NCBI GenBank assembly: GCA_017527495.1 | Contig: JAFXPY010000025.1 | Coordinates: 1 to 64,000 of the forward strand | Direction of reading: 5' to 3' | DNA: 64,000 nt | Source: Paludibacteraceae bacterium | Lineage (GTDB): Bacteria > Bacteroidota > Bacteroidia > Bacteroidales > Paludibacteraceae | Part shown: piece after piece, positions 1 through 64,000 of the stretch | Numbering within the stretch: the stretch's first letter is position 1 | Layout: each line of letters starts with the position of its first letter | Position numbers and translations under genes: made by a program | Notes under the pieces: generated by a model | Seen by the model: only the letters and a program-made list of their open reading frames with translations | The model's database searches: none | Told to the model about the DNA's origin: nothing

Positions 1-149
1 ATTTGAATATCCCAATCTTTTAGAGGTGTTCCGATAGACTCGATTTTGTTTTTGATTGATTGTTCTATCTCTGACAATATTACCCAACTATCTGAACCAC
101 TAAAATCGCAAACAGATGAGTGCGACCGAACAAAATCGCTCGATAGAAA
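1..149 (-). pseudogene. 5'-less fragment of a type IIG / PglX-like DNA methyltransferase specificity region (possible silent cassette), continues past the left edge
   Basis: The minus strand is open from just after the recombinase stop codon to the window edge. It reads through SDSWVILSEIEQSIKNKIES and then GTPLKDWDIQI. This is the start of the TaqI/Eco57I-type target-recognition region in type IIG restriction-modification enzymes and BREX PglX proteins (family recognition from memory). No ATG or GTG opens the frame, and the stop of the recombinase gene is in the same frame immediately before it. The catalytic methyltransferase half is therefore missing. What is seen is a 3' portion without a start, which suits a silent cassette swapped by recombination, or a simple remnant. 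Which one depends on sequence beyond the edge. Confidence 0.6.
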
Positions 150-758
150 TCAGCCATTTTCCATAAAAGTATGGTAGTACTTGCGAACCGTATCTTTGTT
201 CACTTTTAGTAATTTGCCTATCTTAGCAAACGAAACTCCCTCTGCAAGCAAACCACTTATCAATTCTTCTTTCTTATGCAATTTATATGTGCATTGCCTT
301 GATTGCTTCCCTTTAGGTCTTCCTAACTGCACTCCTTCTGCACGTTTCCTTGCCAATGCTTCTTTCGTCCGTTGACTAATGAGATTCCTCTCAATCTCTG
401 CCGACAGCCCGAACGCAAAAGCCAATACTTTACTCTGAATATCATCGCCAAGCCGGTAGTTATCTTTAATCGTCCAAACGCGGCACTCTTTCTTCATGCA
501 GATACTCAGTATCTCCATGATCATAAATAGCGACCTGCCCAGCCGGGACAACTCCGAGCAGATTATCACATCCTCTTTCTCAACTTTCTTCAGGAGCACG
601 CCTAACTGCCGTTTGTTGTAAGCCTTTGTGCCGGAAATGGTTTCTTCAATCCATCCGTCAATAGACAACTTCTCTTTCTCGCAGAACTTCTGAATCTCAA
701 ACCGCTGGTTCTCGACTGTCTGCTTGTCGGAACTTACGCGGATATAACCATATATCAT
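150..758 (-). CDS. Mpi/Hin-type serine site-specific DNA recombinase (invertase)
   Basis: A 202-residue serine recombinase of the resolvase/invertase family. The N-terminal catalytic domain begins YIRVSSDKQ, with the nucleophilic serine at about residue 9. The helix with AEIERNLISQRTKEALARK at about 120-140 is the conserved dimer/E-helix region. LGRPKGK marks the hinge to a C-terminal HTH that includes SFAKIGKLLKVNKDTVRKYY. Length and order match small DNA invertases such as the Bacteroides Mpi master invertase. It lies between two fragments of methyltransferase specificity regions on the same strand. Inversion or exchange of such cassettes is a plausible job, but no matched site pair is visible inside the window. 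Its leader carries two 75-bp direct repeats. Confidence 0.9.
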   Translation of the reverse strand: MIYGYIRVSSDKQTVENQRFEIQKFCEKEKLSIDGWIEETISGTKAYNKRQLGVLLKKVEKEDVIICSELSRLGRSLFMIMEILSICMKKECRVWTIKDNYRLGDDIQSKVLAFAFGLSAEIERNLISQRTKEALARKRAEGVQLGRPKGKQSRQCTYKLHKKEELISGLLAEGVSFAKIGKLLKVNKDTVRKYYHTFMENG

Positions 759-780
759 ATTTTTTAGGAATAAAAATATT

Positions 781-962
781 CAAGTTTCGCAAGTACTATA
801 ACGCAGATTACACGAAAATATTTATCTACTAATTAAACTAATTATTACGAATTTTGCTCAGTCAAAAATTGAAAAAAATTACTATTTCAAGTTTCGCAAG
901 TACTGTAACGCAGATTACACGAAAATATTTATCTACCAATTAAACTAATTATTACGAATTTT
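781..962. repeat. Two 75-bp direct repeats upstream of the recombinase gene
   Basis: Copies at 781-855 and 888-962 differ at two positions only and are separated by 32 bp. Each opens with CAAGTTTCGCAAGTACT and ends with TTATTACGAATTTT. They lie in the 5' leader of the minus-strand recombinase gene. They may be regulatory repeats or crossover sites of the recombinase. Direct rather than inverted orientation would favour deletion or duplication of the intervening DNA. Confidence 0.9.
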
Positions 963-994
963 ATTTGGTCAATAATTATCCAAAATTAAAAATA

Positions 995-1044
995 ATTTAA
1001 TTTTCGCATGACAATAGAATTTTAATAACATGCGAAACTTAAAT
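995..1044. repeat. 16-bp inverted repeat with AAGTTTCGCATG-type arms
   Basis: Left arm 995-1010 and right arm 1029-1044 are inverted copies with one mismatch around an 18-bp spacer. The core TTTCGCATG / CATGCGAAA is perfect. The AAGTTTCGCA motif is shared with the nearby 75-bp repeats and with the ends of the repeat element at 7421-7777, so this may be the end of a small non-autonomous element. In 1045-1228 I see only AT-rich DNA with no gene. Confidence 0.75.
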
Positions 1045-1228
1045 AAATAACTATCTGTTTTCCGAAATTATGTCACTTGTGCCATTTATTCGGAAATAAA
1101 ACTTATTTTTAGACCGAAAGGATACGATAAATTCGGTAATTTACCAAATAATTCAAAGATTATTTCGGAATTTTACATTCTTTCGTATAAAATACGTGAT
1201 ATGTTACATGTGAATGAAACATTATCAC

Positions 1229-1262
1229 TGAAAATAATTGCGTATATACGCAATTATTTTCA
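1229..1262. repeat. 34-bp perfect palindrome at the 3' end of the methyltransferase remnant
   Basis: The arms TGAAAATAATTGCGTAT and ATACGCAATTATTTTCA are exact complements with no spacer. The palindrome overlaps the TGA that ends the minus-strand remnant at 1260-1262. It has no clean T-run, so it is only terminator-like. It could be a bidirectional terminator, a protein-binding site or a cruciform-type recombination site. Confidence 0.85.
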
Positions 1263-1671
1263 TTTTATCTCAATATAACCTACTTGCTTGCGCTCTACGG
1301 AGGTGAGGTTATATAAAGTAAAGATTTCTTTATCAATGGCTATTGCCTTATCTTTAGAGAATTCACGCTGTATATCATCCACTAAATCTTTAAATCACTT
1401 TTCAGTATCTTTTGTGAGTTGTAATACGGGTATCTTATCAAAGAATATCTTATTTAGTTCACGCCCTTGTTCTCCTAACTTTGGAAAATTATCAATGAAA
1501 CAAAATTTGAATAATAATGAATTAAGAAATGCAGTTAGAAAAGCTGTATTTGAACCTGTAATGATGAAACATTTTGGGTTGGTCATAAACTTCTGTGTGT
1601 CCCAACCAAAAGGCATATATTTTGTCATATTCGGATATATGATTTTGGGCTTACTAAAATCATCCTTTTAA
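1260..1671 (-). pseudogene. C-terminal remnant of a type IIG / Eco57I-like restriction-modification enzyme, with an internal stop
   Basis: Reading leftwards the frame gives DDFSKPKIIYPNMTKYMPFG, CFIITGSNTAFLTAFLNSLL, then DNFPKLGEQGRELNKIFF and DKIPV. This pattern is typical of the C-terminal TaqI-like specificity half of type IIG enzymes. A TGA interrupts it after DTEK at 1395-1397. The same frame then continues as FKDLVDDIQREFSKDKA to IEIK and the final TGA at 1260. An in-frame TAA also sits just before the first residue, and there is no usable start. It is therefore a broken cassette. Its order relative to the fragment at 1-149 (C-terminal piece first) rules out one gene simply interrupted by the recombinase. 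Confidence 0.75.
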
Positions 1672-1690
1672 AGTAAAGAAACTGAAAGAA

Positions 1691-1723
1691 TTTGCCGATA
1701 TCGGCAAAAAAAATGTATCTTTG
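1691..1723 (+). promoter_or_regulatory. Promoter with an 18-bp palindromic operator
   Basis: TTTGCCGAT / ATCGGCAAA forms a perfect 18-bp palindrome at 1691-1708. Its first four bases serve as the -33 TTTG, and TATCTTTG at 1716-1723 is the -7 element (21-nt spacing). A further half-site TTGCCGATA lies at 1744-1752 just before the start codon of the HTH gene, which suggests autoregulation. Confidence 0.65.
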
Positions 1724-1754
1724 CAGCAATCTTTCAACTAAACTTGCCGATAAT

Positions 1755-1880
1755 ATGAAATACATTTCCGTAATACAATTTGCCGAAAAATATGGTATCA
1801 GTGAGCGTACCGCGCGTAATTATTGCGCTACGGGCAAGATTGAGGGAGCTTTTCTCACAGGCAAAACTTGGAAATATTGA
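1755..1880 (+). CDS. Very short helix-turn-helix protein (41 residues), probably truncated
   Basis: The ATG at 1755, downstream of the promoter, starts MKYISVIQFAEKYGISERTA and ends GAFLTGKTWKY. The helices AEKYGISERTARNYC and GKIEGAFLTGKTW match the small HTH domain found at the N terminus of many Bacteroidetes Fic-type and excisionase-like proteins. In those relatives the chain continues after GKTW with an I-P-D/E segment. Here a stop follows directly, so the gene may be the stump of a longer one. The palindromes around its promoter fit a DNA-binding product acting on its own gene. An upstream ATG at 1692 would start inside the operator and is unlikely. Confidence 0.55.
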   Translation: MKYISVIQFAEKYGISERTARNYCATGKIEGAFLTGKTWKY

Positions 1881-1901
1881 TAGACTTTACTTCTATTTTT
1901 T

Positions 1902-1933
1902 TTTGCTGTTTTCAAAAAAAAATATTAATTTTG
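1902..1933 (+). promoter_or_regulatory. Promoter of the riboswitch-controlled transporter transcript
   Basis: TTTG at 1902-1905 and TAATTTTG at 1926-1933 are separated by 20 nt, matching the Bacteroidetes sigma-70-type consensus. Transcription would start near 1940, just ahead of the riboswitch. Confidence 0.75.
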
Positions 1934-1954
1934 CAGCCGATTTGATATTTGGTA

Positions 1955-2135
1955 CTATGTATGGCGGTTTCCGCTTGCCGGAATTAATAGGGAATCAGGT
2001 GAAAATCCTGGACAGTCCCGCTGCTGTAAATCTCAGATATACACATTATTATATCATTTTTCTATGATACACCACTGTTTTAATACGGGAAGGTATAGAA
2101 AAAGAGATAAGTCAGAAGACCTGCCACCATACACA
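1955..2135 (+). promoter_or_regulatory. Cobalamin (B12) riboswitch
   Basis: The core signature is present: TAATAGGGAATCAGGTGAAA at 1985-2004, the GACAGTCCCGCTGCTGTAA segment at 2011-2029, then CCACTG, GGGAAGG and AAGTCAGAAGACCTGCC at 2109-2125. GTATGG at about 1959 can close the aptamer with CCATAC at about 2128. Order and spacing fit the B12-box class. It is in the leader of the anion transporter gene at 2300. A strong terminator lies 14 nt before that start codon, so control by transcription termination is likely: B12 present, transporter off. Confidence 0.92.
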
Positions 2136-2254
2136 ATTCAGAAAACACCTCTCGAGGAAGAGACGCTGAAAATTGTATTAGATATTTACCACACAAAATT
2201 AGTGTGCCATTGTGCAATGCTGATATGTGTGAGTATGTATGTGTACATTTAAGC

Positions 2255-2286
2255 AGGCTTTTCCGAAAGGGAAGGCTTATTTTTTT
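2255..2286 (+). terminator. Intrinsic terminator between riboswitch and transporter gene
   Basis: A 10-bp stem with G-T wobbles (AGGCTTTTCC / GGGAAGGCTT, loop GAAA) is followed by a run of Ts, ending 14 nt before the start codon at 2300. It is the probable expression platform of the B12 riboswitch. Confidence 0.85.
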
Positions 2287-2299
2287 AACACATACAAAC

Positions 2300-3706
2300 A
2301 TGAATTTTCAATTTAATGTAAAACATTACATTTTGGCTCCACTTGTTATTGTGGCAGTTTTATTCCTGTGGTTTGTACCCACATCGTTTTTTGGTATCGA
2401 GGGTCTAACAGTCATCCAACAACGCACAATAGCCATTTTTTGTTACGCTGCTTTGATGTGGATGTTTGAAATCATTCCGGCTTGGGCAACATCAGTAAGC
2501 ACAATAGTTATGTTGTTGCTTGCTGTTTCTAAAAAAGGATTTGTCAACGATACGCTTGGCACATTGGTTGATCATCGCGCCATCATGGGAGCATTTGCCG
2601 ATCCTATCATTATGCTTTTCCTTGGCGGATTTGTACTTGCCATTGCAGCAAGCAAAGTCGGTCTTGATGTCTATTTGGCACGCATCATGCTCAAACCGTT
2701 CGGCACGAAGCCAAAATATGTACTATTAGGTTTTCTGATTATCATCAGCGTGATGTCAATGTTTATGAGCAACACAGCCACGGCAGCAATGATGCTTGCT
2801 TTTCTTGCACCCGTACTTCGCACTCTGCCTGAAAACGGAGGTGGTAGAATAAGCCTTGCTATGGCAATACCTATTGCGGCAAACATAGGCGGAATGGGAA
2901 CACCAATCGGTACGCCACCAAACGCAATCGCTATCGGACAATTGTCGCAAATGGACATACACATCGGCTTTGGAACATGGATGCTACGCATGGTTCCGGT
3001 AGTTATTGTGATGATTATCATTGCATGGCTATTGCTTATGAAACTATTTCCTTTCAAAGCAAAGAGTATTGAAATAAACATTGATGGAGAATGTAAAAAA
3101 GATTGGCATTTCTGGACAGTTACAATAACCTTTATTCTTACTATCCTACTATGGATGACAGGTGAATTGACCCATTTAGACTCTAATGTTGTTGCGCTTA
3201 TTCCGTTTGCTGTTTTTTCACTAATCGGTGTATTCAAGAAAGACGATTTTGCAAAGATTGACTGGCATGTGCTATGGATGGTTGCCGGTGGTTTTGCGCT
3301 CGGCACAAGTCTGAACCAAACCGGTTTGGCCGCCACATTAGTTGAGGCAATACCTTTCGGACAATGGTCGGCCGTTGTTGTACTGATTGCTTCAGGTTTG
3401 TTAGGTTACCTTTTGTCTAACTTCATTGCCAACTCATCGGCTGCCAACTTATTAGTACCTATTCTTGCAGTGGTTGGTACGGCTATGGCTAACAATCTTG
3501 CTCCTTACGGTGGTATTAGCACACTGTTAGTTTGTGTTGCTGCTTCAACATCTTTTGCAATGCTTTTCCCGATTTCCACACCGCCAAATGCTATTGCAAG
3601 TTCAACAGGACTTATCAACACTCACGATATGACCAAGGTGGGACTTATTATCGGAGTTATAGGCCTATGTATTTCATACACCGTTTTGCTTCTGTTTCCA
3701 ATGTAA
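2300..3706 (+). CDS. SLC13/DASS-family sodium-coupled anion (dicarboxylate-type) symporter
   Basis: A 468-residue inner-membrane transporter with many hydrophobic helices. SNTATAAMM, GMGTPIGTPPNAIA, the C-terminal SNFIANSSAANLLVPI and a second STPPNAIASS are the paired Ser-Asn and Thr-Pro-Pro-Asn motifs of the divalent anion/sodium symporters. Substrates in the family include succinate, malate, citrate and sulfate; the substrate here cannot be read from sequence. The ATG at 2300 is chosen because it follows the terminator; longer readings would start inside the leader. The gene is the first and apparently only one under the B12 riboswitch, which is unusual for this family. A terminator follows at 3768. 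Confidence 0.9.
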   Translation: MNFQFNVKHYILAPLVIVAVLFLWFVPTSFFGIEGLTVIQQRTIAIFCYAALMWMFEIIPAWATSVSTIVMLLLAVSKKGFVNDTLGTLVDHRAIMGAFADPIIMLFLGGFVLAIAASKVGLDVYLARIMLKPFGTKPKYVLLGFLIIISVMSMFMSNTATAAMMLAFLAPVLRTLPENGGGRISLAMAIPIAANIGGMGTPIGTPPNAIAIGQLSQMDIHIGFGTWMLRMVPVVIVMIIIAWLLLMKLFPFKAKSIEINIDGECKKDWHFWTVTITFILTILLWMTGELTHLDSNVVALIPFAVFSLIGVFKKDDFAKIDWHVLWMVAGGFALGTSLNQTGLAATLVEAIPFGQWSAVVVLIASGLLGYLLSNFIANSSAANLLVPILAVVGTAMANNLAPYGGISTLLVCVAASTSFAMLFPISTPPNAIASSTGLINTHDMTKVGLIIGVIGLCISYTVLLLFPM

Positions 3707-3767
3707 TTTTTCAGAGATATCATAACACACAATGTTTTCTGCCAACAAATACCTGTGTGTTATGCAA

Positions 3768-3802
3768 AAGAGCAGCTTAGAGTTGGGGGCTGCTCTTTTT
3801 TC
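3768..3802 (+). terminator. Intrinsic terminator after the anion transporter gene
   Basis: GAGCAGC and GCTGCTC form a stem followed by TTTTTT. It separates the transporter transcript from the outer-membrane protein gene at 3876. Confidence 0.85.
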
Positions 3803-3875
3803 TGAAAAAAACTTAATTTTCTTGATTTAATGAAAAATTATAACTAATTTCGCAAACAACATATCACATATAGCC

Positions 3876-5231
3876 ATGAACAAAAAAAGCACTATTCTAA
3901 TTTTGCTTCTTGCATTATGCTCATTGTCTTTTGCGCAAGACAACAAAAGCGAATCAGTCAAGCAACACCTTCAAAACCATTTCAAACTCTATGGTTTTGT
4001 GCGCAACTATTTTTCTTACGATAGTCGAGAGAATGTTGCAGGCACCGGCGACTTATTCAATTATCTGCCTAAAGACAACAAATGGAATCAGACAGAGGAA
4101 GAAGCACTTCAATCCGGTATTTCTCGCGAGGACCTAAATGCCCAGCCTTCATTTCGTTTCCTCACGCTGACTACGCGTGTCGGTCTTGACATATATGGTT
4201 ACAAGCTAAGCAACACGCGCTTTGGCGGAAAGATTGAAGCCGATTTTTATGCCGGTCTGACAGGGGTTACGGGGGTTGCACAATTCCGCTTACGTCATGC
4301 TTATATGACACTTGCATGGGACAGTCTGCAAATGGGAGAAAACAACTTGGCACACCTAAATTTGCTTATGGGCCAGACATGGCATCCAATGGCCTCCGAT
4401 TTATCTGACGTTATATCGCTCAACAGCGGTGCGCCTTTCGGACCTTTCAGTCGAACGCCTCAAGTGCGTTTCGATGCACAGCTGGGTAAAATTGTAGGGC
4501 TCACAGGTGCTGCAATATGGCAAATGCAATATACCTCAGCAGGTCCTGAGGGAGCTTCGGCAAATTATATTAAGTATTCACTCACACCCGAAGCCTATTT
4601 AGGTCTGACAATCATGCCTACAGAAAATTTCTTTTTCCGTATAGGCGGAGATATGCTCAGCATTAAGCCACGAAAAACAGGGACACGGATTGCCAACGAT
4701 GGCAGTGAAGTGGAAGTTAAAGTGAAGGACAACATCACAACTGTAAGTCCGTTTTTCTATTTGCAATATCAGAACGAGATATTCTCGTTGAAATTCAAAA
4801 CAATCTACGCGCAAGCCGGCGAACATGTCAACCTAAATGGCGGATATGCTGTTAAGAAAATCAATGACGATGGCTCATGGGAATATACACCTTCGCGCAA
4901 CTCATCGTCATGGATATGTATGACAATTGGCAAGAAAGTAAAAGGTATTTTATTTGCCGGTTATGTGCGCAACTTAGGAACGAAAGAACCTATCAGAGAT
5001 GCCAAACACTACTATTTCAGTAAAAATAGTTTCAAAGAGATGAACCGGCTTTGGCGTTTGTCTCCAACAGTGCTTTGGACATGGGGCAAATTCCAATTAG
5101 GCTTAGAGTATGAGATAACATCCGTTCAGTACGGAAGCGGAGAAATAAATCTAAACAACGGGTTATACCAAGACAATCTGCATTGGGTAACAAATCATAA
5201 AGTGCAACTGATGACCAAATATAACTTTTAA
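3876..5231 (+). CDS. Outer-membrane porin-like beta-barrel protein (DcaP-like)
   Basis: A 451-residue protein with a signal peptide (LILLLALCSLSFAQ, cleavage at about residue 20) followed by alternating amphipathic strands. It ends in KVQLMTKYNF, a terminal aromatic typical of barrel proteins. The LYGFVRNYFSYDSR opening and the GQTWHPM segment with RTPQVRFD recall DcaP-like trimeric porins of Bacteroidetes; the family assignment is from memory. It follows the B12-controlled dicarboxylate-type transporter on the same strand but behind a terminator, so a role in passing the same small anions through the outer membrane is only a suggestion. Confidence 0.7.
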   Translation: MNKKSTILILLLALCSLSFAQDNKSESVKQHLQNHFKLYGFVRNYFSYDSRENVAGTGDLFNYLPKDNKWNQTEEEALQSGISREDLNAQPSFRFLTLTTRVGLDIYGYKLSNTRFGGKIEADFYAGLTGVTGVAQFRLRHAYMTLAWDSLQMGENNLAHLNLLMGQTWHPMASDLSDVISLNSGAPFGPFSRTPQVRFDAQLGKIVGLTGAAIWQMQYTSAGPEGASANYIKYSLTPEAYLGLTIMPTENFFFRIGGDMLSIKPRKTGTRIANDGSEVEVKVKDNITTVSPFFYLQYQNEIFSLKFKTIYAQAGEHVNLNGGYAVKKINDDGSWEYTPSRNSSSWICMTIGKKVKGILFAGYVRNLGTKEPIRDAKHYYFSKNSFKEMNRLWRLSPTVLWTWGKFQLGLEYEITSVQYGSGEINLNNGLYQDNLHWVTNHKVQLMTKYNF

Positions 5232-5259
5232 GTTTGTTTTTGGCACATATAACTTTGCT

Positions 5260-6105
5260 TTAACACTGTTTTCTAAATTGTTTTGGAGTCAGGCCTGTAA
5301 TGCGTTTGAAAAATCGGCAGAAAGAGGCTTGCTCGTCAAAGCCCAATTCGTTGGCTACTTGTTGAATAGTCAGATCGACACGAGTGGCGAGCATATTTTT
5401 GGCATTGGTGATGACAAACTCGTCAATCCACTCACTCGCCGTAACTCCTATTGTATCGTAAATAATTTTGGAGAAATATTTAGGCGTCAGATTTAGCTGC
5501 TTAGCATAGAAAATTACTTCTCGCGACTCACAATAATGTTTGGCCAACAAATCACAAAAATCATTGAACAACACATTATTGCGTGTTGCAAATTTATTGG
5601 CCACATCTTGATTGTGTCTAAATGAGTTTATGAACTCCAAAGCAATATCCGACATATACATCAACATTTCATGTCTGTTCGGCATTGCTTCGACTGTTGA
5701 TTCATAAATCATCTCTGTCACTTCAAGAACCCGCATGACTTGCATTATCTGTTGCTCTGTAAGCTGCGTTTGTGGCGAGAGATGGAACTTGTTGTAGTCG
5801 TGACTCAGAGTGCGGCGTTTGAGTTCGTCAACAAATTTGCTTGACATAACGACCATTGAAATACAAAAATCGTCGCTACTTTCAAGCGGACAAAGCAGAT
5901 GATGAGGTAAAACGACTGCTACTTGATTTTTTTTGAAAACAACTTCGTGCTTGTCGTACAGCACACGTGCACTGCCTCGTTCGTTGATGAAGACTGCCAA
6001 ATTGGGCAAGGCATATTCTTGGTTATAAACAGGAAATTTTGTTACATTACGCAGGACTGCGACTTCAGATTCATCAATGTTCTGAATTCTATCTTGATGG
6101 TTCAT
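5260..6105 (-). CDS. AraC-family transcriptional regulator
   Basis: A 281-residue regulator. The C-terminal third carries the two HTH motifs of the AraC/XylS domain (YAKQLNLTPKYFSKIIYDTI and IQQVANELGFDEQASFCRFF, then GLTPKQFRK). The N-terminal part is a cupin-like ligand-sensing region. The start is set at MNHQDRIQN, because a promoter -7 element (TAATTTTG at 6129-6136) lies inside the longer reading that would begin at 6159. It converges with the porin gene and may regulate the adjacent transport genes, but no binding site is apparent. Confidence 0.9.
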   Translation of the reverse strand: MNHQDRIQNIDESEVAVLRNVTKFPVYNQEYALPNLAVFINERGSARVLYDKHEVVFKKNQVAVVLPHHLLCPLESSDDFCISMVVMSSKFVDELKRRTLSHDYNKFHLSPQTQLTEQQIMQVMRVLEVTEMIYESTVEAMPNRHEMLMYMSDIALEFINSFRHNQDVANKFATRNNVLFNDFCDLLAKHYCESREVIFYAKQLNLTPKYFSKIIYDTIGVTASEWIDEFVITNAKNMLATRVDLTIQQVANELGFDEQASFCRFFKRITGLTPKQFRKQC

Positions 6106-6128
6106 TATGTTGTTGTTATTGTGTACTG

Positions 6129-6136
6129 CAAAATTA
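6129..6136 (-). promoter_or_regulatory. Promoter -7 element of the AraC regulator gene
   Basis: TAATTTTG on the minus strand, 24 nt before the chosen ATG. The -33 region is weak (CTTG at 6157-6160, 20 nt away). It decides the start codon of the regulator. Confidence 0.6.
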
Positions 6137-6183
6137 ACACCATTTATCCAAATATGCAAGAAAGTATGTAAATAAAAACAAAA

Positions 6184-6867
6184 TTATCTTCCCAAATACT
6201 CATCTACAGTGTAGTCAAGGAACAGATTGAGTGGCATCGCCGCCCTTGCCACATCTACCACTTTGTCAAGAAAATCAGGTGCACAGGCTTCTTCCAAAGT
6301 GAAATAGTGCATAATAGTAAATGATTTGCGTTTCAACCAATCAGGATGTGCAAAGTCTTTCGGGAAACCTGTCGGCATGGTTTTGATAACATCAAATGTG
6401 GGGTCAAACTCACCATTGAAATAACGCATAAAATCTGGTTGAGTCATTATGCTGTTGAGCTCTTCTTCGTTGTCGAAACAGCTCTGACGCATCATCTTTG
6501 TAAGTTTGCCATCCGGGCACCACACTCCACCACAAAACATTATGTTCCCGGGTTGAAGGTGAAGATAATAACAAGCATTCAAACTTTTGCGACCGCCATA
6601 AGGGGCAAGAAGTGTTCCAAAATGATTTTTATATGGGCTTTTGTCGGGTGAAAAACGAATGTCACGATAGAAGCGATAGACACAATCCTTTACTGTCAGA
6701 CCTTGCAATCGCTCGTCAATCTCAATCATACGATTGAGATATTGACGGGTGAAATCATCAAAATCGTCTTTACATTCATTGAACCAATCGCGATGTTCAG
6801 CAAACCATTGGCGATTGTTGTTTTCAATCACTGCCGAAAGAAAATTAATTATGTTTTGAGTATTCAT
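6184..6867 (-). CDS. DUF2461 (TIGR02453) family protein
   Basis: A 227-residue protein whose N terminus (INFLSAVIENNNRQWFAEHR), the RFYRDIRFSPDKSPYKNHFG segment and the YYLHLQPGNIMFCGGVW segment are the characteristic blocks of the TIGR02453/DUF2461 family. It is full length and has no signal peptide, so it is probably cytoplasmic. The molecular function of the family is not established. It lies 3 nt downstream of the DUF456 gene and is likely co-transcribed with it. Confidence 0.9.
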   Translation of the reverse strand: MNTQNIINFLSAVIENNNRQWFAEHRDWFNECKDDFDDFTRQYLNRMIEIDERLQGLTVKDCVYRFYRDIRFSPDKSPYKNHFGTLLAPYGGRKSLNACYYLHLQPGNIMFCGGVWCPDGKLTKMMRQSCFDNEEELNSIMTQPDFMRYFNGEFDPTFDVIKTMPTGFPKDFAHPDWLKRKSFTIMHYFTLEEACAPDFLDKVVDVARAAMPLNLFLDYTVDEYLGR

Positions 6868-6870
6868 TAT

Positions 6871-7365
6871 TTACAATGCTAAATATGTGTCTGTTACAAA
6901 TGTTTTGATATAATAATAAGCGATAAATCCGCATGCAATAAGTTTGAGTATTGTGCCGGACATTATTCCGAGGAAGGAACCAAATCCGGCTTTCAGCGCT
7001 TCAGAAGAGTTTTTATTGGCAATTATCTCTCCTACTACAGCACCAAGAAAAGGACCGATAATTATACCCCATGGACCCAAAAATAGACCAACAAAGACAC
7101 CTATTGTTGCACCCCATGTACCATATTTAGTGCCTCCAAATTTCTTCGTTCCCCAAGCAGGAACGACAAAATCAAGCACTGAAATAATGATTACAACAGC
7201 CAACCATATCAGCAAAAACTGCCAACTATATTGATATTTGTCTGTTATGTGCATCATTAAGAGAGTAAGATAGGCAACCGGTATGCCGGGAATACCGGGA
7301 ACTATGCTGCCGATAATTCCTATCAGCAAAAAAACGCCCGCAAGAATGTATAAAACTATATCCAC
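6871..7365 (-). CDS. DUF456-family small membrane protein
   Basis: 164 residues, nearly all hydrophobic, with 4-5 predicted membrane helices. Glycine-rich turns such as GSIVPGIPGIPVAYL and GLFLGPWGIIIGPFLGAVVG are diagnostic of DUF456. The family is widespread with unknown function. It starts just after a block of TTTACGATTTA-type repeats and the mosaic repeat element, and leads a two-gene unit with the DUF2461 gene. Confidence 0.9.
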   Translation of the reverse strand: MDIVLYILAGVFLLIGIIGSIVPGIPGIPVAYLTLLMMHITDKYQYSWQFLLIWLAVVIIISVLDFVVPAWGTKKFGGTKYGTWGATIGVFVGLFLGPWGIIIGPFLGAVVGEIIANKNSSEALKAGFGSFLGIMSGTILKLIACGFIAYYYIKTFVTDTYLAL

Positions 7366-7420
7366 AATTTATTTACGATTTAATGATTTACGATTAACTT
7401 ATTTGCGATTTGGCAATTTT

Positions 7421-7777
7421 AAAATTTAAGTTTCGTATATTAATGAAATTCTAAAGTTTCGCACATTACTTTATGTAGTTTAAGTTTTGCATGTTATTAC
7501 AATTTATAATATCTCAGCGCTCAACGGCGTTAGCCGTTGCATATTAATAGATATATTCAGGATTACAAAACCAACAACCACGTAGTGGTTGCACATAGTC
7601 AAATATTCAAATTAATCGCATAGTATTTTAATATGCAACCGCTAACGCGGTTGGGAGAGATGTAATGTGTAAATAAATTTCTATTAATATGAAACCGCTA
7701 AAGCGGTTTTTTGTCTTTTAATCAAACATAAACAAGCTCCTATTGGACACATTAACTACCTGCGAAACTTGAATTTT
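7421..7777. repeat. Mosaic palindromic repeat element with AAGTTTCG-type terminal inverted repeats
   Basis: A gene-free 357-bp block. The ends are 17-bp inverted repeats AAAATTYAAGTTTCGYA (7421-7437 and 7761-7777, two differences). Inside are four short hairpins: CAACGGC/GCCGTTG (7522-7539), CAACCAC/GTGGTTG (7575-7591), CAACCGC/GCGGTTG (7636-7653) and AAACCGC/GCGGTTT (7692-7709). They are separated by AT-rich spacers containing ATTAATAT. The right end overlaps the stop codon of lemA at 7776-7778. Similar hairpins recur at 16427-16693. It looks like a non-autonomous, transposase-free element. Confidence 0.8.
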
Positions 7778-8372
7778 AGAATTCCAAATCTACTTTTGGA
7801 GCTTTTTCGGCACCTTGTTCCGCTTTGAAATATGGTTTCTTTTCAAATCCAAATATTCCGGCTACAATATTATTCGGGAAACGACGAATCAAAGTGTTAT
7901 ATGCTTTTGCTGCATCATTGAAAGTATTTCGAGCAATAGCAATTCTGTTTTCAGTACCCTCAAGCTCTGCTATCAATGATTGGAAATTGGTGTTTGCTTT
8001 CAAATCCGGATATTGTTCGACAGTAACTAACAGTCGGCTCAACGATTGTGATATCTCAGCTTGTGCATTTTGGAATTGCGCGAGCTGTTCTTCTGTCATA
8101 TTGGACGGATCTATTGTAAGACTTGTTGCTTTAGCGCGAGCCTCAACAACTGCTTCAAGCGTACTCTTTTCGTAGTTTGCAGCACCTTTAACAGTGTTAA
8201 CTACATTAGGAATCAAGTCCATACGGCGCTGATACTGATTCTCTACTTGTCCCCAAGCTGTTTCAACATTTTCTTGTTCTACTACCATTTTATTGTAGCC
8301 ACCTGCTAACCAAAGCACTACGATTGCTACAACGGCTATTACAGCCACCCAAATTAAAGTTTTTTTGTTCAT
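7776..8372 (-). CDS. lemA: LemA family protein
   Basis: 198 residues. There is one N-terminal membrane helix (LIWVAVIAVVAIVVLWLAGG) followed by the LemA four-helix domain with YNKMVVEQENVETAWGQVEN, RRMDLIPNVVNTVKG and NTFNDAAKAYNTLIRRFPNN. It is probably anchored in the inner membrane facing the periplasm. The gene is 25 nt downstream of a TPM-domain gene, the usual partner in Bacteroidetes, and the two form an operon. The molecular role of the pair is not known. Confidence 0.95.
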   Translation of the reverse strand: MNKKTLIWVAVIAVVAIVVLWLAGGYNKMVVEQENVETAWGQVENQYQRRMDLIPNVVNTVKGAANYEKSTLEAVVEARAKATSLTIDPSNMTEEQLAQFQNAQAEISQSLSRLLVTVEQYPDLKANTNFQSLIAELEGTENRIAIARNTFNDAAKAYNTLIRRFPNNIVAGIFGFEKKPYFKAEQGAEKAPKVDLEF

Positions 8373-8397
8373 AATTATATTATTTAGTTGTTATTTA

Positions 8398-9618
8398 TTA
8401 AAATCTGCCTGTTGCTCCTCCTCCAAAGCTATGTCCTCCACCCCAACTGCCGCCTCCACTACTTCCGAAGCCGTCACCTCTGCCGGAGCCGGAACTAACT
8501 ACTATCATCGGTATGACATAATGCTTTTGTACCACATGTCCGCACGAGCGACACGAATATGTCCTCACCCCTTCACCTGCATGACGAGTTGTAGCACGAA
8601 CAAGAATTTTATCACTCTGCTGCGCATAACTTCTCACACCACAAACGGGACAGGTCTTGTATGACGATGCTTTATTGACATAAGGCAACTCAACATGCTC
8701 ACCACAATCAGGGCACAACCACACATCATAATTAACAGACCTGATTTGTTCTTCTCTCTGCTGCGCGACGCTAAGATATTTGTCTTCCTGCATCTCACTG
8801 AGTTTTTGCATCTCATGTCCACAATGCGGACATTTCAAAGGCTTGTTGCGTATTTGAATAGGGACATTCGCATATTTCTTTGCAAAATAATACAGATGAA
8901 GCGGGAAAAGTAAAGTTGGTAGAAATAGCAGATAATTGACTATGTTGGCAAATTTATAACGCTCGTTGTTTGGAGAATTGGGTTTTCGTACAATGGAATA
9001 TGCAGCCAACAAATCGACCAATAGTAAGACTATAAAACCTAATATCAGATAGATAACAATGATATCAACCCAAGTAGTGGTTTTTCTCTTGTAATTCAGC
9101 AATAGTTCGGCTTTGGCTTCATCAGTTGTCAGAGTGGCATATACTTCTTCTGCACCCGCAAGCAGTCCTTCTCCATATTTATTTTGACTTAAATATGGGT
9201 ACATTGTGTATTCAATAATTTCACTACATAATGCATCAGGCAATAGTCCTTCACATCCTCCTCCTATCTCAAACCTAACCACACGTTCGTCAACATCAAG
9301 CAAAAGAAGCACACCTTGATTTTTGTCGGCACCGCCTATTCCCCAATGATTGAATAGCTCGTTAGCAAATGTTTCTATATCGTAACCATCCATGCCATTG
9401 ATAGCAACAACGGCAAGTTCCACATCGACTTCCGACCGCAACTGAGCTGCAATAGTGTTGATTTGCTGCTCTGCCTCAGAATTTATTATGCCGTCAGGAT
9501 TGCTCACAAACGAATCTGAAAAGGCATTTTTCGGATTAGGCACCGATTGAGGAGTGTAAGCAAATGTGCTCACACACAATACTAAATTCAATAATATGAG
9601 AATAAACCTTCTATTCAT
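8398..9618 (-). CDS. TPM-domain (YgcG-like) membrane protein with zinc-ribbon segments
   Basis: 406 residues. A signal peptide (ILILLNLVLCVSTFA) is followed by a TPM domain (about 35-165, with NPDGIINSEAEQQINTIAAQ and NQGVLLLLDVDERVVRFEIG). Then come two hydrophobic segments (about 185-245) and a region with four CxxC pairs (CPHC, CPDC, CPVC, CRSC) that should bind zinc. The tail is glycine/serine-rich (GSSGGGSWGGGHSFGGGATG). It is first in an operon with lemA. Its topology suggests the TPM domain in the periplasm and the zinc ribbons in the cytoplasm. Confidence 0.9.
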   Translation of the reverse strand: MNRRFILILLNLVLCVSTFAYTPQSVPNPKNAFSDSFVSNPDGIINSEAEQQINTIAAQLRSEVDVELAVVAINGMDGYDIETFANELFNHWGIGGADKNQGVLLLLDVDERVVRFEIGGGCEGLLPDALCSEIIEYTMYPYLSQNKYGEGLLAGAEEVYATLTTDEAKAELLLNYKRKTTTWVDIIVIYLILGFIVLLLVDLLAAYSIVRKPNSPNNERYKFANIVNYLLFLPTLLFPLHLYYFAKKYANVPIQIRNKPLKCPHCGHEMQKLSEMQEDKYLSVAQQREEQIRSVNYDVWLCPDCGEHVELPYVNKASSYKTCPVCGVRSYAQQSDKILVRATTRHAGEGVRTYSCRSCGHVVQKHYVIPMIVVSSGSGRGDGFGSSGGGSWGGGHSFGGGATGRF

Positions 9619-9619
9619 T

Positions 9620-9746
9620 TTATCATTTTTTCATTTTACCATCTAACCATTTTAGCATTTTATCATTTGTTCATTTGACTTTGTGTAAATAAGTAAATAA
9701 ATCAAATAAATACGTAAATTGTAAATAGTCAAATAGGTAAATCAAT
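9620..9746. repeat. AT-rich degenerate short repeats between the TPM and rnhA genes
   Basis: A run of CATTTTATCATTTTTTCATT-type words is followed by AAATAAGTAAATAAAT-type words. The second type is the inverse of the TTATTTACGATTTA words at 7369-7400, 16401-16425 and 16934-16960, and recurs at 11913-11935. No gene or hairpin is seen. Confidence 0.55.
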
Positions 9747-10367
9747 TCATTTTCTTCCGAAATCGGCAGGTATCTCACCCCAATTGTCCGTGTCCCATTT
9801 TATGATACTTGTCGAATAAGTATTGGTTTGTAGCCAATGTTCGGCTCTACGCACCAAATCGAACAATTTAGCATTTGCCGGAGTTTGTTCAAGTTTGGTC
9901 TTACATTTTTTTTGCCTTACCCAACTTTGTGCTGTCCGGCTGTCTGAATATATCGGATAGTCGTAGTTATGTTGCTGCATATAAGCCAATCCATGCACAA
10001 GAGCAAGAAACTCGCCAATATTATTTGTTCCTTGTTCAAATGGTCCTTGATGAAAAATGACTTGCTTTGTTTTTGTATCTACTCCTTGGTATTCAACCAG
10101 ACCCGGATTACCACTACAAGCAGCATCGACAGACAGGCTCGGATATATCACAGTCTGCGGTACTTGAACAATCTGTTCCTTTTTCTTACCTATACACTCA
10201 ACCGGATTACTTTTTAGAGCCTGCTCGGCTTCTTCGTAGGTGGGGAAACTCTTGTATTTGGCTCCGGCAAAATTATCGACCTGCGCTTTGCACATATCCC
10301 AAGTAGAGAATATTCCTGCTTGTCGCCCCACCCAAACTACATAATATTTTGGTTTTGATTTTGCCAT
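9747..10367 (-). CDS. rnhA: Ribonuclease H with N-terminal viroplasmin (RNase H1 hybrid-binding-like) domain
   Basis: 206 residues. Residues 1-50 form the caulimovirus viroplasmin/hybrid-binding domain (KYYVVWVGRQAGIFSTWDMC and FPTYEEAEQAL). The RNase H fold follows from about 75, with catalytic acids in SVDAACSGNPG (D81), NIGEFLAL (E119), YSDSRTA (D142) and a late PADFGRK (D202). The enzyme cleaves RNA in RNA-DNA hybrids in the cytoplasm. Domain order and length are usual for Bacteroidetes. Its start lies 39 bp from the divergently transcribed tRNA-Arg gene. Confidence 0.95.
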   Translation of the reverse strand: MAKSKPKYYVVWVGRQAGIFSTWDMCKAQVDNFAGAKYKSFPTYEEAEQALKSNPVECIGKKKEQIVQVPQTVIYPSLSVDAACSGNPGLVEYQGVDTKTKQVIFHQGPFEQGTNNIGEFLALVHGLAYMQQHNYDYPIYSDSRTAQSWVRQKKCKTKLEQTPANAKLFDLVRRAEHWLQTNTYSTSIIKWDTDNWGEIPADFGRK

Positions 10368-10382
10368 TTCGTTATTTTTTTA

Positions 10383-10390
10383 TAATTTTG
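10383..10390 (+). promoter_or_regulatory. Promoter -7 element of tRNA-Arg
   Basis: TAATTTTG, 15 nt before the mature 5' end of the tRNA. It lies just upstream of the divergent rnhA start. Confidence 0.6.
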
Positions 10391-10405
10391 CAATCCGTTT
10401 GCGAA

Positions 10406-10480
10406 GGTCCCGTAGTTCAATGGATAGAATCGCGGTTTCCTAAACCGTTGATCCGAGTTCGATTCTCGGCGGGACTACCA
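10406..10480 (+). tRNA. tRNA-Arg (anticodon CCT), CCA encoded
   Basis: A 75-nt cloverleaf. The acceptor GGTCCCG pairs with CGGGACT (G-T at the first pair, as usual for this isoacceptor). The D-arm contains AGTTCAATGGATAGAAT. The anticodon stem GCGGT/ACCGT holds the loop TTCCTAA with anticodon CCT. The T-arm has GAGTTCGATTCTC. ACCA at the 3' end shows the CCA is encoded. Confidence 0.96.
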
Positions 10481-10507
10481 CAATGCGAGATTTCAAGATT
10501 TGAATAT

Positions 10508-11764
10508 TTACATTTCTATCAATTTTCCTCGACAATAGCGGTGCATGATTTGTCGGTCGTCTCCAATATAAATAAATCTTTCCAATCTGTGCAGCAACGG
10601 ATAATTGTCGTGATTCAATTCCGCATCATCAATCACAAGCGCATCAAATTCATATCCTTTTTCAAAACTGCCTACTTTACCAAAGAACGAACCTGCTGAT
10701 TTTGTTGCAATCCAAAACACCTCAGGCAAGGTCAAGAAAGGTTTTGTTTTGTCTTGGCAATAATGCATTTTACTCACCTGAATAGCATAAACCATCATCT
10801 TGAATATACTCAAGTCGTGCCCACCGCTGATGTCACTTCCCAAACCTACTTTAATTCCATTGTTGAGGAAGGTGCGTATCGGTGCCATACCCGATGAAAG
10901 GTTGAAATTCGATGTCGGACAATGTGCCACCATAACACCATTGTGTTTAATCATTTCGAGTTCTTCTCCTTCTGTCCAGACACAATGCGCCATAATAGTA
11001 GGTGTCTGTCCAAAGAGTCCGTAGCGATTATATGCATCTCCATAAAACTTGCTCTCAGGTTCCAATTCTTTAACCCAGGCTATTTCTCCTCGATTTTCTG
11101 ATAGATGCGACTGAACAGGCAAATTATATTTCTTAGCCAACTCACCACATACACTGAGCATTTCAGGCGTACATGATGGCACAAAACGCGGTGTGATGAT
11201 AGGTCGGACAAGGGCATTAGGCTGATTAAATTCAGCAATCAGCGCTTCATTATCTCTCTTTGCGTCATCAACTGTTTCTGTCAGCGTATCGGGGCTGTTA
11301 CGATTCATATCCACTTTACCTACCAAAGCGCCCATCCCTGCTTCCTGAAAGAGTTTCATCAGCAGACGAGTACTATCTTTATGAATTGTTGCAAAAGCCA
11401 CCGTGCGCATCGTTCCATGACGCCATAGGTCGCGCACAAAACGACTATACATACGTTCGGCATACGCCGTATCGCTATATTTTGATTCTTCAGGGAAAGT
11501 ATAGTTGTCGAGCCATGGCAGAAGTTCCAAGTCCATAGCAATACCTTGATTGCGATACTGCGGTGCATGAACATGCATATCGTTCATTGCCGGAATGATA
11601 AGTTTATCGCCATAATCAACAACTTCTGCATTTTGCAGTTCTGCAGGCAAAACATTATATACTCCTACTACACAACCATTCTCAACAGCAATATAGCCGT
11701 TTTCAATCACTTCAAATTTCTCTGATGACTTAGTGAAAAGAATATGTCCTTTATAGACTTTCAT
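10508..11764 (-). CDS. guaD: Guanine deaminase (TRZ/ATZ-type amidohydrolase)
   Basis: 418 residues of the metal-dependent amidohydrolase superfamily. The metal ligands are in MHVHAPQ (H64, H66), QSHLSEN (H220), AHCVW (H260) and LGSDISGGH (D311). The HVHAPQY and SHLSEN contexts are typical of guanine deaminases, which convert guanine to xanthine and ammonia in purine salvage. Length is normal. It is encoded alone, ending 28 bp from the convergent tRNA-Arg. A related cytosine- or chlorohydrolase-type activity is less likely. Confidence 0.88.
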   Translation of the reverse strand: MKVYKGHILFTKSSEKFEVIENGYIAVENGCVVGVYNVLPAELQNAEVVDYGDKLIIPAMNDMHVHAPQYRNQGIAMDLELLPWLDNYTFPEESKYSDTAYAERMYSRFVRDLWRHGTMRTVAFATIHKDSTRLLMKLFQEAGMGALVGKVDMNRNSPDTLTETVDDAKRDNEALIAEFNQPNALVRPIITPRFVPSCTPEMLSVCGELAKKYNLPVQSHLSENRGEIAWVKELEPESKFYGDAYNRYGLFGQTPTIMAHCVWTEGEELEMIKHNGVMVAHCPTSNFNLSSGMAPIRTFLNNGIKVGLGSDISGGHDLSIFKMMVYAIQVSKMHYCQDKTKPFLTLPEVFWIATKSAGSFFGKVGSFEKGYEFDALVIDDAELNHDNYPLLHRLERFIYIGDDRQIMHRYCRGKLIEM

Positions 11765-11937
11765 GATGATTATATGTTAAAATTGTTAGTTTGTTTCGCT
11801 GGCGGGTAAATATTGACGACTTCGTGTTGAGTAGTTAATGTCTCGGAATATGGAAATAACGGAATGTCGAAATAACGAAAAATCGAAAAATAACCAAATC
11901 CTCAAATCAATAGGTAAATCGTAAATAAGTAAATTCC

Positions 11938-13131
11938 TTAGGGTCTATTGAGCAATTTCTCAACCCAATCTATCATATCTCGTTTTCTTTCATTGCTATG
12001 TGCGTCAAAATCTTCAAGCATCTTGACCGATTTTTTCTTGTCCATACCGAAACGCACACCAAACATCACATTTGCCGACCACTCCCACGTATTGTTTCTC
12101 ATTTCTATTCTGTCTTTTTCTTTGAATCGGAAATTGTGGAATGTTGAATAAGCCATCAAATACATCCACTCATTTATATTCCAATTGATTGCAACTCGCG
12201 CTGTTCCCGTAACATAGAAGGGGACTTTAGGCACTACTTTATAATCTATGGGCAAGACAACACTCGTATTATCATCTATAGGCAAATTCATGTCAAAGGT
12301 TAATACACTTCGATTGAAAAAGACCAGCATTGGCGCAGCCGACACATGAAGCAAGAATTTGCCTCCATTGGGTGTGTAGTTATAGCCATAACCGGCTCCG
12401 ACAGCTCCTTGGTGCATCTCTATCTCTTTCAAATCGCCTACTTCTCTAACAAGTTCGTCGCTTGCCGTTTCTATTTTTGAACCGATATACTGCCCGAAAA
12501 GGTAGAATGCTCCTGCCGATTTTTTCTGCACGTATGCCATACGACGGTGTGCAGTCATTGAGTAACGCTCGCCACCAAAAACATAATATAGCGACAAGTA
12601 AGAAGTGAGAAATTTGATTTCCTTTTTATTAACTTGCAGGGGAGTTTGTCCTAAAGTCTCTATTGAGCCCACTATATTATCATTCACATGCCGCATAAAT
12701 TCAATACCCCATGATTTGTTGAGCAGTTCAAATTTGAATTTTCCGGAACGAGGGCTAAACACGTCCCATGTGTAATTGAAAGCTAAAGTTCGATAACCCG
12801 CTGCAACTCCAAGTGCTATGGTTGGTGTTGAATGAAATTTGATATTAGTCGATGAATTAAAGTAATTGATGTCCTGAAAATTCATCGTTGTATTCAGCCC
12901 TACATAATCATTCACGAAAGCCACAGTCCAACCTTTTTCAGGCAAGCCGAGATAGGCAGTATCTAAACCCTTCATAAGCGCATTGTCTATAATGCGGCCT
13001 AAGCGATAGAAGAAAAGCTCGGCTCCGGATTTCTCACGGAAATCGGGTACTACATCTTGCCTCTGTTGCTGTGCATATATGCTCGCAACGACAAAAATGA
13101 ACGATTGCAGTATGATAATTTTCCTTTTCAA
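11938..13131 (-). CDS. DUF4421-domain outer-membrane barrel-like protein
   Basis: 397 residues. A signal peptide (IIILQSFIFVVASIYAQQ) is followed by the DUF4421 region with GWTVAFVNDYVGLNTTM, RTLAFNYTWDVFSPRSGKFK, SWGIEFMRH and GYGYNYTPNGGKFLLHVSAA. The alternating strand pattern suggests a small outer-membrane barrel. Function is unknown. It is the last gene of a four-gene minus-strand run and lies 3 nt after the phosphatase gene, so it is probably co-expressed with the nucleotide/phosphate signalling genes. Confidence 0.85.
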   Translation of the reverse strand: MKRKIIILQSFIFVVASIYAQQQRQDVVPDFREKSGAELFFYRLGRIIDNALMKGLDTAYLGLPEKGWTVAFVNDYVGLNTTMNFQDINYFNSSTNIKFHSTPTIALGVAAGYRTLAFNYTWDVFSPRSGKFKFELLNKSWGIEFMRHVNDNIVGSIETLGQTPLQVNKKEIKFLTSYLSLYYVFGGERYSMTAHRRMAYVQKKSAGAFYLFGQYIGSKIETASDELVREVGDLKEIEMHQGAVGAGYGYNYTPNGGKFLLHVSAAPMLVFFNRSVLTFDMNLPIDDNTSVVLPIDYKVVPKVPFYVTGTARVAINWNINEWMYLMAYSTFHNFRFKEKDRIEMRNNTWEWSANVMFGVRFGMDKKKSVKMLEDFDAHSNERKRDMIDWVEKLLNRP

Positions 13132-13134
13132 TAC

Positions 13135-13935
13135 CTATTCCAAATATCTGTCTTGCAATAGTTTTATATCATCGTCAGTCAGGAACAATTCTTCTCTGAG
13201 ATAATTTGCCATACCACCATACTCATTGTCAATCAAATCGAGTGTGCTGATAAAATTCTTTGTACTTACGCCCATAAAGGCATGAATCACATCCATTTCT
13301 TTTTCACCTCCGCCACGATAGATTATGTCCTGATTGAGTCTCTCCACAAGTTCGCGGTACGCATCATTGCTTTTGTCGAAGTCTTCAATGATTTGTTCTC
13401 GTTCCACCCCGAGAGCCGATAAGATATATGCTGCCCCCCAACCCGTTCTGTCCTTGCCTTGAAAGCAATGCCACACCACTCCACCATCAGGAGTCTCAAC
13501 AATAAGACGCAAAAAAGTTGCATATTGCAGCTGAGAATACTCACTTCTTATCAACGATGGGTACATATTGGCAGCCATCTGCTGAACCTCAGGAAAGAAA
13601 GAATAATTGACTATATGATTTTCCAAATCGAGAAAAGCCTCTTCAGGTATTGCCCTACCTGTATCTTGTTCGGCTCGCATATCAATGGTAGGGAGCAAAT
13701 GGTGTGAAGTTCCTTCAATATCTTTGTCGGGTAAAAACTGCATCTCACCCAAAGAACGGAAATCAAATATACGACGTAGATGATAGGTGTTTTTCAGCAA
13801 GTCAATGTCATGGTCAGTTGCGTCATGAAGATGAGCGGAACGCAACAACATACCGCTTTTCACTTTTCGGTTGTCGATGGTTGTCATCCCGCCTAAATCA
13901 CGAGCATTAACGATATTGTCGAAACGAACTTCCAT
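13135..13935 (-). CDS. Tyrosine-type protein phosphatase (Y_phosphatase3 family)
   Basis: 266 residues. The P-loop HCFQGKDRTG (C157, R163) matches the HCxxGKDRTG signature of bacterial tyrosine/dual-specificity phosphatases such as IphP and MptpB. NARDLGG near the N terminus and the IFDFRSLGE segment are also family hallmarks. No signal peptide is seen, so it is cytoplasmic. The substrate could be a protein or a phosphoinositide-like lipid. The ATG overlaps the stop of the upstream kinase-like gene by 1 nt, indicating translational coupling. Confidence 0.9.
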   Translation of the reverse strand: MEVRFDNIVNARDLGGMTTIDNRKVKSGMLLRSAHLHDATDHDIDLLKNTYHLRRIFDFRSLGEMQFLPDKDIEGTSHHLLPTIDMRAEQDTGRAIPEEAFLDLENHIVNYSFFPEVQQMAANMYPSLIRSEYSQLQYATFLRLIVETPDGGVVWHCFQGKDRTGWGAAYILSALGVEREQIIEDFDKSNDAYRELVERLNQDIIYRGGGEKEMDVIHAFMGVSTKNFISTLDLIDNEYGGMANYLREELFLTDDDIKLLQDRYLE

Positions 13936-14564
13936 TATTTACGTGTATTCTCAATATATTGAGCAATGATTTGGGCTACTTGTTGTGGTTGAAGATTTGT
14001 GACATTAATCACAAGGTCATAGTTGTGGGCGTCATAACGACTTTTTCCACTGAATGTTTGAGTGAAATTCTCTCTTGCTTCGTCAACTTTTTTTATCAAC
14101 AAATCGGCATCACCATCTCCAATGTTTAGTCGTTTGCCTACTCTGTCGCGACGATAAGGCATATCTGCAATCAAAAAAATCTTGACAGCATTAGGGCTGT
14201 CTTTGAAAATATGGAAACCGGTACGACCCAGAATTATGCACGATTCTTTTTCTGCTAAGGCTTGCAAGATGCGTTTTTCATCATTATACAGCTGCAAAGA
14301 GTTAACCGATTCATCCGTATTGTATTCACTATCATCATTCCAAGAAACAGCTGTCCTGTAGAAGGTGATAAAATCATTCCACCAACTTTTTTTCTCCGAC
14401 TTTATTATGTCTAATTCCTCTGTGGTAAGATGATATTTTTCCTTAAGTTCGTCAAGCAGTCTGCGGTCGTAAACATTAACACCGAGCAATTTGCTCAATT
14501 CAACGGCTATTTGTCTGCCTCCTGTTCCGAATTCTCTTCCGATAGTTACTATTATGTTTTTCAT
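13935..14564 (-). CDS. Cytidylate kinase-like P-loop protein
   Basis: 209 residues. The P-loop IGREFGTGGRQIAVELSKLL and the YDRRLLDELKEKY segment match the cytidylate kinase-like family (AAK26-type), which is distinct from housekeeping Cmk. A LID-like stretch RRDRVGKRLNIGDGDA occurs at about 135-150. The true substrate is not known; a nucleoside monophosphate is inferred from the fold. It overlaps the HD gene by 4 nt and the phosphatase gene by 1 nt. Confidence 0.88.
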   Translation of the reverse strand: MKNIIVTIGREFGTGGRQIAVELSKLLGVNVYDRRLLDELKEKYHLTTEELDIIKSEKKSWWNDFITFYRTAVSWNDDSEYNTDESVNSLQLYNDEKRILQALAEKESCIILGRTGFHIFKDSPNAVKIFLIADMPYRRDRVGKRLNIGDGDADLLIKKVDEARENFTQTFSGKSRYDAHNYDLVINVTNLQPQQVAQIIAQYIENTRK

Positions 14565-15133
14565 CTGAAAACTTTATTTATTAATTCAACAAATTCTTTA
14601 TATGCAAATGTATTGTCTAATTCTTCGAGCGATTTGGCAAGTCCGCGATAGTGCCATTCATGCAATGCTTTGTTTTTCACGTGAAATATATTCCATAGTT
14701 CATCGCCTTGCATTTCATAATCTCGCGCAATAGCCCTCATGTTTGAAAGTTTGTCGCCCATAGCCACTATCTTTGCATCATGCGATGCTGCAGCAAGTCG
14801 GTCGATAGCCGCCTGCTTGCGGTCTTGCCATGTCTCCTCCTCTGTTTTTCCTTCTTCCATTTGGTCGCTTTCGGCATGCACAAGATTAGCCACACGCTCA
14901 CCAAACTCTTGTTTGAGTTGCTCGTAAGTTACGTCTGTATCCTCAATAGTGTCATGCAACGCTGCTGCTGCAAGAAGTTCCTGATCAGGTGTAATTGTGG
15001 CAACAATTTCAACGGCTTCCATAGGATGAACTATATAAGGGAAACCTTTGCCTCGACGTTCTGTGTTATGATGAGCTCTGACCGCAAAAACTATTGCACG
15101 ATCAAGCAAGTCTGTATCAAGATATTTATTCAT
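14561..15133 (-). CDS. HD-domain hydrolase of the (p)ppGpp hydrolase (MESH1/small alarmone hydrolase) type
   Basis: 190 residues, a stand-alone HD domain. The metal-binding residues lie in FAVRAHHNTERR (H21), YIVHPMEAV (H36), AALHDTIEDT (H60, D61) and MGDKLSNMR (D127). The layout matches the hydrolase domain of RelA/SpoT and MESH1, without synthetase or regulatory domains. It probably cleaves an alarmone-like 3'-pyrophosphate in the cytoplasm. It is first in an operon with kinase-like and phosphatase genes, which suggests a shared role in nucleotide signalling. The substrate is inferred. Confidence 0.88.
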   Translation of the reverse strand: MNKYLDTDLLDRAIVFAVRAHHNTERRGKGFPYIVHPMEAVEIVATITPDQELLAAAALHDTIEDTDVTYEQLKQEFGERVANLVHAESDQMEEGKTEEETWQDRKQAAIDRLAAASHDAKIVAMGDKLSNMRAIARDYEMQGDELWNIFHVKNKALHEWHYRGLAKSLEELDNTFAYKEFVELINKVFR

Positions 15134-15181
15134 TTTTTATAAATATATTTTTTTTAGTTTTCAAAAGAATATTATTAATTA

Positions 15182-15475
15182 TCAAAGTTTGATTTTTCGG
15201 TTAAAAAGCGATGGGTACTTACAGGAAAAAGGACTATCATATTTAAGTTTCACAAATTGTCTTATATCCTGCGAATCAAATGATTTACTTTTCAATATCA
15301 TAGGGTAATCTTCAAGTGGACTGATTGTGTTAGAGAATGATGGCAACACAAAAACAATATCAAAACCATACCCAATATCCGATAAAACAGGTAATGCGTT
15401 CCTACTATTAACGACTACACTATTGACAAAAAAACAGAATACTATAAAATAAAAATAATTGCGAAAAGAAAACAT
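15182..15475 (-). CDS. Small hypothetical protein with hydrophobic N terminus
   Basis: A possible 97-residue product. MFSFRNYFYFIVFCFFVNSV could act as a signal or anchor segment; the rest has no recognisable domain. It has an appropriately placed promoter element (TAATTTTG on the minus strand, 15528-15535), which favours a real gene. No homologous family comes to mind. The ORF is short and very AT-rich, so it could be spurious. Confidence 0.4.
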   Translation of the reverse strand: MFSFRNYFYFIVFCFFVNSVVVNSRNALPVLSDIGYGFDIVFVLPSFSNTISPLEDYPMILKSKSFDSQDIRQFVKLKYDSPFSCKYPSLFNRKIKL

Positions 15476-15510
15476 CCTATTTGCAAGTTTAAATACAATG
15501 CAAAGATAAA

Positions 15511-15537
15511 CATAATTTTGCAGTTAGCAAAATTATG
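15511..15537. promoter_or_regulatory. Perfect inverted repeat carrying back-to-back TAATTTTG promoter boxes
   Basis: CATAATTTTGC (15511-15521) and GCAAAATTATG (15527-15537) are exact inverted copies around 5 nt. Each arm contains a TAATTTTG -7 element, one per strand. The minus one fits the small gene at 15182-15475. The plus one has no obvious gene. Confidence 0.6.
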
Positions 15538-15593
15538 CAAAAAAAAACTAATCGAATTCTCTGTTTATTCCTAATAGTCCGAGGTTACTAAAC

Positions 15594-15626
15594 AAGAAAA
15601 AAGGCACTTGAAAAGTCAAGTGTCTT
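15594..15626 (-). terminator. Intrinsic terminator of tRNA-Gln
   Basis: On the minus strand AAGACACTTG and CAAGTGCCTT pair (one wobble) around a 6-nt loop, followed by a T-rich run. It lies 6 nt beyond the tRNA 3' end. Confidence 0.85.
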
Positions 15627-15632
15627 TTCTTG

Positions 15633-15703
15633 TTGCCCAACCAGGACTCGAACCCAGACAGACAGAACCAGAATCTGTAGTGCTACCATTACACAATTGG
15701 GCA
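15633..15703 (-). tRNA. tRNA-Gln (anticodon CTG), CCA not encoded
   Basis: A 71-nt cloverleaf on the minus strand. The acceptor TGCCCAA pairs with TTGGGCA. The D-arm contains TGTAATGGTAGCA. The anticodon stem ACAGA/TCTGT holds loop TTCTGGT, anticodon CTG. The T-arm has GGGTTCGAGTCC. The sequence after the discriminator A is not CCA, unlike the tRNA-Arg in this window. Confidence 0.95.
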
Positions 15704-15787
15704 AAATGGTTTATTTTCATAAACCACTGCAAAGGTACTGCTTTTTTTGATATTGTGCAAACTTTTTTGAAAAAAACTAAAAGTTTT

Positions 15788-16390
15788 TTATTCAAAAGAG
15801 CGCAAACGGGCAATATACTTGCCTATAATATCAAACTCTATGTTAACTTTTGTTCCTACAAAAATATCTTTGAAATTGGTATTTTCGTGTGTATAAGGGA
15901 TAATAGCCACTTGAAAAGTATTGTCCGTTGGGTTGCATACTGTCAGACTTACACCATTTACAGTTACCGAACCTTTATCAACTGTCATATATCCTTTACG
16001 AGCCATCTCACGGTCAAGGGCATACTCAAAAGTGTAGTACCAGCTGCCATCTGCCTCTTCAAGCTTAGTGCATACTGCTGTTTCGTCAACATGGCCTTGC
16101 ACGATATGGCCATCAAGACGACCATTCATCAACATCGAACGTTCTACATTGACTAAATCACCTACTTTCAAGTCTCCCAAATTACTACGCTGTAAGGTCT
16201 CAAGCATAGCTGTGACGGTGTAGGTGTTGTCAGTAAGTTCTACAACCGTCAGACACACACCATTATGTGCTATACTCTGGTCGATTTTTAATTCTCCAAC
16301 AAAAGAACATGTCAGCGTGAAATGCATATTGCTCTGATCATGGCGTATTGCAACCACTCGAGCTGTTTCTTCAACAATTCCTGAAAACAT
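15788..16390 (-). CDS. ribE: Riboflavin synthase, alpha chain
   Basis: 200 residues with two homologous lumazine-binding repeats: MFSGIVEETARV with NGVCLTVVE, then LDGHIVQGHVDETA with NGVSLTVCN. The enzyme dismutates two 6,7-dimethyl-8-ribityllumazine molecules to riboflavin, the last step of the pathway, in the cytoplasm. Length is as expected. It is isolated from other rib genes, and no FMN riboswitch is seen in its leader, which instead holds short TTTACGATTTA words and mosaic repeats. Confidence 0.95.
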   Translation of the reverse strand: MFSGIVEETARVVAIRHDQSNMHFTLTCSFVGELKIDQSIAHNGVCLTVVELTDNTYTVTAMLETLQRSNLGDLKVGDLVNVERSMLMNGRLDGHIVQGHVDETAVCTKLEEADGSWYYTFEYALDREMARKGYMTVDKGSVTVNGVSLTVCNPTDNTFQVAIIPYTHENTNFKDIFVGTKVNIEFDIIGKYIARLRSFE

Positions 16391-16426
16391 AAAACTATTT
16401 ACTTATTTACGATTTACTTATTTATT

Positions 16427-16693
16427 AAAGTTTCCCACTTCTAAAATTACGGCGTAGCCGTTATATATCAATAGAAATAATTATGTTAACTACCTTAATT
16501 CCAACCACGTAGTGGTTGCACATTGATCAATATTCAAATCAATCGCATAATAAATAATTTTAATATGCAACCGCTATCGCGGTTGAGAGATGAGAGAAGG
16601 ATTCAATTTTTCTATTAATATGTAACCGCTATCGCGGTTGAAAAGCAATTGATAACCTTATATTTACTACTCCGAACATTTGTGGGAAACTTT
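16427..16693. repeat. Mosaic palindromic repeat element bounded by AAAGTTTCCCAC inverted repeats
   Basis: 267 bp without a gene. Perfect 12-bp ends AAAGTTTCCCAC (16427-16438) and GTGGGAAACTTT (16682-16693) enclose hairpins of the same kind as at 7421-7777: AACCAC/GTGGTT near 16502-16517, CAACCGC/GCGGTTG near 16568-16585 and AACCGC/GCGGTT near 16623-16640. The spacer ATTAATATG also recurs. It lies between ribE and mdh. Confidence 0.8.
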
Positions 16694-16734
16694 ATTTATT
16701 TAAGTATTCCACTATTGTTCAGTAGCACTTTTAT

Positions 16735-16928
16735 TGAGATTATACCCCATAGGGGTTTCCTCTTAATAGCATTGATATTGATAATCAGCGTTATTTCCCG
16801 TTAGGGAATATCTTTTAAATTCATTTTTCGACATAGAAATTCCCTAACGGGAAATCAAGGGATAAATATAATCCACTATCCTATTAAAAGATAATCGCTA
16901 CGCGATAACATTTAACCAAGTGGGAAAC
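16735..16928. repeat. Second-type palindromic repeat element (CCCGTTAGGGAA and TCGCTACGCGA motifs)
   Basis: This gene-free block holds CCCCATAGGGG, CCCGTTAGGGAATATCTTTT, its inverted copy ATTCCCTAACGGG and TCGCTACGCGA. Its last 48 bp (16881-16928) match 35223-35270 with one difference, ending AAGTGGGAAAC. 16929-17011 is AT-rich, with TTATTTACGATTTACTTATT words at 16934-16960 and no gene. Confidence 0.75.
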
Positions 16929-17011
16929 GTTAGCTTATTTTCTTATTTACGATTTACTTATTTATTTATTTGGCTATTGGGCCATTTTTTTCTAATATTC
17001 AGTTACCAAGT

Positions 17012-17050
17012 CAAAACAAAGGGGATGCCCACACCCATTCGGCATCCCCT
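17012..17050 (-). terminator. Intrinsic terminator of mdh
   Basis: On the minus strand GGGGATGCC and GGCATCCCC form a 9-bp GC-rich stem around an 11-nt loop, followed by TTTGTTTT. It lies about 65 nt after the mdh stop. Confidence 0.85.
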
Positions 17051-17115
17051 GAAACGCTTAATAAAATTTGACGGTAGTGAAACCTTTATTAAACGCTTTA
17101 TTTGTCACAAAATAA

Positions 17116-18057
17116 TCAAAGTGCTTTTATTTCGTAAAGTACAGATGTTGTTTTGCGAACGGCTGCTTCAGAAGCTGCAAGTTTATCGAGTTCTGATTGT
17201 GGCAAGTTGAATTCGCATATTTTCTCTATACCATTTCTACCGATAACACAAGGAACACCGATTGTTATGTCGTTCATTCCATACTCACCTTCGAGGTGTG
17301 CTGAACATGGAATCATTTTCTTTTGGTCTTTGATTACAGCTTCAGCAACAGAACTTGCTGCTGCACCAGGAGCCATCCAAGCTGATGTTCCAAGCAGACT
17401 TGTCAGTGTTGCGCCGCCAACCATTGTGTTCTTAACTACTTGCTCCAATTCTTCAGGGCTGAGCAGTTTGTCAACAGGCACACCTTTGTATGTGGCAAAA
17501 CAAGTCAAAGGAATCATTGTTGTGTCGCCATGACCGCCGATAACAAATCCCTCAACATCATTGGCATTGCATTTCAGAGCTTGCGAGAGGAAGTATTTCA
17601 GACGAGCACTATCCAAAGCGCCACCCATACCAATTACTCTATTGCGTGGCAAGCCGAGTGCCTTAAGAGTCAAATAAGCCATTGTGTCCATCGGGTTGGA
17701 AACAACAATGATTATTGCATCAGGCGAGTATTGAAGCAGATTTGAAGCAACACTTTTTACTATTCCTGCATTAACACCTATGAGTTCTTCACGTGTCATA
17801 CCCGGCTTACGTGGCAGACCTGATGTGATGATAACAACATCTGAATTGGCTGTTTGGCTGTAATCGTTAGTTACACCTTTAACCACAGTGTCAAAACCCA
17901 TCAATTGGGCTGTCTGCATAATGTCCATAGCCTTACCTTCAGCAAGACCTTCTTTGATATCAATCAACACAACTTCGTTGGCTACTTCATTTACAGCCAA
18001 CACATTAGCACATGTTGCGCCCACATTTCCGGCGCCTACAACTGTTACTTTTGACAT
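17116..18057 (-). CDS. mdh: Malate dehydrogenase
   Basis: 313 residues. The NAD-binding loop VVGAGNVGATCANVL is at the N terminus. The substrate loop has GLPRKPGMTREELI with the arginine expected for malate rather than lactate. VVSNPMDTMAYL and the catalytic histidine in GGHGDTTMIPL complete the lactate/malate dehydrogenase family signature. It interconverts malate and oxaloacetate, linking the reductive TCA branch to succinate formation. It is monocistronic, with its own promoter (18133-18140) and terminator (17012-17050). Confidence 0.96.
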   Translation of the reverse strand: MSKVTVVGAGNVGATCANVLAVNEVANEVVLIDIKEGLAEGKAMDIMQTAQLMGFDTVVKGVTNDYSQTANSDVVIITSGLPRKPGMTREELIGVNAGIVKSVASNLLQYSPDAIIIVVSNPMDTMAYLTLKALGLPRNRVIGMGGALDSARLKYFLSQALKCNANDVEGFVIGGHGDTTMIPLTCFATYKGVPVDKLLSPEELEQVVKNTMVGGATLTSLLGTSAWMAPGAAASSVAEAVIKDQKKMIPCSAHLEGEYGMNDITIGVPCVIGRNGIEKICEFNLPQSELDKLAASEAAVRKTTSVLYEIKAL

Positions 18058-18132
18058 GATTTTTATTATTTGTTTTTAGTTATTCTTGCAAATAAATTCA
18101 GGCGAAAAAAAAGTCTCACCTTACAGCAAATG

Positions 18133-18140
18133 CAAAATTA
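18133..18140 (-). promoter_or_regulatory. Promoter -7 element of mdh
   Basis: TAATTTTG on the minus strand, about 75 nt upstream of the mdh start codon. Confidence 0.55.
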
Positions 18141-18211
18141 ATACTTTTTTTTATTACATAGAAATTTTTTAACGATATTTTAGCGTTTTGTTAAATTTAT
18201 TTTAGTTTTTT

Positions 18212-18243
18212 TTTGTCTGTATCGGAAAATGTTTGTAATTTTG
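18212..18243 (+). promoter_or_regulatory. Promoter of the DUF47 gene
   Basis: TTTG at 18212-18215 and TAATTTTG at 18236-18243 are separated by 20 nt. It drives the plus-strand gene at 18304 and possibly the genes after it. Confidence 0.7.
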
Positions 18244-18303
18244 TAAAATATAAATTTGGCTTAATTGATAAATTATGCCAAAAGAAGAGTAACAATTAAG
18301 AAT

Positions 18304-18960
18304 ATGTCGTCGATAAAATCATTTTTTTCTGTTTTTTTACCTAACAAAGAATATAAGTTTCTACCGCTTATTCAATCTATAGGTGAGCGCGCTGTTCTGG
18401 CGGCGGAATTGTTTTCACAGCTTATTTCTGAAACAGATCAGTCAAAACGCGAAGATCTCTATGCTAAGGTTAAAGCGCTTGAGACTGAATGTGATATAAT
18501 TGAAGTACAAGTGTTCGATGAACTCAACGGAAATTTTGTTGCACCTTTCGATCGTGAAGATATTCATCAACTTTGCAATATGCTTGATGATGTTGTTGAC
18601 CTGATTAACGGCTCGGCAAAAAAGACTATGCTCTATCAACCTCAATCGATGCCAAACAAAGCCATGCACATGGCTGAAATCATACTTGAAGGTGCGAAAG
18701 CAATACGCATTGCTCTAAACGAATTTAAGACGATGAGTAAAAGTCCTGAAAATGTACTCGAACAATGCAAAAAACTACATGACCTTGAACATGAGGGTGA
18801 TGATGTGTACGACAACTTTGTCAAAGAACTTTTCGAGACAGAGAGCAATCCTATTGAGCTTGTGAAAATCAAAGAGATTATGGGCGAGATGGAAAGGGCA
18901 ACAGACAAGGCCAATTCTGTAGGTAAAACATTGCAAACGATAATTGTTAAATATGCGTAA
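18304..18960 (+). CDS. DUF47-family PhoU-like protein
   Basis: 218 residues, helical, with the DUF47 pattern SFFSVFLPNKEYKFLPLIQ at the N terminus, then ALETECDIIEVQVF, DREDIHQLCNMLDDVVDLI and HDLEHEGDDVYDNF. These acidic DxxE-type clusters resemble metal-binding PhoU repeats. DUF47 proteins usually accompany low-affinity Pit phosphate permeases and regulate them, but no permease gene is adjacent. The ATG at 18304 is preferred over an upstream TTG at 18265. Confidence 0.88.
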   Translation: MSSIKSFFSVFLPNKEYKFLPLIQSIGERAVLAAELFSQLISETDQSKREDLYAKVKALETECDIIEVQVFDELNGNFVAPFDREDIHQLCNMLDDVVDLINGSAKKTMLYQPQSMPNKAMHMAEIILEGAKAIRIALNEFKTMSKSPENVLEQCKKLHDLEHEGDDVYDNFVKELFETESNPIELVKIKEIMGEMERATDKANSVGKTLQTIIVKYA

Positions 18961-19009
18961 TCGCAACAAAGAATTGTATTGACATAACAATTTAAAACCG
19001 AATATATTT

Positions 19010-19816
19010 ATGAAAAGGCATCTTATTTATTTATGTGTATTTGCTTTGACAGTGATACTGCTTTCAGCAAACAAGAAACCTGTCACATTGTTTTTGGTTG
19101 GCGACTCAACCATGGCAGACAAAACCGAACTCGACATATCTCCGGAACGCGGATGGGGGCAACTTTTCCCGACCTACCTGAAACGAGATGGTAGCATAAT
19201 AGTTGAAAACCATGCAAAAAACGGAAGAAGTACAAAATCGTTTATAGACCAAGGCCGTTGGGACAATGTCGTAAAACGAATCAAACGAGGCGACATAGTA
19301 ATCATACAATTTGGTCATAATGATGCCAAACAGTCAGATCCACAGCGCTACACTTCTATTGAAGACTATCGCAGTAATCTCATGCGAATGGTCAAAGACG
19401 TAAAGAAAAAAGGCGGTAAGCCTATTCTTGCCACCTCATGCTGCCGTCGCTATTTCAAACCAGACGGAACATTCCGCAGCGGGCACCACGGAGCCTACCC
19501 TACTGCAGTGCGTCAAGTGGCTGAATTCATGAATGTACCACTCATTGACGCCGAAGAGCTAACAAAGAATTGGCTTATCAACGCTGGCAAGGACGAAAGC
19601 AAAAAATTCTACATGCACGTGGCAGCCGGAGAGTCACAAAAATTCCCTAACGGCAAAATAGACAACACACACTTCCGCGAAGCAGGAGCACTTGCTGTCG
19701 GACGACTTATAGCCAAAGAAATCAAAGACAAAGACATTAAGCCTCTGAGTCAGTATATAGATTTTGAAGACACTACACCACTCTACACAACACGTGTACA
19801 AGGTATTGACGACTAA
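19010..19816 (+). CDS. Rhamnogalacturonan-acetylesterase-like SGNH/GDSL hydrolase
   Basis: 268 residues with an N-terminal signal or anchor segment. SGNH blocks are in order: VGDSTMAD (nucleophile Ser), ENHAKNGRSTKSF (Gly), IIQFGHNDAKQ (Asn) and DNTHFREAGA (Asp-His). The GDSTMA and FGHNDAKQ forms are typical of CE12-type rhamnogalacturonan acetylesterases, which remove acetyl groups from pectin. It is followed by a PCMD-domain protein, so a periplasmic polysaccharide role is likely. Confidence 0.88.
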   Translation: MKRHLIYLCVFALTVILLSANKKPVTLFLVGDSTMADKTELDISPERGWGQLFPTYLKRDGSIIVENHAKNGRSTKSFIDQGRWDNVVKRIKRGDIVIIQFGHNDAKQSDPQRYTSIEDYRSNLMRMVKDVKKKGGKPILATSCCRRYFKPDGTFRSGHHGAYPTAVRQVAEFMNVPLIDAEELTKNWLINAGKDESKKFYMHVAAGESQKFPNGKIDNTHFREAGALAVGRLIAKEIKDKDIKPLSQYIDFEDTTPLYTTRVQGIDD

Positions 19817-19858
19817 AAAAGTTGAACAGATTGAAGATTAGACGAACAAATAAGATAT

Positions 19859-20806
19859 ATGAAACGCTTTTTAATTATTTTCTCACTCCTGAGTATTGTC
19901 CTTTATTCCAAAGCTGAAACAATAGAAAATGTTGCATGGGGCAATTTCGATAGTTGGACAGTACGCTATATCAAAGAATCCCGACTTTTGGGAGGCAATA
20001 CAGTACCGCTCTATTGTATTGGTCCGCGCGACACAATCCGCAGAAACGAGCCTTATATTTATGGCAAAAAAGGTTGTATCTGGGCTACTTCAAATGCCTA
20101 CGCAAACCCCATGGGTGTTGACAAGGCAAGTTGTTCTGTAGCACCGGAGAGACGAGACAACGGCTATTGTGCCAAGATGGAGTCTAAGCTCGAAAAGGTT
20201 AAAGCTCTTGGCATGATGAACATAACGGTACAAGCCTCAGGGTCAGTTTTTACCGGTCAACTGATCGAACCGGTCAAAGACGCTGATGCACCATATCAAA
20301 AAATGAATCTCGGAGTACCTTTTACCAAAAGACCGGCTTTCATGCAATTCGACTACAAATGCGTCATATCTCCGGAAAACACATATACATACGCAACACA
20401 AAAAAGTGACCCTACAACAAAAACCGGACATGATGAAGGACAAGCCTATATCCTACTCCAACATCGCTGGGAGGACGCACAAGGCAATGTATATGCCAAA
20501 CGAGTTGGAACCGGCTTCCACCGATTCAACAAGACACAAAGCACATGGGAAAATGATTTTCGTGTTCCAATACGCTATGGCGATATAAGCAAACAACCCG
20601 GATATAAAGCATACGAGGGTTTGCAAACAACAACGTACGTAAAAAACAGCAAAGGTAAAATGGTTCCACTCAAAGAAGTAGGCTATGATGCCGATGCAGA
20701 ACCGACACACATGATCATTTTCTTCTCGGTTGGATGCATGCCTGCCTTCAACGGACATATTGGAAATACATTGTGGATAGATAATGTCAAATTAGTTTAC
20801 GAATAA
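19859..20806 (+). CDS. PCMD-domain (putative carbohydrate metabolism) protein
   Basis: 315 residues with a signal peptide (FLIIFSLLSIVLYSKAE). The fold pattern fits the PCMD family: ENVAWGNFDSWTVRYIKES near the start, a central YKCVISPENTYTY beta-sandwich region, and the closing HIGNTLWIDNVKLVYE, where the last strand of a jelly roll typically lies. The family is thought to bind or process carbohydrate; no catalytic residues can be named. It lies 42 nt after the esterase and abuts the glycosyltransferase gene. Confidence 0.75.
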   Translation: MKRFLIIFSLLSIVLYSKAETIENVAWGNFDSWTVRYIKESRLLGGNTVPLYCIGPRDTIRRNEPYIYGKKGCIWATSNAYANPMGVDKASCSVAPERRDNGYCAKMESKLEKVKALGMMNITVQASGSVFTGQLIEPVKDADAPYQKMNLGVPFTKRPAFMQFDYKCVISPENTYTYATQKSDPTTKTGHDEGQAYILLQHRWEDAQGNVYAKRVGTGFHRFNKTQSTWENDFRVPIRYGDISKQPGYKAYEGLQTTTYVKNSKGKMVPLKEVGYDADAEPTHMIIFFSVGCMPAFNGHIGNTLWIDNVKLVYE

Positions 20807-21988
20807 ATGGACTTCAAAGCAGAAATAATCAACTTTTTCCAATTTCCACCTACACTCTCTGAAATCATACTACTCAGTGTAGTAGCTCTGACTTTCATAT
20901 ATCAACTCTACTATTACATTAGATACATAGCAGGTGCAAATCGCTATTTACGAAGAAAAAAGAAAAACAAAATAGCACTTTCAGAGATTAAGCCTCCTGT
21001 TTCTGTCATTATATGTGCACGCAACGAACTGGAAAATCTCAGGACTTTCCTGCCCACACTTTTGTGTCAGACATATCCGATCTACGAAATAATAGTGGTT
21101 GACGATCGCTCACAAGACGACACACGTAATTACCTGCAGCAACTCTCGGTGCTGAACAATCGTTTGAGATACACATTTGTTCCTGAAGGTCCGTACAGCA
21201 TGAGTACCAAGAAACTTGCTCTCACACTTGGATTCAAAGCTGCCCATTATAACCACCTGCTGCTTATTGACGCCGATTGCCGTCCGGAAGGCGACAATTG
21301 GATTGCAACCATGATGCAAGGTTTTACAAAAGGCAAAGACATAGTTCTTGGCTTTGGGGCTTACGAAAAGGAATCCACACATCTCAATCGACTCATTGCT
21401 TACGACACACAATGGAACGGCATGCAGTTTTTAGGACAAGCGTTGAGCGGACATCCTTACATGGGAGTTGGACGAAATCTTGCATATACAAAGGATTTAT
21501 TTTTTGAAAGGGGAGGATTTCAAAAGCACATCAATATACTCTCAGGCGACGATGACTTATTTATCAACCAAGTGGCAACAGCAGAAAACACAAATGTTGT
21601 TATTGATCCGGAAGCCACAACATGGTCGATACCAAAAACATCATTCAGCGAATGGTTTTGGCAAAAGAGACGCCATCTGAGTGTCTCGACATTCTACCGC
21701 ACCTCAACCAAAATCCGTTTGCTCGGCGAGCCTCTATCAAGAGGTCTGTTCTATCTCTCAGTTTTGTTATGCTGTGTGATGTGCCGACCATGGGTGTGGA
21801 CAATAGCTTTAGCACTGCTTTTGATACGATTCATTTGGCAGATATGCATTATGGATGTTTTTGCGAAACGGATGAATCTCAAAATGTTCCACATCAACAT
21901 ACTATGGTTTGATATTGTTCTGCCACTCGTCCAATTGTGGATGATGACAATGAACAAAATATTCCCTGATAAACGCAAAAAATGGTAA
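20807..21988 (+). CDS. Membrane-associated family 2 glycosyltransferase
   Basis: 393 residues. An N-terminal membrane helix (TLSEIILLSVVALTFIYQLY) is followed by a GT-A domain with VSVIICARNELENL, IIVVDDRSQDDT, LLIDADCRP (the DxD metal site) and SGDDDLFIN. Helices follow in the C-terminal 90 residues. It should transfer a sugar to a lipid or surface glycan from the cytoplasmic face. The start codon directly follows the stop of the PCMD gene without any gap. Confidence 0.9.
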   Translation: MDFKAEIINFFQFPPTLSEIILLSVVALTFIYQLYYYIRYIAGANRYLRRKKKNKIALSEIKPPVSVIICARNELENLRTFLPTLLCQTYPIYEIIVVDDRSQDDTRNYLQQLSVLNNRLRYTFVPEGPYSMSTKKLALTLGFKAAHYNHLLLIDADCRPEGDNWIATMMQGFTKGKDIVLGFGAYEKESTHLNRLIAYDTQWNGMQFLGQALSGHPYMGVGRNLAYTKDLFFERGGFQKHINILSGDDDLFINQVATAENTNVVIDPEATTWSIPKTSFSEWFWQKRRHLSVSTFYRTSTKIRLLGEPLSRGLFYLSVLLCCVMCRPWVWTIALALLLIRFIWQICIMDVFAKRMNLKMFHINILWFDIVLPLVQLWMMTMNKIFPDKRKKW

Positions 21989-21994
21989 AATAAT

Positions 21995-22306
21995 ATGGTA
22001 AAGAAAGAACTACAAATAGCTGTCAGACCGGAAGTAGCTGACGGCACGTATTCTAATTTGGCAATAATAGGGCATACGCCTTCTGAATTCATCATCGATT
22101 TTGTACGCGTTATGCCCGGAGTAGAAAAAGCCAATGTACAATCACGCGTCATCATGACGCCGGAACACGCCAAACGTCTTCTCAACGCCTTGCGCGAAAA
22201 CATAGGAGGATACGAGCAAAAATTCGGTGAGATAAAAATCCGTGGCAATAATGCGCCCAACAACCCACAACTGCCACCACTCACATTTGACGGCGGGTTG
22301 GCATAA
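21995..22306 (+). CDS. DUF3467-family protein
   Basis: 103 residues with YSNLAIIGHTPSEFIIDFVR and VMTPEHAKRLL-type blocks (here RVIMTPEHAKRLLNALREN) diagnostic of DUF3467, and a proline-rich tail. It is cytoplasmic and of unknown function. It lies 6 nt after the glycosyltransferase gene and is ended by a terminator at 22331. Confidence 0.92.
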   Translation: MVKKELQIAVRPEVADGTYSNLAIIGHTPSEFIIDFVRVMPGVEKANVQSRVIMTPEHAKRLLNALRENIGGYEQKFGEIKIRGNNAPNNPQLPPLTFDGGLA

Positions 22307-22330
22307 AAAACGATGCAGAAGACAAAAATG

Positions 22331-22358
22331 GACGTACAATTGTGCGTCTTTTTTTTGT
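22331..22358 (+). terminator. Intrinsic terminator after the DUF3467 gene
   Basis: GACGTAC and GTGCGTC pair around AATT (one wobble) and are followed by a run of eight Ts. Confidence 0.85.
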
Positions 22359-22423
22359 TTAATAGGCAAAATTAGGCATTTTTAGCCCCATATTCGGCAT
22401 TTTTTGATTTCGATTGTTAAAAA

Positions 22424-22455
22424 TTTGCATAATCAACAAAAAAGTATTAACTTTG
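22424..22455 (+). promoter_or_regulatory. gyrB promoter
   Basis: TTTG at 22424-22427 and TAACTTTG at 22448-22455, 20 nt apart, about 48 nt before the gyrB start. Confidence 0.75.
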
Positions 22456-22502
22456 CGTGTTAAAAAGTAAAGAAACAATTATCAAATAAAATACAACATT
22501 AA

Positions 22503-24476
<1,974 letters not shown>

Positions 24477-24481
24477 ACAAC

Positions 24482-25057
24482 ATGAACATCTGCGTTTACT
24501 GTTCAGCCAACAACAATATTGCCGAGTTCTACAAAGAATTAGCTTCAGAATTTGGCAAATGGATAGCCTCGGAACATTATACCTTAGTGTATGGTGGTGC
24601 AACAGGAGGACTGATGAGTGCAGTAAGCGACAGCGCAGCACAGGCAGGAGGCGAAGTTATAGGCGTATTGCCACAGCGAATATTACAATCAGGGCGAGAG
24701 GCAAAGAATTGCACCGAGCAACATATAGTCAGGACGATGAACGAACGCAAAGACCGCTTCAAACAATTAGCCGATGTGTTTGTTTGCCTGCCCGGAAGTT
24801 ACGGAACACTCGACGAAATGTTTGACGTCATAGCCTCAGGAACAGTGGGAGAACATCGCAAACCTATTTACATACTGAATTACCAAGGCTTTTACGACGA
24901 CACAATAGAGCAAATCAAGCACATGAAAGAACTTTCTTTCATTCCTCAACAAGAGAACTATACGCCACATTTTGTAACCTCGCTCGACCAACTGAAGAAA
25001 GAATTGAGCCAATTAGGTCAGAAGGCTCAAAAAATATATAACCTTACTACTGCATAG
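24482..25057 (+). CDS. LOG-family (TIGR00730) nucleotide 5'-monophosphate phosphoribohydrolase-like protein
   Basis: 191 residues of the Rossmann-fold LOG family. It has ICVYCSANNN at the N terminus, VYGGATGGLMSAVSDSA, MNERKDRF and LPGSYGTLDEMFDV. The last is the PGGxGTxxE active-site motif with serine for the second glycine; the arginine of the MNERK block and the glutamate are kept. Relatives release free bases such as cytokinins or adenine from nucleoside monophosphates. It probably shares the gyrB transcript. Confidence 0.9.
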   Translation: MNICVYCSANNNIAEFYKELASEFGKWIASEHYTLVYGGATGGLMSAVSDSAAQAGGEVIGVLPQRILQSGREAKNCTEQHIVRTMNERKDRFKQLADVFVCLPGSYGTLDEMFDVIASGTVGEHRKPIYILNYQGFYDDTIEQIKHMKELSFIPQQENYTPHFVTSLDQLKKELSQLGQKAQKIYNLTTA

Positions 25058-25080
25058 TAGTACAAAAAAGTTAGAATTAT

Positions 25081-26400
25081 ATGAATCTTTTCTGGAAAGA
25101 ACTTTTTGGGACACTCAAATCAGCCCAAAAAATGGAAGCTGAAGCACAACAACTTCAGCACGATTTGCAACGCTATTTTGAAGTTGCCAAGTCAGCCGAA
25201 TTAGCTGAATATATCGAACTTGAGAAAGAGGTAACCACAGCCGAATTCAAAGAGAGAAAACGCACACTTCAAAATCGCAAGTACAAAGACACACAAGAGT
25301 TTCGTGATTGGTCGAAGTTTCAAAAACTCGAAAAGGATAAGGCACTCCAATTGTATTTCAAGACAATAGAGTCGCCTATGCTCAAAGAATATCTGCAATT
25401 CCAAAAAACACCCGACTACACAAAATTGTCAAGTCGCAAAGAGGTTGTTGCAGACCCTATTCTTCAACAATACAAAAACTTTGAGAAATCAAAAGAGTAC
25501 AAAAACTATATCCGTCTCAATGGCTCGTATATTCTTGACGAATACAAAGCTTTGAAACAAGTGGTGTCAACACCTGAATTCCAAGAGTCAAATAACTTCT
25601 GGGCAAATCCGAAACGCTGGGAGACAACGCCAGAAGCAAAACGCTACGATCGCTACAACTCTCTGCAACATACACCGGATATTGAGTTCTACCGTGCTCA
25701 AAACCGCGAGCGTATGATAGAGATGAGCAAGTACGAATGTACTCTTGACGAGACTTTCCGTGGCGACATGTCGCAACGTTGGAAAAATGAATTCACACTC
25801 GGAGTTAAAGGCGACGAGAGCAAGATGAAAACAAAATTCTCACTTGCCAATCAACAACAAGCCTATACTTTCGGACGCAACACCTCTCTCGTGGAAGGTG
25901 CTGTGCGTATTCTCACACGTAAAGAGCATGCTGTGTCGCCAGTATGGGATGCAAAGAAAGGCTTTGTAGAGCACGACTTTGAATACACCTCCGACATGCT
26001 TGAATCGCGCCAATTTGCGCAAAACAAAGGTTTGTTTATGGTCAAGCTTCGTTGCACGGGCAAGTTGCACCATGCATGTTTCCTCAAGGGAAATCAGCCA
26101 CTGCCACTCGTTACATTGTTCCATTTCGATGGCAAAAAAGTTACTCTTGGAGCAGCAACACAACACAGCAACTCACGCGGCGAAGTGACCGGTTTGAACC
26201 TGTCAAAATATCACATATTCAGTCTGCGCTGGACCGACCGCGAGCTGGTATGGTATGTTAACAATATTGAGGTTTACCGCTGCGTAAACAACATGACTGA
26301 TAACGAATTGCGTATTGCATTTAACTCATTTATCTCTGAAAATCAAAAACCGTCAGAGGGAACATTTGATATTGAGTGGGTTAAAGCATATAAATTCTAA
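25081..26400 (+). CDS. Conserved Bacteroidales protein: N-terminal helical repeats plus C-terminal concanavalin-like (GH16-like) domain
   Basis: 439 residues, no signal peptide. Residues 1-220 form charged helical repeats of about 30 residues with a recurring F/Y-x-x-F/L pattern (DTQEFRDWSKFQKLEK, SPMLKEYLQFQKTPDY, NFEKSKEYKNYIRL). Residues 230-439 look like a jelly-roll lectin/GH16 fold, with DETFRGDMSQRW, VEHDFEYTSDMLESRQ, LFMVKLRCTG, TLFHFDGKKVTLG, YHIFSLRWTDRELVWYVNN and the closing FDIEWVKAYKF. The GH16 catalytic ExDxxE motif is not evident. I recall near-identical architectures across Bacteroidales. Function is unknown; a cytoplasmic sugar-binding protein is odd. Confidence 0.75.
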   Translation: MNLFWKELFGTLKSAQKMEAEAQQLQHDLQRYFEVAKSAELAEYIELEKEVTTAEFKERKRTLQNRKYKDTQEFRDWSKFQKLEKDKALQLYFKTIESPMLKEYLQFQKTPDYTKLSSRKEVVADPILQQYKNFEKSKEYKNYIRLNGSYILDEYKALKQVVSTPEFQESNNFWANPKRWETTPEAKRYDRYNSLQHTPDIEFYRAQNRERMIEMSKYECTLDETFRGDMSQRWKNEFTLGVKGDESKMKTKFSLANQQQAYTFGRNTSLVEGAVRILTRKEHAVSPVWDAKKGFVEHDFEYTSDMLESRQFAQNKGLFMVKLRCTGKLHHACFLKGNQPLPLVTLFHFDGKKVTLGAATQHSNSRGEVTGLNLSKYHIFSLRWTDRELVWYVNNIEVYRCVNNMTDNELRIAFNSFISENQKPSEGTFDIEWVKAYKF

Positions 26401-26403
26401 ATC

Positions 26404-27264
26404 ATGCATATCGTAAATATCAACGACCAAATAGCCATTGGAGGAAACAAACGTTTCACTCTTTTGGCAGGTCCGTGCGCCATAGAGAATAGAGAGATGG
26501 CAATATATACTGCTCGCACACTAAAACAAGTGTGCGAGCAGTTGGGTATCAATCTTGTGTTCAAAGCGTCCTACGACAAGGCCAACCGTTCGTCTGTTGG
26601 TTCGAGCCGCGGTGTGGGAATGGAAAAAGGCCTTGACATACTTCAAGAAATCAAAGAGAGCCTGCAACTACCGATAGTCACCGATGTTCATGAGACATGG
26701 CAATGCCAGAGAGTTGCACAAGTGGCAGATATACTGCAAATACCTGCCTTCCTCTCACGTCAGACAGACCTGCTCATTGCAGCAGCAGAGACAGGACGAT
26801 GCGTGAACGTGAAAAAAGGTCAATTCATGGCGCCATGGGACATGCAAAACGTGGTAAAAAAAATTGAAAGTACCGGAAACCGAGGCATATTGCTTACCGA
26901 ACGCGGGACATCATTTGGCTACAACAATCTCATCGTTGATATGACAGGTCTTGTCGAAATGCGACAGTTGGGTTATCCCATTGTTTTTGATGCAACACAT
27001 TCCGTTCAAAAACCATCAGGCCAAGGGACATCAACAGGAGGCAATCGCAATATGGTACCTTATTTATTAAGAGCAGCACTTGCCGTAGGTGTTGACGCTC
27101 TGTTTCTTGAGGTGCATCCTAACCCTGAGATAGCTATTTCAGACGGACCAAATCAATTATACCTTTCAAATATTGAAAACATATTGCAACAAGCTATAGC
27201 AATAGACGATTTATTGCATAGTCTGAACACAAAAGACAACAATCAACCTATTGAAATAAAATAG
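26404..27264 (+). CDS. kdsA: 3-deoxy-8-phosphooctulonate (Kdo-8-P) synthase
   Basis: 286 residues of the DAHP synthase I/KdsA family. LLAGPCAIENREMA, FKASYDKANRSSVGSSRGVG, TDVHETWQ, LSRQTDLLIAAA, NVKKGQFMAPWD, LTERGTSFGYNN and FDATHSVQKP are all present. It condenses phosphoenolpyruvate and arabinose-5-phosphate to Kdo-8-phosphate for the LPS inner core. It is followed 3 nt later by the arabinose-5-phosphate isomerase gene, which supplies its substrate. Confidence 0.97.
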   Translation: MHIVNINDQIAIGGNKRFTLLAGPCAIENREMAIYTARTLKQVCEQLGINLVFKASYDKANRSSVGSSRGVGMEKGLDILQEIKESLQLPIVTDVHETWQCQRVAQVADILQIPAFLSRQTDLLIAAAETGRCVNVKKGQFMAPWDMQNVVKKIESTGNRGILLTERGTSFGYNNLIVDMTGLVEMRQLGYPIVFDATHSVQKPSGQGTSTGGNRNMVPYLLRAALAVGVDALFLEVHPNPEIAISDGPNQLYLSNIENILQQAIAIDDLLHSLNTKDNNQPIEIK

Positions 27265-27267
27265 ATT

Positions 27268-28221
27268 ATGACTTATTCTGACCAAGCCAAACATATCTTC
27301 GACCAAGAGATAGCCGAACTCACCAAACTTCGCAACTCAATAAATGGTGATTTTGATGAAGTGGTGGAAGCGATAGCACATTGCAAGGGCAAATTAGTGC
27401 TCATGGGCATAGGTAAAACAGGAATTATCGGTCATAAAATAGCCTCCTCAATGGCGAGTACGGGCACGCAAGCCATATTTGTCAATGCTGCTGAAGCAGT
27501 GCATGGCGACCTCGGAATGATAAGCAAAAACGATGTTGTCATGCTCGTGTCTAACAGCGGTTCGACACAGGAGATACTGAATGTCATTGCCCCATTGCGC
27601 AAAATAGGTTGCAAACTCATTGCTATGACCGGCAACAAGACATCTCCCCTCGCCAAAGACAGCGACTTGGTGCTTAGTGTCCATATCGACAATGAGGTGT
27701 GTCCGCTTGGTCTTGCGCCGACCACTTCAACAACAGCCACACTGCTCATGGGAGATGCACTCATGGTCGTTCTTATGGAACTGCATCACTTCAAAGCCGA
27801 GAACTTTGCCATCTACCACCCCGGAGGAGCACTCGGACGACAACTCAACGGCAAAGTAATCAACCACATGACACGCAACATACCTAAGGTGCAAACCAAC
27901 ACACCATTCAGAGCCATTTTGCCCGAAATGAGCGACAAACACCTCGGAATGACAATGGTGTATGAAGGCGACAAAGCTGTGGGCATAATCACCGATGGCG
28001 ACGTGAGACGTGCAATAGTAAGAACAAGAGATATTGACCAGCTCCGCGCAAAAGACTTTATGTCAAAGACCTTCAAGCGAATATCGCAAGAGACATTGCT
28101 TACAGACGCTCTCGCCATGATGGACGAATTTAACATCACAACACTCGCCGTAACAGAAAACGAACAATCAACAGAAATTATCGGAATTATTTCAATACAC
28201 CATATTATAGACTTTAATTAA
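27268..28221 (+). CDS. kdsD: Arabinose-5-phosphate isomerase (KpsF/GutQ family)
   Basis: 317 residues. The SIS domain (about 25-180) has LMGIGKTGIIGHKIASSMAS, MLVSNSGSTQE and EVCPLGLAPTTSTTATLLMG. Two CBS domains follow (about 200-317). It converts ribulose-5-phosphate to arabinose-5-phosphate, the first step of Kdo synthesis. The pair with kdsA forms a small Kdo operon, and the CBS pair may sense a nucleotide. Confidence 0.96.
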   Translation: MTYSDQAKHIFDQEIAELTKLRNSINGDFDEVVEAIAHCKGKLVLMGIGKTGIIGHKIASSMASTGTQAIFVNAAEAVHGDLGMISKNDVVMLVSNSGSTQEILNVIAPLRKIGCKLIAMTGNKTSPLAKDSDLVLSVHIDNEVCPLGLAPTTSTTATLLMGDALMVVLMELHHFKAENFAIYHPGGALGRQLNGKVINHMTRNIPKVQTNTPFRAILPEMSDKHLGMTMVYEGDKAVGIITDGDVRRAIVRTRDIDQLRAKDFMSKTFKRISQETLLTDALAMMDEFNITTLAVTENEQSTEIIGIISIHHIIDFN

Positions 28222-28281
28222 TTTACAGATTTTAGCATTTACCATTTTATCATTTTTCATTTATTATTTTTTCACACCCAA

Positions 28282-28827
28282 ATGAAACGTTATGTTCTGC
28301 GCACAGTGGTTTGTGCTATATCACTTTTTGTTACCACTTTTTTGTCGGCACAAACATTCTACGACTTCACAGTTAAAGACGGAGATAGCATAGATTTCAA
28401 TCTCAGTCAGCTCAAAGGCAAAGTTGTTCTTGTTGTCAATACGGCTACTCATTGTGGTCTCACTCCACAATATGAAGGTTTGCAACAACTTTATAGCAGA
28501 TATTACGAGCAGGGACTTGAAATACTTGACTTCCCGTGCAATCAATTTCTCAATCAAGCACCAGGAAGCAATGCACAAATTCGTCAATTCTGTCAAGGAA
28601 AATACAACACGACATTCAGCCAGATGGCTAAGATAGAAGTCAATGGCGACAATACTCACCCACTCTATGTTTTTTTGAAGAATCAGAAGGGCCAGGGCGA
28701 AGACATCAAATGGAACTTTGAGAAGTTTCTAATCGACCGCAACGGAAATGTCGTTGCTCGCTTCAGTCCGAAAACAAAACCCGCCGAAATCGAGCAACAA
28801 ATCGTGGAATTATTGAAAGCAAAATAA
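28282..28827 (+). CDS. Glutathione-peroxidase-family thiol peroxidase, exported
   Basis: 181 residues with an N-terminal signal peptide (ISLFVTTFLSAQ), so it is probably periplasmic. The active-site block is NTATHCGLTPQYEGLQ, with Cys58 in place of selenocysteine. DFPCNQFLNQAPGS and KWNFEKFLIDRNG (the Gln and Trp partners) are conserved. Cys-type members usually use thioredoxin-like donors. It is followed by a terminator. Confidence 0.92.
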   Translation: MKRYVLRTVVCAISLFVTTFLSAQTFYDFTVKDGDSIDFNLSQLKGKVVLVVNTATHCGLTPQYEGLQQLYSRYYEQGLEILDFPCNQFLNQAPGSNAQIRQFCQGKYNTTFSQMAKIEVNGDNTHPLYVFLKNQKGQGEDIKWNFEKFLIDRNGNVVARFSPKTKPAEIEQQIVELLKAK

Positions 28828-28841
28828 TTGAAATAAAAAAG

Positions 28842-28866
28842 ATGCACTTGAAAGTGCATTTTTTTA
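28842..28866 (+). terminator. Intrinsic terminator of the peroxidase gene
   Basis: ATGCACT and AGTGCAT pair around TGAA, followed by seven Ts. Confidence 0.85.
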
Positions 28867-28979
28867 CTATCTATTTCTGATTGATAATTAGAGATCTGAT
28901 AAAATACTTTATTCCTTTATTTAATACCACCGACATAAGCTTTGTGAAATTACTACGAAATAAATATAGGAAAGAAAGA

Positions 28980-29183
28980 CTAATTTTGATCTATATTTTC
29001 TATATACTTATGAATATAGTTTTTAGGAACTTCAGTGTTAGGAACTAAAATTCGGCTGTTGAGTTTTGAATTTTCAGGACACCACAGATCAAATTCCACA
29101 TATATTCCGATTGAGCGCATTGGCGTGACAAAAACGCATTCACGTATTCCATCTTTCTCAATAATAATTGTAAAAGCATTCAT
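28980..29183 (-). CDS. Small hypothetical protein (67 residues)
   Basis: MNAFTIIIEKDGIRECVFVT opens a compact, mixed alpha/beta-like chain with no recognised domain. A -7 element TAAGTTTG lies on the minus strand at 29202-29209, close to the ATG at 29183, which supports real expression. A GTG at 29192 in the same frame is an alternative start. It follows the lipase-like operon by about 30 nt and may be a separate transcript. Confidence 0.5.
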   Translation of the reverse strand: MNAFTIIIEKDGIRECVFVTPMRSIGIYVEFDLWCPENSKLNSRILVPNTEVPKNYIHKYIENIDQN

Positions 29184-29213
29184 ATTCAGCACTTCTAATT
29201 TGCAAACTTAATT

Positions 29214-30509
29214 TTATAACATCCGATAAACCTTTTCATAAAAACTTACAGCTGCATAAATATGATTGCCATAAAAATCAAAATCACACACAACATCTTT
29301 TGAGCCTCTCATTTGAAATTTTGAATAAAGATTTGCGCTATTAAAAAAGGGAACTAAATTATCATCCCTACTATGAAAAAGATATAATTTTGATTGTGAA
29401 TTCCAATCGGTGATAGAATTTTTTACAAGTACTTCATAGAATATTTTTGTTGGATATAAGTCTTTATTTAATGCAAGCGGAGTAAGTATTTCATCGATTT
29501 GATTTCCGAGCATTTCGTTAACTTCACTTGTCGCTTTCGATTTTGATTCTATCAATGTGGAATATAAACTTTGAAGGAAGGGAGTAAAGAAATCATTTAC
29601 ATTTATATGCAAATTTTCACCATATTTCATTCCAACAATCAACATCGGTAATATACAAGGAAAATCTATGGTATCTTTTTTCACATAATAGTCATAAGTC
29701 ATGGCTAAATCATAAGGGCCAGCACCGACATAAACATTTTGAATAGAATACTTATCATTATATTCTTGTTCCATTTTCTTTTGCATAGCCAATGTTAGTG
29801 CCGCCCCCTGTGAATACCCCACTAATATTATAGAGCGACTAAACTCGTATGAATTACATTTTAGATAGGGTATTGCAGCATTTAGCATATCAATAGATGT
29901 TTTTACTCCATTTTCTAATTGCAAATAGGGATGAGTAATAGAATCAGAAATACCATAACCAATGTAATCAGGCATTATGACTATATAACCTTTAGTAGCA
30001 AAAATACCTTCAATACAATTTGCCATACTTGGGGCTTCTCGGTTAGAACATATTGTATAATGATTTGCAACTATGATATTCTTCGCCTTTTTGTTAGGAG
30101 GCAGAAAAATTTTACCAGAAAGCATAACACTATCACCATTTGGTGTAATTGATTTATACTTAACCGGCACTTGTTGGACAGAAGAATACACTGTTTTGAG
30201 AAACAAATCGCTAAACTTGTCGTCTGTCGTTATTTGGTGATTAGACACGATATTTAAAAGAGAATTTTCTTTCAGCGAATTTCGCAATGTATTCCAAAAA
30301 TAATCAGTATCTATATTATCTGTTACAAATGTTTCTGACATGTTCTTTTTTAAGTTATCCCAACCGCGATCTAAAAGCTCAGATAGTCCTTGTGATTCAG
30401 ATTGACGGCTATAGTTTTTATGCTTATACTCTTCAAGATTAACATAATCTATAGAAAATGCCGTCATAGTAAAAAGAAATGCTACTACCAATGTTGTTAT
30501 TTTATTCAT
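29214..30509 (-). CDS. Secreted alpha/beta hydrolase (secretory lipase-like)
   Basis: 431 residues from the preferred ATG (MNKITTLVVAFLFTMTAFS, a signal peptide). The hydrolase fold shows IVANHYTICSNREAP near the oxyanion region, MPDYIGYGIS, the nucleophile elbow VGYSQGAAL and a C-terminal histidine in FYGNHIYAA. DYIGYGxS and GYSQG are common in the LIP secretory lipase/esterase group. It is last in a run of overlapping minus-strand genes and overlaps the preceding one by 8 nt. Confidence 0.8.
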   Translation of the reverse strand: MNKITTLVVAFLFTMTAFSIDYVNLEEYKHKNYSRQSESQGLSELLDRGWDNLKKNMSETFVTDNIDTDYFWNTLRNSLKENSLLNIVSNHQITTDDKFSDLFLKTVYSSVQQVPVKYKSITPNGDSVMLSGKIFLPPNKKAKNIIVANHYTICSNREAPSMANCIEGIFATKGYIVIMPDYIGYGISDSITHPYLQLENGVKTSIDMLNAAIPYLKCNSYEFSRSIILVGYSQGAALTLAMQKKMEQEYNDKYSIQNVYVGAGPYDLAMTYDYYVKKDTIDFPCILPMLIVGMKYGENLHINVNDFFTPFLQSLYSTLIESKSKATSEVNEMLGNQIDEILTPLALNKDLYPTKIFYEVLVKNSITDWNSQSKLYLFHSRDDNLVPFFNSANLYSKFQMRGSKDVVCDFDFYGNHIYAAVSFYEKVYRML

Positions 30510-31149
30510 ACCAATTCTCTGCAACAAATTTAAGATTATTCATATATTTTTTCACTCTCCATTCAACCGAATTCTTATACACTTTCATAGTAATGAATAA
30601 ATTGAAAAACCATCCATATTTTAAATTTATATCCATCAAAAAAACTGAATGTGTTTCATCAACTGGAATTATGTAAAGATTGCCGTATCCTTTCTCAAGT
30701 AAACGACCTGAATATTCCACATTTATATCAATATGCCTACTCCAATCAGGAATATTTTTCATCGTAAGAGAACTTACCATTAAGGTATTATTGAATTTTA
30801 TAGGTCGATGTTCATCTATCACTTTTCCTTCAATCTTTATGTTTTTAATTCGTGTAAAACCAGGGATTACGACATCAACCAACACACTTCCATAATTATC
30901 ATCCGGAATATATTGAGTTTTCTTATATTCAAGTAAAAAAGCATTTTTCTCACCATCTTCTTGCGTTCCTACACCATAAAATGCCCAATCAAATAAAACA
31001 TCGGGATTTGTCTGAAAATCATAAATAAAATGTGCTATTATTGTATCGGCTATTTCAGCCGGTGCATTTACCTCAACCGCACATACTGTGGAATATGTTT
31101 TATTGGTGTAGGTTGTTGTCAACACACTCAATAATAACAATAGAATCAT
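30502..31149 (-). CDS. Hypothetical membrane-anchored or exported protein
   Basis: 215 residues. ILLLLLSVLTTTYT at the N terminus is a signal or anchor. The rest is beta-rich and resembles a START/SRPBCC-like layout (EVNAPAEIADTIIAHFIYDF at the front, a C-terminal helix ITMKVYKNSVEWRVKKYMNN), but no family can be named with confidence. It overlaps the upstream membrane protein gene by 4 nt and the hydrolase gene by 8 nt. Confidence 0.7.
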   Translation of the reverse strand: MILLLLLSVLTTTYTNKTYSTVCAVEVNAPAEIADTIIAHFIYDFQTNPDVLFDWAFYGVGTQEDGEKNAFLLEYKKTQYIPDDNYGSVLVDVVIPGFTRIKNIKIEGKVIDEHRPIKFNNTLMVSSLTMKNIPDWSRHIDINVEYSGRLLEKGYGNLYIIPVDETHSVFLMDINLKYGWFFNLFITMKVYKNSVEWRVKKYMNNLKFVAENWYE

Positions 31150-31688
31150 AATTTCAACTCAAATAAATTGATAGTTAATAATGTAAAAAAAATAGCATAG
31201 AAATTGGCCACTTCCAGCCAAAAAATGGCACATTGTTTAAGCGTTTTAGAACAAATTCCACCTACAATAAACGCAAATAGAATCCCAAAACCAACATATA
31301 TTATTTTATATGATGTAATAAAAATCCACATCACAGAACAAAAAGAAGCACAAATGGCACAAGAATAATGAAAAATAGTTAATCCGCGCTTCTTCTTATA
31401 TGAGGCTGTAATAGCAACTAACAACAAACAAAACAAAGTGATATATGGCAAACAGACAAATTGCTGATTTTTGACTGACATATTTATAGTTGTGCGTATC
31501 CAAATCGGAATTGCAGTTGAAGAAATAAAACATAAAAACAAAGGGAATATCCAACCGGTTCTACATCTTTCTGATTCAAACAAATAGTAAGTAGTAGATA
31601 AATTTGTAGGAACACCCCACTTATGTATAACAGCAACAATAAAAACAGCAAAAACAATTATGTCTAAAATCAATAAGAAGCTATCCAT
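31146..31688 (-). CDS. Hypothetical integral membrane protein (about 5-6 helices)
   Basis: 180 residues, strongly hydrophobic. HKWGVPTNLSTTYYLFESER with GWIFPLFLCF resembles a small membrane-protein group seen in Bacteroides genomes and phages (S-T/A-T-Y-Y-L motif); this is recalled, not checked. It overlaps the 5' neighbour by 1 nt and the 3' neighbour by 4 nt, so translation is coupled. Confidence 0.7.
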   Translation of the reverse strand: MDSFLLILDIIVFAVFIVAVIHKWGVPTNLSTTYYLFESERCRTGWIFPLFLCFISSTAIPIWIRTTINMSVKNQQFVCLPYITLFCLLLVAITASYKKKRGLTIFHYSCAICASFCSVMWIFITSYKIIYVGFGILFAFIVGGICSKTLKQCAIFWLEVANFYAIFFTLLTINLFELKL

Positions 31689-32218
31689 TACAAATATAAT
31701 CTCTTGTTGCTGTCAATAATATGCAAAATTTGCTTCATCCATCCTCGCTCTTTTTCCCATTTATTCATTGAAAATGCATATTCTATTTGTTGATTTCCTG
31801 AATATACTCTGAACAAAAAAGGCTCTCTTGAAGCATATAAATTTGATAATTCGCAATATAGAAAATGCAGGCTATAACGATGGTGCCATAGCTTACCTTC
31901 CTTTTCAATATAAAAAGTTTCAAAATTAGATAATAGAATGCGAATTCCACCAATTATTACAATTGAGTCGGTTTTCAATTCATTAGCGGACAAAACACTA
32001 ACATTCATAATAACCGAATCGTTTGATGACAAGTATGTTATGTCCACAGACAATGGTTTACATTTTGGAGTGCTCGTTGGAACTTCGAATGGAAGAATAA
32101 AATACAATTGACCATTTTTTGTTGGTTTCATTACATATTTTTCATCTATATTTTCAGCCAATGATCTTGTGAGCGTAAGTAAACACAATAATATTATAAA
32201 AAAAATCTTTTGTCTCAT
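31688..32218 (-). CDS. Hypothetical exported protein
   Basis: 176 residues with a signal peptide (IFFIILLCLLTLTRSLAE). A beta-rich domain follows with no recognised motif and four cysteine-poor strands. It ends in a basic helix (EKERGWMKQILHIIDSNKR). It begins just after the terminator-like hairpin behind the TRL gene and starts the overlapping hydrolase operon. Confidence 0.65.
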   Translation of the reverse strand: MRQKIFFIILLCLLTLTRSLAENIDEKYVMKPTKNGQLYFILPFEVPTSTPKCKPLSVDITYLSSNDSVIMNVSVLSANELKTDSIVIIGGIRILLSNFETFYIEKEGKLWHHRYSLHFLYCELSNLYASREPFLFRVYSGNQQIEYAFSMNKWEKERGWMKQILHIIDSNKRLYL

Positions 32219-32256
32219 ATAAAAAACATGAAGGACATCAAAGTCATGATGCCCTT
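32217..32256 (-). terminator. Terminator between the TRL lipoprotein gene and the downstream operon
   Basis: On the minus strand ATGAAGG, a second segment CATCAT/ATG, and CCTTCAT pair, followed by GTTTTTT. It begins about 16 nt after the TRL stop. The next gene starts at its base, so partial readthrough is possible. Confidence 0.65.
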
Positions 32257-32271
32257 CATAGATAAGAATTA

Positions 32272-32589
32272 TTATTCACCATAAACATAATAAGTTTCGG
32301 TACAGAAAAGCGTCAAGACACTTACTTTTTTAACGTCAACATGACTGATTTTCTTTATACCGGCCTTTTTAGCAGCTTCATTAATTCCCGCATTACCAAA
32401 AGTTGCCAAATTAAGTACATTGGTACATTTAGCTACTCCAACTTTGTAACCAAGATCATTGGATGTTACTGCTAGTGGTTGTGTTTCTCCTTTAAAAATA
32501 ACACCACCAGTCATTCCGATAGCACCGCAACTACTAAGTGCTAAAATGATAGCAGCAAGACTGCTTAAAATTAAAAATTTCTTTTTCAT
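32272..32589 (-). CDS. TRL-like family lipoprotein
   Basis: 105 residues. The lipobox LSSCG places the lipidated cysteine at residue 21. The mature part (IGMTGGVIFKGETQPLAVTS, GVAKCTNVLNLATFGNAGI, EAAKKAGIKKISHVDVK) matches TRL-like proteins, originally noted beside tRNA-linked loci. It is probably a small periplasmic-facing lipoprotein of unknown role. A possible -7 element TACTTTTG lies at 32730-32737, giving a leader of about 130 nt. Confidence 0.88.
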   Translation of the reverse strand: MKKKFLILSSLAAIILALSSCGAIGMTGGVIFKGETQPLAVTSNDLGYKVGVAKCTNVLNLATFGNAGINEAAKKAGIKKISHVDVKKVSVLTLFCTETYYVYGE

Positions 32590-32729
32590 TTTTTTGAATA
32601 GTTTAAAATGTTGTTAATATGTCTTTTTTTTAAGACTTTCATTTATTTTGCCAAGAGAAAATATTTGGTAAACTTTTTCTCATTCTATTTTCTAAATAGC
32701 ATTTTTTACGACCTCTAAAATACACAACG

Positions 32730-32737
32730 CAAAAGTA
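32730..32737 (-). promoter_or_regulatory. Possible promoter -7 element of the TRL lipoprotein gene
   Basis: TACTTTTG on the minus strand. The -33 element is not well spaced. The 32590-32728 leader holds a weak AGTCTT/AAGACA hairpin and nothing else recognisable. Confidence 0.4.
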
Positions 32738-32791
32738 CAAATATATTATGACAAAAGATGGTGTTTGTGTGTCAGTATAATTCAACATATT

Positions 32792-32822
32792 GTTGAAAAA
32801 AAATGACACCGTCAATCGGTGT
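32792..32822 (-). terminator. Terminator overlapping the end of the XRE-type gene
   Basis: On the minus strand TGACACCG and CGGTGTCA pair around a 5-nt loop, followed by eight Ts. The left arm includes the last codons and stop of the HTH gene. Confidence 0.85.
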
Positions 32823-33036
32823 CAGTATTTTGTGTCTGTTCCAAATTGTCGCTATAATCTTTGAAGAAATCATAGGTCAAAATTTTGGATAAACGCAACA
32901 ACAATTCTGTGTCAATGCTTGGCCGCCGGAATATGCTGTAAATATTAGTCCTTTCGCAACAAATTTGTTTTGCCAACCAACTAATACTCACACCTCTTGA
33001 GCGAACAACATTCTCTATTTTCTTTCCTATATGCAC
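32812..33036 (-). CDS. XRE-type HTH regulator, short form
   Basis: 74 residues from a GTG start (MHIGKKIENVVRSRGVSISW). The HTH reads SWLAKQICCERTNIYSIFRR, then PSIDTELLLRLSKILTYDFF, a pattern common in Bacteroidales XRE proteins. An ATG at 33066 would add MWPRFLLFLL, which looks like chance. The gene is followed directly by a terminator. Neighbouring DNA at 33063-33318 contains gene remnants, so this may sit on the edge of a decayed element. Confidence 0.65.
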   Translation of the reverse strand: MHIGKKIENVVRSRGVSISWLAKQICCERTNIYSIFRRPSIDTELLLRLSKILTYDFFKDYSDNLEQTQNTDTD

Positions 33037-33062
33037 AAGTAAAAACAATAAAAAGCGGGGCC

Positions 33063-33170
33063 ACATTATTGCCGTCAGGTTTCCTCGGTTCTGGTAAAAC
33101 CGTTAACTCCAAACAGCAACAACGAAGCCCACGCTTATATGCACCCATTAATTGTCTGTTAGACAAATGA
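33063..33170 (+). pseudogene. Remnant of a CobW/COG0523-type GTPase (P-loop only)
   Basis: The plus frame reads LLPSGFLGSGKTVNS at 33066-33110. SGFLGSGKT is the Walker A motif of CobW-like metal-chaperone GTPases. The frame stops at 33168 with no further similarity and has no convincing start. A following open stretch (33169-33318, EYIQLEDIRVANALELK) has no ATG and is not recognised. It is read as a short remnant in otherwise gene-free DNA (33067-33529). Confidence 0.4.
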
Positions 33171-33453
33171 ATACATACAACTTGAGGACATCCGTGTTGC
33201 AAATGCCTTGGAGTTAAAGATGAATTTACCAGATTCAGGAAACCAAGAACAATTAGCAAAGATGCCTTTATTTATTAAACTGCATTATCAAATTTTAAAA
33301 ACTCCAAAATTTAGGTAATGCCATATACAATACTACTCAACCAAACAAAAAAATGATAGATTGCAATGGACTGCAAAGTTAATCTTTTTTTAGAATACAT
33401 ACAAATCGAATTAAAATTTATTCAAAAAAGTTGCGTATTTGAAAAAAAAGTTG

Positions 33454-33461
33454 TAATTTTG
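33454..33461 (+). promoter_or_regulatory. Promoter -7 element of the rpsF operon
   Basis: TAATTTTG, with a weak GTTG -33 at 33430-33433 (20-nt spacing). The leader of about 65 nt has no clear S6:S18-binding hairpin that I can recognise. Confidence 0.6.
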
Positions 33462-33529
33462 CACGCTTTTTCTGAGTTATGGGCTGAGAAAAGCAAAATT
33501 TATTAACTTAATAATTATCAAAAGAAATT

Positions 33530-33934
33530 ATGTTGAACCATTACGAAACCACTTTCATTTTGAATCCCGTTTTGTCTGAAGACCAGACAAAGGAAGTGGT
33601 TGGAAAGATCAAAGACCTTTTGACAAATGGTGGTGCAAAAATCCTCAACGAAGAGCAATGGGGACTTCGCAAGCTCGCCTACCCAATCAAAGGCAAGACA
33701 ATGGGATTCTATATCGTTCTGCAATTTGATGCAGAGCCTACTATGGTTAATACTCTCGAAACAGCTTATCGTCGTGACGAGCGTGTTATTCGTTTCTTAA
33801 CTTTCCGCCTCGACAAGTATGCATTTGAATATGCAGAAAAACGTCGCAACAAATTCAGTGCTCCTGCAGAACAAAAAGCAGAAGTTGTTGAAGAGGAAGT
33901 TGTTGTTGAACCAGAAGAAAATAAGGAGGATTAA
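33530..33934 (+). CDS. rpsF: 30S ribosomal protein S6
   Basis: 134 residues. [40 protein letters not shown] and [10 protein letters not shown] are typical of S6. The acidic tail ([14 protein letters not shown]) is an extension often seen in the phylum. It binds 16S rRNA with S18, encoded 2 nt downstream. Confidence 0.97.
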
Positions 33935-33936
33935 TT

Positions 33937-34203
33937 ATGGCACAAGAACAAGAAATTCGTTATTTGACTCCTAAGGCAGCAGAGAATCGCAAGAAAAAAT
34001 ACTGCCGTTTCAAAAAGAGTGGTATCAAATACATCGACTACAAAGATCCTGAGTTTTTGAAGAAATTCCTCAACGAGCAAGGTAAGATACTTCCTCGCCG
34101 TTTGACCGGTACTTCATTGAAATATCAACGCAAAGTAGCTCAGGCAGTTAAAAGAGCACGCCACTTGGCTTTGCTCCCATACGTAACCGACATGATGAAA
34201 TAA
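33937..34203 (+). CDS. rpsR: 30S ribosomal protein S18
   Basis: 88 residues. [40 protein letters not shown] and [15 protein letters not shown] are the S18 core. It forms a heterodimer with S6 on the 30S platform. It is the second gene of the rpsF-rpsR-rplI operon. Confidence 0.97.
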
Positions 34204-34214
34204 GGAGGACAATT

Positions 34215-34673
34215 ATGGAAGTAATTTTAAGACAAGACGTAGCCAATTTGGGTTACAAAGACGATATAGTAAAGGTACGCGATGGTTATGGTCGCAACTA
34301 TTTGATACCAAACCACCTCGCTATAGTAGCTAACGAGGCCAACCGCAAAGTGCTTGCTGAGGAGCAACGCCAACGCGCTCACAAACTCGAGAAAATACTC
34401 AAAGACATGCAAGCTATTGCTGATGCAGCTGCACAAGTAGAGCTCTTGTTTGTAATGAAAGCAAGTAAAGAAGGTAAGTTGTATGGCTCAGTGACAACAA
34501 AAGAATTGGCAGAGAAACTCAACGCCGCCGGCGTACAAGTTGACCGCAAGCAAATTGCGCTCAAAGACCCTGCTAAAGAAGTTGGAGAGTATAAGGCTGT
34601 TTTGAAACTTCACAAAGAAGTTAATGTTGAACTTCCTTTCCGTGTTATTGCAGAAGAAGTTGAAAACGCTTAA
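34215..34673 (+). CDS. rplI: 50S ribosomal protein L9
   Basis: 152 residues. MEVILRQDVANLGYKDDIVK and VRDGYGRNYLIPNHLA form the N-terminal domain. A long central helix (about 40-75) links to the C-terminal domain with GKLYGSVTTKELAE. Its start is preceded by AAGGAGG, a strong ribosome-binding site that is uncommon in this window. Confidence 0.97.
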   Translation: MEVILRQDVANLGYKDDIVKVRDGYGRNYLIPNHLAIVANEANRKVLAEEQRQRAHKLEKILKDMQAIADAAAQVELLFVMKASKEGKLYGSVTTKELAEKLNAAGVQVDRKQIALKDPAKEVGEYKAVLKLHKEVNVELPFRVIAEEVENA

Positions 34674-34698
34674 TTATTAACACTTAAAAAGAAAGAAA

Positions 34699-34953
34699 AT
34701 GAAACAAGGAATTCATCCGGATAACTACAGAGTGGTTGTTTTCAAAGATATGTCAAACGGTGATCAGTTCTTCAGTCGCTCAACAGTAGCAACAAAAGAC
34801 ACTATCGAGATTGACGGCACAACCTACCCACTCGTAAAGCTTGAGATTTCAAGTAGTTCGCACCCATTCTACACAGGTAAGTCAAAACTCGTTGACACAG
34901 CCGGCCGCGTAGATAAGTTCATGAGCCGTTACGGCAATCGTGGAAAAAAATAG
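34699..34953 (+). CDS. rpmE2: 50S ribosomal protein L31, type B (no zinc cysteines)
   Basis: 84 residues. [31 protein letters not shown] and [20 protein letters not shown] match the type B (C-minus) L31. There are no cysteines, so no zinc site. It lies 25 nt after rplI and is closed by the terminator at 34981. Confidence 0.96.
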
Positions 34954-34980
34954 TTTTTCATAATTATAAGTTTATTGAGA

Positions 34981-35016
34981 AAGAGGCTAATCAAATACGG
35001 TTAGCCTCTTTTAGTT
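34981..35016 (+). terminator. Terminator of the ribosomal protein operon
   Basis: AAGAGGCTAA and TTAGCCTCTT form a perfect 10-bp stem around a 10-nt loop, then a T-rich run. Confidence 0.9.
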
Positions 35017-35079
35017 TTTTCGAACGAAATAGAGACGAATACTCTAAAAAAAACTATTAGTGACCGGTTAATCTTTGTT

Positions 35080-35276
35080 TTCCCGTTAGGGAATATCTTT
35101 TAATAGAAATTTAACACATTACCTAATATCTTTTCCCGTAGGAAATTGCTTTTAAACCATTGATATTAAGACATTAAAAGAAAATCACTACGGGATATAA
35201 ATTTGTAATTAATCTGAATATTCTATTAAAAGAAAATCGCTACGCGATAACATTTAACCAAGTGGGAAACTTTAAT
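35080..35276. repeat. Second-type palindromic repeat element, partial match to 16735-16928
   Basis: It contains CCCGTTAGGGAATATCTTTT at 35082-35101, a shortened CCCGTAGG version, ATCACTACGGGAT and TCGCTACGCGA. 35223-35270 matches 16881-16928 with one difference and ends AAGTGGGAAAC. No gene lies in 34954-35428; the rest is AT-rich. Confidence 0.75.
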
Positions 35277-35283
35277 CAATTAC

Positions 35284-35321
35284 AAAAAAGTCAGTGTCAC
35301 GATGTGGCTCTGACTTTTTTG
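35284..35321. terminator. Terminator-like hairpin without an adjoining gene end
   Basis: AAAAGTCAG and CTGACTTTTTT pair around a loop of about 14 nt, with T-runs on both strands. No gene stops nearby on the plus strand, so it may belong to the repeat element or insulate the downstream nuclease gene. Confidence 0.6.
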
Positions 35322-35387
35322 TATCTCTATATCTTTGTCAAAATAAAACATTTCACACTAACACTTGTTAAAAAAGAAAAAAACTTG

Positions 35388-35395
35388 TAACTTTG
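35388..35395 (+). promoter_or_regulatory. Promoter -7 element of the AddB-like gene
   Basis: TAACTTTG with CTTG at 35364-35367, 20 nt upstream. The start codon is 33 nt further on. Confidence 0.6.
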
Positions 35396-35428
35396 CAATC
35401 ATAATTTTTCAGCACCAATTATCAACAA

Positions 35429-38422
35429 ATGAACACTGACTCTTTTCTTGAAAATATTGCTCAACACCTCAAAAATTGTTTAGGCGAAAATCTAAACAAT
35501 TATAACCTCGTGTTCCCTAACCAACGTGCCGGATTGTTCTTTCAAACTCACCTTGCAAAAATAAGAAAAAAAACCTTTCTTGCTCCCACAACGACAACTG
35601 TAAATAATATCTTCGACCTACTCTCCGACCAAGGCATAAACACTGACCGCATCAACCTCTTGATTTCACTCTTTAATGTATATCGCGAAGTTCTCAACAA
35701 CGACACCCGTCTTGACGACTTCCTTTTTTGGGGTCAGATGATGCTGAGCGATTTCAACGAAGTGGACGAACACCTCATTGACGTAAAACGTCTCTTTGTT
35801 GAGACATCCAACGTCAAAGAACTCGACAGCATGTTCGTCCCCAATCTCTCCGACCAACAAAAAGAAGCTATTCGCGCCCTTATGGGAGGCGAGATTAGCG
35901 AGGAGCGTGTTCACGAACAACACTTTCGCAATATCTGGCAACACCTCGCCACTATTCACGACCGCTTTGCAGAACAATTACTCAACAACGGCACCGGACT
36001 ATATAGAGGATTGCAACACCGCCGTGTCATTGAACAACTCAAAAACAGCCCTACTCTTTGGAATAAAACATTTGGCGACAAACAATTAATCTTCATAGGT
36101 TTCAATGCTCTGACCGGTGCAGAGGAAGCATTGTTTAATTTTGCAAAAGACAATGGAGGTGATTTCTACTGGGACTATTCAAGCGATGACCTGCGCCAAC
36201 TCAGCGGCGAACTATACAAGCACAACACCGATCTGTTCCCCTCACTGCATCCTTTCTCACCTCAACACGAGCCTCGTATAACCGACTACAACACAAACAA
36301 AAAACTTAGTTTATACGGCATCGCCTCAAATATCGGACAAGCCAAAGTGGCAAATCATATACTTAAACAAATCATAGCACAAAACAACGAATTGCAACAC
36401 ACTGCCGTTGTTCTTGCCGACGAACAATTGCTTCTGCCGCTGCTCAACAGCTTAGACAAAGACATCAAACATATCAATGTTACGATGGGACTGCCTCTTG
36501 CCTCCACACCGGCTTTTTCTCTGCTCAACTATCTCTGCCAGATGCAACTCAAAAGACGAGAGAAAAACGGAGTTTCACAATTCTATCACAAAGACATAGA
36601 GGCTATTATCTCACACTCCTACACTATAGATTGGTTTGAACGCAACAATGTTGAGCTTTCGCTTGACGCTATTTCACGCGATATGCTTACCAACAGACGT
36701 ATCTACAGCAGTGCCGAAAACTTAGGTGACAGCCAATTGTTCAGGCTTATTTTCCAATCGGTGGATAAAAACAATCTTATCGACTATCTGATTGAGGTGT
36801 TTGATTTTCTGCACCAAAGTGACAGCGACGAGGAGTCTGAACATTTCACACAGAAACAAATCTATCTTGCACAATACTTAGACATGCTTCAGCGTCTCAA
36901 ACATAGTTTTGCAGGCAATATCCCTCTTGAGATGAGCGGTTTGGTGCGACTCATACGACAACTCTCTGCCACCGAGACGGTGTCATTCCGTGGCGAGCCA
37001 CTACGCGGACTTCAAGTGATGGGAAATCTCGAAGCACGCTCACTCGATTTCGACAACCTAATCATCCTTTCTGCCAACGAAGGAACATTCCCTCACTCAG
37101 CAGCCAAAAACAGCTATATACCCTACATCGTCAGGAAAGCCTACCAACTGCCGACACATGAGCTGTCCGACAATATCGACAGTTATAATTTCTACCGTAT
37201 GTTGCTACATGCAAAAAATGTCTTCTTCGTTTACGACACCCGTCCAGACGGCAATCATAAAGGCGAAGTAAGCCGCTACGTTATGCAACTGCGCTACAAA
37301 CACAATGTCGCAATAAAAGAATATATGGTAGAGACAGAAGCGCAAATGGTGCCAACATATCAACAACAGCAGAATAGCGAGACACTCAGCATTGCAAAAA
37401 GCGACACATTGCTCGAGAAACTAAACAAAATGCTGCATAGTCAATCAGGCATATCTGCCTCAATGATTAAAGACTATCTCACGTGCACACTGAAATTCTA
37501 TTTCAACCGCATCGAACATATACACGAGGAACAAACACTCGACGACAACATACAAAGCAATGAGTTTGGAAACATTGTGCATAAGGCATTAGAAAATATC
37601 TACAACACCATATCGGAGCGCAAAGACAACAACCTCATTACAGCTCAACTCATCAAAGACCTGATTGACGACGAAGCACGATTCGAACAATTCTGCGAAG
37701 AGGCTTTTCGCTCAGAATACATGCGTGCCGGAGGTGAAATAGAGGGCGAAGACACAATTATTCTGCGAGTGGTCAGACAATATGTGCGTCAAGTTCTTGA
37801 GCGCGATATTGAATACACACCATTCTATTATGTCGGTGCAGAATACGAGTTTCAGGGTAAACTGCTCACTCTTTCATCAGGTCAAGACATTACACTAAAC
37901 GGCAAAATCGACCGCATCGACCTGAAACATATCGACGACAAATGGGTAATGCGTATTATCGACTATAAAACAGGCAAAGAACACAATAAACTTAGCGCAA
38001 TAGAAAACGCTTTCCGCCGCGACAAAAACGATCATCAAAACGATATGCAGGCACTGATGTACTGCATGGTGATGAATCAATTGTTGCCTACTATCAAAAT
38101 ACATAACGACATCAAATACACCGACATACACCCCGAGCTGAAAGCCGAAGACATAATCATTGAGCCACACTTGTTCTACACTCGGTCGTCAAGCTCGGCA
38201 GAGACGTTCCAAACCAATATTCTTTTAGGCGACAAGTCTCATTCCACACCTATTCAGTGGACCAAAGAAATCAACGACGAGTTTGAAGCACTGCTCAGAG
38301 AAGTGTTTGAAGAAATGCTCAGTCCTGAAATAGATTTTGAACAAACAACATCAAAAGACCAATGCAACTACTGCCCATTTGGGGATATATGCCACCGCGA
38401 CACCGAGCCGAAATATAAGTAA
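35429..38422 (+). CDS. AddB-like PD-(D/E)XK nuclease/inactivated helicase
   Basis: 997 residues. The N terminus (NLVFPNQRAGLFFQTHLAK) aligns with the AddB/RecB helicase start but lacks a Walker A GKT. NLEARSLDFDNLIILSANEG and the SYNFYRMLLHA segment are helicase-like. The C-terminal nuclease (about 680-997) has NEFGNIVHKALENIY, GKIDRIDLKH with RIIDYKTGKEH, and an iron-sulfur set formed by a Cys near residue 685 (LTCTLKFYFN) plus C979, C982 and C988 (CNYCPFGDIC). With an AddA partner it would process DNA ends for recombination. No addA gene is in the window. Confidence 0.88.
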   Translation: MNTDSFLENIAQHLKNCLGENLNNYNLVFPNQRAGLFFQTHLAKIRKKTFLAPTTTTVNNIFDLLSDQGINTDRINLLISLFNVYREVLNNDTRLDDFLFWGQMMLSDFNEVDEHLIDVKRLFVETSNVKELDSMFVPNLSDQQKEAIRALMGGEISEERVHEQHFRNIWQHLATIHDRFAEQLLNNGTGLYRGLQHRRVIEQLKNSPTLWNKTFGDKQLIFIGFNALTGAEEALFNFAKDNGGDFYWDYSSDDLRQLSGELYKHNTDLFPSLHPFSPQHEPRITDYNTNKKLSLYGIASNIGQAKVANHILKQIIAQNNELQHTAVVLADEQLLLPLLNSLDKDIKHINVTMGLPLASTPAFSLLNYLCQMQLKRREKNGVSQFYHKDIEAIISHSYTIDWFERNNVELSLDAISRDMLTNRRIYSSAENLGDSQLFRLIFQSVDKNNLIDYLIEVFDFLHQSDSDEESEHFTQKQIYLAQYLDMLQRLKHSFAGNIPLEMSGLVRLIRQLSATETVSFRGEPLRGLQVMGNLEARSLDFDNLIILSANEGTFPHSAAKNSYIPYIVRKAYQLPTHELSDNIDSYNFYRMLLHAKNVFFVYDTRPDGNHKGEVSRYVMQLRYKHNVAIKEYMVETEAQMVPTYQQQQNSETLSIAKSDTLLEKLNKMLHSQSGISASMIKDYLTCTLKFYFNRIEHIHEEQTLDDNIQSNEFGNIVHKALENIYNTISERKDNNLITAQLIKDLIDDEARFEQFCEEAFRSEYMRAGGEIEGEDTIILRVVRQYVRQVLERDIEYTPFYYVGAEYEFQGKLLTLSSGQDITLNGKIDRIDLKHIDDKWVMRIIDYKTGKEHNKLSAIENAFRRDKNDHQNDMQALMYCMVMNQLLPTIKIHNDIKYTDIHPELKAEDIIIEPHLFYTRSSSSAETFQTNILLGDKSHSTPIQWTKEINDEFEALLREVFEEMLSPEIDFEQTTSKDQCNYCPFGDICHRDTEPKYK

Positions 38423-38539
38423 AGAGAAGTGAGAAGTGAGAGGTAAGAGATCTCTGACGACTTACAGGCGAAGCCGATCTCACAGCAAAGCGGTCTTTGC
38501 TCTTTCAGCGAAGCGGTCTAACAACTAACAACAATTAAC
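38423..38539. other. Intergenic segment with GCGAAGCNG-type short hairpins
   Basis: AGGCGAAGCCGATC, GCAAAGCGGTC and GCGAAGCGGTC recur within 60 bp, preceded by purine-rich AGAGAAGTGAGAAGTGAGAG. No gene or terminator is seen. The words resemble the AACCGC/GCGGTT hairpins of the mosaic elements in spirit only. Confidence 0.4.
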
Positions 38540-39424
38540 ATGAAACGAAAAGAAACAATTATTCACGCAAAAGAAAGCACCACACTGATGGACATTCTGC
38601 TCAAGAGTATGGGCGGGATGAAACGCAATTCAGTCAAATCACTCTTGTCGCACCGATGCGTGTATGTAAATGGTCATATAGAGACACGCTACGACCTTAC
38701 CGTTCAGTCGGGCGACGAAATAAAGATTGTCAATCAAGGAACAAAACACGAACTTATTCACCCTAAACTGCATATCGTCTATGAGGACGACGACCTCATA
38801 GTAGTGGAGAAAGAAGTAGGCTTACTGACCGTAGCCACTCGTCAGGGCTCGCGCGAAATGACTGTAATGTCGATACTGAAAAACTATGTTCGACAAGCCA
38901 ATCCACGCGCAGGCATATATGTGGTTCATCGTCTCGACCGCGAGACATCAGGTCTGCTTGTCTTTGCCAAATCGCAAGCACTGCAAGAATACATGCGTAC
39001 CTATTGGCGCGAGCTTGTTACAGAGCGCACTTATGTGGCACTTGCAGAAGGGAAATTCGACAAAGAGGAGGGCACCATAACCACATGGCTCACCGAGGAC
39101 AGCCGTACAACAATGGTGTATAGCTCGCCCGTTGACAATGGAGGCAAGAAAGCCATAACACACTATAAAGTGGTGAAAAGCAATGACGACTATACTCTTC
39201 TTGAGTTACATCTCGAGACAGGTCGCACCAACCAAATACGCGTTCATCTGGCCTCGATAGGGCACCCTATTGTAGGCGACCGCAAATACGGGAGCGGGAA
39301 AGAACCGGTGATTGACCGCCTTGCATTGCACGCACGCATACTTGAGTTTATCCACCCCGCCACAGAAGAGAAAATACATTTTGAAACCAAAGTACCCCGC
39401 CCCTTCCTCGCCGTATTTCACTAA
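38540..39424 (+). CDS. RluA-family pseudouridine synthase
   Basis: 294 residues. An S4-like RNA-binding segment (KRNSVKSLLSHRCVYVNGHI) is followed by the catalytic domain with VVHRLDRETSGLLVFAKS (catalytic Asp in HRLDRETSG), LETGRTNQIRVHLASIGHPI and VGDRKYGSG. It isomerises uridines in rRNA or tRNA. Which site (RluA, C or D type) cannot be told. Confidence 0.94.
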   Translation: MKRKETIIHAKESTTLMDILLKSMGGMKRNSVKSLLSHRCVYVNGHIETRYDLTVQSGDEIKIVNQGTKHELIHPKLHIVYEDDDLIVVEKEVGLLTVATRQGSREMTVMSILKNYVRQANPRAGIYVVHRLDRETSGLLVFAKSQALQEYMRTYWRELVTERTYVALAEGKFDKEEGTITTWLTEDSRTTMVYSSPVDNGGKKAITHYKVVKSNDDYTLLELHLETGRTNQIRVHLASIGHPIVGDRKYGSGKEPVIDRLALHARILEFIHPATEEKIHFETKVPRPFLAVFH

Positions 39425-39717
39425 AAAGACTATTTGCCGGCAAAGATAAGGTAATTATACTTTGGGTAACTTAACAATGAGAAAATTTTTTGAGAATAAA
39501 ATTAATATCTTTTGTATATATATTTACAGAAAATTAACTATTCTTGCATGTCTTGATAATAATTGAAAATTAAAAGATGAGAACTAAAACCTAAATCAGA
39601 CATTAGACCGAAAAAAAATCCAAGTTACTAAAACGAAAAAAACTCTTTTACAACACGAAACTTACGTAAGCAACAAAATTTTAGTATTTTTGAAATTTAA
39701 ATACCCCAATTCCCACT
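39425..39717. other. AT-rich gap before the methyltransferase gene
   Basis: No gene. A TTGCCGGCAA palindrome lies at 39433-39442 and a TATTTTTG -7-like element at 39685-39692, with no good -33 element. This gap marks the left border of the accessory segment 39.7-44.1 kb. Confidence 0.5.
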
Positions 39718-41070
39718 ATGGCAAAGAACAGCAACCTCGGATTGGCAAAAGCCGCTAAAAATGACGAGTTCTACACCCAGTATGCGGACATTCAGAAAGA
39801 AGTAAACGCATACATTGAATACAACCCCGATGTCTTTCGGGGCAAGACAATCTTGTTGCCTTGCGACGATCCGGAATGGAGCAACTTTACCAAGTTTTTT
39901 GCACAAAACTTTGAGTTCTTCGGTCTGAAGAAACTCATTTCCACTTCATACGCCATCGAAAGCAAGAAATACAAGACCGACTGGCAGCCGACACTCTTTG
40001 AAACAGAGAATCCTCTATACAATGCCGATAAAAGCCGCATCAAAGGCAAAATCTTTACACTTACGCACGATACCAATCAGAGCGGTCGTATTGACATCAA
40101 CGACCTCGAATGGCAATACCTTGAAGGCGACGGCGATTTCCGCAGTGCCGAAGTAACCGCTCTCCGAGACGAAGCGGATATAATTATCACCAACCCGCCG
40201 TTCTCGCTCTTTCGGGAGTTTCTTGCGTGGATACTTGAGGGTACTCCAAAGCAATTCCTTATCATCGGCAATATGAACGCTATTACCTATAAAGAGGTCT
40301 TTCCTCTGATAAAAGAGAATAAAATATGGTTGGGAAAAGGATTTACCAGAAGTTGTGCTCATTTCTTCAGCCCTTTTGAAAGTGATAGTGAATATCTTGA
40401 ACTTGATAGATTCAATAAATTAGGGATTGCTATACCCAAAGGTTTGTATGTTACAAGAGTTGCAGGTATTTGTTGGTTCACCAACCTTGACCACGGTCGC
40501 CGCCACCAACCTTTGCAACTTATGACTATGGCTGACAATATCAAATTCAGCAGACATAAAGAGATAAAAGGTATAGGTTACCAACACTACGACAACTACG
40601 ATGCTATCGAAGTGCCCTATACCGATGCCATACCAAGCGACTATGTGGAGTGTCTTGGAGTACCGATTTCATTCTTGGATAAATACAGCCCCGAGCAGTT
40701 TACTATTATCGGTGCAACAGAAAGTGAAGGCAAAGGCTTTTCAAACGGATTATGGAATCCCGAAAGCGGGATCGCTCAAGCCCTTATTAACGGAGAGCGC
40801 GTATATAAGCGCATCTTCATAAAAGCCAATAGGGGGGGGCTGATAATCAGTGAGTTACGCGAGTATATAATAAATACATACGGCTATAGTCCGGAAGAAG
40901 TTACCATCATCAGCGGCATTATGGGCGTTCCTATTTCGTTCCTTGACAAGTATTGCCCCGAGCAGTTTGAGATAGTGGGGAATGAGTATGATCAAAATAT
41001 TTCTAAAGGTAGGGCATATGCCGATGGTAAAAGAATGTATAGTAGAATATTTATCCGCAAGCGGCAGTAG
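39718..41070 (+). CDS. EcoRI-type adenine-specific DNA methyltransferase with duplicated C-terminal module
   Basis: 450 residues. The N terminus (NDEFYTQYADIQKEVNAYIE), the cofactor-region ILLPCDDPEWSNF and the catalytic IITNPPFSLFREF (NPPF at 159-162) are typical of the M.EcoRI-like adenine methyltransferase family. The C terminus has two copies of a module: GVPISFLDKYSPEQFTIIG to RIFIKANR (314-371) and GVPISFLDKYCPEQFEIVG to RIFIRKRQ (403-450). They are joined through eight consecutive Gs at 40832-40839. Removing or adding one G stops the protein at 374 or 378 residues, right after module 1. It is the probable modification partner of the HNH nuclease at 42643. Normally they might be adjacent; here a transposase gene separates them. 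Confidence 0.88.
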   Translation: MAKNSNLGLAKAAKNDEFYTQYADIQKEVNAYIEYNPDVFRGKTILLPCDDPEWSNFTKFFAQNFEFFGLKKLISTSYAIESKKYKTDWQPTLFETENPLYNADKSRIKGKIFTLTHDTNQSGRIDINDLEWQYLEGDGDFRSAEVTALRDEADIIITNPPFSLFREFLAWILEGTPKQFLIIGNMNAITYKEVFPLIKENKIWLGKGFTRSCAHFFSPFESDSEYLELDRFNKLGIAIPKGLYVTRVAGICWFTNLDHGRRHQPLQLMTMADNIKFSRHKEIKGIGYQHYDNYDAIEVPYTDAIPSDYVECLGVPISFLDKYSPEQFTIIGATESEGKGFSNGLWNPESGIAQALINGERVYKRIFIKANRGGLIISELREYIINTYGYSPEEVTIISGIMGVPISFLDKYCPEQFEIVGNEYDQNISKGRAYADGKRMYSRIFIRKRQ

Positions 41071-41092
41071 AAAGCAGGCTATCAGAGGGCAG

Positions 41093-41175
41093 TTCCGCAG
41101 ATAACATCTGCGGAAGATAGAAACGAGAAGAACCAAAACGTTCAGATAGAATCTGCGCGAAAATAAAAACGAGAA
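41093..41175 (+). repeat. Two REP-like hairpins with ACGAGAA tails, upstream of the transposase gene
   Basis: Hairpin 1: TTCCGCAGAT (41093-41102), loop AAC, ATCTGCGGAA (41106-41115), followed by GATAGAAACGAGAAG. Hairpin 2: CAGAT (41143-41147), loop AGA, ATCTG (41151-41155), followed by CGCGAAAATAAAAACGAGAA. Both have the same order (hairpin, then purine-rich tail ending ACGAGAA) as copies inside and after the RAYT gene. Confidence 0.85.
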
Positions 41176-41187
41176 TATAAGAGCGTT

Positions 41188-42321
41188 ATGTTCACATGGA
41201 AGCGGCATAAAGATATTTTCAAAGGAGAGGGAATTTATCACCTCACTTTTGTTGTCCATAACCGTGTGCCTATATTGGGGACATTGGCGGGAGATGCTTC
41301 CGCTGCGCGGGTAGAACTCTCACCTATCGGATATGATATTTCGCAGAACATACAGCAACTGCCATCATTCTTTCCCGCCGTCAAGGTATGCGCCAAACTG
41401 CTGATGCCCGACCATATACATGTGGTGCTGTGGGTGCAAAAAGAGCACCCCTATTCAATCAAAGAAGTGGGACGCAGCATGCGCCAAGCGTGGCATAAGA
41501 TTATCCTTGCGCATACCCAAGAGCAGGGGGCTGGCGTTTCGATGAATCCGCTGGCTCTCGTTTCTATAAACCCGCAGATTAAATCTGCGGAGGACAATAA
41601 AAACGAGAAAAAAGAGAATGCGGGGGACAATAAAAACGAGAACACTCCGCATCTGCCTTATCGCTTTGAGCCACCGTATATCCGCACTTTGGTTGCGAAG
41701 GGGCAACTGAACCGCATGATTGCTTATATCCACGACAACCCGCGCCGTGCGATGTTGCACAGACTGAACCCCGATTTGTTCCGTTTGCGCAGAGAACTGC
41801 AAGTGGAAGGCCTGACCTTCACCGCCTTGGGTAATCTTTTCTTACTTGACTATCCACAGCGGCAGGCTATTGAGTGTTCGCGCACGGCTCCGGCAGAGCG
41901 GATTGCTGCACAGCAGGCATCTGCCATACAAGCGGCAGAGAAAGGGACGGTTAGTTACAGCGGCGCGGTCAGTGCCGGTGAGAAGCAGATTATACGCGCC
42001 ATCCACGAGGCAGGATGGCCGGTTGTAGTAGTCCTGAACGATGGTTTTCCCGCAGCCGGTTCTGAACATGAGCGTTTCTATAAGCCCGGAGGTGTGTATT
42101 TTGAGGCTTGCGCCGCAGGACGACTTCTGCTGTTAGAGCCTACGGCAGCCACATTGGAGAGCGAGCTGGTCGTAGCCCTGACAGAGCAGGCACTGCGCGA
42201 CAAGGCGGAAGCCAAACATCAAGACTATGCACCCCTGCCACACGCCTCGAAGAGGTGGCGAATGGTGGCAAACAACTGCATTGCGGGGATATTGGCGGAA
42301 GGAGCAAGAGGGCGGCAATAA
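41188..42321 (+). CDS. REP-associated tyrosine transposase (RAYT, Y1/IS200-like) with C-terminal extension
   Basis: 377 residues. The Y1 domain (1-215) has GIYHLTFVVHNRVPIL, the paired histidines in MPDHIHVVLWV (H76, H78) and the catalytic tyrosine in MIAYIHDNPRRAM (Y180). A low-complexity stretch at about 119-153 (SAEDNKNEKKENAGDNKNEN) is encoded by a REP copy lying inside the gene. A further 150 residues follow, with AGEKQIIRAIHEAGWPVVVV and GVYFEACAAGRLLLLEP, reminiscent of the nucleotide-binding tail of some Bacteroidetes RAYTs. The stop codon lies in the loop of a REP hairpin. It appears to have moved in between a methyltransferase and a nuclease gene. Base composition is more GC-rich than the flanks. 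Confidence 0.88.
   Translation: MFTWKRHKDIFKGEGIYHLTFVVHNRVPILGTLAGDASAARVELSPIGYDISQNIQQLPSFFPAVKVCAKLLMPDHIHVVLWVQKEHPYSIKEVGRSMRQAWHKIILAHTQEQGAGVSMNPLALVSINPQIKSAEDNKNEKKENAGDNKNENTPHLPYRFEPPYIRTLVAKGQLNRMIAYIHDNPRRAMLHRLNPDLFRLRRELQVEGLTFTALGNLFLLDYPQRQAIECSRTAPAERIAAQQASAIQAAEKGTVSYSGAVSAGEKQIIRAIHEAGWPVVVVLNDGFPAAGSEHERFYKPGGVYFEACAAGRLLLLEPTAATLESELVVALTEQALRDKAEAKHQDYAPLPHASKRWRMVANNCIAGILAEGARGRQ
41554..41650 (+). repeat. REP-like hairpin inside the RAYT coding sequence
   Basis: CCGCAGAT (41572-41579), loop TAA, ATCTGCGG (41583-41590), then a tail ending AAACGAGAA at 41609. A second tail copy follows (GACAATAAAAACGAGAA, ending 41642). Just before the hairpin, CTCGTTTCTAT is the inverse of the hairpin-1 tail, so the unit is a longer imperfect palindrome. 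The reading frame is kept through it. Confidence 0.85.
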
Positions 42322-42347
42322 AATTGCCGCAAGAATAATAACGAGAA
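42312..42347 (+). repeat. REP-like hairpin spanning the RAYT stop codon
   Basis: GCGGCAAT (42312-42319), loop AAA, ATTGCCGC (42323-42330), then AAGAATAATAACGAGAA. The TAA stop at 42319-42321 falls at the loop. The tail leads straight into the tandem array. Confidence 0.88.
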
Positions 42348-42634
42348 TTAAGAAAAAAAATAGCGAAAATAAGAATAATAACGAGAATTAAGAAAAAAAA
42401 ATAGCGAAAATAAGAATAATAACGAGAAATAAGAAAAAAATAGCGAAAAAGAAGAATAATAACGAGAATTAAGAAAAAAAAATAGCGAAAATAAGAATAA
42501 TAACGAGAAATAAGAAAAAAATAGCGAAAAAGAAGAATAACGAGAATTAAGAAAAAAATAGCGAAAATAAGAAGAATAACGAGAATTAAGAAAAAAAATA
42601 GTGAAAAAGAAGAATAACGAGAAATAAAAAATAA
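42331..42634 (+). repeat. Tandem array of 38-41 bp units, seven full plus one partial
   Basis: Unit starts are 42331, 42371, 42412, 42452, 42493, 42533, 42572 and 42610. Each has the form AAGAATAATAACGAGAA, then TTAAGAAAAAAAATAGCGA and a short AAAAT/AAAAG end. Differences are mostly A-run length and loss of one AAT in the last three units. The unit repeats the REP tail (AATAACGAGAA), so it looks like an amplified tail. It ends 8 bp before the nuclease start and replaces any normal promoter there. It is not a CRISPR array: there are no spacers. Confidence 0.92.
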
Positions 42635-42642
42635 TACCCATT

Positions 42643-43809
42643 ATGGAAGCAATACTCAATATCTACACCGTTGAAGAAATTTGCCGTGGCTTTACCTACA
42701 ATGAAGCCGAAGGCAAAGGTCTGTTCGGACTGTCCGGACGCCTCACTATTCAACCCGAATATCAACGCAACTATCTCTATGCCGAACAAAACGGAGCACG
42801 GGAAATAGCAGTCATTGAAAGCATACTCAATAGTTATCCGATAGGGCTGATTTATTTCAATAAAATCGACGACCAACACCTTGAAGTACTTGACGGTCAG
42901 CAGCGTATTACCTCGCTCGGACGCTTCCTGACAAAGAAATTCGCCGTTCGCGACAAAAACGGTATGGAGCAGTACTTCGACAGCCTGCCGGAAGACAAGC
43001 AAAGCAAAATTCTCAACACCAAACTACTTGTCTATGAGTGTGAAGGAACGGAAAGCGACATCAAAGAATGGTTCAAGACTATAAACATTGCAGGCATACC
43101 GCTTAACGAGCAAGAGGTGCTGAATGCCGTCTACTCTGGCTCGTTTGTAACACGCGCTAAAGAGGAATTTTCCAATTCGCAGAACGCCAATATCAACAAA
43201 TGGTCTGCCTTTATCCGTGGCAATGTTCGCCGACAAGACTATCTGCATACAGCCCTTGAATGGGTAAGCCGTGGCAATGTAAGCGAATATATGTCGCAAC
43301 ACCGCAACGACACCGATATAAAAGAGTTGAAAACATATTTCAATAGCGTCCTTGACTGGGTAAACTCCGTCTTCGAGGTTGTTGAAAAAGAGATGTGCAG
43401 CTTGCCTTGGGGCGAACTATACGAGAAATACCACACCAAACCTTATAACCCGCAGCAAGTCAAAGAAACACAACAGCGACTGTACGAAAATTACTATGTG
43501 AAAAACAAACGCGGCATTTATGAATATATCCTCGGCGGCTGTCAGGACACCAAACTGTTGGAAGTGCGTTGTTTCGATGAGCCTACCAAGAAAAGTGTTT
43601 ATGCCCGCCAGACGGAAGAAGCCAAGAGACATGAGGTTTCCAATTGTCCGCTGTGCGCCATCGGTCATGATGCCAACCATGCGCGTATATGGAAACTGAC
43701 GGAAATGGATGCCGACCATGTAACGGCTTGGTCAAAAGGCGGTGTAACAGACATCACCAACTGTCAAATGCTCTGCCAGGCACATAACCGCGCAAAAGGC
43801 AATAAATAA
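42643..43809 (+). CDS. DUF262 (ParB/GmrSD-N-like) protein with C-terminal HNH nuclease
   Basis: 388 residues. The N-terminal DUF262 domain has QPEYQRNYLY and the VLDGQQRITS motif (D84-R88), known in GmrSD-type modification-dependent nucleases and thought to bind or hydrolyse a nucleotide. The C terminus is a zinc-type HNH domain: CPLC (335-338), DADHVTAWSKGGVTDITN (H359, N373) and LCQAHNRAKG (H381). Together with the EcoRI-type methyltransferase at 39718 it could form a restriction-modification pair; alternatively it attacks modified phage DNA. It has no clear promoter of its own, with the tandem array directly upstream. Confidence 0.9.
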   Translation: MEAILNIYTVEEICRGFTYNEAEGKGLFGLSGRLTIQPEYQRNYLYAEQNGAREIAVIESILNSYPIGLIYFNKIDDQHLEVLDGQQRITSLGRFLTKKFAVRDKNGMEQYFDSLPEDKQSKILNTKLLVYECEGTESDIKEWFKTINIAGIPLNEQEVLNAVYSGSFVTRAKEEFSNSQNANINKWSAFIRGNVRRQDYLHTALEWVSRGNVSEYMSQHRNDTDIKELKTYFNSVLDWVNSVFEVVEKEMCSLPWGELYEKYHTKPYNPQQVKETQQRLYENYYVKNKRGIYEYILGGCQDTKLLEVRCFDEPTKKSVYARQTEEAKRHEVSNCPLCAIGHDANHARIWKLTEMDADHVTAWSKGGVTDITNCQMLCQAHNRAKGNK

Positions 43810-44159
43810 CAGTCCAATAAAGATAAGACTTATGTATTGGTTATAACTGACAAATTGCACAAGACAGATGATCTGATAGGTATTTATCATGCGAACCAAT
43901 CACCTATCCCAAACGCCCTAATCTCTATCAACACCTCAATACCTACCGCGCCAAAATCCACCCACTGTCTGACTTTATCGGACTGAGATAATTGTTTAGC
44001 AAAGAGAGAGACATAAGCAGCAGTTTGAACGAATATATCACAATCTTATATTTTATAACTTACATAATTTTATAGTTTGAACATAGTCTTGAGTTGAAAA
44101 AATTTGTTAAAGTCAATAAAAAGTTGTAACTTTGCGTGCTTTATTGTGTACATAGAGTT
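43810..44159. other. Gap after the nuclease gene with a possible degraded coding remnant
   Basis: A plus frame at 43875-43991 reads DRYLSCEPITYPKRPN, then LYQHLNTYRAKI, without a start codon. The words loosely recall restriction/methylase specificity segments, but similarity is too short to claim. The rest (43992-44100) is AT-rich with nothing recognised, up to the mlaE promoter. Confidence 0.3.
44103..44134 (+). promoter_or_regulatory. Promoter of the MlaE/MlaF-type genes
   Basis: TTTG at 44103-44106 and TAACTTTG at 44127-44134, exactly 20 nt apart. It lies inside a longer upstream reading and so sets the start of the permease at 44160. Confidence 0.8.
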
Positions 44160-44906
44160 ATGATTAAACATTTTTTTCAAGCCATAGGTGAATACACTCT
44201 ATTGATGGGTCGCACATTACGCAAGCCTGACCGCTGGCGTATGTTTTGGCGACAGTTCTACAACGAAATCGAAAAATTAGGGTTGCAGTCGTTGCCTCTT
44301 GTTTTGATTGTGTCAATATTCATGGGCGCAATAATGACAATGCAAACTAAGCTTAACACATCCAACCCACTCCTTCCAATATACACAACGGGTCTTGTTA
44401 CGCGCGACACTCTACTGCTCGAATTTTCAAGCACAATAATGTGTCTGCTTCTTGCAGGCAAGGTGGGGTCTAACATTGCTTCAGAAATAGGCACGATGCG
44501 TATCACTGAGCAAATCGACGCGATGGAGATCATGGGTGTCAATTCTGCCAACTACCTTATTCTGCCAAAGATTACAGCTTTTGTAACGATGATGCCATTG
44601 TTGGCTATATTCAGTATGGCAATAGGCGTTTTTGGCGGTTATTTTATCGGGTGGTTCACCGACATTATCACCACTGCCGACTACCAGATAGGTATTCAAT
44701 ATGCTTTCGAACCTTTTTATGTTTGGTATGCCATAATCAAGTCTATGGTGTTTGCTTTCATTATCTCGTCTGTTGCTTCTTACTATGGCTACAATGCATA
44801 CGGTGGAGCACTTGATGTCGGCAAAGCAAGTACCAATGCGGTGGTGAATAGCAGTGTGATAATACTATTCGTTGATATTCTACTAACTAAACTCATGCTC
44901 AACTAA
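44160..44906 (+). CDS. MlaE-family ABC transporter permease
   Basis: 248 residues. VLIVSIFMGAIMTMQTKLN, the conserved AGKVGSNIASEIGTMRITEQ and IDAMEIMGVNSANYLILPK are hallmarks of MlaE/TrigD-type permeases for phospholipid transport across the envelope. Five membrane helices are visible. It is the membrane subunit for the ATPase that starts at its stop codon (1-nt overlap). No MlaD-like substrate-binding gene follows. Confidence 0.94.
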   Translation: MIKHFFQAIGEYTLLMGRTLRKPDRWRMFWRQFYNEIEKLGLQSLPLVLIVSIFMGAIMTMQTKLNTSNPLLPIYTTGLVTRDTLLLEFSSTIMCLLLAGKVGSNIASEIGTMRITEQIDAMEIMGVNSANYLILPKITAFVTMMPLLAIFSMAIGVFGGYFIGWFTDIITTADYQIGIQYAFEPFYVWYAIIKSMVFAFIISSVASYYGYNAYGGALDVGKASTNAVVNSSVIILFVDILLTKLMLN

Positions 44907-45670
44907 TGATAGAAATCAATCATCTCACAAAATCATTTGACGGTACGGTAGTGCTTGACGACATCTCTACTGTGTTTGAGAGCGGAACGACAAATATGAT
45001 TATCGGCCAGAGCGGTTCGGGCAAGACGGTGCTGATGAAAAATGTTATCGGTCTGTTCCAGCCTGACAGTGGCACAATCATTTATGATGGCCGCGACCTT
45101 ACCAACATGAGTAACAAGCAACTGATGATGTTGCGTCGCGAAATGGGTATGTTGTTTCAGGGCTCAGCGCTTTTCGACTCTCAGACAGTGCTTGAAAATG
45201 TGATGTACCCGCTCGAAATGTTCTCCGACATGAGCAACGACGAGATGCGCGAACGCGCCATATTCTGTCTCCGACGGGTTGATATTCCAGAGCGAGCATT
45301 TACACTCATGCCGTCAGAGATATCGGGCGGTATGCAGAAACGTGTTGCCATAGCGCGCGCCATATCAATGAATCCAAAATACTTGTTTTGCGACGAGCCT
45401 AACTCAGGACTCGACCCTAAGACATCACTCATCATCGACCAACTGATTTACGAGATTACAAAAGAATTCAACATAACAACAATCATCAACTCTCACGACA
45501 TGAATCAAATCATGGAGATTGGCGACCATATTGTTTTCCTCTACCATGGGCACCTGCTCTGGCAAGGGACAAATGAAGACATTTTCCATGCCGACTGTGA
45601 GGAATTAGACAACCTTGTCTTTGCTTCAAAACTATACAAACGAATTAAGAAATCAATAAACCAAAAATAG
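44906..45670 (+). CDS. MlaF-family ABC transporter ATP-binding protein
   Basis: 254 residues. Walker A GQSGSGKTVLMKNVIG, the ABC signature EISGGMQKRVAIARA, Walker B YLFCDEPNSGLDP and the switch SHDMNQ are present. It energises the MlaE-type permease upstream, with which it overlaps by 1 nt. It is followed 3 nt later by the M6-propeptide-like gene. Confidence 0.95.
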   Translation: MIEINHLTKSFDGTVVLDDISTVFESGTTNMIIGQSGSGKTVLMKNVIGLFQPDSGTIIYDGRDLTNMSNKQLMMLRREMGMLFQGSALFDSQTVLENVMYPLEMFSDMSNDEMRERAIFCLRRVDIPERAFTLMPSEISGGMQKRVAIARAISMNPKYLFCDEPNSGLDPKTSLIIDQLIYEITKEFNITTIINSHDMNQIMEIGDHIVFLYHGHLLWQGTNEDIFHADCEELDNLVFASKLYKRIKKSINQK

Positions 45671-45673
45671 ATC

Positions 45674-46045
45674 ATGAAACGAACAAGTTTTCTACTAACC
45701 CTCTTGTTAGTTGCAATTTTCACTTTTGCACAAAGCCAGCCGTCACGCCGTGGCGTGCCTGCCACACCACACCCTATTGAGTACGTACAGCCTAACGGCG
45801 ACACACTTGTTTTTCGCCTTATCGGCGACGAACATTTTCACTACCGCATGACGCTTGACGGCTACCTCATCAAACAAAACAAAAAAGGCTACTATTGCTA
45901 TGCCAAATACAACAAAAAAGGCGAGACTGTATGCACATGCCGTAAAGCACACAATGCAGAAAAACGCTCAAAATGTGAACAACGCTACATAGAAAAAAAC
46001 ATACCTAACAAAATCAAAGAACGCGAACAAAACAATCAAGACTAA
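45674..46045 (+). CDS. Stand-alone M6-protease propeptide-like secreted protein
   Basis: 123 residues with a signal peptide (FLLTLLLVAIFTFAQSQ). The core RLIGDEHFHYRMTLDGYLIK matches the propeptide of the downstream M6 protease ([20 protein letters not shown]) but no catalytic domain follows; it ends in a charged tail. Its stop overlaps the protease start by 1 nt. It may act as a separate inhibitor or chaperone of the protease, or be a gene-duplication stump. The function is inferred from the neighbour. Confidence 0.75.
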   Translation: MKRTSFLLTLLLVAIFTFAQSQPSRRGVPATPHPIEYVQPNGDTLVFRLIGDEHFHYRMTLDGYLIKQNKKGYYCYAKYNKKGETVCTCRKAHNAEKRSKCEQRYIEKNIPNKIKEREQNNQD

Positions 46046-47745
46046 TGGCAAAAAAAATCCAAAACATATTATTTGCAATTATTTTCTGCCTTCCACTATT
46101 TGCAAAACCTGCTTATAATGGCGTGATTAAACGCGCTCAAGCCGATGGTTCGACTATAGATGTCGTTCTTCATGGTGACGAACATTTCCACTACATGACC
46201 GACACCAAAGGCAACTGGCTCAAAAAAGAAAATGGCATGTATGTGCAAACTCAAGCAATGACAGCAGAGGAATTGACAACACGCCGCAAAGCCGGCAAAT
46301 TCGACAAAGCACAGAATGTGCAAGCATCATCAGGTGCCTATCTTGCACCAAGAGGACTTGTGATATTGGCTAATTTCAGTGACGCACAATTCAAAACTGA
46401 AAATAATCAAGCTGCTTTTGATAGTTTATTGAATGTTGAGGGCTATACCTATCATGGACAAAAAGGCTCTGTTAGAGACTATTTCATTTCCCAGTCCGAC
46501 AGTCAATATGCACCTGTTTTCGATGTTTATGGTCCTGTGGAAGTCAATCACGCTATCGCTTATTATGGCACAAACGATTCACAGGGATATGACACAAACG
46601 CCGAGCAACTTATAGTTGATGCTTGCCAAGCGGCAAAAGCCGACTACGACATTAATTTTGCCGACTACGACAACGACAACGACGGGTTTGTTGATTTCGT
46701 ATTCGTGTTCTATGCCGGCTATGGAGAGGCAGATGGTGCTGATGAAAGCACTATATGGCAACACATGTACAAACTCTATGACTATGCCGGAATAAATTGC
46801 AAAATTGACAACAAAAGAGTCAATCTCTATGCTTGCGGTTCCGAACTGAGTTACTATGTTGATTACTATAAATTAGCTTCCAATGCTCGCGACGGCATAA
46901 ACACATGCTGCCATGAGTTTTCGCATGTTTGTGGGCTACCCGACCTCTACGACACACAAAGCGGCACAAAGACATTAGGTCAATGGGATTTGATGGACAG
47001 CGGAACATCAAACAACTATGGTTGGACACCACCCTACTATTCTGCCTACGAACGCTTTTTCTGCGGCTGGCTGACCCCGACTCTCATCAACACTGCCTGC
47101 GATGTCAATCTTCCACGCTTGTTTCTCCGAAATCAGGCTGTCATAATGACCACCACAGGCGAACACAATATGAACGGTTATAACCCGAACCCAAAAACTT
47201 TCTATCTGCTTGAAAACCGTCAGCAACAGCTCAACGACAAATATCTGCCTGGGCATGGGCTGTTGATAACAAAAATTACCTATAACGCCACAAACTGGAG
47301 CTATAATAATGTGAATTCATCATCCTCACAAGGAGTAGAGATACAAGTTGCAGACGGAAAGAAATCAAAGAATGGAGATAGTGGCGACACTTATCCGGGA
47401 GCTCAAAAAGTAACTTCATTTTCAAAAATAACAAATTATGCAATAACCGACATCGCTGAAAGCAATTTCAACATCACTTTTTCGGTTAATGGTGGAGGCG
47501 ACTTGATTGACTTAGACATAAAAACGGCACTGAACAACACTGCCGAAACGACACATAGTATTGTCTCTACTCAAGCAGGAATTGAGGTGAGAGGTTGCAA
47601 AGAGAATGAGCTGATTGAAGTGTTCGACCTAAGCGGGAAACTTATTCACAGCACAATTGCAAAAGACGAAACAACACAGCTCTCTCTTGAACGCAATGTA
47701 TATATCGTCAAGATAGGCAGTGAATCGAGAGTAATAATGCACTAA
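46045..47745 (+). CDS. Secreted M6-family metalloprotease with type IX secretion sorting domain
   Basis: 566 residues. Signal peptide ([15 protein letters not shown]), a propeptide with GDEHFHY, then the catalytic domain (about 95-400) with the zinc motif [13 protein letters not shown] (H290, E291, H294) and [13 protein letters not shown]. The C-terminal 75 residues ([20 protein letters not shown] to [16 protein letters not shown]) are a type A T9SS sorting domain. It is probably exported across the outer membrane to the surface. No T9SS machinery gene is in the window. Confidence 0.92.
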
Positions 47746-47758
47746 AATTGTTCCATCG

Positions 47759-48523
47759 ATGAAAATTATTTCTTACAACGTTAATGGCATACGTTCAGCC
47801 TTGAGCAAAGGTTTGCTTGACTGGCTCAAAGAGGCTTCACCCGATGTTTTTTGCATACAGGAGAGCAAAGCACAACCTGAGCAAATCGACACAGACCAAT
47901 TTGCTGCTTTAGGCTACAAGAGTTATTTGCATAGTGCCGAGCGTAAAGGTTATAGTGGTGTGGGAATATTCAGCAAAACGGCTCCCGACTTGGTTAGAAG
48001 CGGGATGGACAACGCACAATTCGACAGCGAGGGGCGTGTTTTGCGGGCTGATTTTGGCGACCTGACTATAGTGTGTGTCTATGTGCCGAGCGGCTCGTCA
48101 GGTGAAGATCGTCAGGCCTTCAAAATGCAGTTTTTAGAGGCTTTTCTTCCATGGCTGAACAACCTCAAGAGAGAAAGGCCCAACTTGATTGTGTGCGGCG
48201 ATTTCAATATCTGCCACAAGCCTATCGACATCAATCATCCCGAAAGACAAATCGGTGTCTCGGGATTTTTACCTGAGGAACGCGAATGGATGGACAGGCT
48301 GCAAGCAAGCGGAATGATTGATTCATTTAGAGAATTCAACCATGAAGCCGAACAATATTCGTGGTGGAGCTATCGTGGCGGAGCAAGATACAGAAATGCA
48401 GGTTGGAGAATTGACTATCTATGGGCAAGCGAGCCGTTGAGGCAACAACTTCGCAACGGCGACATTCTGCAAGAAGTGGTTCATTCCGACCATTGTCCTG
48501 TTGTTTTAGAAATTGAAAAATAA
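47759..48523 (+). CDS. xth: Exodeoxyribonuclease III
   Basis: 254 residues of the Exo III/AP endonuclease family. [32 protein letters not shown] (metal-binding Glu), [22 protein letters not shown] and [12 protein letters not shown] (catalytic Asp-His) are present. It cuts abasic sites in base-excision repair. It begins 13 nt after the protease and directly abuts lptB. Confidence 0.95.
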
Positions 48524-49297
48524 ATGAATATGGAAGGTATGATGCACCTGCGTACAGAACATCTGTACAAAAAATATGGCAAGCGCACTGTTGTCAACGA
48601 CGTGTCAATACAGTTGCAACAAGGTGAGATAGTTGGTTTGCTTGGTCCTAACGGAGCCGGCAAGACAACAACTTTCTATATGACTACCGGGCTGATAACC
48701 GCCAATGAAGGAAAGATATTCCTCAACGACACCGACATAACCAACTACCCGATGTACAAACGCGCACAAATGGGTATCGGATACCTACCGCAAGAGGCTT
48801 CTGTTTTCCGTAAGATGACAGTTGAGGACAACATCCGAAGCGTACTCGAGATGACCCATTTCAGTAAAGACTATCAGAAGGAAAAACTCGAGCAACTGAT
48901 CAAAGAATTCAATCTTGCTCATGTGCGCAAGAACCTTGGCGACAGACTCTCTGGAGGCGAACGCCGACGCACAGAAATAGCTCGTTGCCTTGCCATTGAA
49001 CCTCGTTTCGTCATGCTCGATGAACCTTTTGCCGGCGTTGACCCGATTGCAGTACAAGAAATTCAAGATGTTGTCTGGCGATTAAAAGACAAAAACATCG
49101 GCATACTCATCACCGACCATAACGTGGATGAAACTTTGAGTATTACCGACCGCGCATACCTGCTTTTTGAAGGTAAGATACTCTTCCACGGCACACCGGA
49201 GGAATTGGCTGCCAACCCTATTGTGAGAAAAAATTATTTAGGACGCGACTTCGAACTCAAAAAGAAATCACGCCCGACAGAGGAAACAAATTTATAA
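48524..49297 (+). CDS. lptB: LPS export ABC transporter ATP-binding protein LptB
   Basis: 257 residues. Walker [39 protein letters not shown], signature [16 protein letters not shown] and Walker [17 protein letters not shown] are the LptB pattern. It powers the LptFG complex that extracts LPS from the inner membrane. The start is the ATG right after the xth stop; a later ATG ([10 protein letters not shown]) is also possible. LPS core genes follow. Confidence 0.95.
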
Positions 49298-49314
49298 ATC
49301 AAAAGAATTATAAT

Positions 49315-49926
49315 ATGAAAGATTTTGCAACAAGGTGCAACAAAATTTTTAGTCAAGCTGTTGTTGACTATCATATCAACGACAACGTTGACACACCGAT
49401 CAACAACCATTTTGAGCCACAGACGATAGAAAATCTTCTGTATCTCAAATGTTGGATAGACACCGTTCAGTGGCATTTGGAAGACATCATTCGCGACCCG
49501 CAAATCGACCCTGTTGAAGCTCTTGCAATCAAACGCCGTATCGACAAATCAAACCAAGACCGCACCGACCTTGTTGAACGCATCGACTCTTATTTCTACG
49601 AGAAATATAGCACCATTCAACCACAAGCAAACGCAAAAATCAACACTGAAAGTCCGGCTTGGGCTATTGACCGTTTGTCAATATTAAATGTAAAAATATA
49701 TCACATGCAGGTGGAAGTTGACCGCAAAGATGTCAGCGCAGAACAACACGACTCAGTAGTGAAAAAACTCAATGTGCTGCTTGAACAACAGGTTGATTTA
49801 ACAACATCAATCACACAATTGCTTGACGACTATGCAAAAGGCGAAAGAGTGATGAAAGTCTATAAGCAGATGAAGATGTACAACGACCCTGCTCTCAACC
49901 CTGTGCTCTACCAAAATCAAAAGTGA
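49315..49926 (+). CDS. DUF4254-family protein
   Basis: 203 residues, mostly helical. ENLLYLKCWIDTVQWHLEDI, AIKRRIDKSNQDRTDLVERI and SPAWAIDRLSILNVKIYHM are the conserved DUF4254 blocks. The family sits next to LPS-core glycosyltransferases in Bacteroidetes, as here, but its activity is not established. It overlaps the next gene's GTG start by 4 nt. Confidence 0.92.
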   Translation: MKDFATRCNKIFSQAVVDYHINDNVDTPINNHFEPQTIENLLYLKCWIDTVQWHLEDIIRDPQIDPVEALAIKRRIDKSNQDRTDLVERIDSYFYEKYSTIQPQANAKINTESPAWAIDRLSILNVKIYHMQVEVDRKDVSAEQHDSVVKKLNVLLEQQVDLTTSITQLLDDYAKGERVMKVYKQMKMYNDPALNPVLYQNQK

Positions 49927-50897
49927 TCAGACGACTGCTTGTCATACGATTTTCTGCCTTTGGAGATGTGGCAATGGTTGTGCCGACGCTCAAAGCACTT
50001 GCTCTACAACATCCCGAAATGGAGATAATGATGTTGAGCAAAAAACAATATGCACCACTTTTTGAAGGAATAAGTAATAACGTCAGTTTTTTCGGAGCAG
50101 ACCTGAAAGGTGAACACAAAGGAATTAAAGGACTGAACAAATTGCTCAACGAGATTGATTTCGAACACTTTGACGCCGTTGCCGACCTACATAATGTACT
50201 TCGAACATGGTATTTAGATTTTCGTTTTGCTCTCAAAGGTAAGAAAACAGCGAAATTGCACAAAGGAAGATATGCTAAATGGCAACTCACACGAGCAATA
50301 AACAAAAAGAAAAGACAACTGACAAGTGCTTTTGAACGGCAACAAGATGTTTTCAAACGACTGGGAATAGAAATCGTCTTACATTCTGAACACAATGACA
50401 AGCAAAACAAACAAGGCATAGGCATTGCGCCATTTGCAGCACATAAAGGGAAGATATATCCACTCGAAAGAATGGAACATTTGGTAGAACAACTTTCAGC
50501 AAAAGGAGAAAAAATCTATCTCTTTGGTGCCGGAGAAAAAGAAAGCAAGATTTTGCAACAATGGGCAGACAAATATCCCAACACTGAAAACACAGCCAAC
50601 CGCTACACAATGAGAGAGGAACTTGATATGATTGCCCATCTCAGAGTTATGCTCACAATGGATTCTGCCAATATGCACCTCGCCTCACTTGTAGGAACCC
50701 GTGTGGTAAGTATTTGGGGCGCTACACATCCGTACGCAGGTTTTCTTGGTTTTGGGCAAGACGAGCAAGATTGTGTTCAGCAAGATTTACCTTGTCGCCC
50801 GTGCTCCGTGTTCGGCAACAAAAAATGCAGATTCAGAGATTATCGCTGCCTAAGCGACATAACGACTGAACAAATAATCAGCAAATTAGACAAATAG
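49923..50897 (+). CDS. Family 9 (heptosyltransferase-like) glycosyltransferase
   Basis: 324 residues, GTG start overlapping the preceding stop. LLVIRFSAFGDVAMVVPTLK is the GT9 N terminus. GIAPFAAHKGKIYPLERMEH, FGAGEKESKIL and LTMDSANMHLASLVGTRVVS with IWGATHPYAG form the nucleotide-sugar site. A C-terminal cysteine cluster (CVQQDLPCRPCSVFGNKKC) is typical of this subgroup. It probably adds a core sugar to LPS. Confidence 0.92.
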   Translation: MIRRLLVIRFSAFGDVAMVVPTLKALALQHPEMEIMMLSKKQYAPLFEGISNNVSFFGADLKGEHKGIKGLNKLLNEIDFEHFDAVADLHNVLRTWYLDFRFALKGKKTAKLHKGRYAKWQLTRAINKKKRQLTSAFERQQDVFKRLGIEIVLHSEHNDKQNKQGIGIAPFAAHKGKIYPLERMEHLVEQLSAKGEKIYLFGAGEKESKILQQWADKYPNTENTANRYTMREELDMIAHLRVMLTMDSANMHLASLVGTRVVSIWGATHPYAGFLGFGQDEQDCVQQDLPCRPCSVFGNKKCRFRDYRCLSDITTEQIISKLDK

Positions 50898-52447
50898 TGG
50901 GTTTCAACAAAACACATATAGTAATAAATCCCGCCTACGAGCACTTGCGCAATTGGATTGTCAGCCTTCCTGAGATTTTCGAGCATGAAGGCGAAATAAT
51001 CTACAACGACCGCAACCAAATACGAACGATGAAAATCGGCAATCAGGATGTTGTAGTGAAACGATTTCGCAAACCACGCTTTTTCAATCGCATTGCTTAC
51101 ACTCTTTTCCGCCAGCCTAAAGCCGTTCGCTCGTATGATAACGCCCAAATACTGCAACAACGCGGCATCAACACACCCACGCCAATAGCCTATATAATTG
51201 AATACAGTCACGGCCTCATTGCACAATCGTATTTGATTACAGAGAAAAGCAAACTGACACATACATTCTACGACTTTAGAGATGGCATTACAAAGGGGAA
51301 AGAAGGCTTAATTGAAGCCATGGTTGACTTCACAATCAACATGAACAATCAAGGTGTCTTTCATTTAGACTATTCTCCGGGGAACATACTATATGACAAT
51401 ATTGACGGGAAATGGACATTTGATATAATTGACATCAACCGAATGGAATTTGGTAAAGTGTCGATGCAAAAAGGCTGCAGTCAGTATGAACGACTATGGG
51501 GGAAACGCATTTTCTTTGAAATTATAGCCAAGAGATACTCAGAAATAACAAAGTCAGACTATACTGTATGTTTAGAGTATATTATGGCAGCAAGAAGTAA
51601 GTTTTGGAAGCATAGGAGTACCGAACATTTCATAACCGACGAGAGTTTTACTATTGGCGTCATTATCTCCACCTACAACAATCCGCAGTGGCTTGAAAAA
51701 GTATTTTGGGGTCTAATGAATCAAACGCACAAAGCAGACGAAATAATCATTGCCGATGACGGCTCAACAAAAGAGACTCAACAACTCATTGAACGATATA
51801 AAGACAAACTTCCATTACAACATGTTTGGCATGAAGACAAAGGATTTCGCAAAACAACTATTTTGAATAAAGCAGTAACCCAATCCAGAGTAGACTATTT
51901 GATTTTTTTAGACCAAGATCTCATACCAAGGCAAGATTTCATAAGTACACACTACAGAAACGCAAAAGAAAATAGGTTTATTTCGGGCGGTGCCAATATG
52001 ATAACAGAGGAGCTGAGTAATTCAATCACAGAAGATGATGTTAGAAACGGGAATATTTTTTCTATTTCTTGGTTACTCAAGCACGGCATGAAATGGTCGC
52101 ATAAATTGCTTAAACTGACTTCGGTCAGATGGTTTGCAAAACTAATGAATCATCTGACAACAACCAAAGCGACATGGAATGGAGGCAATGCTTCTACTTG
52201 GCGAAAATATATTATTGATGCCAACGGATTTGACACCAGAATGCGTTATGGAGCAGAAGATAGAGAATTTGGCGAACGACTAATAAACCGTGGCATTAAG
52301 GGCGTGCAACTAAGATATAGTCTGCCACTTATCCATTTATATCATAAGCGCCCTTACAAAAACAAAGAAGATTGGGAACGCAACATGATTATTTGGAAAG
52401 AAACAAAGAAAAATAAAATAACCAAAACTAAATACGGAATAGAATGA
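50897..52447 (+). CDS. Fusion of a WaaP/InaA-type LPS core kinase and a family 2 glycosyltransferase
   Basis: 516 residues, GTG start sharing 1 nt with the upstream stop. Residues 1-240 are a lipopolysaccharide kinase-like fold: DVVVKRFRKPRFFNRIAY (ATP-binding Lys), VFHLDYSPGNILYD (catalytic Asp and Asn) and FDIIDINRMEFG (metal Asp). Residues 250-516 are a GT-A domain with IGVIISTYNNPQWLEKVFWG, IIIADDGSTKET, HEDKGFRKTTILNKA and LIFLDQDLIP. One protein would thus phosphorylate and glycosylate the LPS core. The join is seamless, with no frameshift. Confidence 0.92.
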   Translation: MGFNKTHIVINPAYEHLRNWIVSLPEIFEHEGEIIYNDRNQIRTMKIGNQDVVVKRFRKPRFFNRIAYTLFRQPKAVRSYDNAQILQQRGINTPTPIAYIIEYSHGLIAQSYLITEKSKLTHTFYDFRDGITKGKEGLIEAMVDFTINMNNQGVFHLDYSPGNILYDNIDGKWTFDIIDINRMEFGKVSMQKGCSQYERLWGKRIFFEIIAKRYSEITKSDYTVCLEYIMAARSKFWKHRSTEHFITDESFTIGVIISTYNNPQWLEKVFWGLMNQTHKADEIIIADDGSTKETQQLIERYKDKLPLQHVWHEDKGFRKTTILNKAVTQSRVDYLIFLDQDLIPRQDFISTHYRNAKENRFISGGANMITEELSNSITEDDVRNGNIFSISWLLKHGMKWSHKLLKLTSVRWFAKLMNHLTTTKATWNGGNASTWRKYIIDANGFDTRMRYGAEDREFGERLINRGIKGVQLRYSLPLIHLYHKRPYKNKEDWERNMIIWKETKKNKITKTKYGIE

Positions 52448-53406
52448 CAACAAACCTGCCATTACTAACAGTTGTTATACCTGTGTATAATGTAGAAGAC
52501 TATGTAGAAAAATGCGTACGCTCTGTCATTGCACAAACTTACAATAACTTGGAAATACTTCTTGTTGATGATGGAAGTACCGACTCATCAGGTGCATTTT
52601 GTGATAAGATAGCAAAAGAGGACGCTCGTATAAGCGTTTTTCACACCGAAAATCATGGCCTAAGCGCAGCCCGCAATGTAGGCATTGACAATGCCCATGG
52701 CGAGCTGATAGCTTTTGTTGATAGCGATGACTGGATTGAACCCGACATGTACTATTTTCTGTACAACAAAATGGTAGAGAATGATGCAGACATCAGCGTA
52801 TGCCAACATTTCATCGACAAAGATGGGCAATCACGATGCAAAGCAAAAATCAAAGAGGACATATTATGCGACCGCGACATGGCTATGAATGTACTCATGG
52901 AAGATAAGAAAATGCACAATTACGCATGGGACAAACTCTATAAACGCACATTGTTTGAAGGCCTGCACTACCCCGAAGGCATACTCTATGAAGATATCGC
53001 ATTTACATATAAAGTTGTCTATCGTATCAACAAACTATACATCTCAACAGAACCTAAATACCACTACACAGTCCGCACAGGAAGCATCGTATCGGCACGC
53101 TATTCAATCAGCAGAAACTACTCTTATTTCAATTCGGAATATATTCTAATGACATTTATGGTTGAACATGGATATAAAGACGGAGCGCGCCACTTAGTCA
53201 GACGCGGTATTCACAGCATAAAAAGACTCATAATGTCAGGAGCAGAAGACGAAATGATAAATGAAATAATTGATAAACTTCGTCCTTTCCACTATATCGG
53301 CATAAAAGAGATAGGATTTGCCAATGTCTGGCGTCGTTGGATGATGGAAAATCATCTACAAACATACAAACGACTCTACAAATTTTCAAAAAAAATATTT
53401 CACTAA
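52444..53406 (+). CDS. Family 2 glycosyltransferase
   Basis: 320 residues. LLTVVIPVYNVEDYVEKCVR, LLVDDGSTDSSG, ENHGLSAARNVGID and AFVDSDDWIEPDMY (DxD-like metal site) are typical GT2 motifs, followed by a variable acceptor half. It overlaps the upstream gene by 4 nt (ATGA) and the next gene by 1 nt, so the LPS/O-unit genes are translationally coupled. Confidence 0.93.
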   Translation: MTTNLPLLTVVIPVYNVEDYVEKCVRSVIAQTYNNLEILLVDDGSTDSSGAFCDKIAKEDARISVFHTENHGLSAARNVGIDNAHGELIAFVDSDDWIEPDMYYFLYNKMVENDADISVCQHFIDKDGQSRCKAKIKEDILCDRDMAMNVLMEDKKMHNYAWDKLYKRTLFEGLHYPEGILYEDIAFTYKVVYRINKLYISTEPKYHYTVRTGSIVSARYSISRNYSYFNSEYILMTFMVEHGYKDGARHLVRRGIHSIKRLIMSGAEDEMINEIIDKLRPFHYIGIKEIGFANVWRRWMMENHLQTYKRLYKFSKKIFH

Positions 53407-54269
53407 TGCCACTCGTAAGCGTCATATTGCCTAATTATAATTATTCTCAATATCTTAAGCAAAGAATTGATTCAATCCTCAATCAAACAATACAAGATAT
53501 TGAAGTTATCATGCTTGACGATTGCTCTACAGACAATAGTCTGAACATCATGGAACAATACCAAAAGCAAGATGCACGCATTGTTGCCGTTGTTCGCAAC
53601 CAAACCAATTCAGGTTCTCCCTTTCAACAATGGAGCAAGGGCATAAAAATGGCAAAAGGGAAATACATTTGGATTGCAGAAGCCGACGACTATGCTGATA
53701 GAACTTTTCTCGAAACAATAATCGAAGTTTTCAGCAAAAACAAAAACATAGTATTAGCAAAGTCGTCATCTCACATGGTTGACGAAACAGGTACTCTCTT
53801 AAATAAAGACTACGACCATTGGAAAAGCAGAGGTCTAAAGCCTGACAGTGTGTGCCTATACGACCAAAAACAATTTGCAAAAATGCAATACATGCGCAAT
53901 CACATATATAATGCAAGTTGCGTCGTGTTCAGACGAGATGCAATAAAAGATACTTTTTTCAATGATTTGAGCTATCATTTCTCAGGCGATTGGTTATTCT
54001 GGACACACATCGGGACAGAAGGATTGACAGCCGAGGTAAATAAAAGACTAAACTATTTCCGCTTCCACGAATCAAGTACTACGCACACCGGAGCTTATAA
54101 GGCATTTCTCGAAGATATAGAGATTTTGTCTATTATGCAAAAAGAATTTGACACAAATTTCTTTCAAAATTTATGGCGCAAGCATAAACTATTTCGCAGA
54201 TTGAAACGAATGGGGTTTGACGCCATTCAAATTCAGACTATTAAAGGAAAGATAAAAGAAAATTTATAA
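53406..54269 (+). CDS. Family 2 glycosyltransferase
   Basis: 287 residues from the ATG at 53406, which shares its A with the upstream stop; a longer reading from 53337 lies inside the neighbour. LVSVILPNYNYSQYLKQRID, VIMLDDCSTDNS, SGSPFQQWSKGIKMAKGKY and IWIAEADDYAD identify a GT2 enzyme. It is the last gene of the plus-strand LPS run and converges with the ligase-like gene. Confidence 0.92.
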   Translation: MPLVSVILPNYNYSQYLKQRIDSILNQTIQDIEVIMLDDCSTDNSLNIMEQYQKQDARIVAVVRNQTNSGSPFQQWSKGIKMAKGKYIWIAEADDYADRTFLETIIEVFSKNKNIVLAKSSSHMVDETGTLLNKDYDHWKSRGLKPDSVCLYDQKQFAKMQYMRNHIYNASCVVFRRDAIKDTFFNDLSYHFSGDWLFWTHIGTEGLTAEVNKRLNYFRFHESSTTHTGAYKAFLEDIEILSIMQKEFDTNFFQNLWRKHKLFRRLKRMGFDAIQIQTIKGKIKENL

Positions 54270-54277
54270 AACAGCAC

Positions 54278-55588
54278 TTATTCTACACTTTCCTTTTTGC
54301 TCAAATAATCATCTTTTATCGTCAAACACAAAATCATAAGAATACAATAAATTGTGTTGAACGGACCGGTTAGAAACATGTCAAACATTGATTGAAACAT
54401 ACTCATCATTGTAAAAAAAACGACAAGCTTCAAACTATTTTTCCCCTTAGAAACAATAACCGGCACAATATATATTGCCAACAACAAAAACAGACCTATC
54501 AATCCAAATTCCATTAGAGTCTGTATGTATTGGTTATGTGCATCAACATACCATGGTTTCAGAACTAACAGCCAGTTTTTATGGGCTTCCGAAACATATT
54601 TGGTATTTACTTGATTGAATCGTTCTTGTGCCCCGCTTATTCCATAGCCTACGATAGGTTTTTCTTTTATCAATTCAAAAGCTGACTTCCAATAAGCCAC
54701 TCTTGGATCTTCCATTGCCGATCTTAACCCTATTTCGCTCTCCGACAAATCTGCAAAAACCTCTTCTTCCGTTGCTTGAAAAAACACATCTGCTTTCCAA
54801 TACAATTTTCTCACAAAAACAAAAATTACAAGTGACACACACACTATGGCGAATAAGACAGAGAGCCATTTAGTTCGTTTATAACATTCGTATACTATTG
54901 CCATACTGACAATTATCAAAAAACAAGCAAAACCACTTCGTCCTTCGGAAAGCAGCAATATGGCAGAAAGAAAAATGAACACAAGAGAGTAAAACAACCA
55001 CTGAACTTTACTTCTTTTCCTGCCGGAATGGAAAAGCATGTACCACATACCTATTATTGTGGCATTAAGGAAAAAATTAAATCCCATGTGAGAATTGACA
55101 TATTTTTGCCTCATCTCAATGAACAGAAGTGCTCGGTTTTCATCGAAAAAAATACTACCCCAACCTGCCTTCGAACACAAAAAAATACAAACAACCACAC
55201 TAACAAACATCATTGCATAAATTATCAACGAACGGCTGTAGTATTTATTCAGTCCTAATAAACCTGCTATTCCAAAACCCAACAAAGGAAGCCGTTGCTC
55301 TGTTTTATAATGAAAATATTCTCCGCTTCCATCCCACGGATAATACAAATAACCCCACAGAAAAAAAACGATGAGAAGAATATAAAATATCTTTTCCTTA
55401 GAAAAAGTTATTTTCCACCGCTTTTCGACAACCATCTCAATTGCTAAAGTTACAAAAAACACATATAAACCTATAAACCTAAACCAATATGGAATTGGTA
55501 CAAAATTGAAAATAGACAAACTCAATACCCATAAGAATCCAAAGATATTGAGATAATAGACATATTTATATATTTTCTTTTGTTGCAT
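54278..55588 (-). CDS. O-antigen ligase/polymerase-like membrane protein (Wzy/WaaL)
   Basis: 436 residues with 10-12 membrane helices. A large loop (about 255-335) has EKPIVGYGISGAQERFN and KPWYVDAHNQYIQTLMEFG. The H-N-x-x-L/I-x-x-x-x-E-x-G pattern in this loop is the O-antigen ligase (Wzy_C) motif. It joins or polymerises O-units on the periplasmic side. Ligase and polymerase cannot be separated by sequence alone. It lies 4 nt after the glycosyltransferase gene on the same strand. Confidence 0.9.
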   Translation of the reverse strand: MQQKKIYKYVYYLNIFGFLWVLSLSIFNFVPIPYWFRFIGLYVFFVTLAIEMVVEKRWKITFSKEKIFYILLIVFFLWGYLYYPWDGSGEYFHYKTEQRLPLLGFGIAGLLGLNKYYSRSLIIYAMMFVSVVVCIFLCSKAGWGSIFFDENRALLFIEMRQKYVNSHMGFNFFLNATIIGMWYMLFHSGRKRSKVQWLFYSLVFIFLSAILLLSEGRSGFACFLIIVSMAIVYECYKRTKWLSVLFAIVCVSLVIFVFVRKLYWKADVFFQATEEEVFADLSESEIGLRSAMEDPRVAYWKSAFELIKEKPIVGYGISGAQERFNQVNTKYVSEAHKNWLLVLKPWYVDAHNQYIQTLMEFGLIGLFLLLAIYIVPVIVSKGKNSLKLVVFFTMMSMFQSMFDMFLTGPFNTIYCILMILCLTIKDDYLSKKESVE

Positions 55589-55592
55589 TGTA

Positions 55593-56432
55593 CTACATAT
55601 CTAATTGTCCAAATTTGTGACGTTTATAATGCCACCATCCAAGTATGGTCATCCTTATCTTCGCAAATTTATGGTGAGTGTCATAAAGATACATTCGTTT
55701 CAAACGCTTGAAATTAGCCTTTTTGTAGTATTCTTTTTCCTCCGGATATAGCCTCATTAGTTCCAAAATATTCCTCTCCATATAATAGTAACGCCATACA
55801 GGATGATCTAAATAGTGCTTGTTAAACATTTTTGTATGACAAATTCCATTGCCCAAATGATGATTGAGTCGAATGGCAAAGACGGTGATTACTCTTTTCC
55901 CATATTTTCGCATTCTGCAACAATACTCGCAATCGACCATATCAATAAAAAAATCTTCTCTAAAAGGACCAATGAGTTGAAAATCTGCAACCGACATCAA
56001 ACTTCCGGAAGCCATAACATCAGTTACATCTTTATAGTCGGGATACTTAGACTTGTCAAGTTCTACATGCACAGGCGCAAAAATACCAACATTGGGAATG
56101 TCACACTGATTGCATTTTTCTATATAGCTCTCAAAACTATCTTCGCCAAAATGACTATCTTGATCCATTGTCAGAACATATTTAGCATTTTTCCGAATTG
56201 CCTCCTCTATTCCTCTATTTTGAGCCGCTGCTATACCTAAATTACTGCCATTAGACAAATAAGTTATATTCTTTAATCCTTTCAAATATGATTCATGACT
56301 GTCTACAGAATTATCAACAACTATCGTTCCGCCAATGTCGCTATGATATGTCAGGATATTCCGCACCATATCTTCTGTTGGATTATACCAAATCACAACA
56401 GCATAAATCGTTTGTTTCTCAATATTATACAT
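55593..56432 (-). CDS. Family 2 glycosyltransferase (rhamnosyltransferase-like)
   Basis: 279 residues. IYAVVIWYNPTEDMVRNILT, IVVDNSVDSHES, LGIAAAQNRGIEEA and YVLTMDQDSHFGED (DxD) match rhamnosyltransferase-type GT2 enzymes, as do the DMVDCEYCCRMRKYG and LNHHLGNG segments. It probably builds the O-antigen unit attached by the adjacent ligase-like protein. Confidence 0.92.
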   Translation of the reverse strand: MYNIEKQTIYAVVIWYNPTEDMVRNILTYHSDIGGTIVVDNSVDSHESYLKGLKNITYLSNGSNLGIAAAQNRGIEEAIRKNAKYVLTMDQDSHFGEDSFESYIEKCNQCDIPNVGIFAPVHVELDKSKYPDYKDVTDVMASGSLMSVADFQLIGPFREDFFIDMVDCEYCCRMRKYGKRVITVFAIRLNHHLGNGICHTKMFNKHYLDHPVWRYYYMERNILELMRLYPEEKEYYKKANFKRLKRMYLYDTHHKFAKIRMTILGWWHYKRHKFGQLDM

Positions 56433-56442
56433 AAATACTATT

Positions 56443-58926
56443 TTATAAACTGCTTTTCAAACTTACGACCAATCCTCGCGGTTGGGTCAGAATATAACCT
56501 TTCCCGTCATCGTAGGCATTGCCTGCAAGACGCGAGGCGAAGTCGTAGAGATTGTAAGCTTCTAATTTTATTTCATAAATTCTTTTATATTTCCTCGTTT
56601 TCCAACGATATGATATATTCATATCTATATCTATTGTAGGGTCTGTCCATGATTCCTTGTTCTTCTGTGTGAACAAATCTGCCACTTCAAGCAAACTTGC
56701 TCCACCGGCATTGCTGCGCTGGTAGGTTATTTCTTCATTTGCGGTATAACTTACTTTATATTTCGACCATGTGTTGCCACTCTGATATTTCACAGCTACT
56801 CCAAAATGCCATTGGTTGGTCGGATTGTAAGCCATCATGAGTCGGGCTGTATAAACGGGTAAAAGTTGATGAACTGCATTGTTGCCTTCTACAAACACTT
56901 TATTGTTCGGATTGGCAGACAACTCACTCAGCGTTGAGATGTCCGAAGCCCAGAATCCATTACCTATTGATGTTCCCTGAAATACGGTTGTATTGAGCGA
57001 TGCTGAGAGGTAAAAAAACTTTCCGTTATAGGCATACTTCAAAATATTGGAAATAAAATACGGACTGTTGGTCAGATAATTATCACTCTGCAATGGTTGA
57101 TAGTCAACAACATATTGTTTTACTCCTGATTTGGGGTAGAAAACTCCATTTTCATACGAGCCGTAGTTCTCTGCTACGCCATCATAATTTACCGTCCAGT
57201 GGTTATAGAATTTCTTTACCTGTGTATTGAATGATATCTCATGCCGCCCGGGGGCGAATTTGATGGGTAAATCAACTACTATATATTGCGGTTGAAGAAT
57301 TTTGCTGTCTATACTATGATACGCTCCACCTGTTGTTGAATACTCGCGGTCGTATATATATATTGTTCCATTTTGATGGTTTTTCGACAAAAATCTCATA
57401 TCATCCATCGTAAATGGTATTCTGAAATTGGCTATTGTCAGTCCGATTTCCAGCACTCTGAGCGGTCGCCAATCAAAAGACAGTTGTGCCTGCCAGTTGG
57501 GTTTTACAATTGGAGTTTGATTGAAATATACGATGCCATCAAAAGTTCCATCAACCTGTGCCTTCATTCCAAAGCGCTTTGTTCTTCTATAGTGTGCTTC
57601 TAATCCAAGCGAGTTTTCGAGCAAGAGTCCGAACATATTTTCGTTTTGCCAACGAATAGTATATAGTGGCGTACTTTCAAGCGTTCCGGGGAAAGAATAT
57701 GTGTTCCAGACATTATCTTTGCGAATGTTTGGTGTTACTGCCACAAAAGAGTTATATCCTTCGTAATGCAATCTAAGCCATGAGGTTATATCGAATTTCA
57801 ATTTTGCAGAAAAAGACACTTCATGATTCAGCCCTGGCTGCATCCAAGGAGCATAAGCTAATCCATCTGCATCAAAGCTGTTGCGGTGATAATTATCAAG
57901 ACCACTTACATAAGCCAAAGCATAAGTTACCCCCATAGTCCATACAGGGTGACGCTCGCCATAGAGCCGATACTTGTTCATGTTCCATTCCGGGCTTTTG
58001 AAATAAACCGAAAGAGAATAATAATCGAGAGTGTATTGTTCGTCGAGATTGTAGCCGAATTGATGTCCCATATTTTGGCGTGTTGCATTCAGCAGATAAT
58101 ACATCCGGACCATATCGCGGCGTTCGATTTTTCTTCGCTTTGTCGGGATGGCCAACTCTCCATTCAGCTCAACATGATATGTTATTTTTCTGTTTCTGCC
58201 AATATCATTTCCGTCCCAAGCCGCATATTGATTGTAGCCGATATCAAAAACAGCACGATGTCGGAATGTTCGATAATAGTGTATAGTCTGTTTGTCCTCA
58301 TGATTGTACTGTATTTCTCCCTGCAGATGACCGAGAGTGAAACTGCGATTTTCGGGATAGAGTTGATACGCACTTCTTGGCGCGAAAGCCCCGGGATCGG
58401 GTCCTCCAAACGACCCGCCCACATCGCCTGCCAAAGAATAGAAATTGGCATCGTCATTTGCTACACGATTAATTTCAAATTTAGACTGATAGGTGTCTAT
58501 TGTCAGATTATTGTAGCACATATTCGGACGATAGAAACTAACGCCGGGCAACACGCGACTGTCTATTCTGAATCCGTCAAGATAAAAACGATTCATGCGA
58601 TAGGAATTTCCCATGACGGACATATAATGTACTTGAGCGTCATTGGCCAATCCACTTGCGTCAGTAAAGAAATTGACATAGTCGGATTGTTTGTCTAAAT
58701 ACTGCATAAGAGAACCGGAGTGCAGACAAAGACCAAACCATTCTGCCCCTACACTATCAACTCCGAAAACCGGAAATTGCATGTCATAGACATGTACGCC
58801 GACAGTTTGTTCATATCCCCAACGCTGACTCCATGTTGACTGCGTTATAGTCCGTGCTTGACTAAAAGCATTGATTGTTAGCAACAAAAAGGCATACAGC
58901 AATATGTGTTTTTTTTGTTCCCTCAC
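56443..58926 (-). CDS. TonB-dependent-receptor-like outer-membrane barrel, paralog B
   Basis: 827 residues, GTG start overlapping the preceding gene's TAG. Signal peptide (HILLYAFLLLTINAFSQ). A plug-like segment (about 80-165) has VMGNSYRMNRFYLDGFRIDS and SFYRPNMCYNNLTIDTY, then a large barrel follows, ending RGLVVSLKSSL. No TonB box or N-terminal carboxypeptidase-like domain is visible, and no SusD partner is nearby. It aligns with the neighbour at 58926-61376 throughout (YRPNM, TTGGAYHS, PRGLxx blocks). Substrate unknown. Confidence 0.8.
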   Translation of the reverse strand: MREQKKHILLYAFLLLTINAFSQARTITQSTWSQRWGYEQTVGVHVYDMQFPVFGVDSVGAEWFGLCLHSGSLMQYLDKQSDYVNFFTDASGLANDAQVHYMSVMGNSYRMNRFYLDGFRIDSRVLPGVSFYRPNMCYNNLTIDTYQSKFEINRVANDDANFYSLAGDVGGSFGGPDPGAFAPRSAYQLYPENRSFTLGHLQGEIQYNHEDKQTIHYYRTFRHRAVFDIGYNQYAAWDGNDIGRNRKITYHVELNGELAIPTKRRKIERRDMVRMYYLLNATRQNMGHQFGYNLDEQYTLDYYSLSVYFKSPEWNMNKYRLYGERHPVWTMGVTYALAYVSGLDNYHRNSFDADGLAYAPWMQPGLNHEVSFSAKLKFDITSWLRLHYEGYNSFVAVTPNIRKDNVWNTYSFPGTLESTPLYTIRWQNENMFGLLLENSLGLEAHYRRTKRFGMKAQVDGTFDGIVYFNQTPIVKPNWQAQLSFDWRPLRVLEIGLTIANFRIPFTMDDMRFLSKNHQNGTIYIYDREYSTTGGAYHSIDSKILQPQYIVVDLPIKFAPGRHEISFNTQVKKFYNHWTVNYDGVAENYGSYENGVFYPKSGVKQYVVDYQPLQSDNYLTNSPYFISNILKYAYNGKFFYLSASLNTTVFQGTSIGNGFWASDISTLSELSANPNNKVFVEGNNAVHQLLPVYTARLMMAYNPTNQWHFGVAVKYQSGNTWSKYKVSYTANEEITYQRSNAGGASLLEVADLFTQKNKESWTDPTIDIDMNISYRWKTRKYKRIYEIKLEAYNLYDFASRLAGNAYDDGKGYILTQPRGLVVSLKSSL

Positions 58927-61376
58927 TACAATTCAAACATTAGGTGTGCCATTAATCCCCGCGGAATAGTGAGCATGAGCGCATCACGATTGCCGCCTTG
59001 ATTGTTTTCTATAAACGTATATTCGGCATATTCTGAGCCAAAATCGTAGAGATTATATCCGTAGAGTTGTATCATCCAGCGTTTCTGACCGATATGTCCT
59101 TTGTAGGCAAGATTGAAGTCCAAATTGAAGAACGAGTCTTTCCTGCTTCCGAAATTGCCATCGGAAGGATTGGTGCCTTTCGACCTACGGTTCCACAATG
59201 CTACTTGGGTGTGATTGTTTTGGTCGGGTTCGAATTGGTAGCTGAAACTTGAGAAAGGCTGACCATCGGCAAACTTGAATGTCATTCCGATTTGCCATTC
59301 GTCCGTTATGTTATAAGCCACCATTATTCTGCCGAGATAGGCTTTGTCTTGGTCGATACGTCCTACTTGCTTATAGATTGAAGGTCCGGAATTCATGGTT
59401 ACAAGTTTCATGTTAGGGTTGGCTTGCGATTCGCTCAGCATACCTATGTTGTTGTGTATTGGTCCGTTGCCCAAAGCTGCGACGCCTGAGCCCATAAATG
59501 ATTGCCAAGAGAGCATAACATACACTTTTTTGCCTGTGTAGGAATATTTAATCATGTTAGATGCCCACCATGCCGTGTTGGTAAAGAAGCCTGAGCCTAA
59601 CTCTTCCGGTTGCTGATAGTTGACAACATAATTTTGCGTACCACCATTGAGGAAATAAATCATGTCAGTCTGCTCTTGATCTGCAACTTGAGTAGGCTGA
59701 TAGTAGCCATAATTATCAGCTCCTGTGTCAAAGCGAGTGGTCCAGAGGTGGTAGAATTTTTTGTATGATGAGAGTATTGCTATTTCATGGCGTCGCTCTT
59801 TGCCGAAACGGAATGAGATAGGGATGTCTATCAATGCGTACGAAGGTTGCCACACATGTTTGTCGAGGCTATGATAGGCGCCACCTGTTGTAGCAAATAA
59901 AGTGCCGTCAGGATAGGTTATCGTTCCGTTGAGATAGTCGTTGGAAAAATAACGCAGAGTCTCAATATTGAACGCAATGCGATAATTGGCGATATTAAAA
60001 CCTATTTGGAACCAGTCAGTAGGGTGAATATCAACACCTATTTTTGCTTGCCAATTAGGGCGAACAAAAGACTTGCCTTTGCCTAAGAGAACACCATCCA
60101 GAGTGGCATCTACATTTGCAGTCAGGCGCAGGTAATCAAGCGGCTGATAGTCAAAGTTCAAACCAAGAGTATTCTCAAGTATTCCGCCACTGAAATTATT
60201 TGACTGCCAATTGATTCGATAAAGGTCGTAATTTTCGTTGCCAAACAATGATTTCCAAACGACTTGATTAGTCCATTTTTTTTCGTCGGGGTCGAAAGAT
60301 ATCATTGAATTATAGCCCTCGTAGTGTAAGCTGAGCCATGGCAGAAATTGGTGATTAAGTGTGGCGGAGAAATCAAGTTCGTTGGTTGCTCCATTAGGCA
60401 TCCATACCTCAAAGGCTTCTCCGTCTTGGTCAACGATATTGCGAGTAAAGGTATTGTCTCTACGATGTGTGTTAGTTGCCCATGTAACGCCGGCGGTCCA
60501 ATGAGTATGAGCAGCTCTAACCAAATTGGTCAGATAGAGCGAACCTGTATATGTATTATTCACGAGCACCTCATTGGGGTTGTAATTAAATTCACTACCC
60601 ATCGCGCTACGGTGAGATATATTGAGCAAATAATTGAGTGCAATGGCAGTATCGGCTTGTCCGAGGGGCAATCTACCATCAGCCTGCACTTTCCAATAAG
60701 GGTCATTATAGAGTCCGTATATACCTTGCTCGTTTAGAGCCACTATACGGCGCAATCCTCCATTGGCATAGAGATGCTGACGATAGGTACGCGTTTTGTC
60801 GCTGTTGGGAATTGCGTATTGCAACTCTACTTCACCGGCACCGGCGAGATGACTTCTATAGTCGCGAATATCCAGTCCGGCTTGCGGATAAAGCGAACGC
60901 TCAACAGCAGAGGGATGCATTATTGCATTTGTTCCGGGAGAGATACCTCCAAGACCTCCAATGTTATAAGTGGCAGAAACAAAATTTTTATCGCTGGCAT
61001 TGAATAAATTGACCGAGCCTTCATGAGTGTCAAGCACAAGAGTGTTGTACATCATATTCGGGCGATAAATAGTTGACCCGGCCGTGAAACGTTGGTCAAT
61101 ACGGAAACCATTTTGATAGATACGATTCCACTGGAAGTTGTTGCCTTGAATTGAGAGCACCATTTGGTCGGCATTGTCCCAACGCCCTACAGTTTGAATT
61201 TGATACACTGTATAGTCGTTGATATTGTCAAGATAGTGCGACAACTGGCCTTGATGATACCACTGTTCGAACCATGTGTTTTTTGTTGTATCAACGCCTG
61301 TGGCAGGGAAATCAGTAGCGCCCAACAGTGCCACGACCAGAACATTGAGGGCTATCATGGTGAGAGTTTTTTTCAT
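58926..61376 (-). CDS. TonB-dependent-receptor-like outer-membrane barrel, paralog A
   Basis: 816 residues from MKKTLTMIALNVLVVALLG, a signal peptide; a longer reading upstream runs into the dapB promoter and lacks a signal. The plug-like part has LSIQGNNFQWNRIYQNGFRI and STIYRPNMMYNTLVLDTHEG; the barrel ends LTIPRGLMAHLMFEL. Same architecture as the following paralog, with which it forms an overlapping pair. Roles such as uptake of a glycan or siderophore cannot be chosen from sequence. Confidence 0.82.
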   Translation of the reverse strand: MKKTLTMIALNVLVVALLGATDFPATGVDTTKNTWFEQWYHQGQLSHYLDNINDYTVYQIQTVGRWDNADQMVLSIQGNNFQWNRIYQNGFRIDQRFTAGSTIYRPNMMYNTLVLDTHEGSVNLFNASDKNFVSATYNIGGLGGISPGTNAIMHPSAVERSLYPQAGLDIRDYRSHLAGAGEVELQYAIPNSDKTRTYRQHLYANGGLRRIVALNEQGIYGLYNDPYWKVQADGRLPLGQADTAIALNYLLNISHRSAMGSEFNYNPNEVLVNNTYTGSLYLTNLVRAAHTHWTAGVTWATNTHRRDNTFTRNIVDQDGEAFEVWMPNGATNELDFSATLNHQFLPWLSLHYEGYNSMISFDPDEKKWTNQVVWKSLFGNENYDLYRINWQSNNFSGGILENTLGLNFDYQPLDYLRLTANVDATLDGVLLGKGKSFVRPNWQAKIGVDIHPTDWFQIGFNIANYRIAFNIETLRYFSNDYLNGTITYPDGTLFATTGGAYHSLDKHVWQPSYALIDIPISFRFGKERRHEIAILSSYKKFYHLWTTRFDTGADNYGYYQPTQVADQEQTDMIYFLNGGTQNYVVNYQQPEELGSGFFTNTAWWASNMIKYSYTGKKVYVMLSWQSFMGSGVAALGNGPIHNNIGMLSESQANPNMKLVTMNSGPSIYKQVGRIDQDKAYLGRIMVAYNITDEWQIGMTFKFADGQPFSSFSYQFEPDQNNHTQVALWNRRSKGTNPSDGNFGSRKDSFFNLDFNLAYKGHIGQKRWMIQLYGYNLYDFGSEYAEYTFIENNQGGNRDALMLTIPRGLMAHLMFEL

Positions 61377-61460
61377 GCTTTTTTCATTCAAACTTGCAAA
61401 GATAACATAATTTCTGCAAAAAACAAAAAAAATAGTGTTGCTACATTCAAAAAAAAGCAG

Positions 61461-61468
61461 TAATTTTG
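61461..61468 (+). promoter_or_regulatory. dapB promoter -7 element
   Basis: TAATTTTG, 26 nt before the ATG at 61495. It excludes the longer reading from 61435. Confidence 0.65.
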
Positions 61469-61494
61469 CCAAAATTTGTAGTAAAGCAAAAAAT

Positions 61495-62172
61495 ATGTTG
61501 ATTAACATTGTCGGATATGGTAAAATGGGGCATGTTGTGGAACGCATAGCCAAAGAGCGCGGACACCAAATTGGCGTAATCATTGACCTCAATAATGCTT
61601 CAGATATTGATTCCGATAAGTTTCGCAGTGCCGACGTCGTGATTGAATTTTCCACGCCTCACACGGCGAAAGAAAACATTATGTCTGTGTGGCAACAAGG
61701 CTTGCCTATTGTGAGCGGGACAACAGGCTGGGATATTGAGCAACTGAAATTCGACTTTCCGCAGCCGAGACAATCTCTGCTTTGGTCGTCAAATTTCAGC
61801 ATAGGTGTGAACCTATTCTTTGAACTCAACAAGCGAATGGCAGAGCTGATTAAGCCCTACAAACAATACACAGCTTCAATAACGGAAATTCACCATATTC
61901 ACAAACTTGATGCACCAAGCGGAACAGCAAAGACAATGGCACAAGACATCGCGCCTATTCTTGGCTATCAACCGCAGATTGAAAGCATAAGGGAAGGTGA
62001 AGTGCCGGGTACTCACACAATAACTTACGACAGCAGTGTTGACACACTGACGATACGACACGAGGCAAAAAGTCGAGACGGCTTTGCTCTCGGTGCTGTT
62101 ATTGCTGCCGAATGGTTGGTTGATCAACCTACCGATTATTATTCAATGCAAGACATGTTAAACATCAGATAA
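61495..62172 (+). CDS. dapB: 4-hydroxy-tetrahydrodipicolinate reductase
   Basis: 225 residues, slightly shorter than the enterobacterial enzyme. MLINIVGYGKMGHVVERIA binds NAD(P). FSTPHTAKENI, VSGTTGWD, SSNFSIGVNLFFELN and the catalytic EIHHIHKLDAPSGTAKTMA complete the family. It reduces 4-hydroxy-tetrahydrodipicolinate in the lysine/diaminopimelate pathway. It is followed by lepB and a WbqC-type gene, a common Bacteroidetes order. Confidence 0.95.
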   Translation: MLINIVGYGKMGHVVERIAKERGHQIGVIIDLNNASDIDSDKFRSADVVIEFSTPHTAKENIMSVWQQGLPIVSGTTGWDIEQLKFDFPQPRQSLLWSSNFSIGVNLFFELNKRMAELIKPYKQYTASITEIHHIHKLDAPSGTAKTMAQDIAPILGYQPQIESIREGEVPGTHTITYDSSVDTLTIRHEAKSRDGFALGAVIAAEWLVDQPTDYYSMQDMLNIR

Positions 62173-62175
62173 AAA

Positions 62176-63594
62176 ATGAATATGAGCATAAAAGAACGAT
62201 TTGATAAGCCGAGAAAACAATACATTAAAGCCACTATATGGGGAATTTTGTACATCCTTTTCATTGCATGGGTAGGCAATTGGTGGTGGCTTCTGTTGCT
62301 TCCTTTGATATTTGACGCTTTTGTAACAAACTATATTCCGTGGGACTGGTGGAAAAAATACAAACCTGCGGGAAAAGGCGAGCCTGCCAATCCACAAGCC
62401 AACCAGACTCTCTACAAGATTTGCAGCTGGGTAGATGCTATTGTTTTTGCTCTGGTTGCTGTTTATTTCATAAATCTTTATTTATTCCAAAACTATCAGA
62501 TTCCGAGTTCAAGTTTGGAAAAATCATTGCTCACGGGTGATTTTTTGTATGTGAGCAAAGCCGCCTATGGACCGCGCGTCCCGAACACCCCACTCTCTTT
62601 TCCGCTTGTACAACATACCTTCCCTTGGGGACACAAATCATATATTGAAAAACCGCAATGGGGATATCGCCGTTTGGCAGGTATGGAAGATATACAACGC
62701 GAACAAATCGTGGTATTCAATTTTCCTGCCGGTGATACTGTGTGTCAGAAAGTACAAAACCCTGATTACTACACTCTTTGTCAGCAATATGGCAGAGACA
62801 TGGTATGGTCAAGACCTGATGTATTCGGCGAGATAATATGGCGCCCTGTTGACCGTCGCGAGAATTATGTAAAACGCTGCGTCGGTCTCCCCGGCGACAC
62901 GCTGCAAATCATTGACAACCAAATCTATATCAATGGCGAAATATTAGCCGACCACGAGGGAGTACAATACAATTATTTCATACAAACCAACGGCAATACA
63001 CTGTCGCATAAATTATTCGACGAGTTAGGAATCTCAAAAGACGACCGCCAAATTGTGAATAACCCGCAATTAATTACTTTCTTAGGTCTCTCTACAGACA
63101 AATCTATCTACCACTTGCCGCTGACCAAAGCGATGAAGCAAAATCTTGAGAACCGCACAGACATTGACACCATTGTCATTGAGCCGGCAGAACTATCCGG
63201 CCATGCTTACCCTTGGGGACATACAGAATGGACACGCGATAATTATGGTCCGATTTACCTGCCTAAACGCGGAGAGACAGTTGAAATCAATGCCGACAAC
63301 TTTTGGTTCTACCAGCATTGCATACACAATTACGAATTGCAGGACATACAGTTCAAAGACTCAACGGTATATATCAATGGTGAAAAAGCCAACAACTACA
63401 CATTCAAGATGGACTACTACTGGATGATGGGCGACAACAGACATAACTCAGCCGACTCACGATTCTGGGGACCTGTTCCTGAAGACCATATCGTTGGGCG
63501 TCCTCGCTTTATTTGGTTGTCAATCGACAAAGACAAGCCTTGGTTCAAAGGGCATATTCGTTGGAATCGTTTATTCACCTCTGCTCAAAAATAA
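62176..63594 (+). CDS. lepB: Signal peptidase I
   Basis: 472 residues, longer than most because of inserts. Two N-terminal membrane helices (about 18-50) and a third at 83-105 precede the catalytic Ser in QIPSSSLEKSLLTGD (S113, with Leu for the usual Met). The general-base Lys is in NYVKRCVGLPGD (about K233), and YYWMMGDNRHNSADSR is the C-terminal box. The 250-400 insert is typical of Bacteroidetes LepB. It cleaves signal peptides at the outer face of the inner membrane. Confidence 0.94.
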   Translation: MNMSIKERFDKPRKQYIKATIWGILYILFIAWVGNWWWLLLLPLIFDAFVTNYIPWDWWKKYKPAGKGEPANPQANQTLYKICSWVDAIVFALVAVYFINLYLFQNYQIPSSSLEKSLLTGDFLYVSKAAYGPRVPNTPLSFPLVQHTFPWGHKSYIEKPQWGYRRLAGMEDIQREQIVVFNFPAGDTVCQKVQNPDYYTLCQQYGRDMVWSRPDVFGEIIWRPVDRRENYVKRCVGLPGDTLQIIDNQIYINGEILADHEGVQYNYFIQTNGNTLSHKLFDELGISKDDRQIVNNPQLITFLGLSTDKSIYHLPLTKAMKQNLENRTDIDTIVIEPAELSGHAYPWGHTEWTRDNYGPIYLPKRGETVEINADNFWFYQHCIHNYELQDIQFKDSTVYINGEKANNYTFKMDYYWMMGDNRHNSADSRFWGPVPEDHIVGRPRFIWLSIDKDKPWFKGHIRWNRLFTSAQK

Positions 63595-64000
63595 GTGATT
63601 TACAACACTACATATTTAGGCTCTGTAGGTTACTATCGTCATTGGCTGAACGACACTGACGCACTGATTGAACAATGGGAGACATATCCCAAACAGACAG
63701 AACGCAATCGTTGTGCAATACTGGGAGCTAATGGCATACAGCAACTGACAATACCTGTTGAGAGAAGTCATGGCGAAAAAATATATACGCGCGATATACG
63801 CATCACCTACCAGCAGAAATGGCAGCACCAACACTGGCAAGCAATCAGAAGTGCATACCAACATAGTGCTTTCTACGATTACTATGCCGATTTTTTCTTG
63901 CCATTCTACACAAAAGAGTATCGTTTTTTGCTCGACTTCAACGCTCAACTGATGGATGTCGTACTTCAACTTCTTGAAAAAGACAAAAACATCATGTTCA
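63595..64000 (+). CDS. WbqC-like family protein, N-terminal part (cut by the window edge)
   Basis: A GTG start directly follows the lepB stop, and the frame stays open to the end of the window (135 codons). It reads YNTTYLGSVGYYRHWLNDTD, NRCAILGANGIQQLTIPVER, then WQAIRSAYQHSAFYDYYADF and LDFNAQLMDVVLQLL. These are the conserved blocks of the WbqC family, with IRxxYxxxPFF-like and LxxFN motifs. Some members are linked to surface polysaccharide loci. It probably shares the dapB-lepB transcript. Confidence 0.88.
   Translation, partial: MIYNTTYLGSVGYYRHWLNDTDALIEQWETYPKQTERNRCAILGANGIQQLTIPVERSHGEKIYTRDIRITYQQKWQHQHWQAIRSAYQHSAFYDYYADFFLPFYTKEYRFLLDFNAQLMDVVLQLLEKDKNIMF

What the first reader, a model, noticed from the sequence alone, without database searches (positions are those of the whole stretch)
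1..1671. Serine invertase between two orphan type IIG/PglX specificity fragments: edge of a phase-variable modification locus
Two 3' fragments of type IIG/PglX-like methyltransferases (1-149 and 1260-1671) lie on the same strand with an Mpi-type recombinase between them. Neither has a start or a catalytic half, and their order excludes one gene split by insertion. Recombinase-driven cassette switching is established for type I hsdS genes and some BREX and type IIG loci. A serine Mpi-type enzyme with startless specificity cassettes would be a less usual arrangement. The role is inference.
Basis: partly seen in the sequence, partly recalled or inferred. Interest (0 to 1): 0.75.

Follow-up and report, generated by a model that had tools for sequence, protein, structure and literature searches.

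The report
Invertase-switched DNA methyltransferase specificity locus
The window begins at the broken edge of a bacterial locus in which a dedicated DNA-flipping enzyme swaps pieces of a DNA methyltransferase so that it reads different target sequences; related loci, including two closed Lactococcus plasmids caught in opposite states, show that the flipping happens and suggest that each half of the recognition domain can be exchanged separately.

Summary
Base 1 is a contig edge. The missing 5' part of the methyltransferase gene, behind a PLD/SNF2-helicase gene, ends contig C7 of the same genome, 19 bp into the sequence that follows the invertase stop codon in the window. In RUG552 (L016), whose methyltransferase and helicase are 96-97% identical to those on C7, the locus is unbroken: invertase, silent startless specificity cassette, inverted intact 1,094-aa methyltransferase gene. 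Of 90 invertase loci, 48 carry such a cassette beside the invertase. Two inverted-repeat sites lie inside coding sequence: site 1 (~20 bp, LSDFVR) at the catalytic/recognition boundary and site 2 (~24 bp, DDFxKPK) in mid recognition domain. Recognition halves assort nearly freely. Two closed Lactococcus plasmids hold the same first half (99.2%) in opposite positions, bounded by sites 1 and 2. The second fragment is a decayed second-half relic. The kind is known (specificity switching by inversion, as in hsdS); the variant is a serine Mpi-family enzyme, a single-chain IIG/BrxX-like methyltransferase and two sites.

The parts
150..758 (-). Mpi-family serine DNA invertase, 202 aa
   Evidence: Resolvase PF00239 2e-34; NCBIfam PRK13413 Mpi family 332 bits, cut-off 272; 94% identical to the invertase of L016, where it adjoins the complete locus
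124..142 (-). Recombination site 1 (GAGCGATTTTGTTCGGTCG), just behind the invertase stop; codes S-D-F-V-R in the methyltransferase frame
   Evidence: Identical 19 bp end contig C7 of the same genome inside the methyltransferase gene; equivalent inverted pairs in relatives
1..149 (-). Start of a startless specificity cassette (first recognition half, A), cut by the contig edge
   Evidence: 94% identical to residues 825-871 of L016's methyltransferase; contigs of four unrelated genomes (L036, L039, L043, L062) end at the same spot
1263..1667 (-). Decayed orphan second recognition half (B, TaqI_C), in-frame TGA at 1395-1397
   Evidence: TaqI_C 27.9 bits; 76% nucleotide identity to the second half of L016's silent cassette; stop located
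1642..1665 (-). Degenerate recombination site 2 (GGATGATTTTAGTAAGCCCAAAAT) at the 5' end of the orphan half
   Evidence: Position and sequence match site 2 of relatives (GGACGATTTCTTTAAGCCAAAAT)
1692..1880 (+). Truncated HTH remnant that in L022 heads an HTH-Fic gene beside an orphan second half; probable array flank
   Evidence: Window 1634-1873 is 83% identical to L022 15974-16212; HTH_17 hit

Best explanation
The left edge of the window is one side of a phase-variable DNA-modification locus whose other side is the end of contig C7. In full it reads: PLD/SNF2 helicase gene, methyltransferase gene (catalytic domain, site 1, recognition half A, site 2, recognition half B), then one or more silent, startless A-B or B cassettes in the opposite orientation, then the Mpi-family invertase facing the array. 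The invertase inverts the DNA between two copies of site 1, which replaces the whole recognition domain of the expressed gene, or between two copies of site 2, which replaces only half B. Cells thus express one methyltransferase with changing target sequence; the helicase/PLD partner is probably the restriction arm. Shown by sequence: the anatomy, the paired sites, free assortment of halves, and a reciprocal exchange of half A in two Lactococcus plasmids. Inferred: that the invertase next door does it, that site 2 is used by the same enzyme, the change of target motif, and current activity in the window's organism. Fragment 2 is an old second half left behind the invertase and now decayed.
For: Same-genome C7 end: methyltransferase residues 1-831 (96% to L016) behind a helicase (97%), ending 19 bp into site 1. 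Complete locus in L016. Cassette beside the invertase in 48 of 90 loci. Site 1: active/silent identity within a genome 0.94 against 0.73 when genomes are permuted (0 of 20,000 permutations as high; 10/18 identical over 24 bp). Site 2: 0.94 against 0.86 (0 of 20,000; 10/16 identical), while sequence on both sides of site 2 is only 0.32 identical. Halves reassort: B1 occurs with two A types, B2 with three, B3 with three. pJM1F active A equals pUCCL629A silent A at 99.2% over 496 nt with gene-side and invertase-side flanks unchanged. H. loescheii silent A start is 97-98% identical to the active copy of two other species in the inverted place. Contig ends: 16 of 80 within 200 bp downstream of the invertase, 4 upstream; eight contigs end inside or just past site 1. 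Most methyltransferase relatives without an invertase lack site 1. The locus is deleted right after GAGCGATTT in L089 compared with L081.
Against: In the window's own genome the TRD array is not assembled: searches found no A tail or B half outside C51, so neither the second site copy in full nor two states could be seen. No reads were available. Adjacency of C7 and C51 is inferred from L016. The block RPILRGRDIKRYGY (+252 to +306) is also homogenised within genomes, so some exchange may be homologous recombination. For site 2 no clean reciprocal pair was found, and 6 of 16 loci have non-identical site 2 copies. Three invertase-free relatives (L122, L126, L148) still carry site 1. In the Lactococcus pair the other A half is only 85% identical.
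Confidence: 0.88

Rival explanations
1. The cassettes are exchanged by ordinary homologous recombination or gene conversion between similar recognition-domain segments, and the invertase is a bystander.
For: Long identical tracts (46-147 nt) occur in the conserved RPILRG block and elsewhere in several loci, and that block is homogenised within genomes. The 97-98% shared stretches of L061, L067 and L070 end near nucleotide 300, in that block and not at site 2.
Against: Homogenisation is sharpest over ~20 bp at sites 1 and 2, with dissimilar sequence on both sides of site 2. Site 1 directly follows the invertase gene in most loci and is absent from most invertase-free relatives. The core GAGCGATT(T/A)TGT is shared by Bacteroidales and Lactococcus with the same enzyme family. 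The Lactococcus exchange is bounded by sites 1 and 2.
Confidence: 0.07
2. A dead locus: a relic array with a leftover invertase next to methyltransferase pseudogenes, with no switching in this organism.
For: Fragment 2 has an in-frame stop; no complete cassette is assembled in this genome.
Against: The invertase is intact, the methyltransferase frame on C7 is open to the contig end (849 aa, no stop), the helicase is intact, and both contigs end at points where other genomes' contigs also break, as expected if more than one junction exists.
Confidence: 0.05
3. Mpi-type global invertase that happens to sit here and acts on invertible promoters elsewhere; the specificity fragments are debris.
For: The family's named member, B. 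fragilis Mpi, is a global regulator of invertible capsule promoters (Coyne 2003, cited in PMC11868660); 32 of 90 relatives lie in other contexts.
Against: The genome has a second Mpi-family enzyme in a housekeeping context (C27:23618-24217) that could do that job; the same cassette-invertase arrangement recurs across Bacteroidales, Bacillota and Actinomycetota.
Confidence: 0.04

Closest known systems
Type I hsdS shufflons (Streptococcus pneumoniae SpnIII, PMC4948785; Bacteroides fragilis NCTC 9343, PMC3090145)
   Same: Inverted repeats inside coding sequence at recognition-domain boundaries, silent partial specificity genes, a neighbouring recombinase, combinatorial halves
   Different: Separate S subunit and tyrosine integrases there (in B. 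fragilis); here one chain carries methyltransferase and recognition domain, and the enzyme is a serine Mpi-family invertase
Type II RM gene-altering inversions predicted by Milman, Yelin and Kishony 2023 (NAR, PMC9881135)
   Same: As I recall its abstract, it names type II RM systems as a newly predicted target of programmed inversions; the loci here may be among its predictions
   Different: The paper is not held, so the overlap, the enzyme and any second site could not be compared
Pin17FIII of Prevotella intermedia 17F (PMC5608340)
   Same: 1,117-aa type IIG gene, a 918-nt ORF on the opposite strand 24 bp further on, SNF2 helicase upstream: the same anatomy as L016. Three motifs reported with shared halves: GGYGAB, GGNYAG, CCNYAG; only GGYGAB was assigned to the cloned gene
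   Different: The authors did not describe an invertase or inversion; the strain's sequence is not held here, so homology was not tested
Mpi of Bacteroides fragilis (serine invertase of capsule promoters)
   Same: Same protein family (NCBIfam PRK13413)
   Different: Here it is dedicated to one local locus and its sites lie in coding sequence
BREX PglX/BrxX and CamA (structures 9ewz, 8c45, 7lni)
   Same: Closest folds of the L016 methyltransferase model
   Different: Far below the PglX model cut-offs; no BREX partner genes were seen beside the intact locus of L016

Membership tests
Mpi-family serine DNA invertases | Protein scores above the curated family cut-off | tested here: met
   332.5 bits against 272
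Mpi-family serine DNA invertases | Inverts DNA between inverted sites | not testable with these tools
   Only comparative evidence of inversion in relatives
Phase-variable specificity loci (hsdS-like shufflons) | Expressed gene plus silent startless specificity cassette in opposite orientation | tested here: met
   Met in L016, L021, L034, L042, L070 and others; in the window's genome only the two broken ends are assembled
Phase-variable specificity loci (hsdS-like shufflons) | Inverted-repeat pair at the domain boundary | tested here: met
   Relatives. Own genome: 19 bp shared by C7 end and window 124-142
Phase-variable specificity loci (hsdS-like shufflons) | Both orientations observed | tested here: met
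   Reciprocal half A in closed plasmids pJM1F and pUCCL629A; not tested in the window's organism
Type IIG restriction-modification enzymes | Methyltransferase and recognition domain in one chain | tested here: met
   Eco57I, N6_Mtase and TaqI_C in L016's 1,094-aa protein; best PADLOC model REase_MTase_IIG 1e-137
Type IIG restriction-modification enzymes | Endonuclease domain in the same chain | tested here: inconclusive
   No Pfam nuclease domain in residues 1-390; restriction may lie in the PLD/SNF2 partner
BREX PglX | Above the NCBIfam PglX cut-off | tested here: not met
   92.9 bits against 500
DISARM | DrmD-type helicase above cut-off | tested here: not met
   138.7 bits against 610

The most novel reading that the evidence does not exclude
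A widespread family of single-chain methyltransferases whose target sequence is built from two interchangeable halves, each with its own recombination site read by one dedicated Mpi-family serine invertase. One gene plus a few half cassettes would then give a product set of specificities (A types times B types). This would also explain the unassigned half-sharing motifs of P. intermedia 17F (GG or CC followed by YGAB or NYAG).
Probability: 0.6. Interest if true: 0.75.

Novelty: new variant of a known kind. Interest (0 to 1): 0.62.

Why it matters
If right, a single short gene array lets gut, oral and dairy bacteria change the sequence specificity of a defence methyltransferase by halves, as type I systems do with hsdS, but in one chain and with a serine enzyme of the capsule-switching family. 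It gives a ready explanation, testable on existing data, for unassigned methylation motifs in Prevotella intermedia and possibly Rikenella microfusus. It explains why many Bacteroidales draft assemblies break just behind this invertase, and it offers natural half-domain boundaries for engineering specificities. It also means that type IIG-like methylomes read from one culture may be mixtures.

Tried and rejected
Rejected: one gene split by insertion of the invertase (order of the pieces; L016 shows the real arrangement). Rejected: the 13-bp inverted repeat TAGTACTTGCGAA (175-187 and 786-798) as the recombination site; one arm is invertase coding sequence and the other is part of a repeat dispersed in the genome, and the repeat does not extend into relatives' upstream DNA. 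Clustering of A halves on full length failed because their first 100 residues are conserved; their tails were compared by eye instead.

Full report
What is in the window. The window is G000:C51:1-64000, and its first base is the first base of a contig. The invertase gene is intact at 758-150 (-) and belongs to the Mpi family by a curated model (332 bits, cut-off 272). Directly behind its stop codon an open frame runs to the contig edge (149-1). About 500 bp upstream of the invertase lies a TaqI_C piece (1667-1263) with an in-frame TGA at 1395-1397.

The other half of the locus. The protein of the intact gene in L016 (isolate RUG552, an uncultured rumen Bacteroidales) finds, in the window's own genome, residues 1-831 at C7:52680-55211, 96% identical, and the C51 fragment; nothing else except a weak hit to fragment 2. 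C7 is 55,211 bases long, so the gene runs off its end. A PLD/SNF2-helicase gene precedes it (C7:49297-52665, 97%). The last 19 bases of C7, GAGCGATTTTGTTCGGTCG, are window 142-124 in reverse complement. So C7 and C51 are two ends of one locus, broken at a shared sequence. That they are adjacent is inferred from L016, where invertase, silent cassette, second-half orphan, methyltransferase (1,094 aa) and helicase follow one another on one contig.

Family and spread. Eighty relatives of the invertase were taken from a collection of one genome per species. Together with genome hits, 90 invertase rows were compared: 48 have the specificity segment within 150 bp, 10 more end within 120 bp of the invertase, 32 have another context. 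RM-linked members include records labelled Lachnospiraceae, Bacillota and Olsenella as well as Bacteroidales. In an evenly drawn sample of 393 Bacteroidales genomes, 36 have the first recognition half. Of those whose surroundings were read, six lie beside the invertase (G000, G094, G095, G123, G288, G323) and the others are single genes without it in the stretch read.

Two sites. Exact inverted repeats were listed in twelve loci. Site 1 (20-28 bp in most, up to 109 bp) starts a few bases behind the invertase stop and recurs inverted in the intact gene, where it codes LSDFVR at the end of the catalytic domain. Site 2 (22-27 bp, GGACGATTTCTTTAAGCC and variants) codes DDFxKPK inside the recognition domain. 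Both share a core close to CGATTT. In 18 loci the active and silent copies agree over the 24 bp of site 1 at 0.94, against 0.73 when partners are permuted between genomes; for site 2 (16 loci) 0.94 against 0.86; no permutation of 20,000 was as high in either case. Controls: +132 to +168 shows no excess (0.56 against 0.60); both sides of site 2 are much less alike (0.32), because the two cassettes are of different types. +192 to +246 shows a smaller excess (0.67 against 0.59, p 0.003), and the RPILRG block (+252 to +306) a clear one (0.84 against 0.69), so a third exchange point or gene conversion is possible. Methyltransferase relatives without an invertase match site 1 in at most 9 of 13 positions, with three exceptions (L122, L126, L148); five invertase-linked genomes match it in 10-12 of 13 at the expected place. 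So site 1 follows the enzyme and is not required by the protein.

Halves reassort. The first half (A) has a conserved start and one of about four tails (LINTHNG, LIATFP, LIYIPWHFP, and a long form of the second); the second half (B) falls into 15 groups at 45% identity. B1 occurs with two A types, B2 with three, B3 with three, B4, B7 and B8 with two each. The same A types occur in expressed and silent positions. Orphan B halves that begin at site 2 occur in L016, L022 (three), L034 and L074; fragment 2 of the window is another, decayed. The window's stretch 1634-1873 is 83% identical to L022 15974-16212, that is, the flank and site 2 are shared, while the B halves beyond differ: a trace of exchange at site 2.

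Inversion seen. Plasmid searches found the same system in Lactococcus: helicase, methyltransferase, inverted cassette, Mpi-family invertase with the same protein accession in pJM1F and pUCCL629A. The A half expressed in pJM1F is the silent A half of pUCCL629A, 99.2% over 496 nt in opposite orientation; identity drops to background at site 1 on one side and at site 2 on the other, while the gene-side flank (AGAAAATAT) and the invertase-side flank (CTTTTAATG) stay in place. The reciprocal A half is of the same type at 85%. All four B halves differ. Both records are described as complete plasmid sequences, so an assembly break is not the cause. In Bacteroidales, the silent A start of Hoylesella loescheii (L061) is 97-98% identical to the expressed A start of Alloprevotella tannerae (L070) and Prevotella HJM029 (L067), in the inverted place.

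Assembly breaks. Of 80 contigs, 16 end within 200 bp downstream of the invertase and 4 within 200 bp upstream. Eight end inside or just past site 1, like C7; four end where the A types diverge, ~133-142 bp on, like C51. L037 and L023 are 98.6% identical and L037 ends at the last base of the 21-bp inverted repeat found in L023. A 21-bp repeat is shorter than usual assembly words, so such breaks suggest mixed junctions in the sample; this is inference.

Mechanism, shown and inferred. Shown by comparison: anatomy, sites, reassortment, one reciprocal exchange. Inferred: the neighbouring invertase is the agent; site 2 is used by it; a change of half changes the target; the PLD/SNF2 protein restricts. 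The closest published case fits: P. intermedia 17F has a 1,117-aa type IIG gene (chromosome II 22231-25584), a 918-nt ORF on the other strand (25608-26525) and an SNF2 helicase upstream; its genome carries GGYGAB, GGNYAG and CCNYAG, the cloned gene makes only GGYGAB, the short ORF alone makes nothing (PMC5608340). Motifs that share halves are what half exchange predicts. That strain's sequence is not held, so its membership is not tested.

Known or new. Specificity switching by inversion is established for hsdS (PMC4948785, PMC3090145). From memory, Milman et al. 2023 predicted type II RM systems as inversion targets; the paper is not held. Full-text searches of the open library found no description of an Mpi-family enzyme acting on a type IIG gene or of a second site inside its recognition domain, but most subscription papers are not held. 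I therefore file it as a new variant of a known kind. Not all relatives are alike: Prevotella nigrescens (L150) carries helicase, methyltransferase, cassettes and invertase, but its repeats (ACGACCCTCAAAAGAGGG) lie further upstream in the catalytic part of the gene.

Noticed in passing
window 779-988: Two direct copies (89%) of a repeat of about 100 bp that recurs at some 35 other places in the genome, between the invertase start and the orphan half.
   Followed up: partly
G000:C27:23618-24217 (L116 6610-7218): A second Mpi-family invertase next to lipid A-type and rubrerythrin-like genes with no specificity cassette; perhaps the global promoter invertase.
   Followed up: partly
L022 11801-13231, 13940-15190; L034 12049-13305; L150 10210-11469: AAA ATPase genes (DUF4143 type in two) sit between orphan recognition halves in several arrays, and an HTH-Fic gene flanks one; hitchhiking cargo in the invertible arrays is unexplained.
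   Followed up: no
window 1948-2142 (+): Cobalamin riboswitch (Rfam RF00174, 103.7 bits) ahead of a CitMHS/sodium:sulfate symporter-type transporter gene (2204-3706), an unusual target for a B12 switch.
   Followed up: partly
window 1229-1262: Perfect 17-bp-arm palindrome whose sequence recurs in other genomes of the family and order (L106, L107, L111, L113).
   Followed up: no
L150 7472-7507, 10178-10211, 12805-12822: Prevotella nigrescens chromosome-II-sized 'plasmid' carries a variant locus whose inverted repeats lie further upstream, in the catalytic part of the methyltransferase gene.
   Followed up: partly
L153, L154: Lactococcus plasmids pUCCL635A and pLLUC147A carry the same helicase-methyltransferase pair without invertase or cassette: apparently locked derivatives.
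   Followed up: partly
L089 10600-10640 against L081: Segatella albensis has lost the array with the break right after GAGCGATTT behind the invertase, which may mark the crossover point.
   Followed up: partly

Follow-up and report, generated by a model that had tools for sequence, protein, structure and literature searches.

A G8 tract between two C-terminal modules of an EcoRI-family DNA methyltransferase as a putative specificity switch

The two-module gene and its frame outcomes

Why should eight guanines lie between two versions of the same C-terminal module in a DNA methyltransferase gene, and could a change in their number alter what the enzyme recognizes? The gene in question lies in the window (the whole 64,000-nucleotide stretch analyzed here, from a Paludibacteraceae bacterium) at 39718..41070 on the plus strand, and in its G8 state has 450 codons and a stop. 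Its product is an EcoRI-family (PF13651) adenine-N6 DNA methyltransferase with a conserved NPPF motif (N159-P160-P161-F162), though adenine-N6 methylation of a specific site is inferred from family membership, without a methylome. Module 1 (GVPISFLDKYSPEQF..RIFI, residues 314-370; 40657..40827, plus strand) carries a type A cassette (ATESEGKGFSNGLW..), and module 2 (GVPISFLDKYCPEQF..RIFI, residues 403-448; 40924..41061, plus strand) a type B cassette (NEYDQN..KGRAYADGKRMYSRIFI). Between them come the G8 tract (40832..40839, plus strand) and a linker (..NTYGYSPEEVTIISGIM; 40840..40923, plus strand) with a predicted helix at residues 377-388, counterparts of which linker are found in L009, L010, L048, and L121.

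The first-pass annotation had placed eight Gs at 40832-40839 between two module copies, and this held exactly. Its product lengths likewise held on re-translation, with 450 residues for G8, 374 for G7 (ending ..RIFIKANRGG before the stop), and 378 for G9 (ending ..RGGADNQ), both short forms stopping just past module 1; these frame outcomes are shown. The only Pfam domain in the 450-residue protein is EcoRI_methylase (PF13651), which scored 425.6 bits against a gathering score of 26.4 and aligned residues 7-370 with profile positions 2-344 of 345, the nuclease being a separate gene. Because the profile spans residues 7-370 nearly end to end, the one-module form is a complete EcoRI-family domain and module 2 is an extra. 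Runs of at least eight G are rare, forming only eight distinct tracts in the 2.47-Mb source genome, mostly outside genes. The junction tract is not there by chance, since two relatives (L009 and L010) have G8 at the same junction. An artefact of a single assembly was also ruled out for this tract, as three species share it.

The module as a cassette and its nuclease partner

A family norm of about 450 residues with two modules, which the first-pass annotation had named as a refutation, was rejected. One module is the norm in the EcoRI family (median ~371 residues), and most of the 191 distinct relatives have ~340-400 residues with one module. The tails of these 191 relatives share constant ends (GVPISFLDKYxPEQFEIxG and YxRIxIRK) around a variable core of ~20-75 residues, of which there are dozens of unrelated types. 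Cassette exchange is shown at the DNA level, where identity between L079 and L097 is 96-100% for most of the catalytic part, only 31-60% over the module, and again 96-100% in the nuclease gene. The same pattern, with the module replaced and the flanks near-identical, is found in the L015/L188 pair. L079 and L097 can be seen as a natural swap experiment, in which the recognition cassette of one and the same operon has been cleanly replaced. As a separate observation, four loci (L076, L109, L120, and L149) have two module motifs ~1.1 kb apart, which fits tandem complete methyltransferase genes and is possibly another way to hold two specificities.

The predicted structure of the window enzyme (mean pLDDT 86.8, pTM 0.77) gives both modules the same strand-helix-strand..strand order. 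Residues 11-258 of this model match adenine methyltransferases, among them M.TaqI (Z 8.9), MmeI (Z 8.5), and DrdV (Z 8.6), and the DrdV alignment extends to residue 363, inside module 1. These Z values are, however, middling and do not prove a role for the module. A Foldseek search with the model gave nothing below E 0.001, and a sequence search of solved structures found no relative for this EcoRI-family enzyme, so that the placement of the module at the DNA rests on prediction. Nonetheless, based on its cassette behavior, its C-terminal place in an NPPF methyltransferase, and the predicted structure, we infer that the module is likely the target-recognition part, without data on DNA contact or a methylome.

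Downstream of the methyltransferase gene are an ORF resembling REP-associated transposases (41188..42321, plus strand; below the family cut-off), a 41-bp tandem repeat array of 7.7 copies (42331..42631, plus strand) directly before the nuclease gene, and then the conserved partner itself, a nuclease with DUF262/GmrSD_N and HNH domains (PF03235 and PF01844; 42643..43809, plus strand). A copy-number change in the 41-bp array could possibly affect expression of this nuclease. Extra sequence is present in the methyltransferase-nuclease interval of all three loci with an inter-module G8, and judged by eye only, the interval ORF is tentatively ORF6N-like in L009 and DUF1016-like in L010. Across the family, a DUF262/HNH gene adjoins the methyltransferase in 136 of the 166 relatives with enough sequence, and PADLOC gave a Type II restriction enzyme model as the best match for the window operon. 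The nuclease is up to 97-100% identical between loci with nothing in common in their cassettes, and among pairs with a DUF262 identity of at least 75%, 369 of 526 lack detectable tail similarity. Since a fixed-site nuclease would hardly tolerate cassette exchange while itself staying constant, its specificity likely derives from the methyltransferase or from the methylation mark, an inference for which cleavage is untested. Elsewhere, at G000:C51:85278-85287 (L007, L280), a G10 run lies outside large ORFs, ~230 bp before an ORF starting MIKKQLLSIILLVSSLQLFA, and here promoter-type phase variation is possible.

Repeat tracts at the module across the family

Among the 80 closest relatives in the genome collection, the same two-module plan is found in two Bacteroidales genes, L009 (70% identity) and L010 (62%). 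Both have exactly G8, in frame, at the same inter-module junction as the window gene, and G7 or G9 there leads to a stop a few residues past module 1. The codon phase of the tract is AGG GGG GGG C in the window and GGG GGG GGT in L009 and L010, and the surrounding DNA has diverged among the three genes. The divergence and the differing codon phase indicate that the G run has been maintained though its codons need not be. A module 1 of the ATESEGKGFSNGLW type is common to all three and to many single-module relatives, while module 2 differs in each (NEYD..KGRAY in the window, a TQxGCHD-like core in L009, and MAKRGAGD in L010). Moreover, all three second modules recur in other relatives as their sole module, with 67-79% identity over the cassette between the window and L173, L147, L088, L012, and L078, 85-89% between L010 and both L055 and L033, and 51-55% between L009 and L094, L039, and L103. 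Despite the different cassettes, the module 2 frame is intact and its flanks are conserved in the three species. Among the relatives examined, none with two modules was in an off frame, and a search of 788 Bacteroidota genomes for the linker or the pre-module poly-G revealed no additional two-module gene. Relatives also turned up in 98 plasmid and 12 phage records of the respective collections, but none of them closely matches a tract-bearing gene, and tract lengths are therefore not comparable between isolates.

In 224 non-redundant relatives, we scanned the interval between 840 bp before the module start and 360 bp past it for strong tracts, defined as G or C runs of at least 8, dinucleotides of at least 6 units, or pentamers of at least 4 units. 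All 14 of the strong tracts so found are confined to the zone around the module (-30 to +360 bp), be it before, in, or behind the module (binomial P ~1.5e-7, relatedness ignored), and a Markov null gave an expectation of 3.2 tracts in the whole set against the 14 observed. Recurrence at the module is in this sense shown, though two sets of related genes contribute to the 14 and certain loci were found by similarity to the window gene, so that the tracts are less independent than their number suggests. A dinucleotide-shuffle null with A/T runs was dropped, as chance A9/T9 in AT-rich DNA swamps the signal. For the A9 runs in L102 and L237, we noticed no frame consequence.

The tracts form three groups, namely the inter-module G8, the in-module tracts, and the pre-module poly-G. 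In-module tracts are found in several phyla and comprise (GA)13 in L031, (AG)12 in L048 (Rothia nasimurium), (GAACA)7 in L093, (GA)6 in L121, (AG)10 in L125, (CA)21 in L133, and (GA)8 in L257, with the other frames behind them encoding module ends or whole modules. In L133, for instance, three frames give three ends (PYFRVLVKYKR, EIYRRISIRRKK, and KLYARILIRRKA). An A11 run sits just before the modules in L160 (4906-5560; phage/prophage contig IMGVR_UViG_2858035524_000004), where A10, A11, and A12 lead to three complete modules, of type A, type B, and a third type; a full enzyme results in each state, and the out-of-frame stretches are open for up to ~125 codons. In a blind test, we compared alternative frames with the normal tails of relatives, and tail homology was found in 7 of 7 tract loci (L031, L048, L093, L121, L125, L133, and L160) and in 4 of 193 others. 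These four provide no plain counter-example, as L132 has a tract of its own (A9), L226 is a member of the pre-module poly-G group, and L085 and L134 look spurious. The Enterococcus and Apilactobacillus plasmid copies have no tract, and the methyltransferase gene of Apilactobacillus A1805 is simply broken. In Helicobacter phage Pt11509_1 (L206), a prophage EcoRI-like restriction-modification pair has its methyltransferase annotated in two pieces, with the split falling before the C-terminal part.

The pre-module poly-G is conserved in two Bacteroidota genera in the context ..NW-GG[AV]-MGVPI.., where G9 gives full length (L228, L241, and L247) and G10 truncation (L226 and L229). In L274 (G783:C12, 1450-5511), three tandem EcoRI-family paralogs with one DUF262 nuclease gene among them are 88-92% identical before the tract, and each has its own poly-G and a different cassette; the assembly shows two of them in the on state and the third in the off state. 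In fact, the context AATT-Gn-CAATGGG was seen with n = 8 (off), 9 (on), and 10 (off). Over 395 Bacteroidota genomes, the pattern G7..ATGGGNGTNCCNAT matched the EcoRI methyltransferase family only, and its reversed-pattern control matched nothing. Assemblies caught off frame are shown for L121, L226, L229, and the third gene of L274. The first-pass annotation had held that slippage would toggle between one- and two-module enzymes rather than on and off, and this is supported by the architecture, which two other species share, each with its own second module, and further by repeat tracts that unrelated relatives have at the same module, homologous module ends lying in the alternative frames. A constant G8, which it had named as refuting, is answered only in part; all three inter-module tracts read G8, and length variation (G8/G9/G10) is found only at the homologous pre-module site, between genes and species.

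A putative specificity switch, its rivals, and its precedents

In the mechanism we propose, the C-terminal module (GVPISFLDKYxPEQF, a hypervariable core, and YxRIxIRK) would be an interchangeable target-recognition part, and slipped-strand mispairing at G8 would shift the reading frame. G7 or G9 would yield a normal one-module enzyme reading target A, and G8 would fuse on a second, different module, which may either displace module 1 (new specificity) or add a second specificity. The near-constant DUF262-HNH nuclease would follow the methyltransferase or the methylation state, so that specificity could switch without self-cutting. That a real repeat-mediated switch exists we consider very likely, although this is inferred, as tract variation was not observed at the window. 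For the whole chain, from slippage through module change to a newly methylated site, we lean only modestly in favor, since neither reads nor a methylome are available and population slippage, DNA reading by the module, a changed methylated motif, and the nuclease logic are all inferred. Against the switch stand the lack of reads or isolates covering the window tract, the uniform G8 of the three inter-module tracts, which a fixed Gly-rich linker would also show, and the absence of an experimental structure in the EcoRI methylase family that proves module-DNA contact. Eight Gs also represent the short end of hypermutable tracts. A bolder reading, which we find a little too far-reaching to favor, is that of a widespread mobile RM-like system (EcoRI-family methyltransferase with DUF262-HNH) whose cassettes are chosen by reading frame. 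Depending on the tract, the enzyme would carry none, one, two, or one out of three of them, and a single constant nuclease would follow its current specificity.

A fixed two-module enzyme, bispecific or altered, in which G8 is a mere Gly-Gly linker without meaningful switching, would account for all three inter-module tracts being G8 and in frame with module 2 intact. Yet four glycine codons are available, and the G run has nonetheless stayed unbroken, in either of two codon phases, in three genes whose proteins are 62-70% identical; moreover, the homologous pre-module poly-G varies between 8, 9, and 10, and other repeat types at the same module encode alternative frames. We regard this reading as unlikely. 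Slippage during transcription or translation would instead have every cell make the two protein forms, with no switch in the genome. Homopolymers, especially A-runs, are classic slippery sites, and one such as the A11 of L160 would give mixed forms. However, (GA)n, (CA)21, and (GAACA)7 serve the same role in relatives, which is typical of DNA slippage, and assemblies are locked off frame, making this a very unlikely alternative. Equally improbable in our view is that module 2 is an accidental, blocking fusion, with G8 the off state and the one-module form the on state. The one-module form does have the complete family domain and the family length, but the frame and flanks of module 2 are kept in three species though the cassette differs each time, and in Helicobacter pylori an added TRD-like domain changes specificity rather than abolishing it (PMC3936762).

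The specificity switch that we prefer has precedents, and the design, called new in the first-pass annotation, is so only in part. In the H. pylori Type IIG enzymes HP1353-HP1354 and JHP1272, a frameshift in a homopolymer appends a small C-terminal domain that resembles part of the enzyme's own recognition domain, whereby specificity shifts from CRTTRA to CRTCNA and from GGWTAA to GGWCNA, the change being clean for HP1353-HP1354 and mixed for JHP1272 (PMC3936762). As in HP1353-HP1354, the window tract precedes an extra module homologous to the enzyme's own. However, the H. pylori proteins are Type IIG restriction-modification enzymes, each a long single chain, that have an on/off tract as well, whereas the window has a short stand-alone EcoRI-family methyltransferase and a separate DUF262-HNH nuclease, and among its relatives there are several kinds of repeat and as many as three modules encoded in different frames. 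In NgoAV of Neisseria gonorrhoeae, a poly-G lies at the boundary of a truncated or fused HsdS, and deletion of one G fuses the parts and changes GCAN8TGC to GCAN7STCA (PMC9577141). NgoAV belongs to Type I, though, and its specificity resides in a separate subunit (hsdS1/hsdS2), while the window methyltransferase has its own putative recognition module; the Pfam match of the latter is to a methyltransferase and not to Methylase_S, with no separate HsdS subunit. As in the EcoRI methyltransferase family (PF13651), the catalytic domain and module 1 span the whole profile, but typical members have one module and no tract, and the partner here is DUF262-HNH rather than an EcoRI-type nuclease. With GmrSD, BrxU, and SspE, the partner shares DUF262 (GmrSD_N) and an HNH motif (PMC12707154). 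Unlike these, it is in an operon with an EcoRI-family methyltransferase, and sensing of modification or cleavage dependent on it is hypothetical.

In the open-access literature searched (without subscription journals or REBASE), we found no such switch described for EcoRI-family methyltransferases and no cassettes stored in different reading frames, and 'EcoRI methyltransferase' and 'phase variable' co-occurred only where the enzyme serves as a reagent. The principle that a homopolymer adds a recognition-like domain and changes specificity is already known, then, but the EcoRI-family version and the frame-stored cassettes are new to that literature. If the proposed switch is true, a common methyltransferase family borne on plasmids, phages, and chromosomes would possess a general slippage device for switching DNA recognition, one distinct from the classical Type I, III, and IIG cases, and present in phyla with little-studied phasevarions. 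How a nuclease copes with a changed methyltransferase target would become testable, and the short (~25-80 residues) exchangeable recognition cassettes would make up a natural library for learning and designing DNA-methylation specificity.

What the first reader, a model, noticed from the sequence alone, without database searches (positions are those of the whole stretch)
41093..42347. RAYT gene decorated with its own REP hairpins before, inside and across its stop codon
Four hairpins with the same three-base loop style and an ACGAGAA tail surround the gene. One is in the reading frame and codes a disordered insert at residues 119-153; another holds the stop codon in its loop. RAYTs are known to be linked with REPs, but a REP tolerated within the transposase and at its stop is unusual. 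It suggests transposition into itself, or control of its own translation.
Basis: partly seen in the sequence, partly recalled or inferred. Interest (0 to 1): 0.7.

Follow-up and report, generated by a model that had tools for sequence, protein, structure and literature searches.

The report
Transposase gene carrying its own hairpins
A gut-type bacterium has a gene for a DNA-cutting enzyme (a REP-type transposase joined to a DprA-like part) that carries the hairpin DNA signals it probably recognises before, after and inside its own coding sequence; most relatives do the same, and the hairpin is kept as DNA or RNA rather than for the protein it encodes.

Summary
The gene at 41188-42321 (377 aa) is a RAYT/TnpA-REP-like tyrosine nuclease. 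It carries three strong hairpins (41093-41115; 41572-41590 in frame; 42312-42330 over the stop codon) and one weak one (41145-41157), each followed by an ACGAGAA tail. A 40-bp array of the tail follows the gene. The tail occurs nowhere else in the genome above chance, so it is a private signal of this gene. Over 100 homologues, 60 carry a hairpin in the same disordered loop (residues 114-160), at 28 times the shuffled density. In-gene units lie in all three reading frames. They often have a covarying outer stem, and they change by compensated substitutions about ten times more often than expected. So the hairpin is maintained at nucleic-acid level, not merely a recent self-insertion. REPs inside tnpAREP genes were reported in 2018 for GTAG-type subclass 2.4 (Quentin et al., PMC6006769). 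This group differs: no GTAG foot, a different loop, locus-bound tails, and a C-terminal DprA/ShosA-like domain (Z 11.3) for which I found no published RAYT precedent. Best reading: a cognate recognition element kept in cis. Control of translation and exchange of gene halves remain untested.

The parts
41188..42321 (+). RAYT-like gene, 377 aa: HUH/Tyr nuclease core (residues 1-198, H76, H78, Y180) plus C-terminal DprA/ShosA-like domain (199-376)
   Evidence: purifying selection on both domains
41093..41129 (+). 5' unit: 10-bp hairpin TTCCGCAGAT-AAC-ATCTGCGGAA plus tail ATAGAAACGAGAA
   Evidence: z -5.2
41145..41175 (+). second 5' unit, decayed hairpin (5 bp) plus tail ATAAAAACGAGAA; the tail starts 19 nt before the ATG, the same spacing as in L026, L027 and L029
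   Evidence: z -0.69
41527..41667 (+). insert, residues 114-160, predicted disordered (pLDDT under 50 at 120-143), between helix alphaC (91-113) and strand beta4 (164-167)
   Evidence: relaxed selection (omega 0.5-0.6 against three of four relatives)
41556..41609 (+). in-gene unit: inner hairpin CCGCAGAT-TAA-ATCTGCGG (41572-41590) inside an outer stem TCTCGTTT/AAACGAGA
   Evidence: z -4.3
41630..41642 (+). second in-gene tail copy without hairpin
42312..42347 (+). 3' unit: hairpin GCGGCAAT-AAA-ATTGCCGC containing the stop codon 42319-42321, plus tail AATAATAACGAGAA
   Evidence: z -5.2
42331..42631 (+). AT-rich tandem array (period about 40 bp, 7-8 copies), each copy holding ACGAGAA

Best explanation
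The gene encodes a single-strand-DNA nuclease of the TnpA-Y1/RAYT kind fused to a DprA-like domain. The hairpin-plus-tail units are its cognate recognition elements. Shown here: fold, invariant catalytic residues, clustering of the units at the gene, maintenance of the in-gene hairpin at nucleic-acid level over deep divergence. Inferred: the protein binds the hairpin and tail in single-stranded DNA, as E. coli TnpAREP binds REP, and cuts near the tail; this multiplies units locally (arrays) and lets gene copies recombine. The in-gene unit keeps a matching site physically tied to the recognition half of the enzyme, in a loop where its peptide does no harm.
For: Fold: residues 1-173 match IS608 TnpA (Z 12.6) and E. 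coli RAYT 4er8 (Z 11.6, alignment range 6-306); 199-376 match ShosA (Z 11.3) and DprA (Z 9.8). H76, H78, Y180 and N184 invariant in 80 homologues; omega 0.04-0.14 in both domains. Hairpins per kb in 100 homologues: insert 4.48, rest of gene 0.4-0.63, flanks about 2, shuffles about 0.2; 60 of 100 genes carry one in the insert, 0 of 12 with inserts under 25 aa (p about 1e-43 against the rest of the gene). All three reading frames used. Independent pairs: 9 compensated stem changes against 0.9 expected, 15 broken against 34. Outer stem 6 bp or more in 32% of in-gene units against 4.9% in swapped controls; in a 13-locus clade 64 of 78 Watson-Crick pairs against 33.8 +/- 6.6 when halves are swapped, 0 of 5000. 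Tail found only at this locus in its genome; same units and arrays in relatives L026, L027 and L029. Within genus g21, 19 of 24 genomes with the gene have CCCGAATNNNATTCGGG sites against 3 of 10 without (p 0.01). Mosaic genes: most strong breakpoints (32 of 41 pairs) fall in codon columns 135-179, between the insert and the start of the DprA-like domain.
Against: No biochemistry: binding and cleavage are inferred from relatives (E. coli TnpAREP, PMC8266576). In-gene and flank hairpins match better within a locus than between loci (p 2e-6), but against the nearest relative's flanks the difference is weak (p 0.09), so clade history explains much of it. The compensation test used alignable loci and could reflect replacement by fresh copies rather than selection in place. 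40 of 100 homologues have no perfect in-gene hairpin, so it is not essential. Mosaic pairs share events (perhaps six independent ones), and breakpoints lie tens of nt 3' of the hairpin, not at it.
Confidence: 0.6

Rival explanations
1. Tolerated selfish insert: the in-gene hairpin is a REP copy that survives only because the alphaC-beta4 loop accepts extra residues; repeated insertion or gene conversion renews it, with no function in place.
For: Insert predicted disordered, weakly constrained as protein; genes with short inserts have no hairpin; ordinary RAYTs carry REPs in a different loop; tandem tail arrays grow in frame inside L027.
Against: Units lie at the same position and register across relatives, with compensated changes and a covarying outer stem; this genome has no donor pool of the window's unit.
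Confidence: 0.3
2. Autoregulation at RNA level: the protein or the folded mRNA controls its own translation through hairpins near the start, inside the gene and over the stop codon.
For: Tail sits exactly 19 nt before the ATG in the window, L026, L027 and L029; stop codon lies in a stable hairpin; structure conserved on the coding strand.
Against: Palindromic hairpins look alike on both strands, so nothing separates RNA from DNA; L028 lacks tail and 5' hairpin yet keeps the in-gene one; no expression data.
Confidence: 0.2
3. An IS200-like autonomous element whose ends are the flanking hairpins.
For: Paralogue C13 has the same hairpin-tail unit at both ends; orthologues lie in different contexts (L026, L027 against L028 and the window).
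Against: Paralogues within the genome are 33-68% identical over their length (C13 a mosaic of 44% and 80%), not recent copies; no empty site or defined ends were established; L028 and the window share neighbours.
Confidence: 0.12

Closest known systems
TnpAREP/RAYT subclass 2.4 (Bertels group 4) with in-gene REPs, Quentin et al. 2018 (PMC6006769)
   Same: REP-like hairpins flank the gene and are inserted in frame between the HuH and Tyr motifs, often in double-foot form; same phenomenon seen here in ordinary RAYTs of the phylum.
   Different: No GTAG/CTAC feet in this group (2 of 71 near-matches); insert lies after alphaC, not between beta3 and alphaC; C-terminal DprA-like domain, 377 aa instead of about 194.
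TnpAY1 subclass 2.6 (Bertels group 5, Bacteroidetes), Quentin et al. 2018
   Same: Bacteroidetes, atypical non-GTAG hairpins, an insertion between alphaC and beta4.
   Different: That subclass is about 179 aa and its insertion is about 21 aa; in-gene REPs are called unique to subclass 2.4 there, and no DprA-like domain is reported.
Rickettsia palindromic elements (RPE) and other intragenic REPs (PMC3733652)
   Same: Palindromic repeats tolerated in frame inside coding sequences.
   Different: Those sit in unrelated host genes; here the host is the presumed enzyme of the repeat itself, at a fixed loop.
DprA / ShosA
   Same: Fold of the C-terminal half.
   Different: No sequence-profile match to a DprA family; here it is the C-terminal half of a tyrosine nuclease.

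Membership tests
RAYT / TnpAREP (TnpA-Y1 family) | HUH motif and one catalytic tyrosine on a Y1 transposase fold | tested here: met
   Pfam Y1_Tnp in 32 of 80 homologues, NCBIfam REP_Tyr_transpos in 80 of 80 at E up to 0.01, but the window protein scores 24.7 bits against a cut-off of 80
RAYT / TnpAREP (TnpA-Y1 family) | flanked by REP-like hairpins | tested here: met
RAYT / TnpAREP (TnpA-Y1 family) | cognate REP dispersed in many copies in the genome | tested here: not met
   window tail: 9 of 11 exact sites at this locus, control 2. GCGGCAAT stem type: 16 sites genome-wide, but outside this locus with another tail. So it is filed as RAYT-like in fold and anatomy, not as a REP-spreading RAYT
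Subclass 2.4 with in-gene REPs | GT[AG]G foot on the REP | tested here: not met
   2 of 71 in-gene units have a near-match
Subclass 2.4 with in-gene REPs | insert between beta3 and alphaC | tested here: not met
   insert follows alphaC in the model; ordinary RAYTs compared
DprA family | DprA-like Rossmann fold | tested here: met
   ShosA Z 11.3 over 136 residues, DprA Z 9.8 over 132
DprA family | match to a DprA sequence profile | tested here: inconclusive
   no Pfam DprA hit in 80 members at E up to 0.01
RAYT / TnpAREP (TnpA-Y1 family) | cuts its cognate hairpin as single-stranded DNA | not testable with these tools
   needs purified protein

The most novel reading that the evidence does not exclude
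A RAYT-DprA fusion lineage in Bacteroidales in which a compound hairpin (inner stem plus covarying outer stem) inside the coding sequence is a working cis element. It marks the 3' border of an exchangeable recognition half, so the enzyme's own site helps shuffle its recognition and DprA-like halves between gene copies.
Probability: 0.2. Interest if true: 0.8.

Novelty: new variant of a known kind. Interest (0 to 1): 0.55.

Why it matters
RAYTs are called domesticated transposases, yet what keeps an enzyme matched to its REP is an open question. Here the site is written into the enzyme's gene and evolves as a structure inside a coding sequence, so the match between enzyme and site can be tested directly. 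The DprA-like half adds a possible link to single-strand DNA handling at forks or during uptake, and gives a Bacteroidales-wide family to test it in.

Tried and rejected
Recent self-transposition of the window's unit: rejected, the same in-gene hairpin is present in relatives with saturated synonymous sites and the unit is not dispersed. Peptide-level selection on the insert: disfavoured, hairpins occur in all reading frames and omega is 0.5-0.6 against three of four relatives. Strong claim that in-gene and flanking hairpins co-evolve locus by locus: not upheld against nearest relatives (p 0.09). First compensation count discarded as biased, because both partners had to have perfect hairpins; replaced. 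Paper searches pairing DprA with RAYT or TnpAREP found nothing; absence from this open-access library does not prove novelty.

Full report
What is there. The window lies in a 2.47-Mb Bacteroidales genome; named relatives of the gene are uncultured Bacteroidales and Paludibacteraceae genomes, at least two of them from roe-deer rumen. The gene at 41188-42321 codes 377 residues. No Pfam family matches it alone; NCBIfam's REP-associated tyrosine transposase matches weakly (24.7 bits, cut-off 80). Three strong hairpins and one weak one stand before, in and over the end of the gene, each followed by ACGAGAA, and a 40-bp tandem array of the tail follows. The two neighbours are an EcoRI-type adenine methylase and a GmrSD/HNH-type nuclease gene.

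The protein. An AlphaFold2 model built on 80 homologues (pLDDT 89) shows a Y1/HUH nuclease core (IS608 TnpA Z 12.6; E. coli RAYT Z 11.6) followed by a DprA/ShosA-like domain at 199-376 (Z 11.3). H76, H78, Y180 and N184 are invariant. Against four relatives both domains are under strong purifying selection (omega 0.04-0.14), while the insert at 114-160 is relaxed against three of them (0.5-0.6; 0.17 against L028) and predicted disordered. A search of 296 genomes of the phylum found only ordinary RAYTs outside the own genome among the listed hits. A search of 393 genomes of the order, at E up to 1e-30, found 18 genomes in 11 genera with a match, nearly all full length. I found no paper that joins RAYT or TnpAREP with DprA.

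The hairpins. In the own genome ATARNAACGAGAA has 11 sites, nine of them here; the reversed control has 2. GCNGATNNNATCNGC has six sites, four of them at this gene and the C21 paralogue. The second stem type, GCGGCAATNNNATTGCCGC, has 16 sites (control 0). Those at contigs C33, C42, C55 and C10 form clusters of about 67-bp units with another tail, TATAAAAACAATGTTAGATG, which matches the flanks of paralogue C13. So stems can be shared between paralogues while the tail is specific to the locus; the hairpin over the window's stop codon combines the GCGGCAAT stem with the window's tail.

In-gene hairpins are the rule. In 100 homologues, perfect hairpins (arm 7 or more) occur at 4.48 per kb in the insert, 0.40-0.63 in the rest of the gene, about 2 in the flanks, and about 0.2 in shuffles. 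Sixty genes carry one in the insert; none of the 12 with inserts under 25 residues does. They lie in all three frames and so encode different peptides.

They are kept as nucleic acid. In independent pairs of alignable homologues, 9 stem changes are compensated (0.9 expected) and 15 are broken (34 expected); stems diverge less than flanking insert DNA (0.143 against 0.221). In-gene units often have an outer stem made of the tail and its inverse: 32% against 4.9% in swapped controls, while flanking units show no excess (7% against 5%). In a clade of 13 loci the outer stem keeps 64 of 78 Watson-Crick pairs with two to four pair types per position; swapping halves gives 33.8 +/- 6.6 and never reaches the observed value in 5000 trials. 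This resembles the double-foot REPs that Quentin et al. describe for subclass 2.4. Replacement by fresh copies could produce some of this signal, so selection in place is the likelier reading, not a proven one.

Same phenomenon elsewhere. Quentin et al. 2018 report REPs inserted in frame between the HuH and Tyr motifs as a feature of subclass 2.4. Ordinary RAYTs from this phylum show it here too: 3.74 hairpins per kb between HUH and Tyr, several with GTAG...CTAC feet, lying before helix alphaC in nearly all cases inspected. The present group differs in foot, loop, tail and C-terminal domain, so I call it a new variant of a known kind.

Mosaic genes. In pairs of homologues the strongest divergence breaks cluster between the insert and the start of the DprA-like domain (32 of 41 pairs at z 6 or more in codon columns 135-179). 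Both directions occur: window and L029 are 0.04 apart on the left and 0.23 on the right; several other pairs show the reverse. The core is under stronger selection than the DprA-like domain, so a faster core does not explain left-diverged pairs. The pairs share events, and breaks lie tens of nt past the hairpin, so a role of the hairpin in the exchange is only a hypothesis.

Mechanism. Shown: fold, catalytic residues, selection, clustering of units at the gene, structural conservation inside the coding sequence. Inferred: the enzyme binds its hairpin-tail units in single-stranded DNA and cuts near the tail, as TnpAREP enzymes cut REPs (PMC8266576). The in-gene unit then ties a matching site to the recognition half of the gene. 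Autoregulation remains open: the last 5' tail lies exactly 19 nt before the start codon in the window and three relatives, and the stop codon is in a hairpin.

Noticed in passing
39718-41070 and 42643-43809: The gene sits between an EcoRI-type adenine methylase and a GmrSD/HNH nuclease gene; locus L028 has both neighbours (69% and 80% identity), and L029 and L034 have the methylase nearby.
   Followed up: partly
L020 (contig C13, 31000-35000): Paralogue C13 is a mosaic: residues 1-107 are 44% and 159-371 80% identical to the window protein, with a 12-residue loop without hairpin and the same hairpin unit on both sides of the gene.
   Followed up: partly
L135-L138 (contigs C33, C42, C55, C10): Clusters of about 67-bp hairpin-tail units (GCGGCAAT stem, tail AACAATGTTAGATG); three of the four lie at or near contig starts.
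   Followed up: partly
L027 313-1548: A 24-bp tail unit repeated in frame inside the gene (KNENTGYD-like repeats), with five hairpin units at about 61-bp spacing upstream.
   Followed up: no
window 779-977: Two near-identical 107-bp tandem copies, AT-rich, not examined.
   Followed up: no
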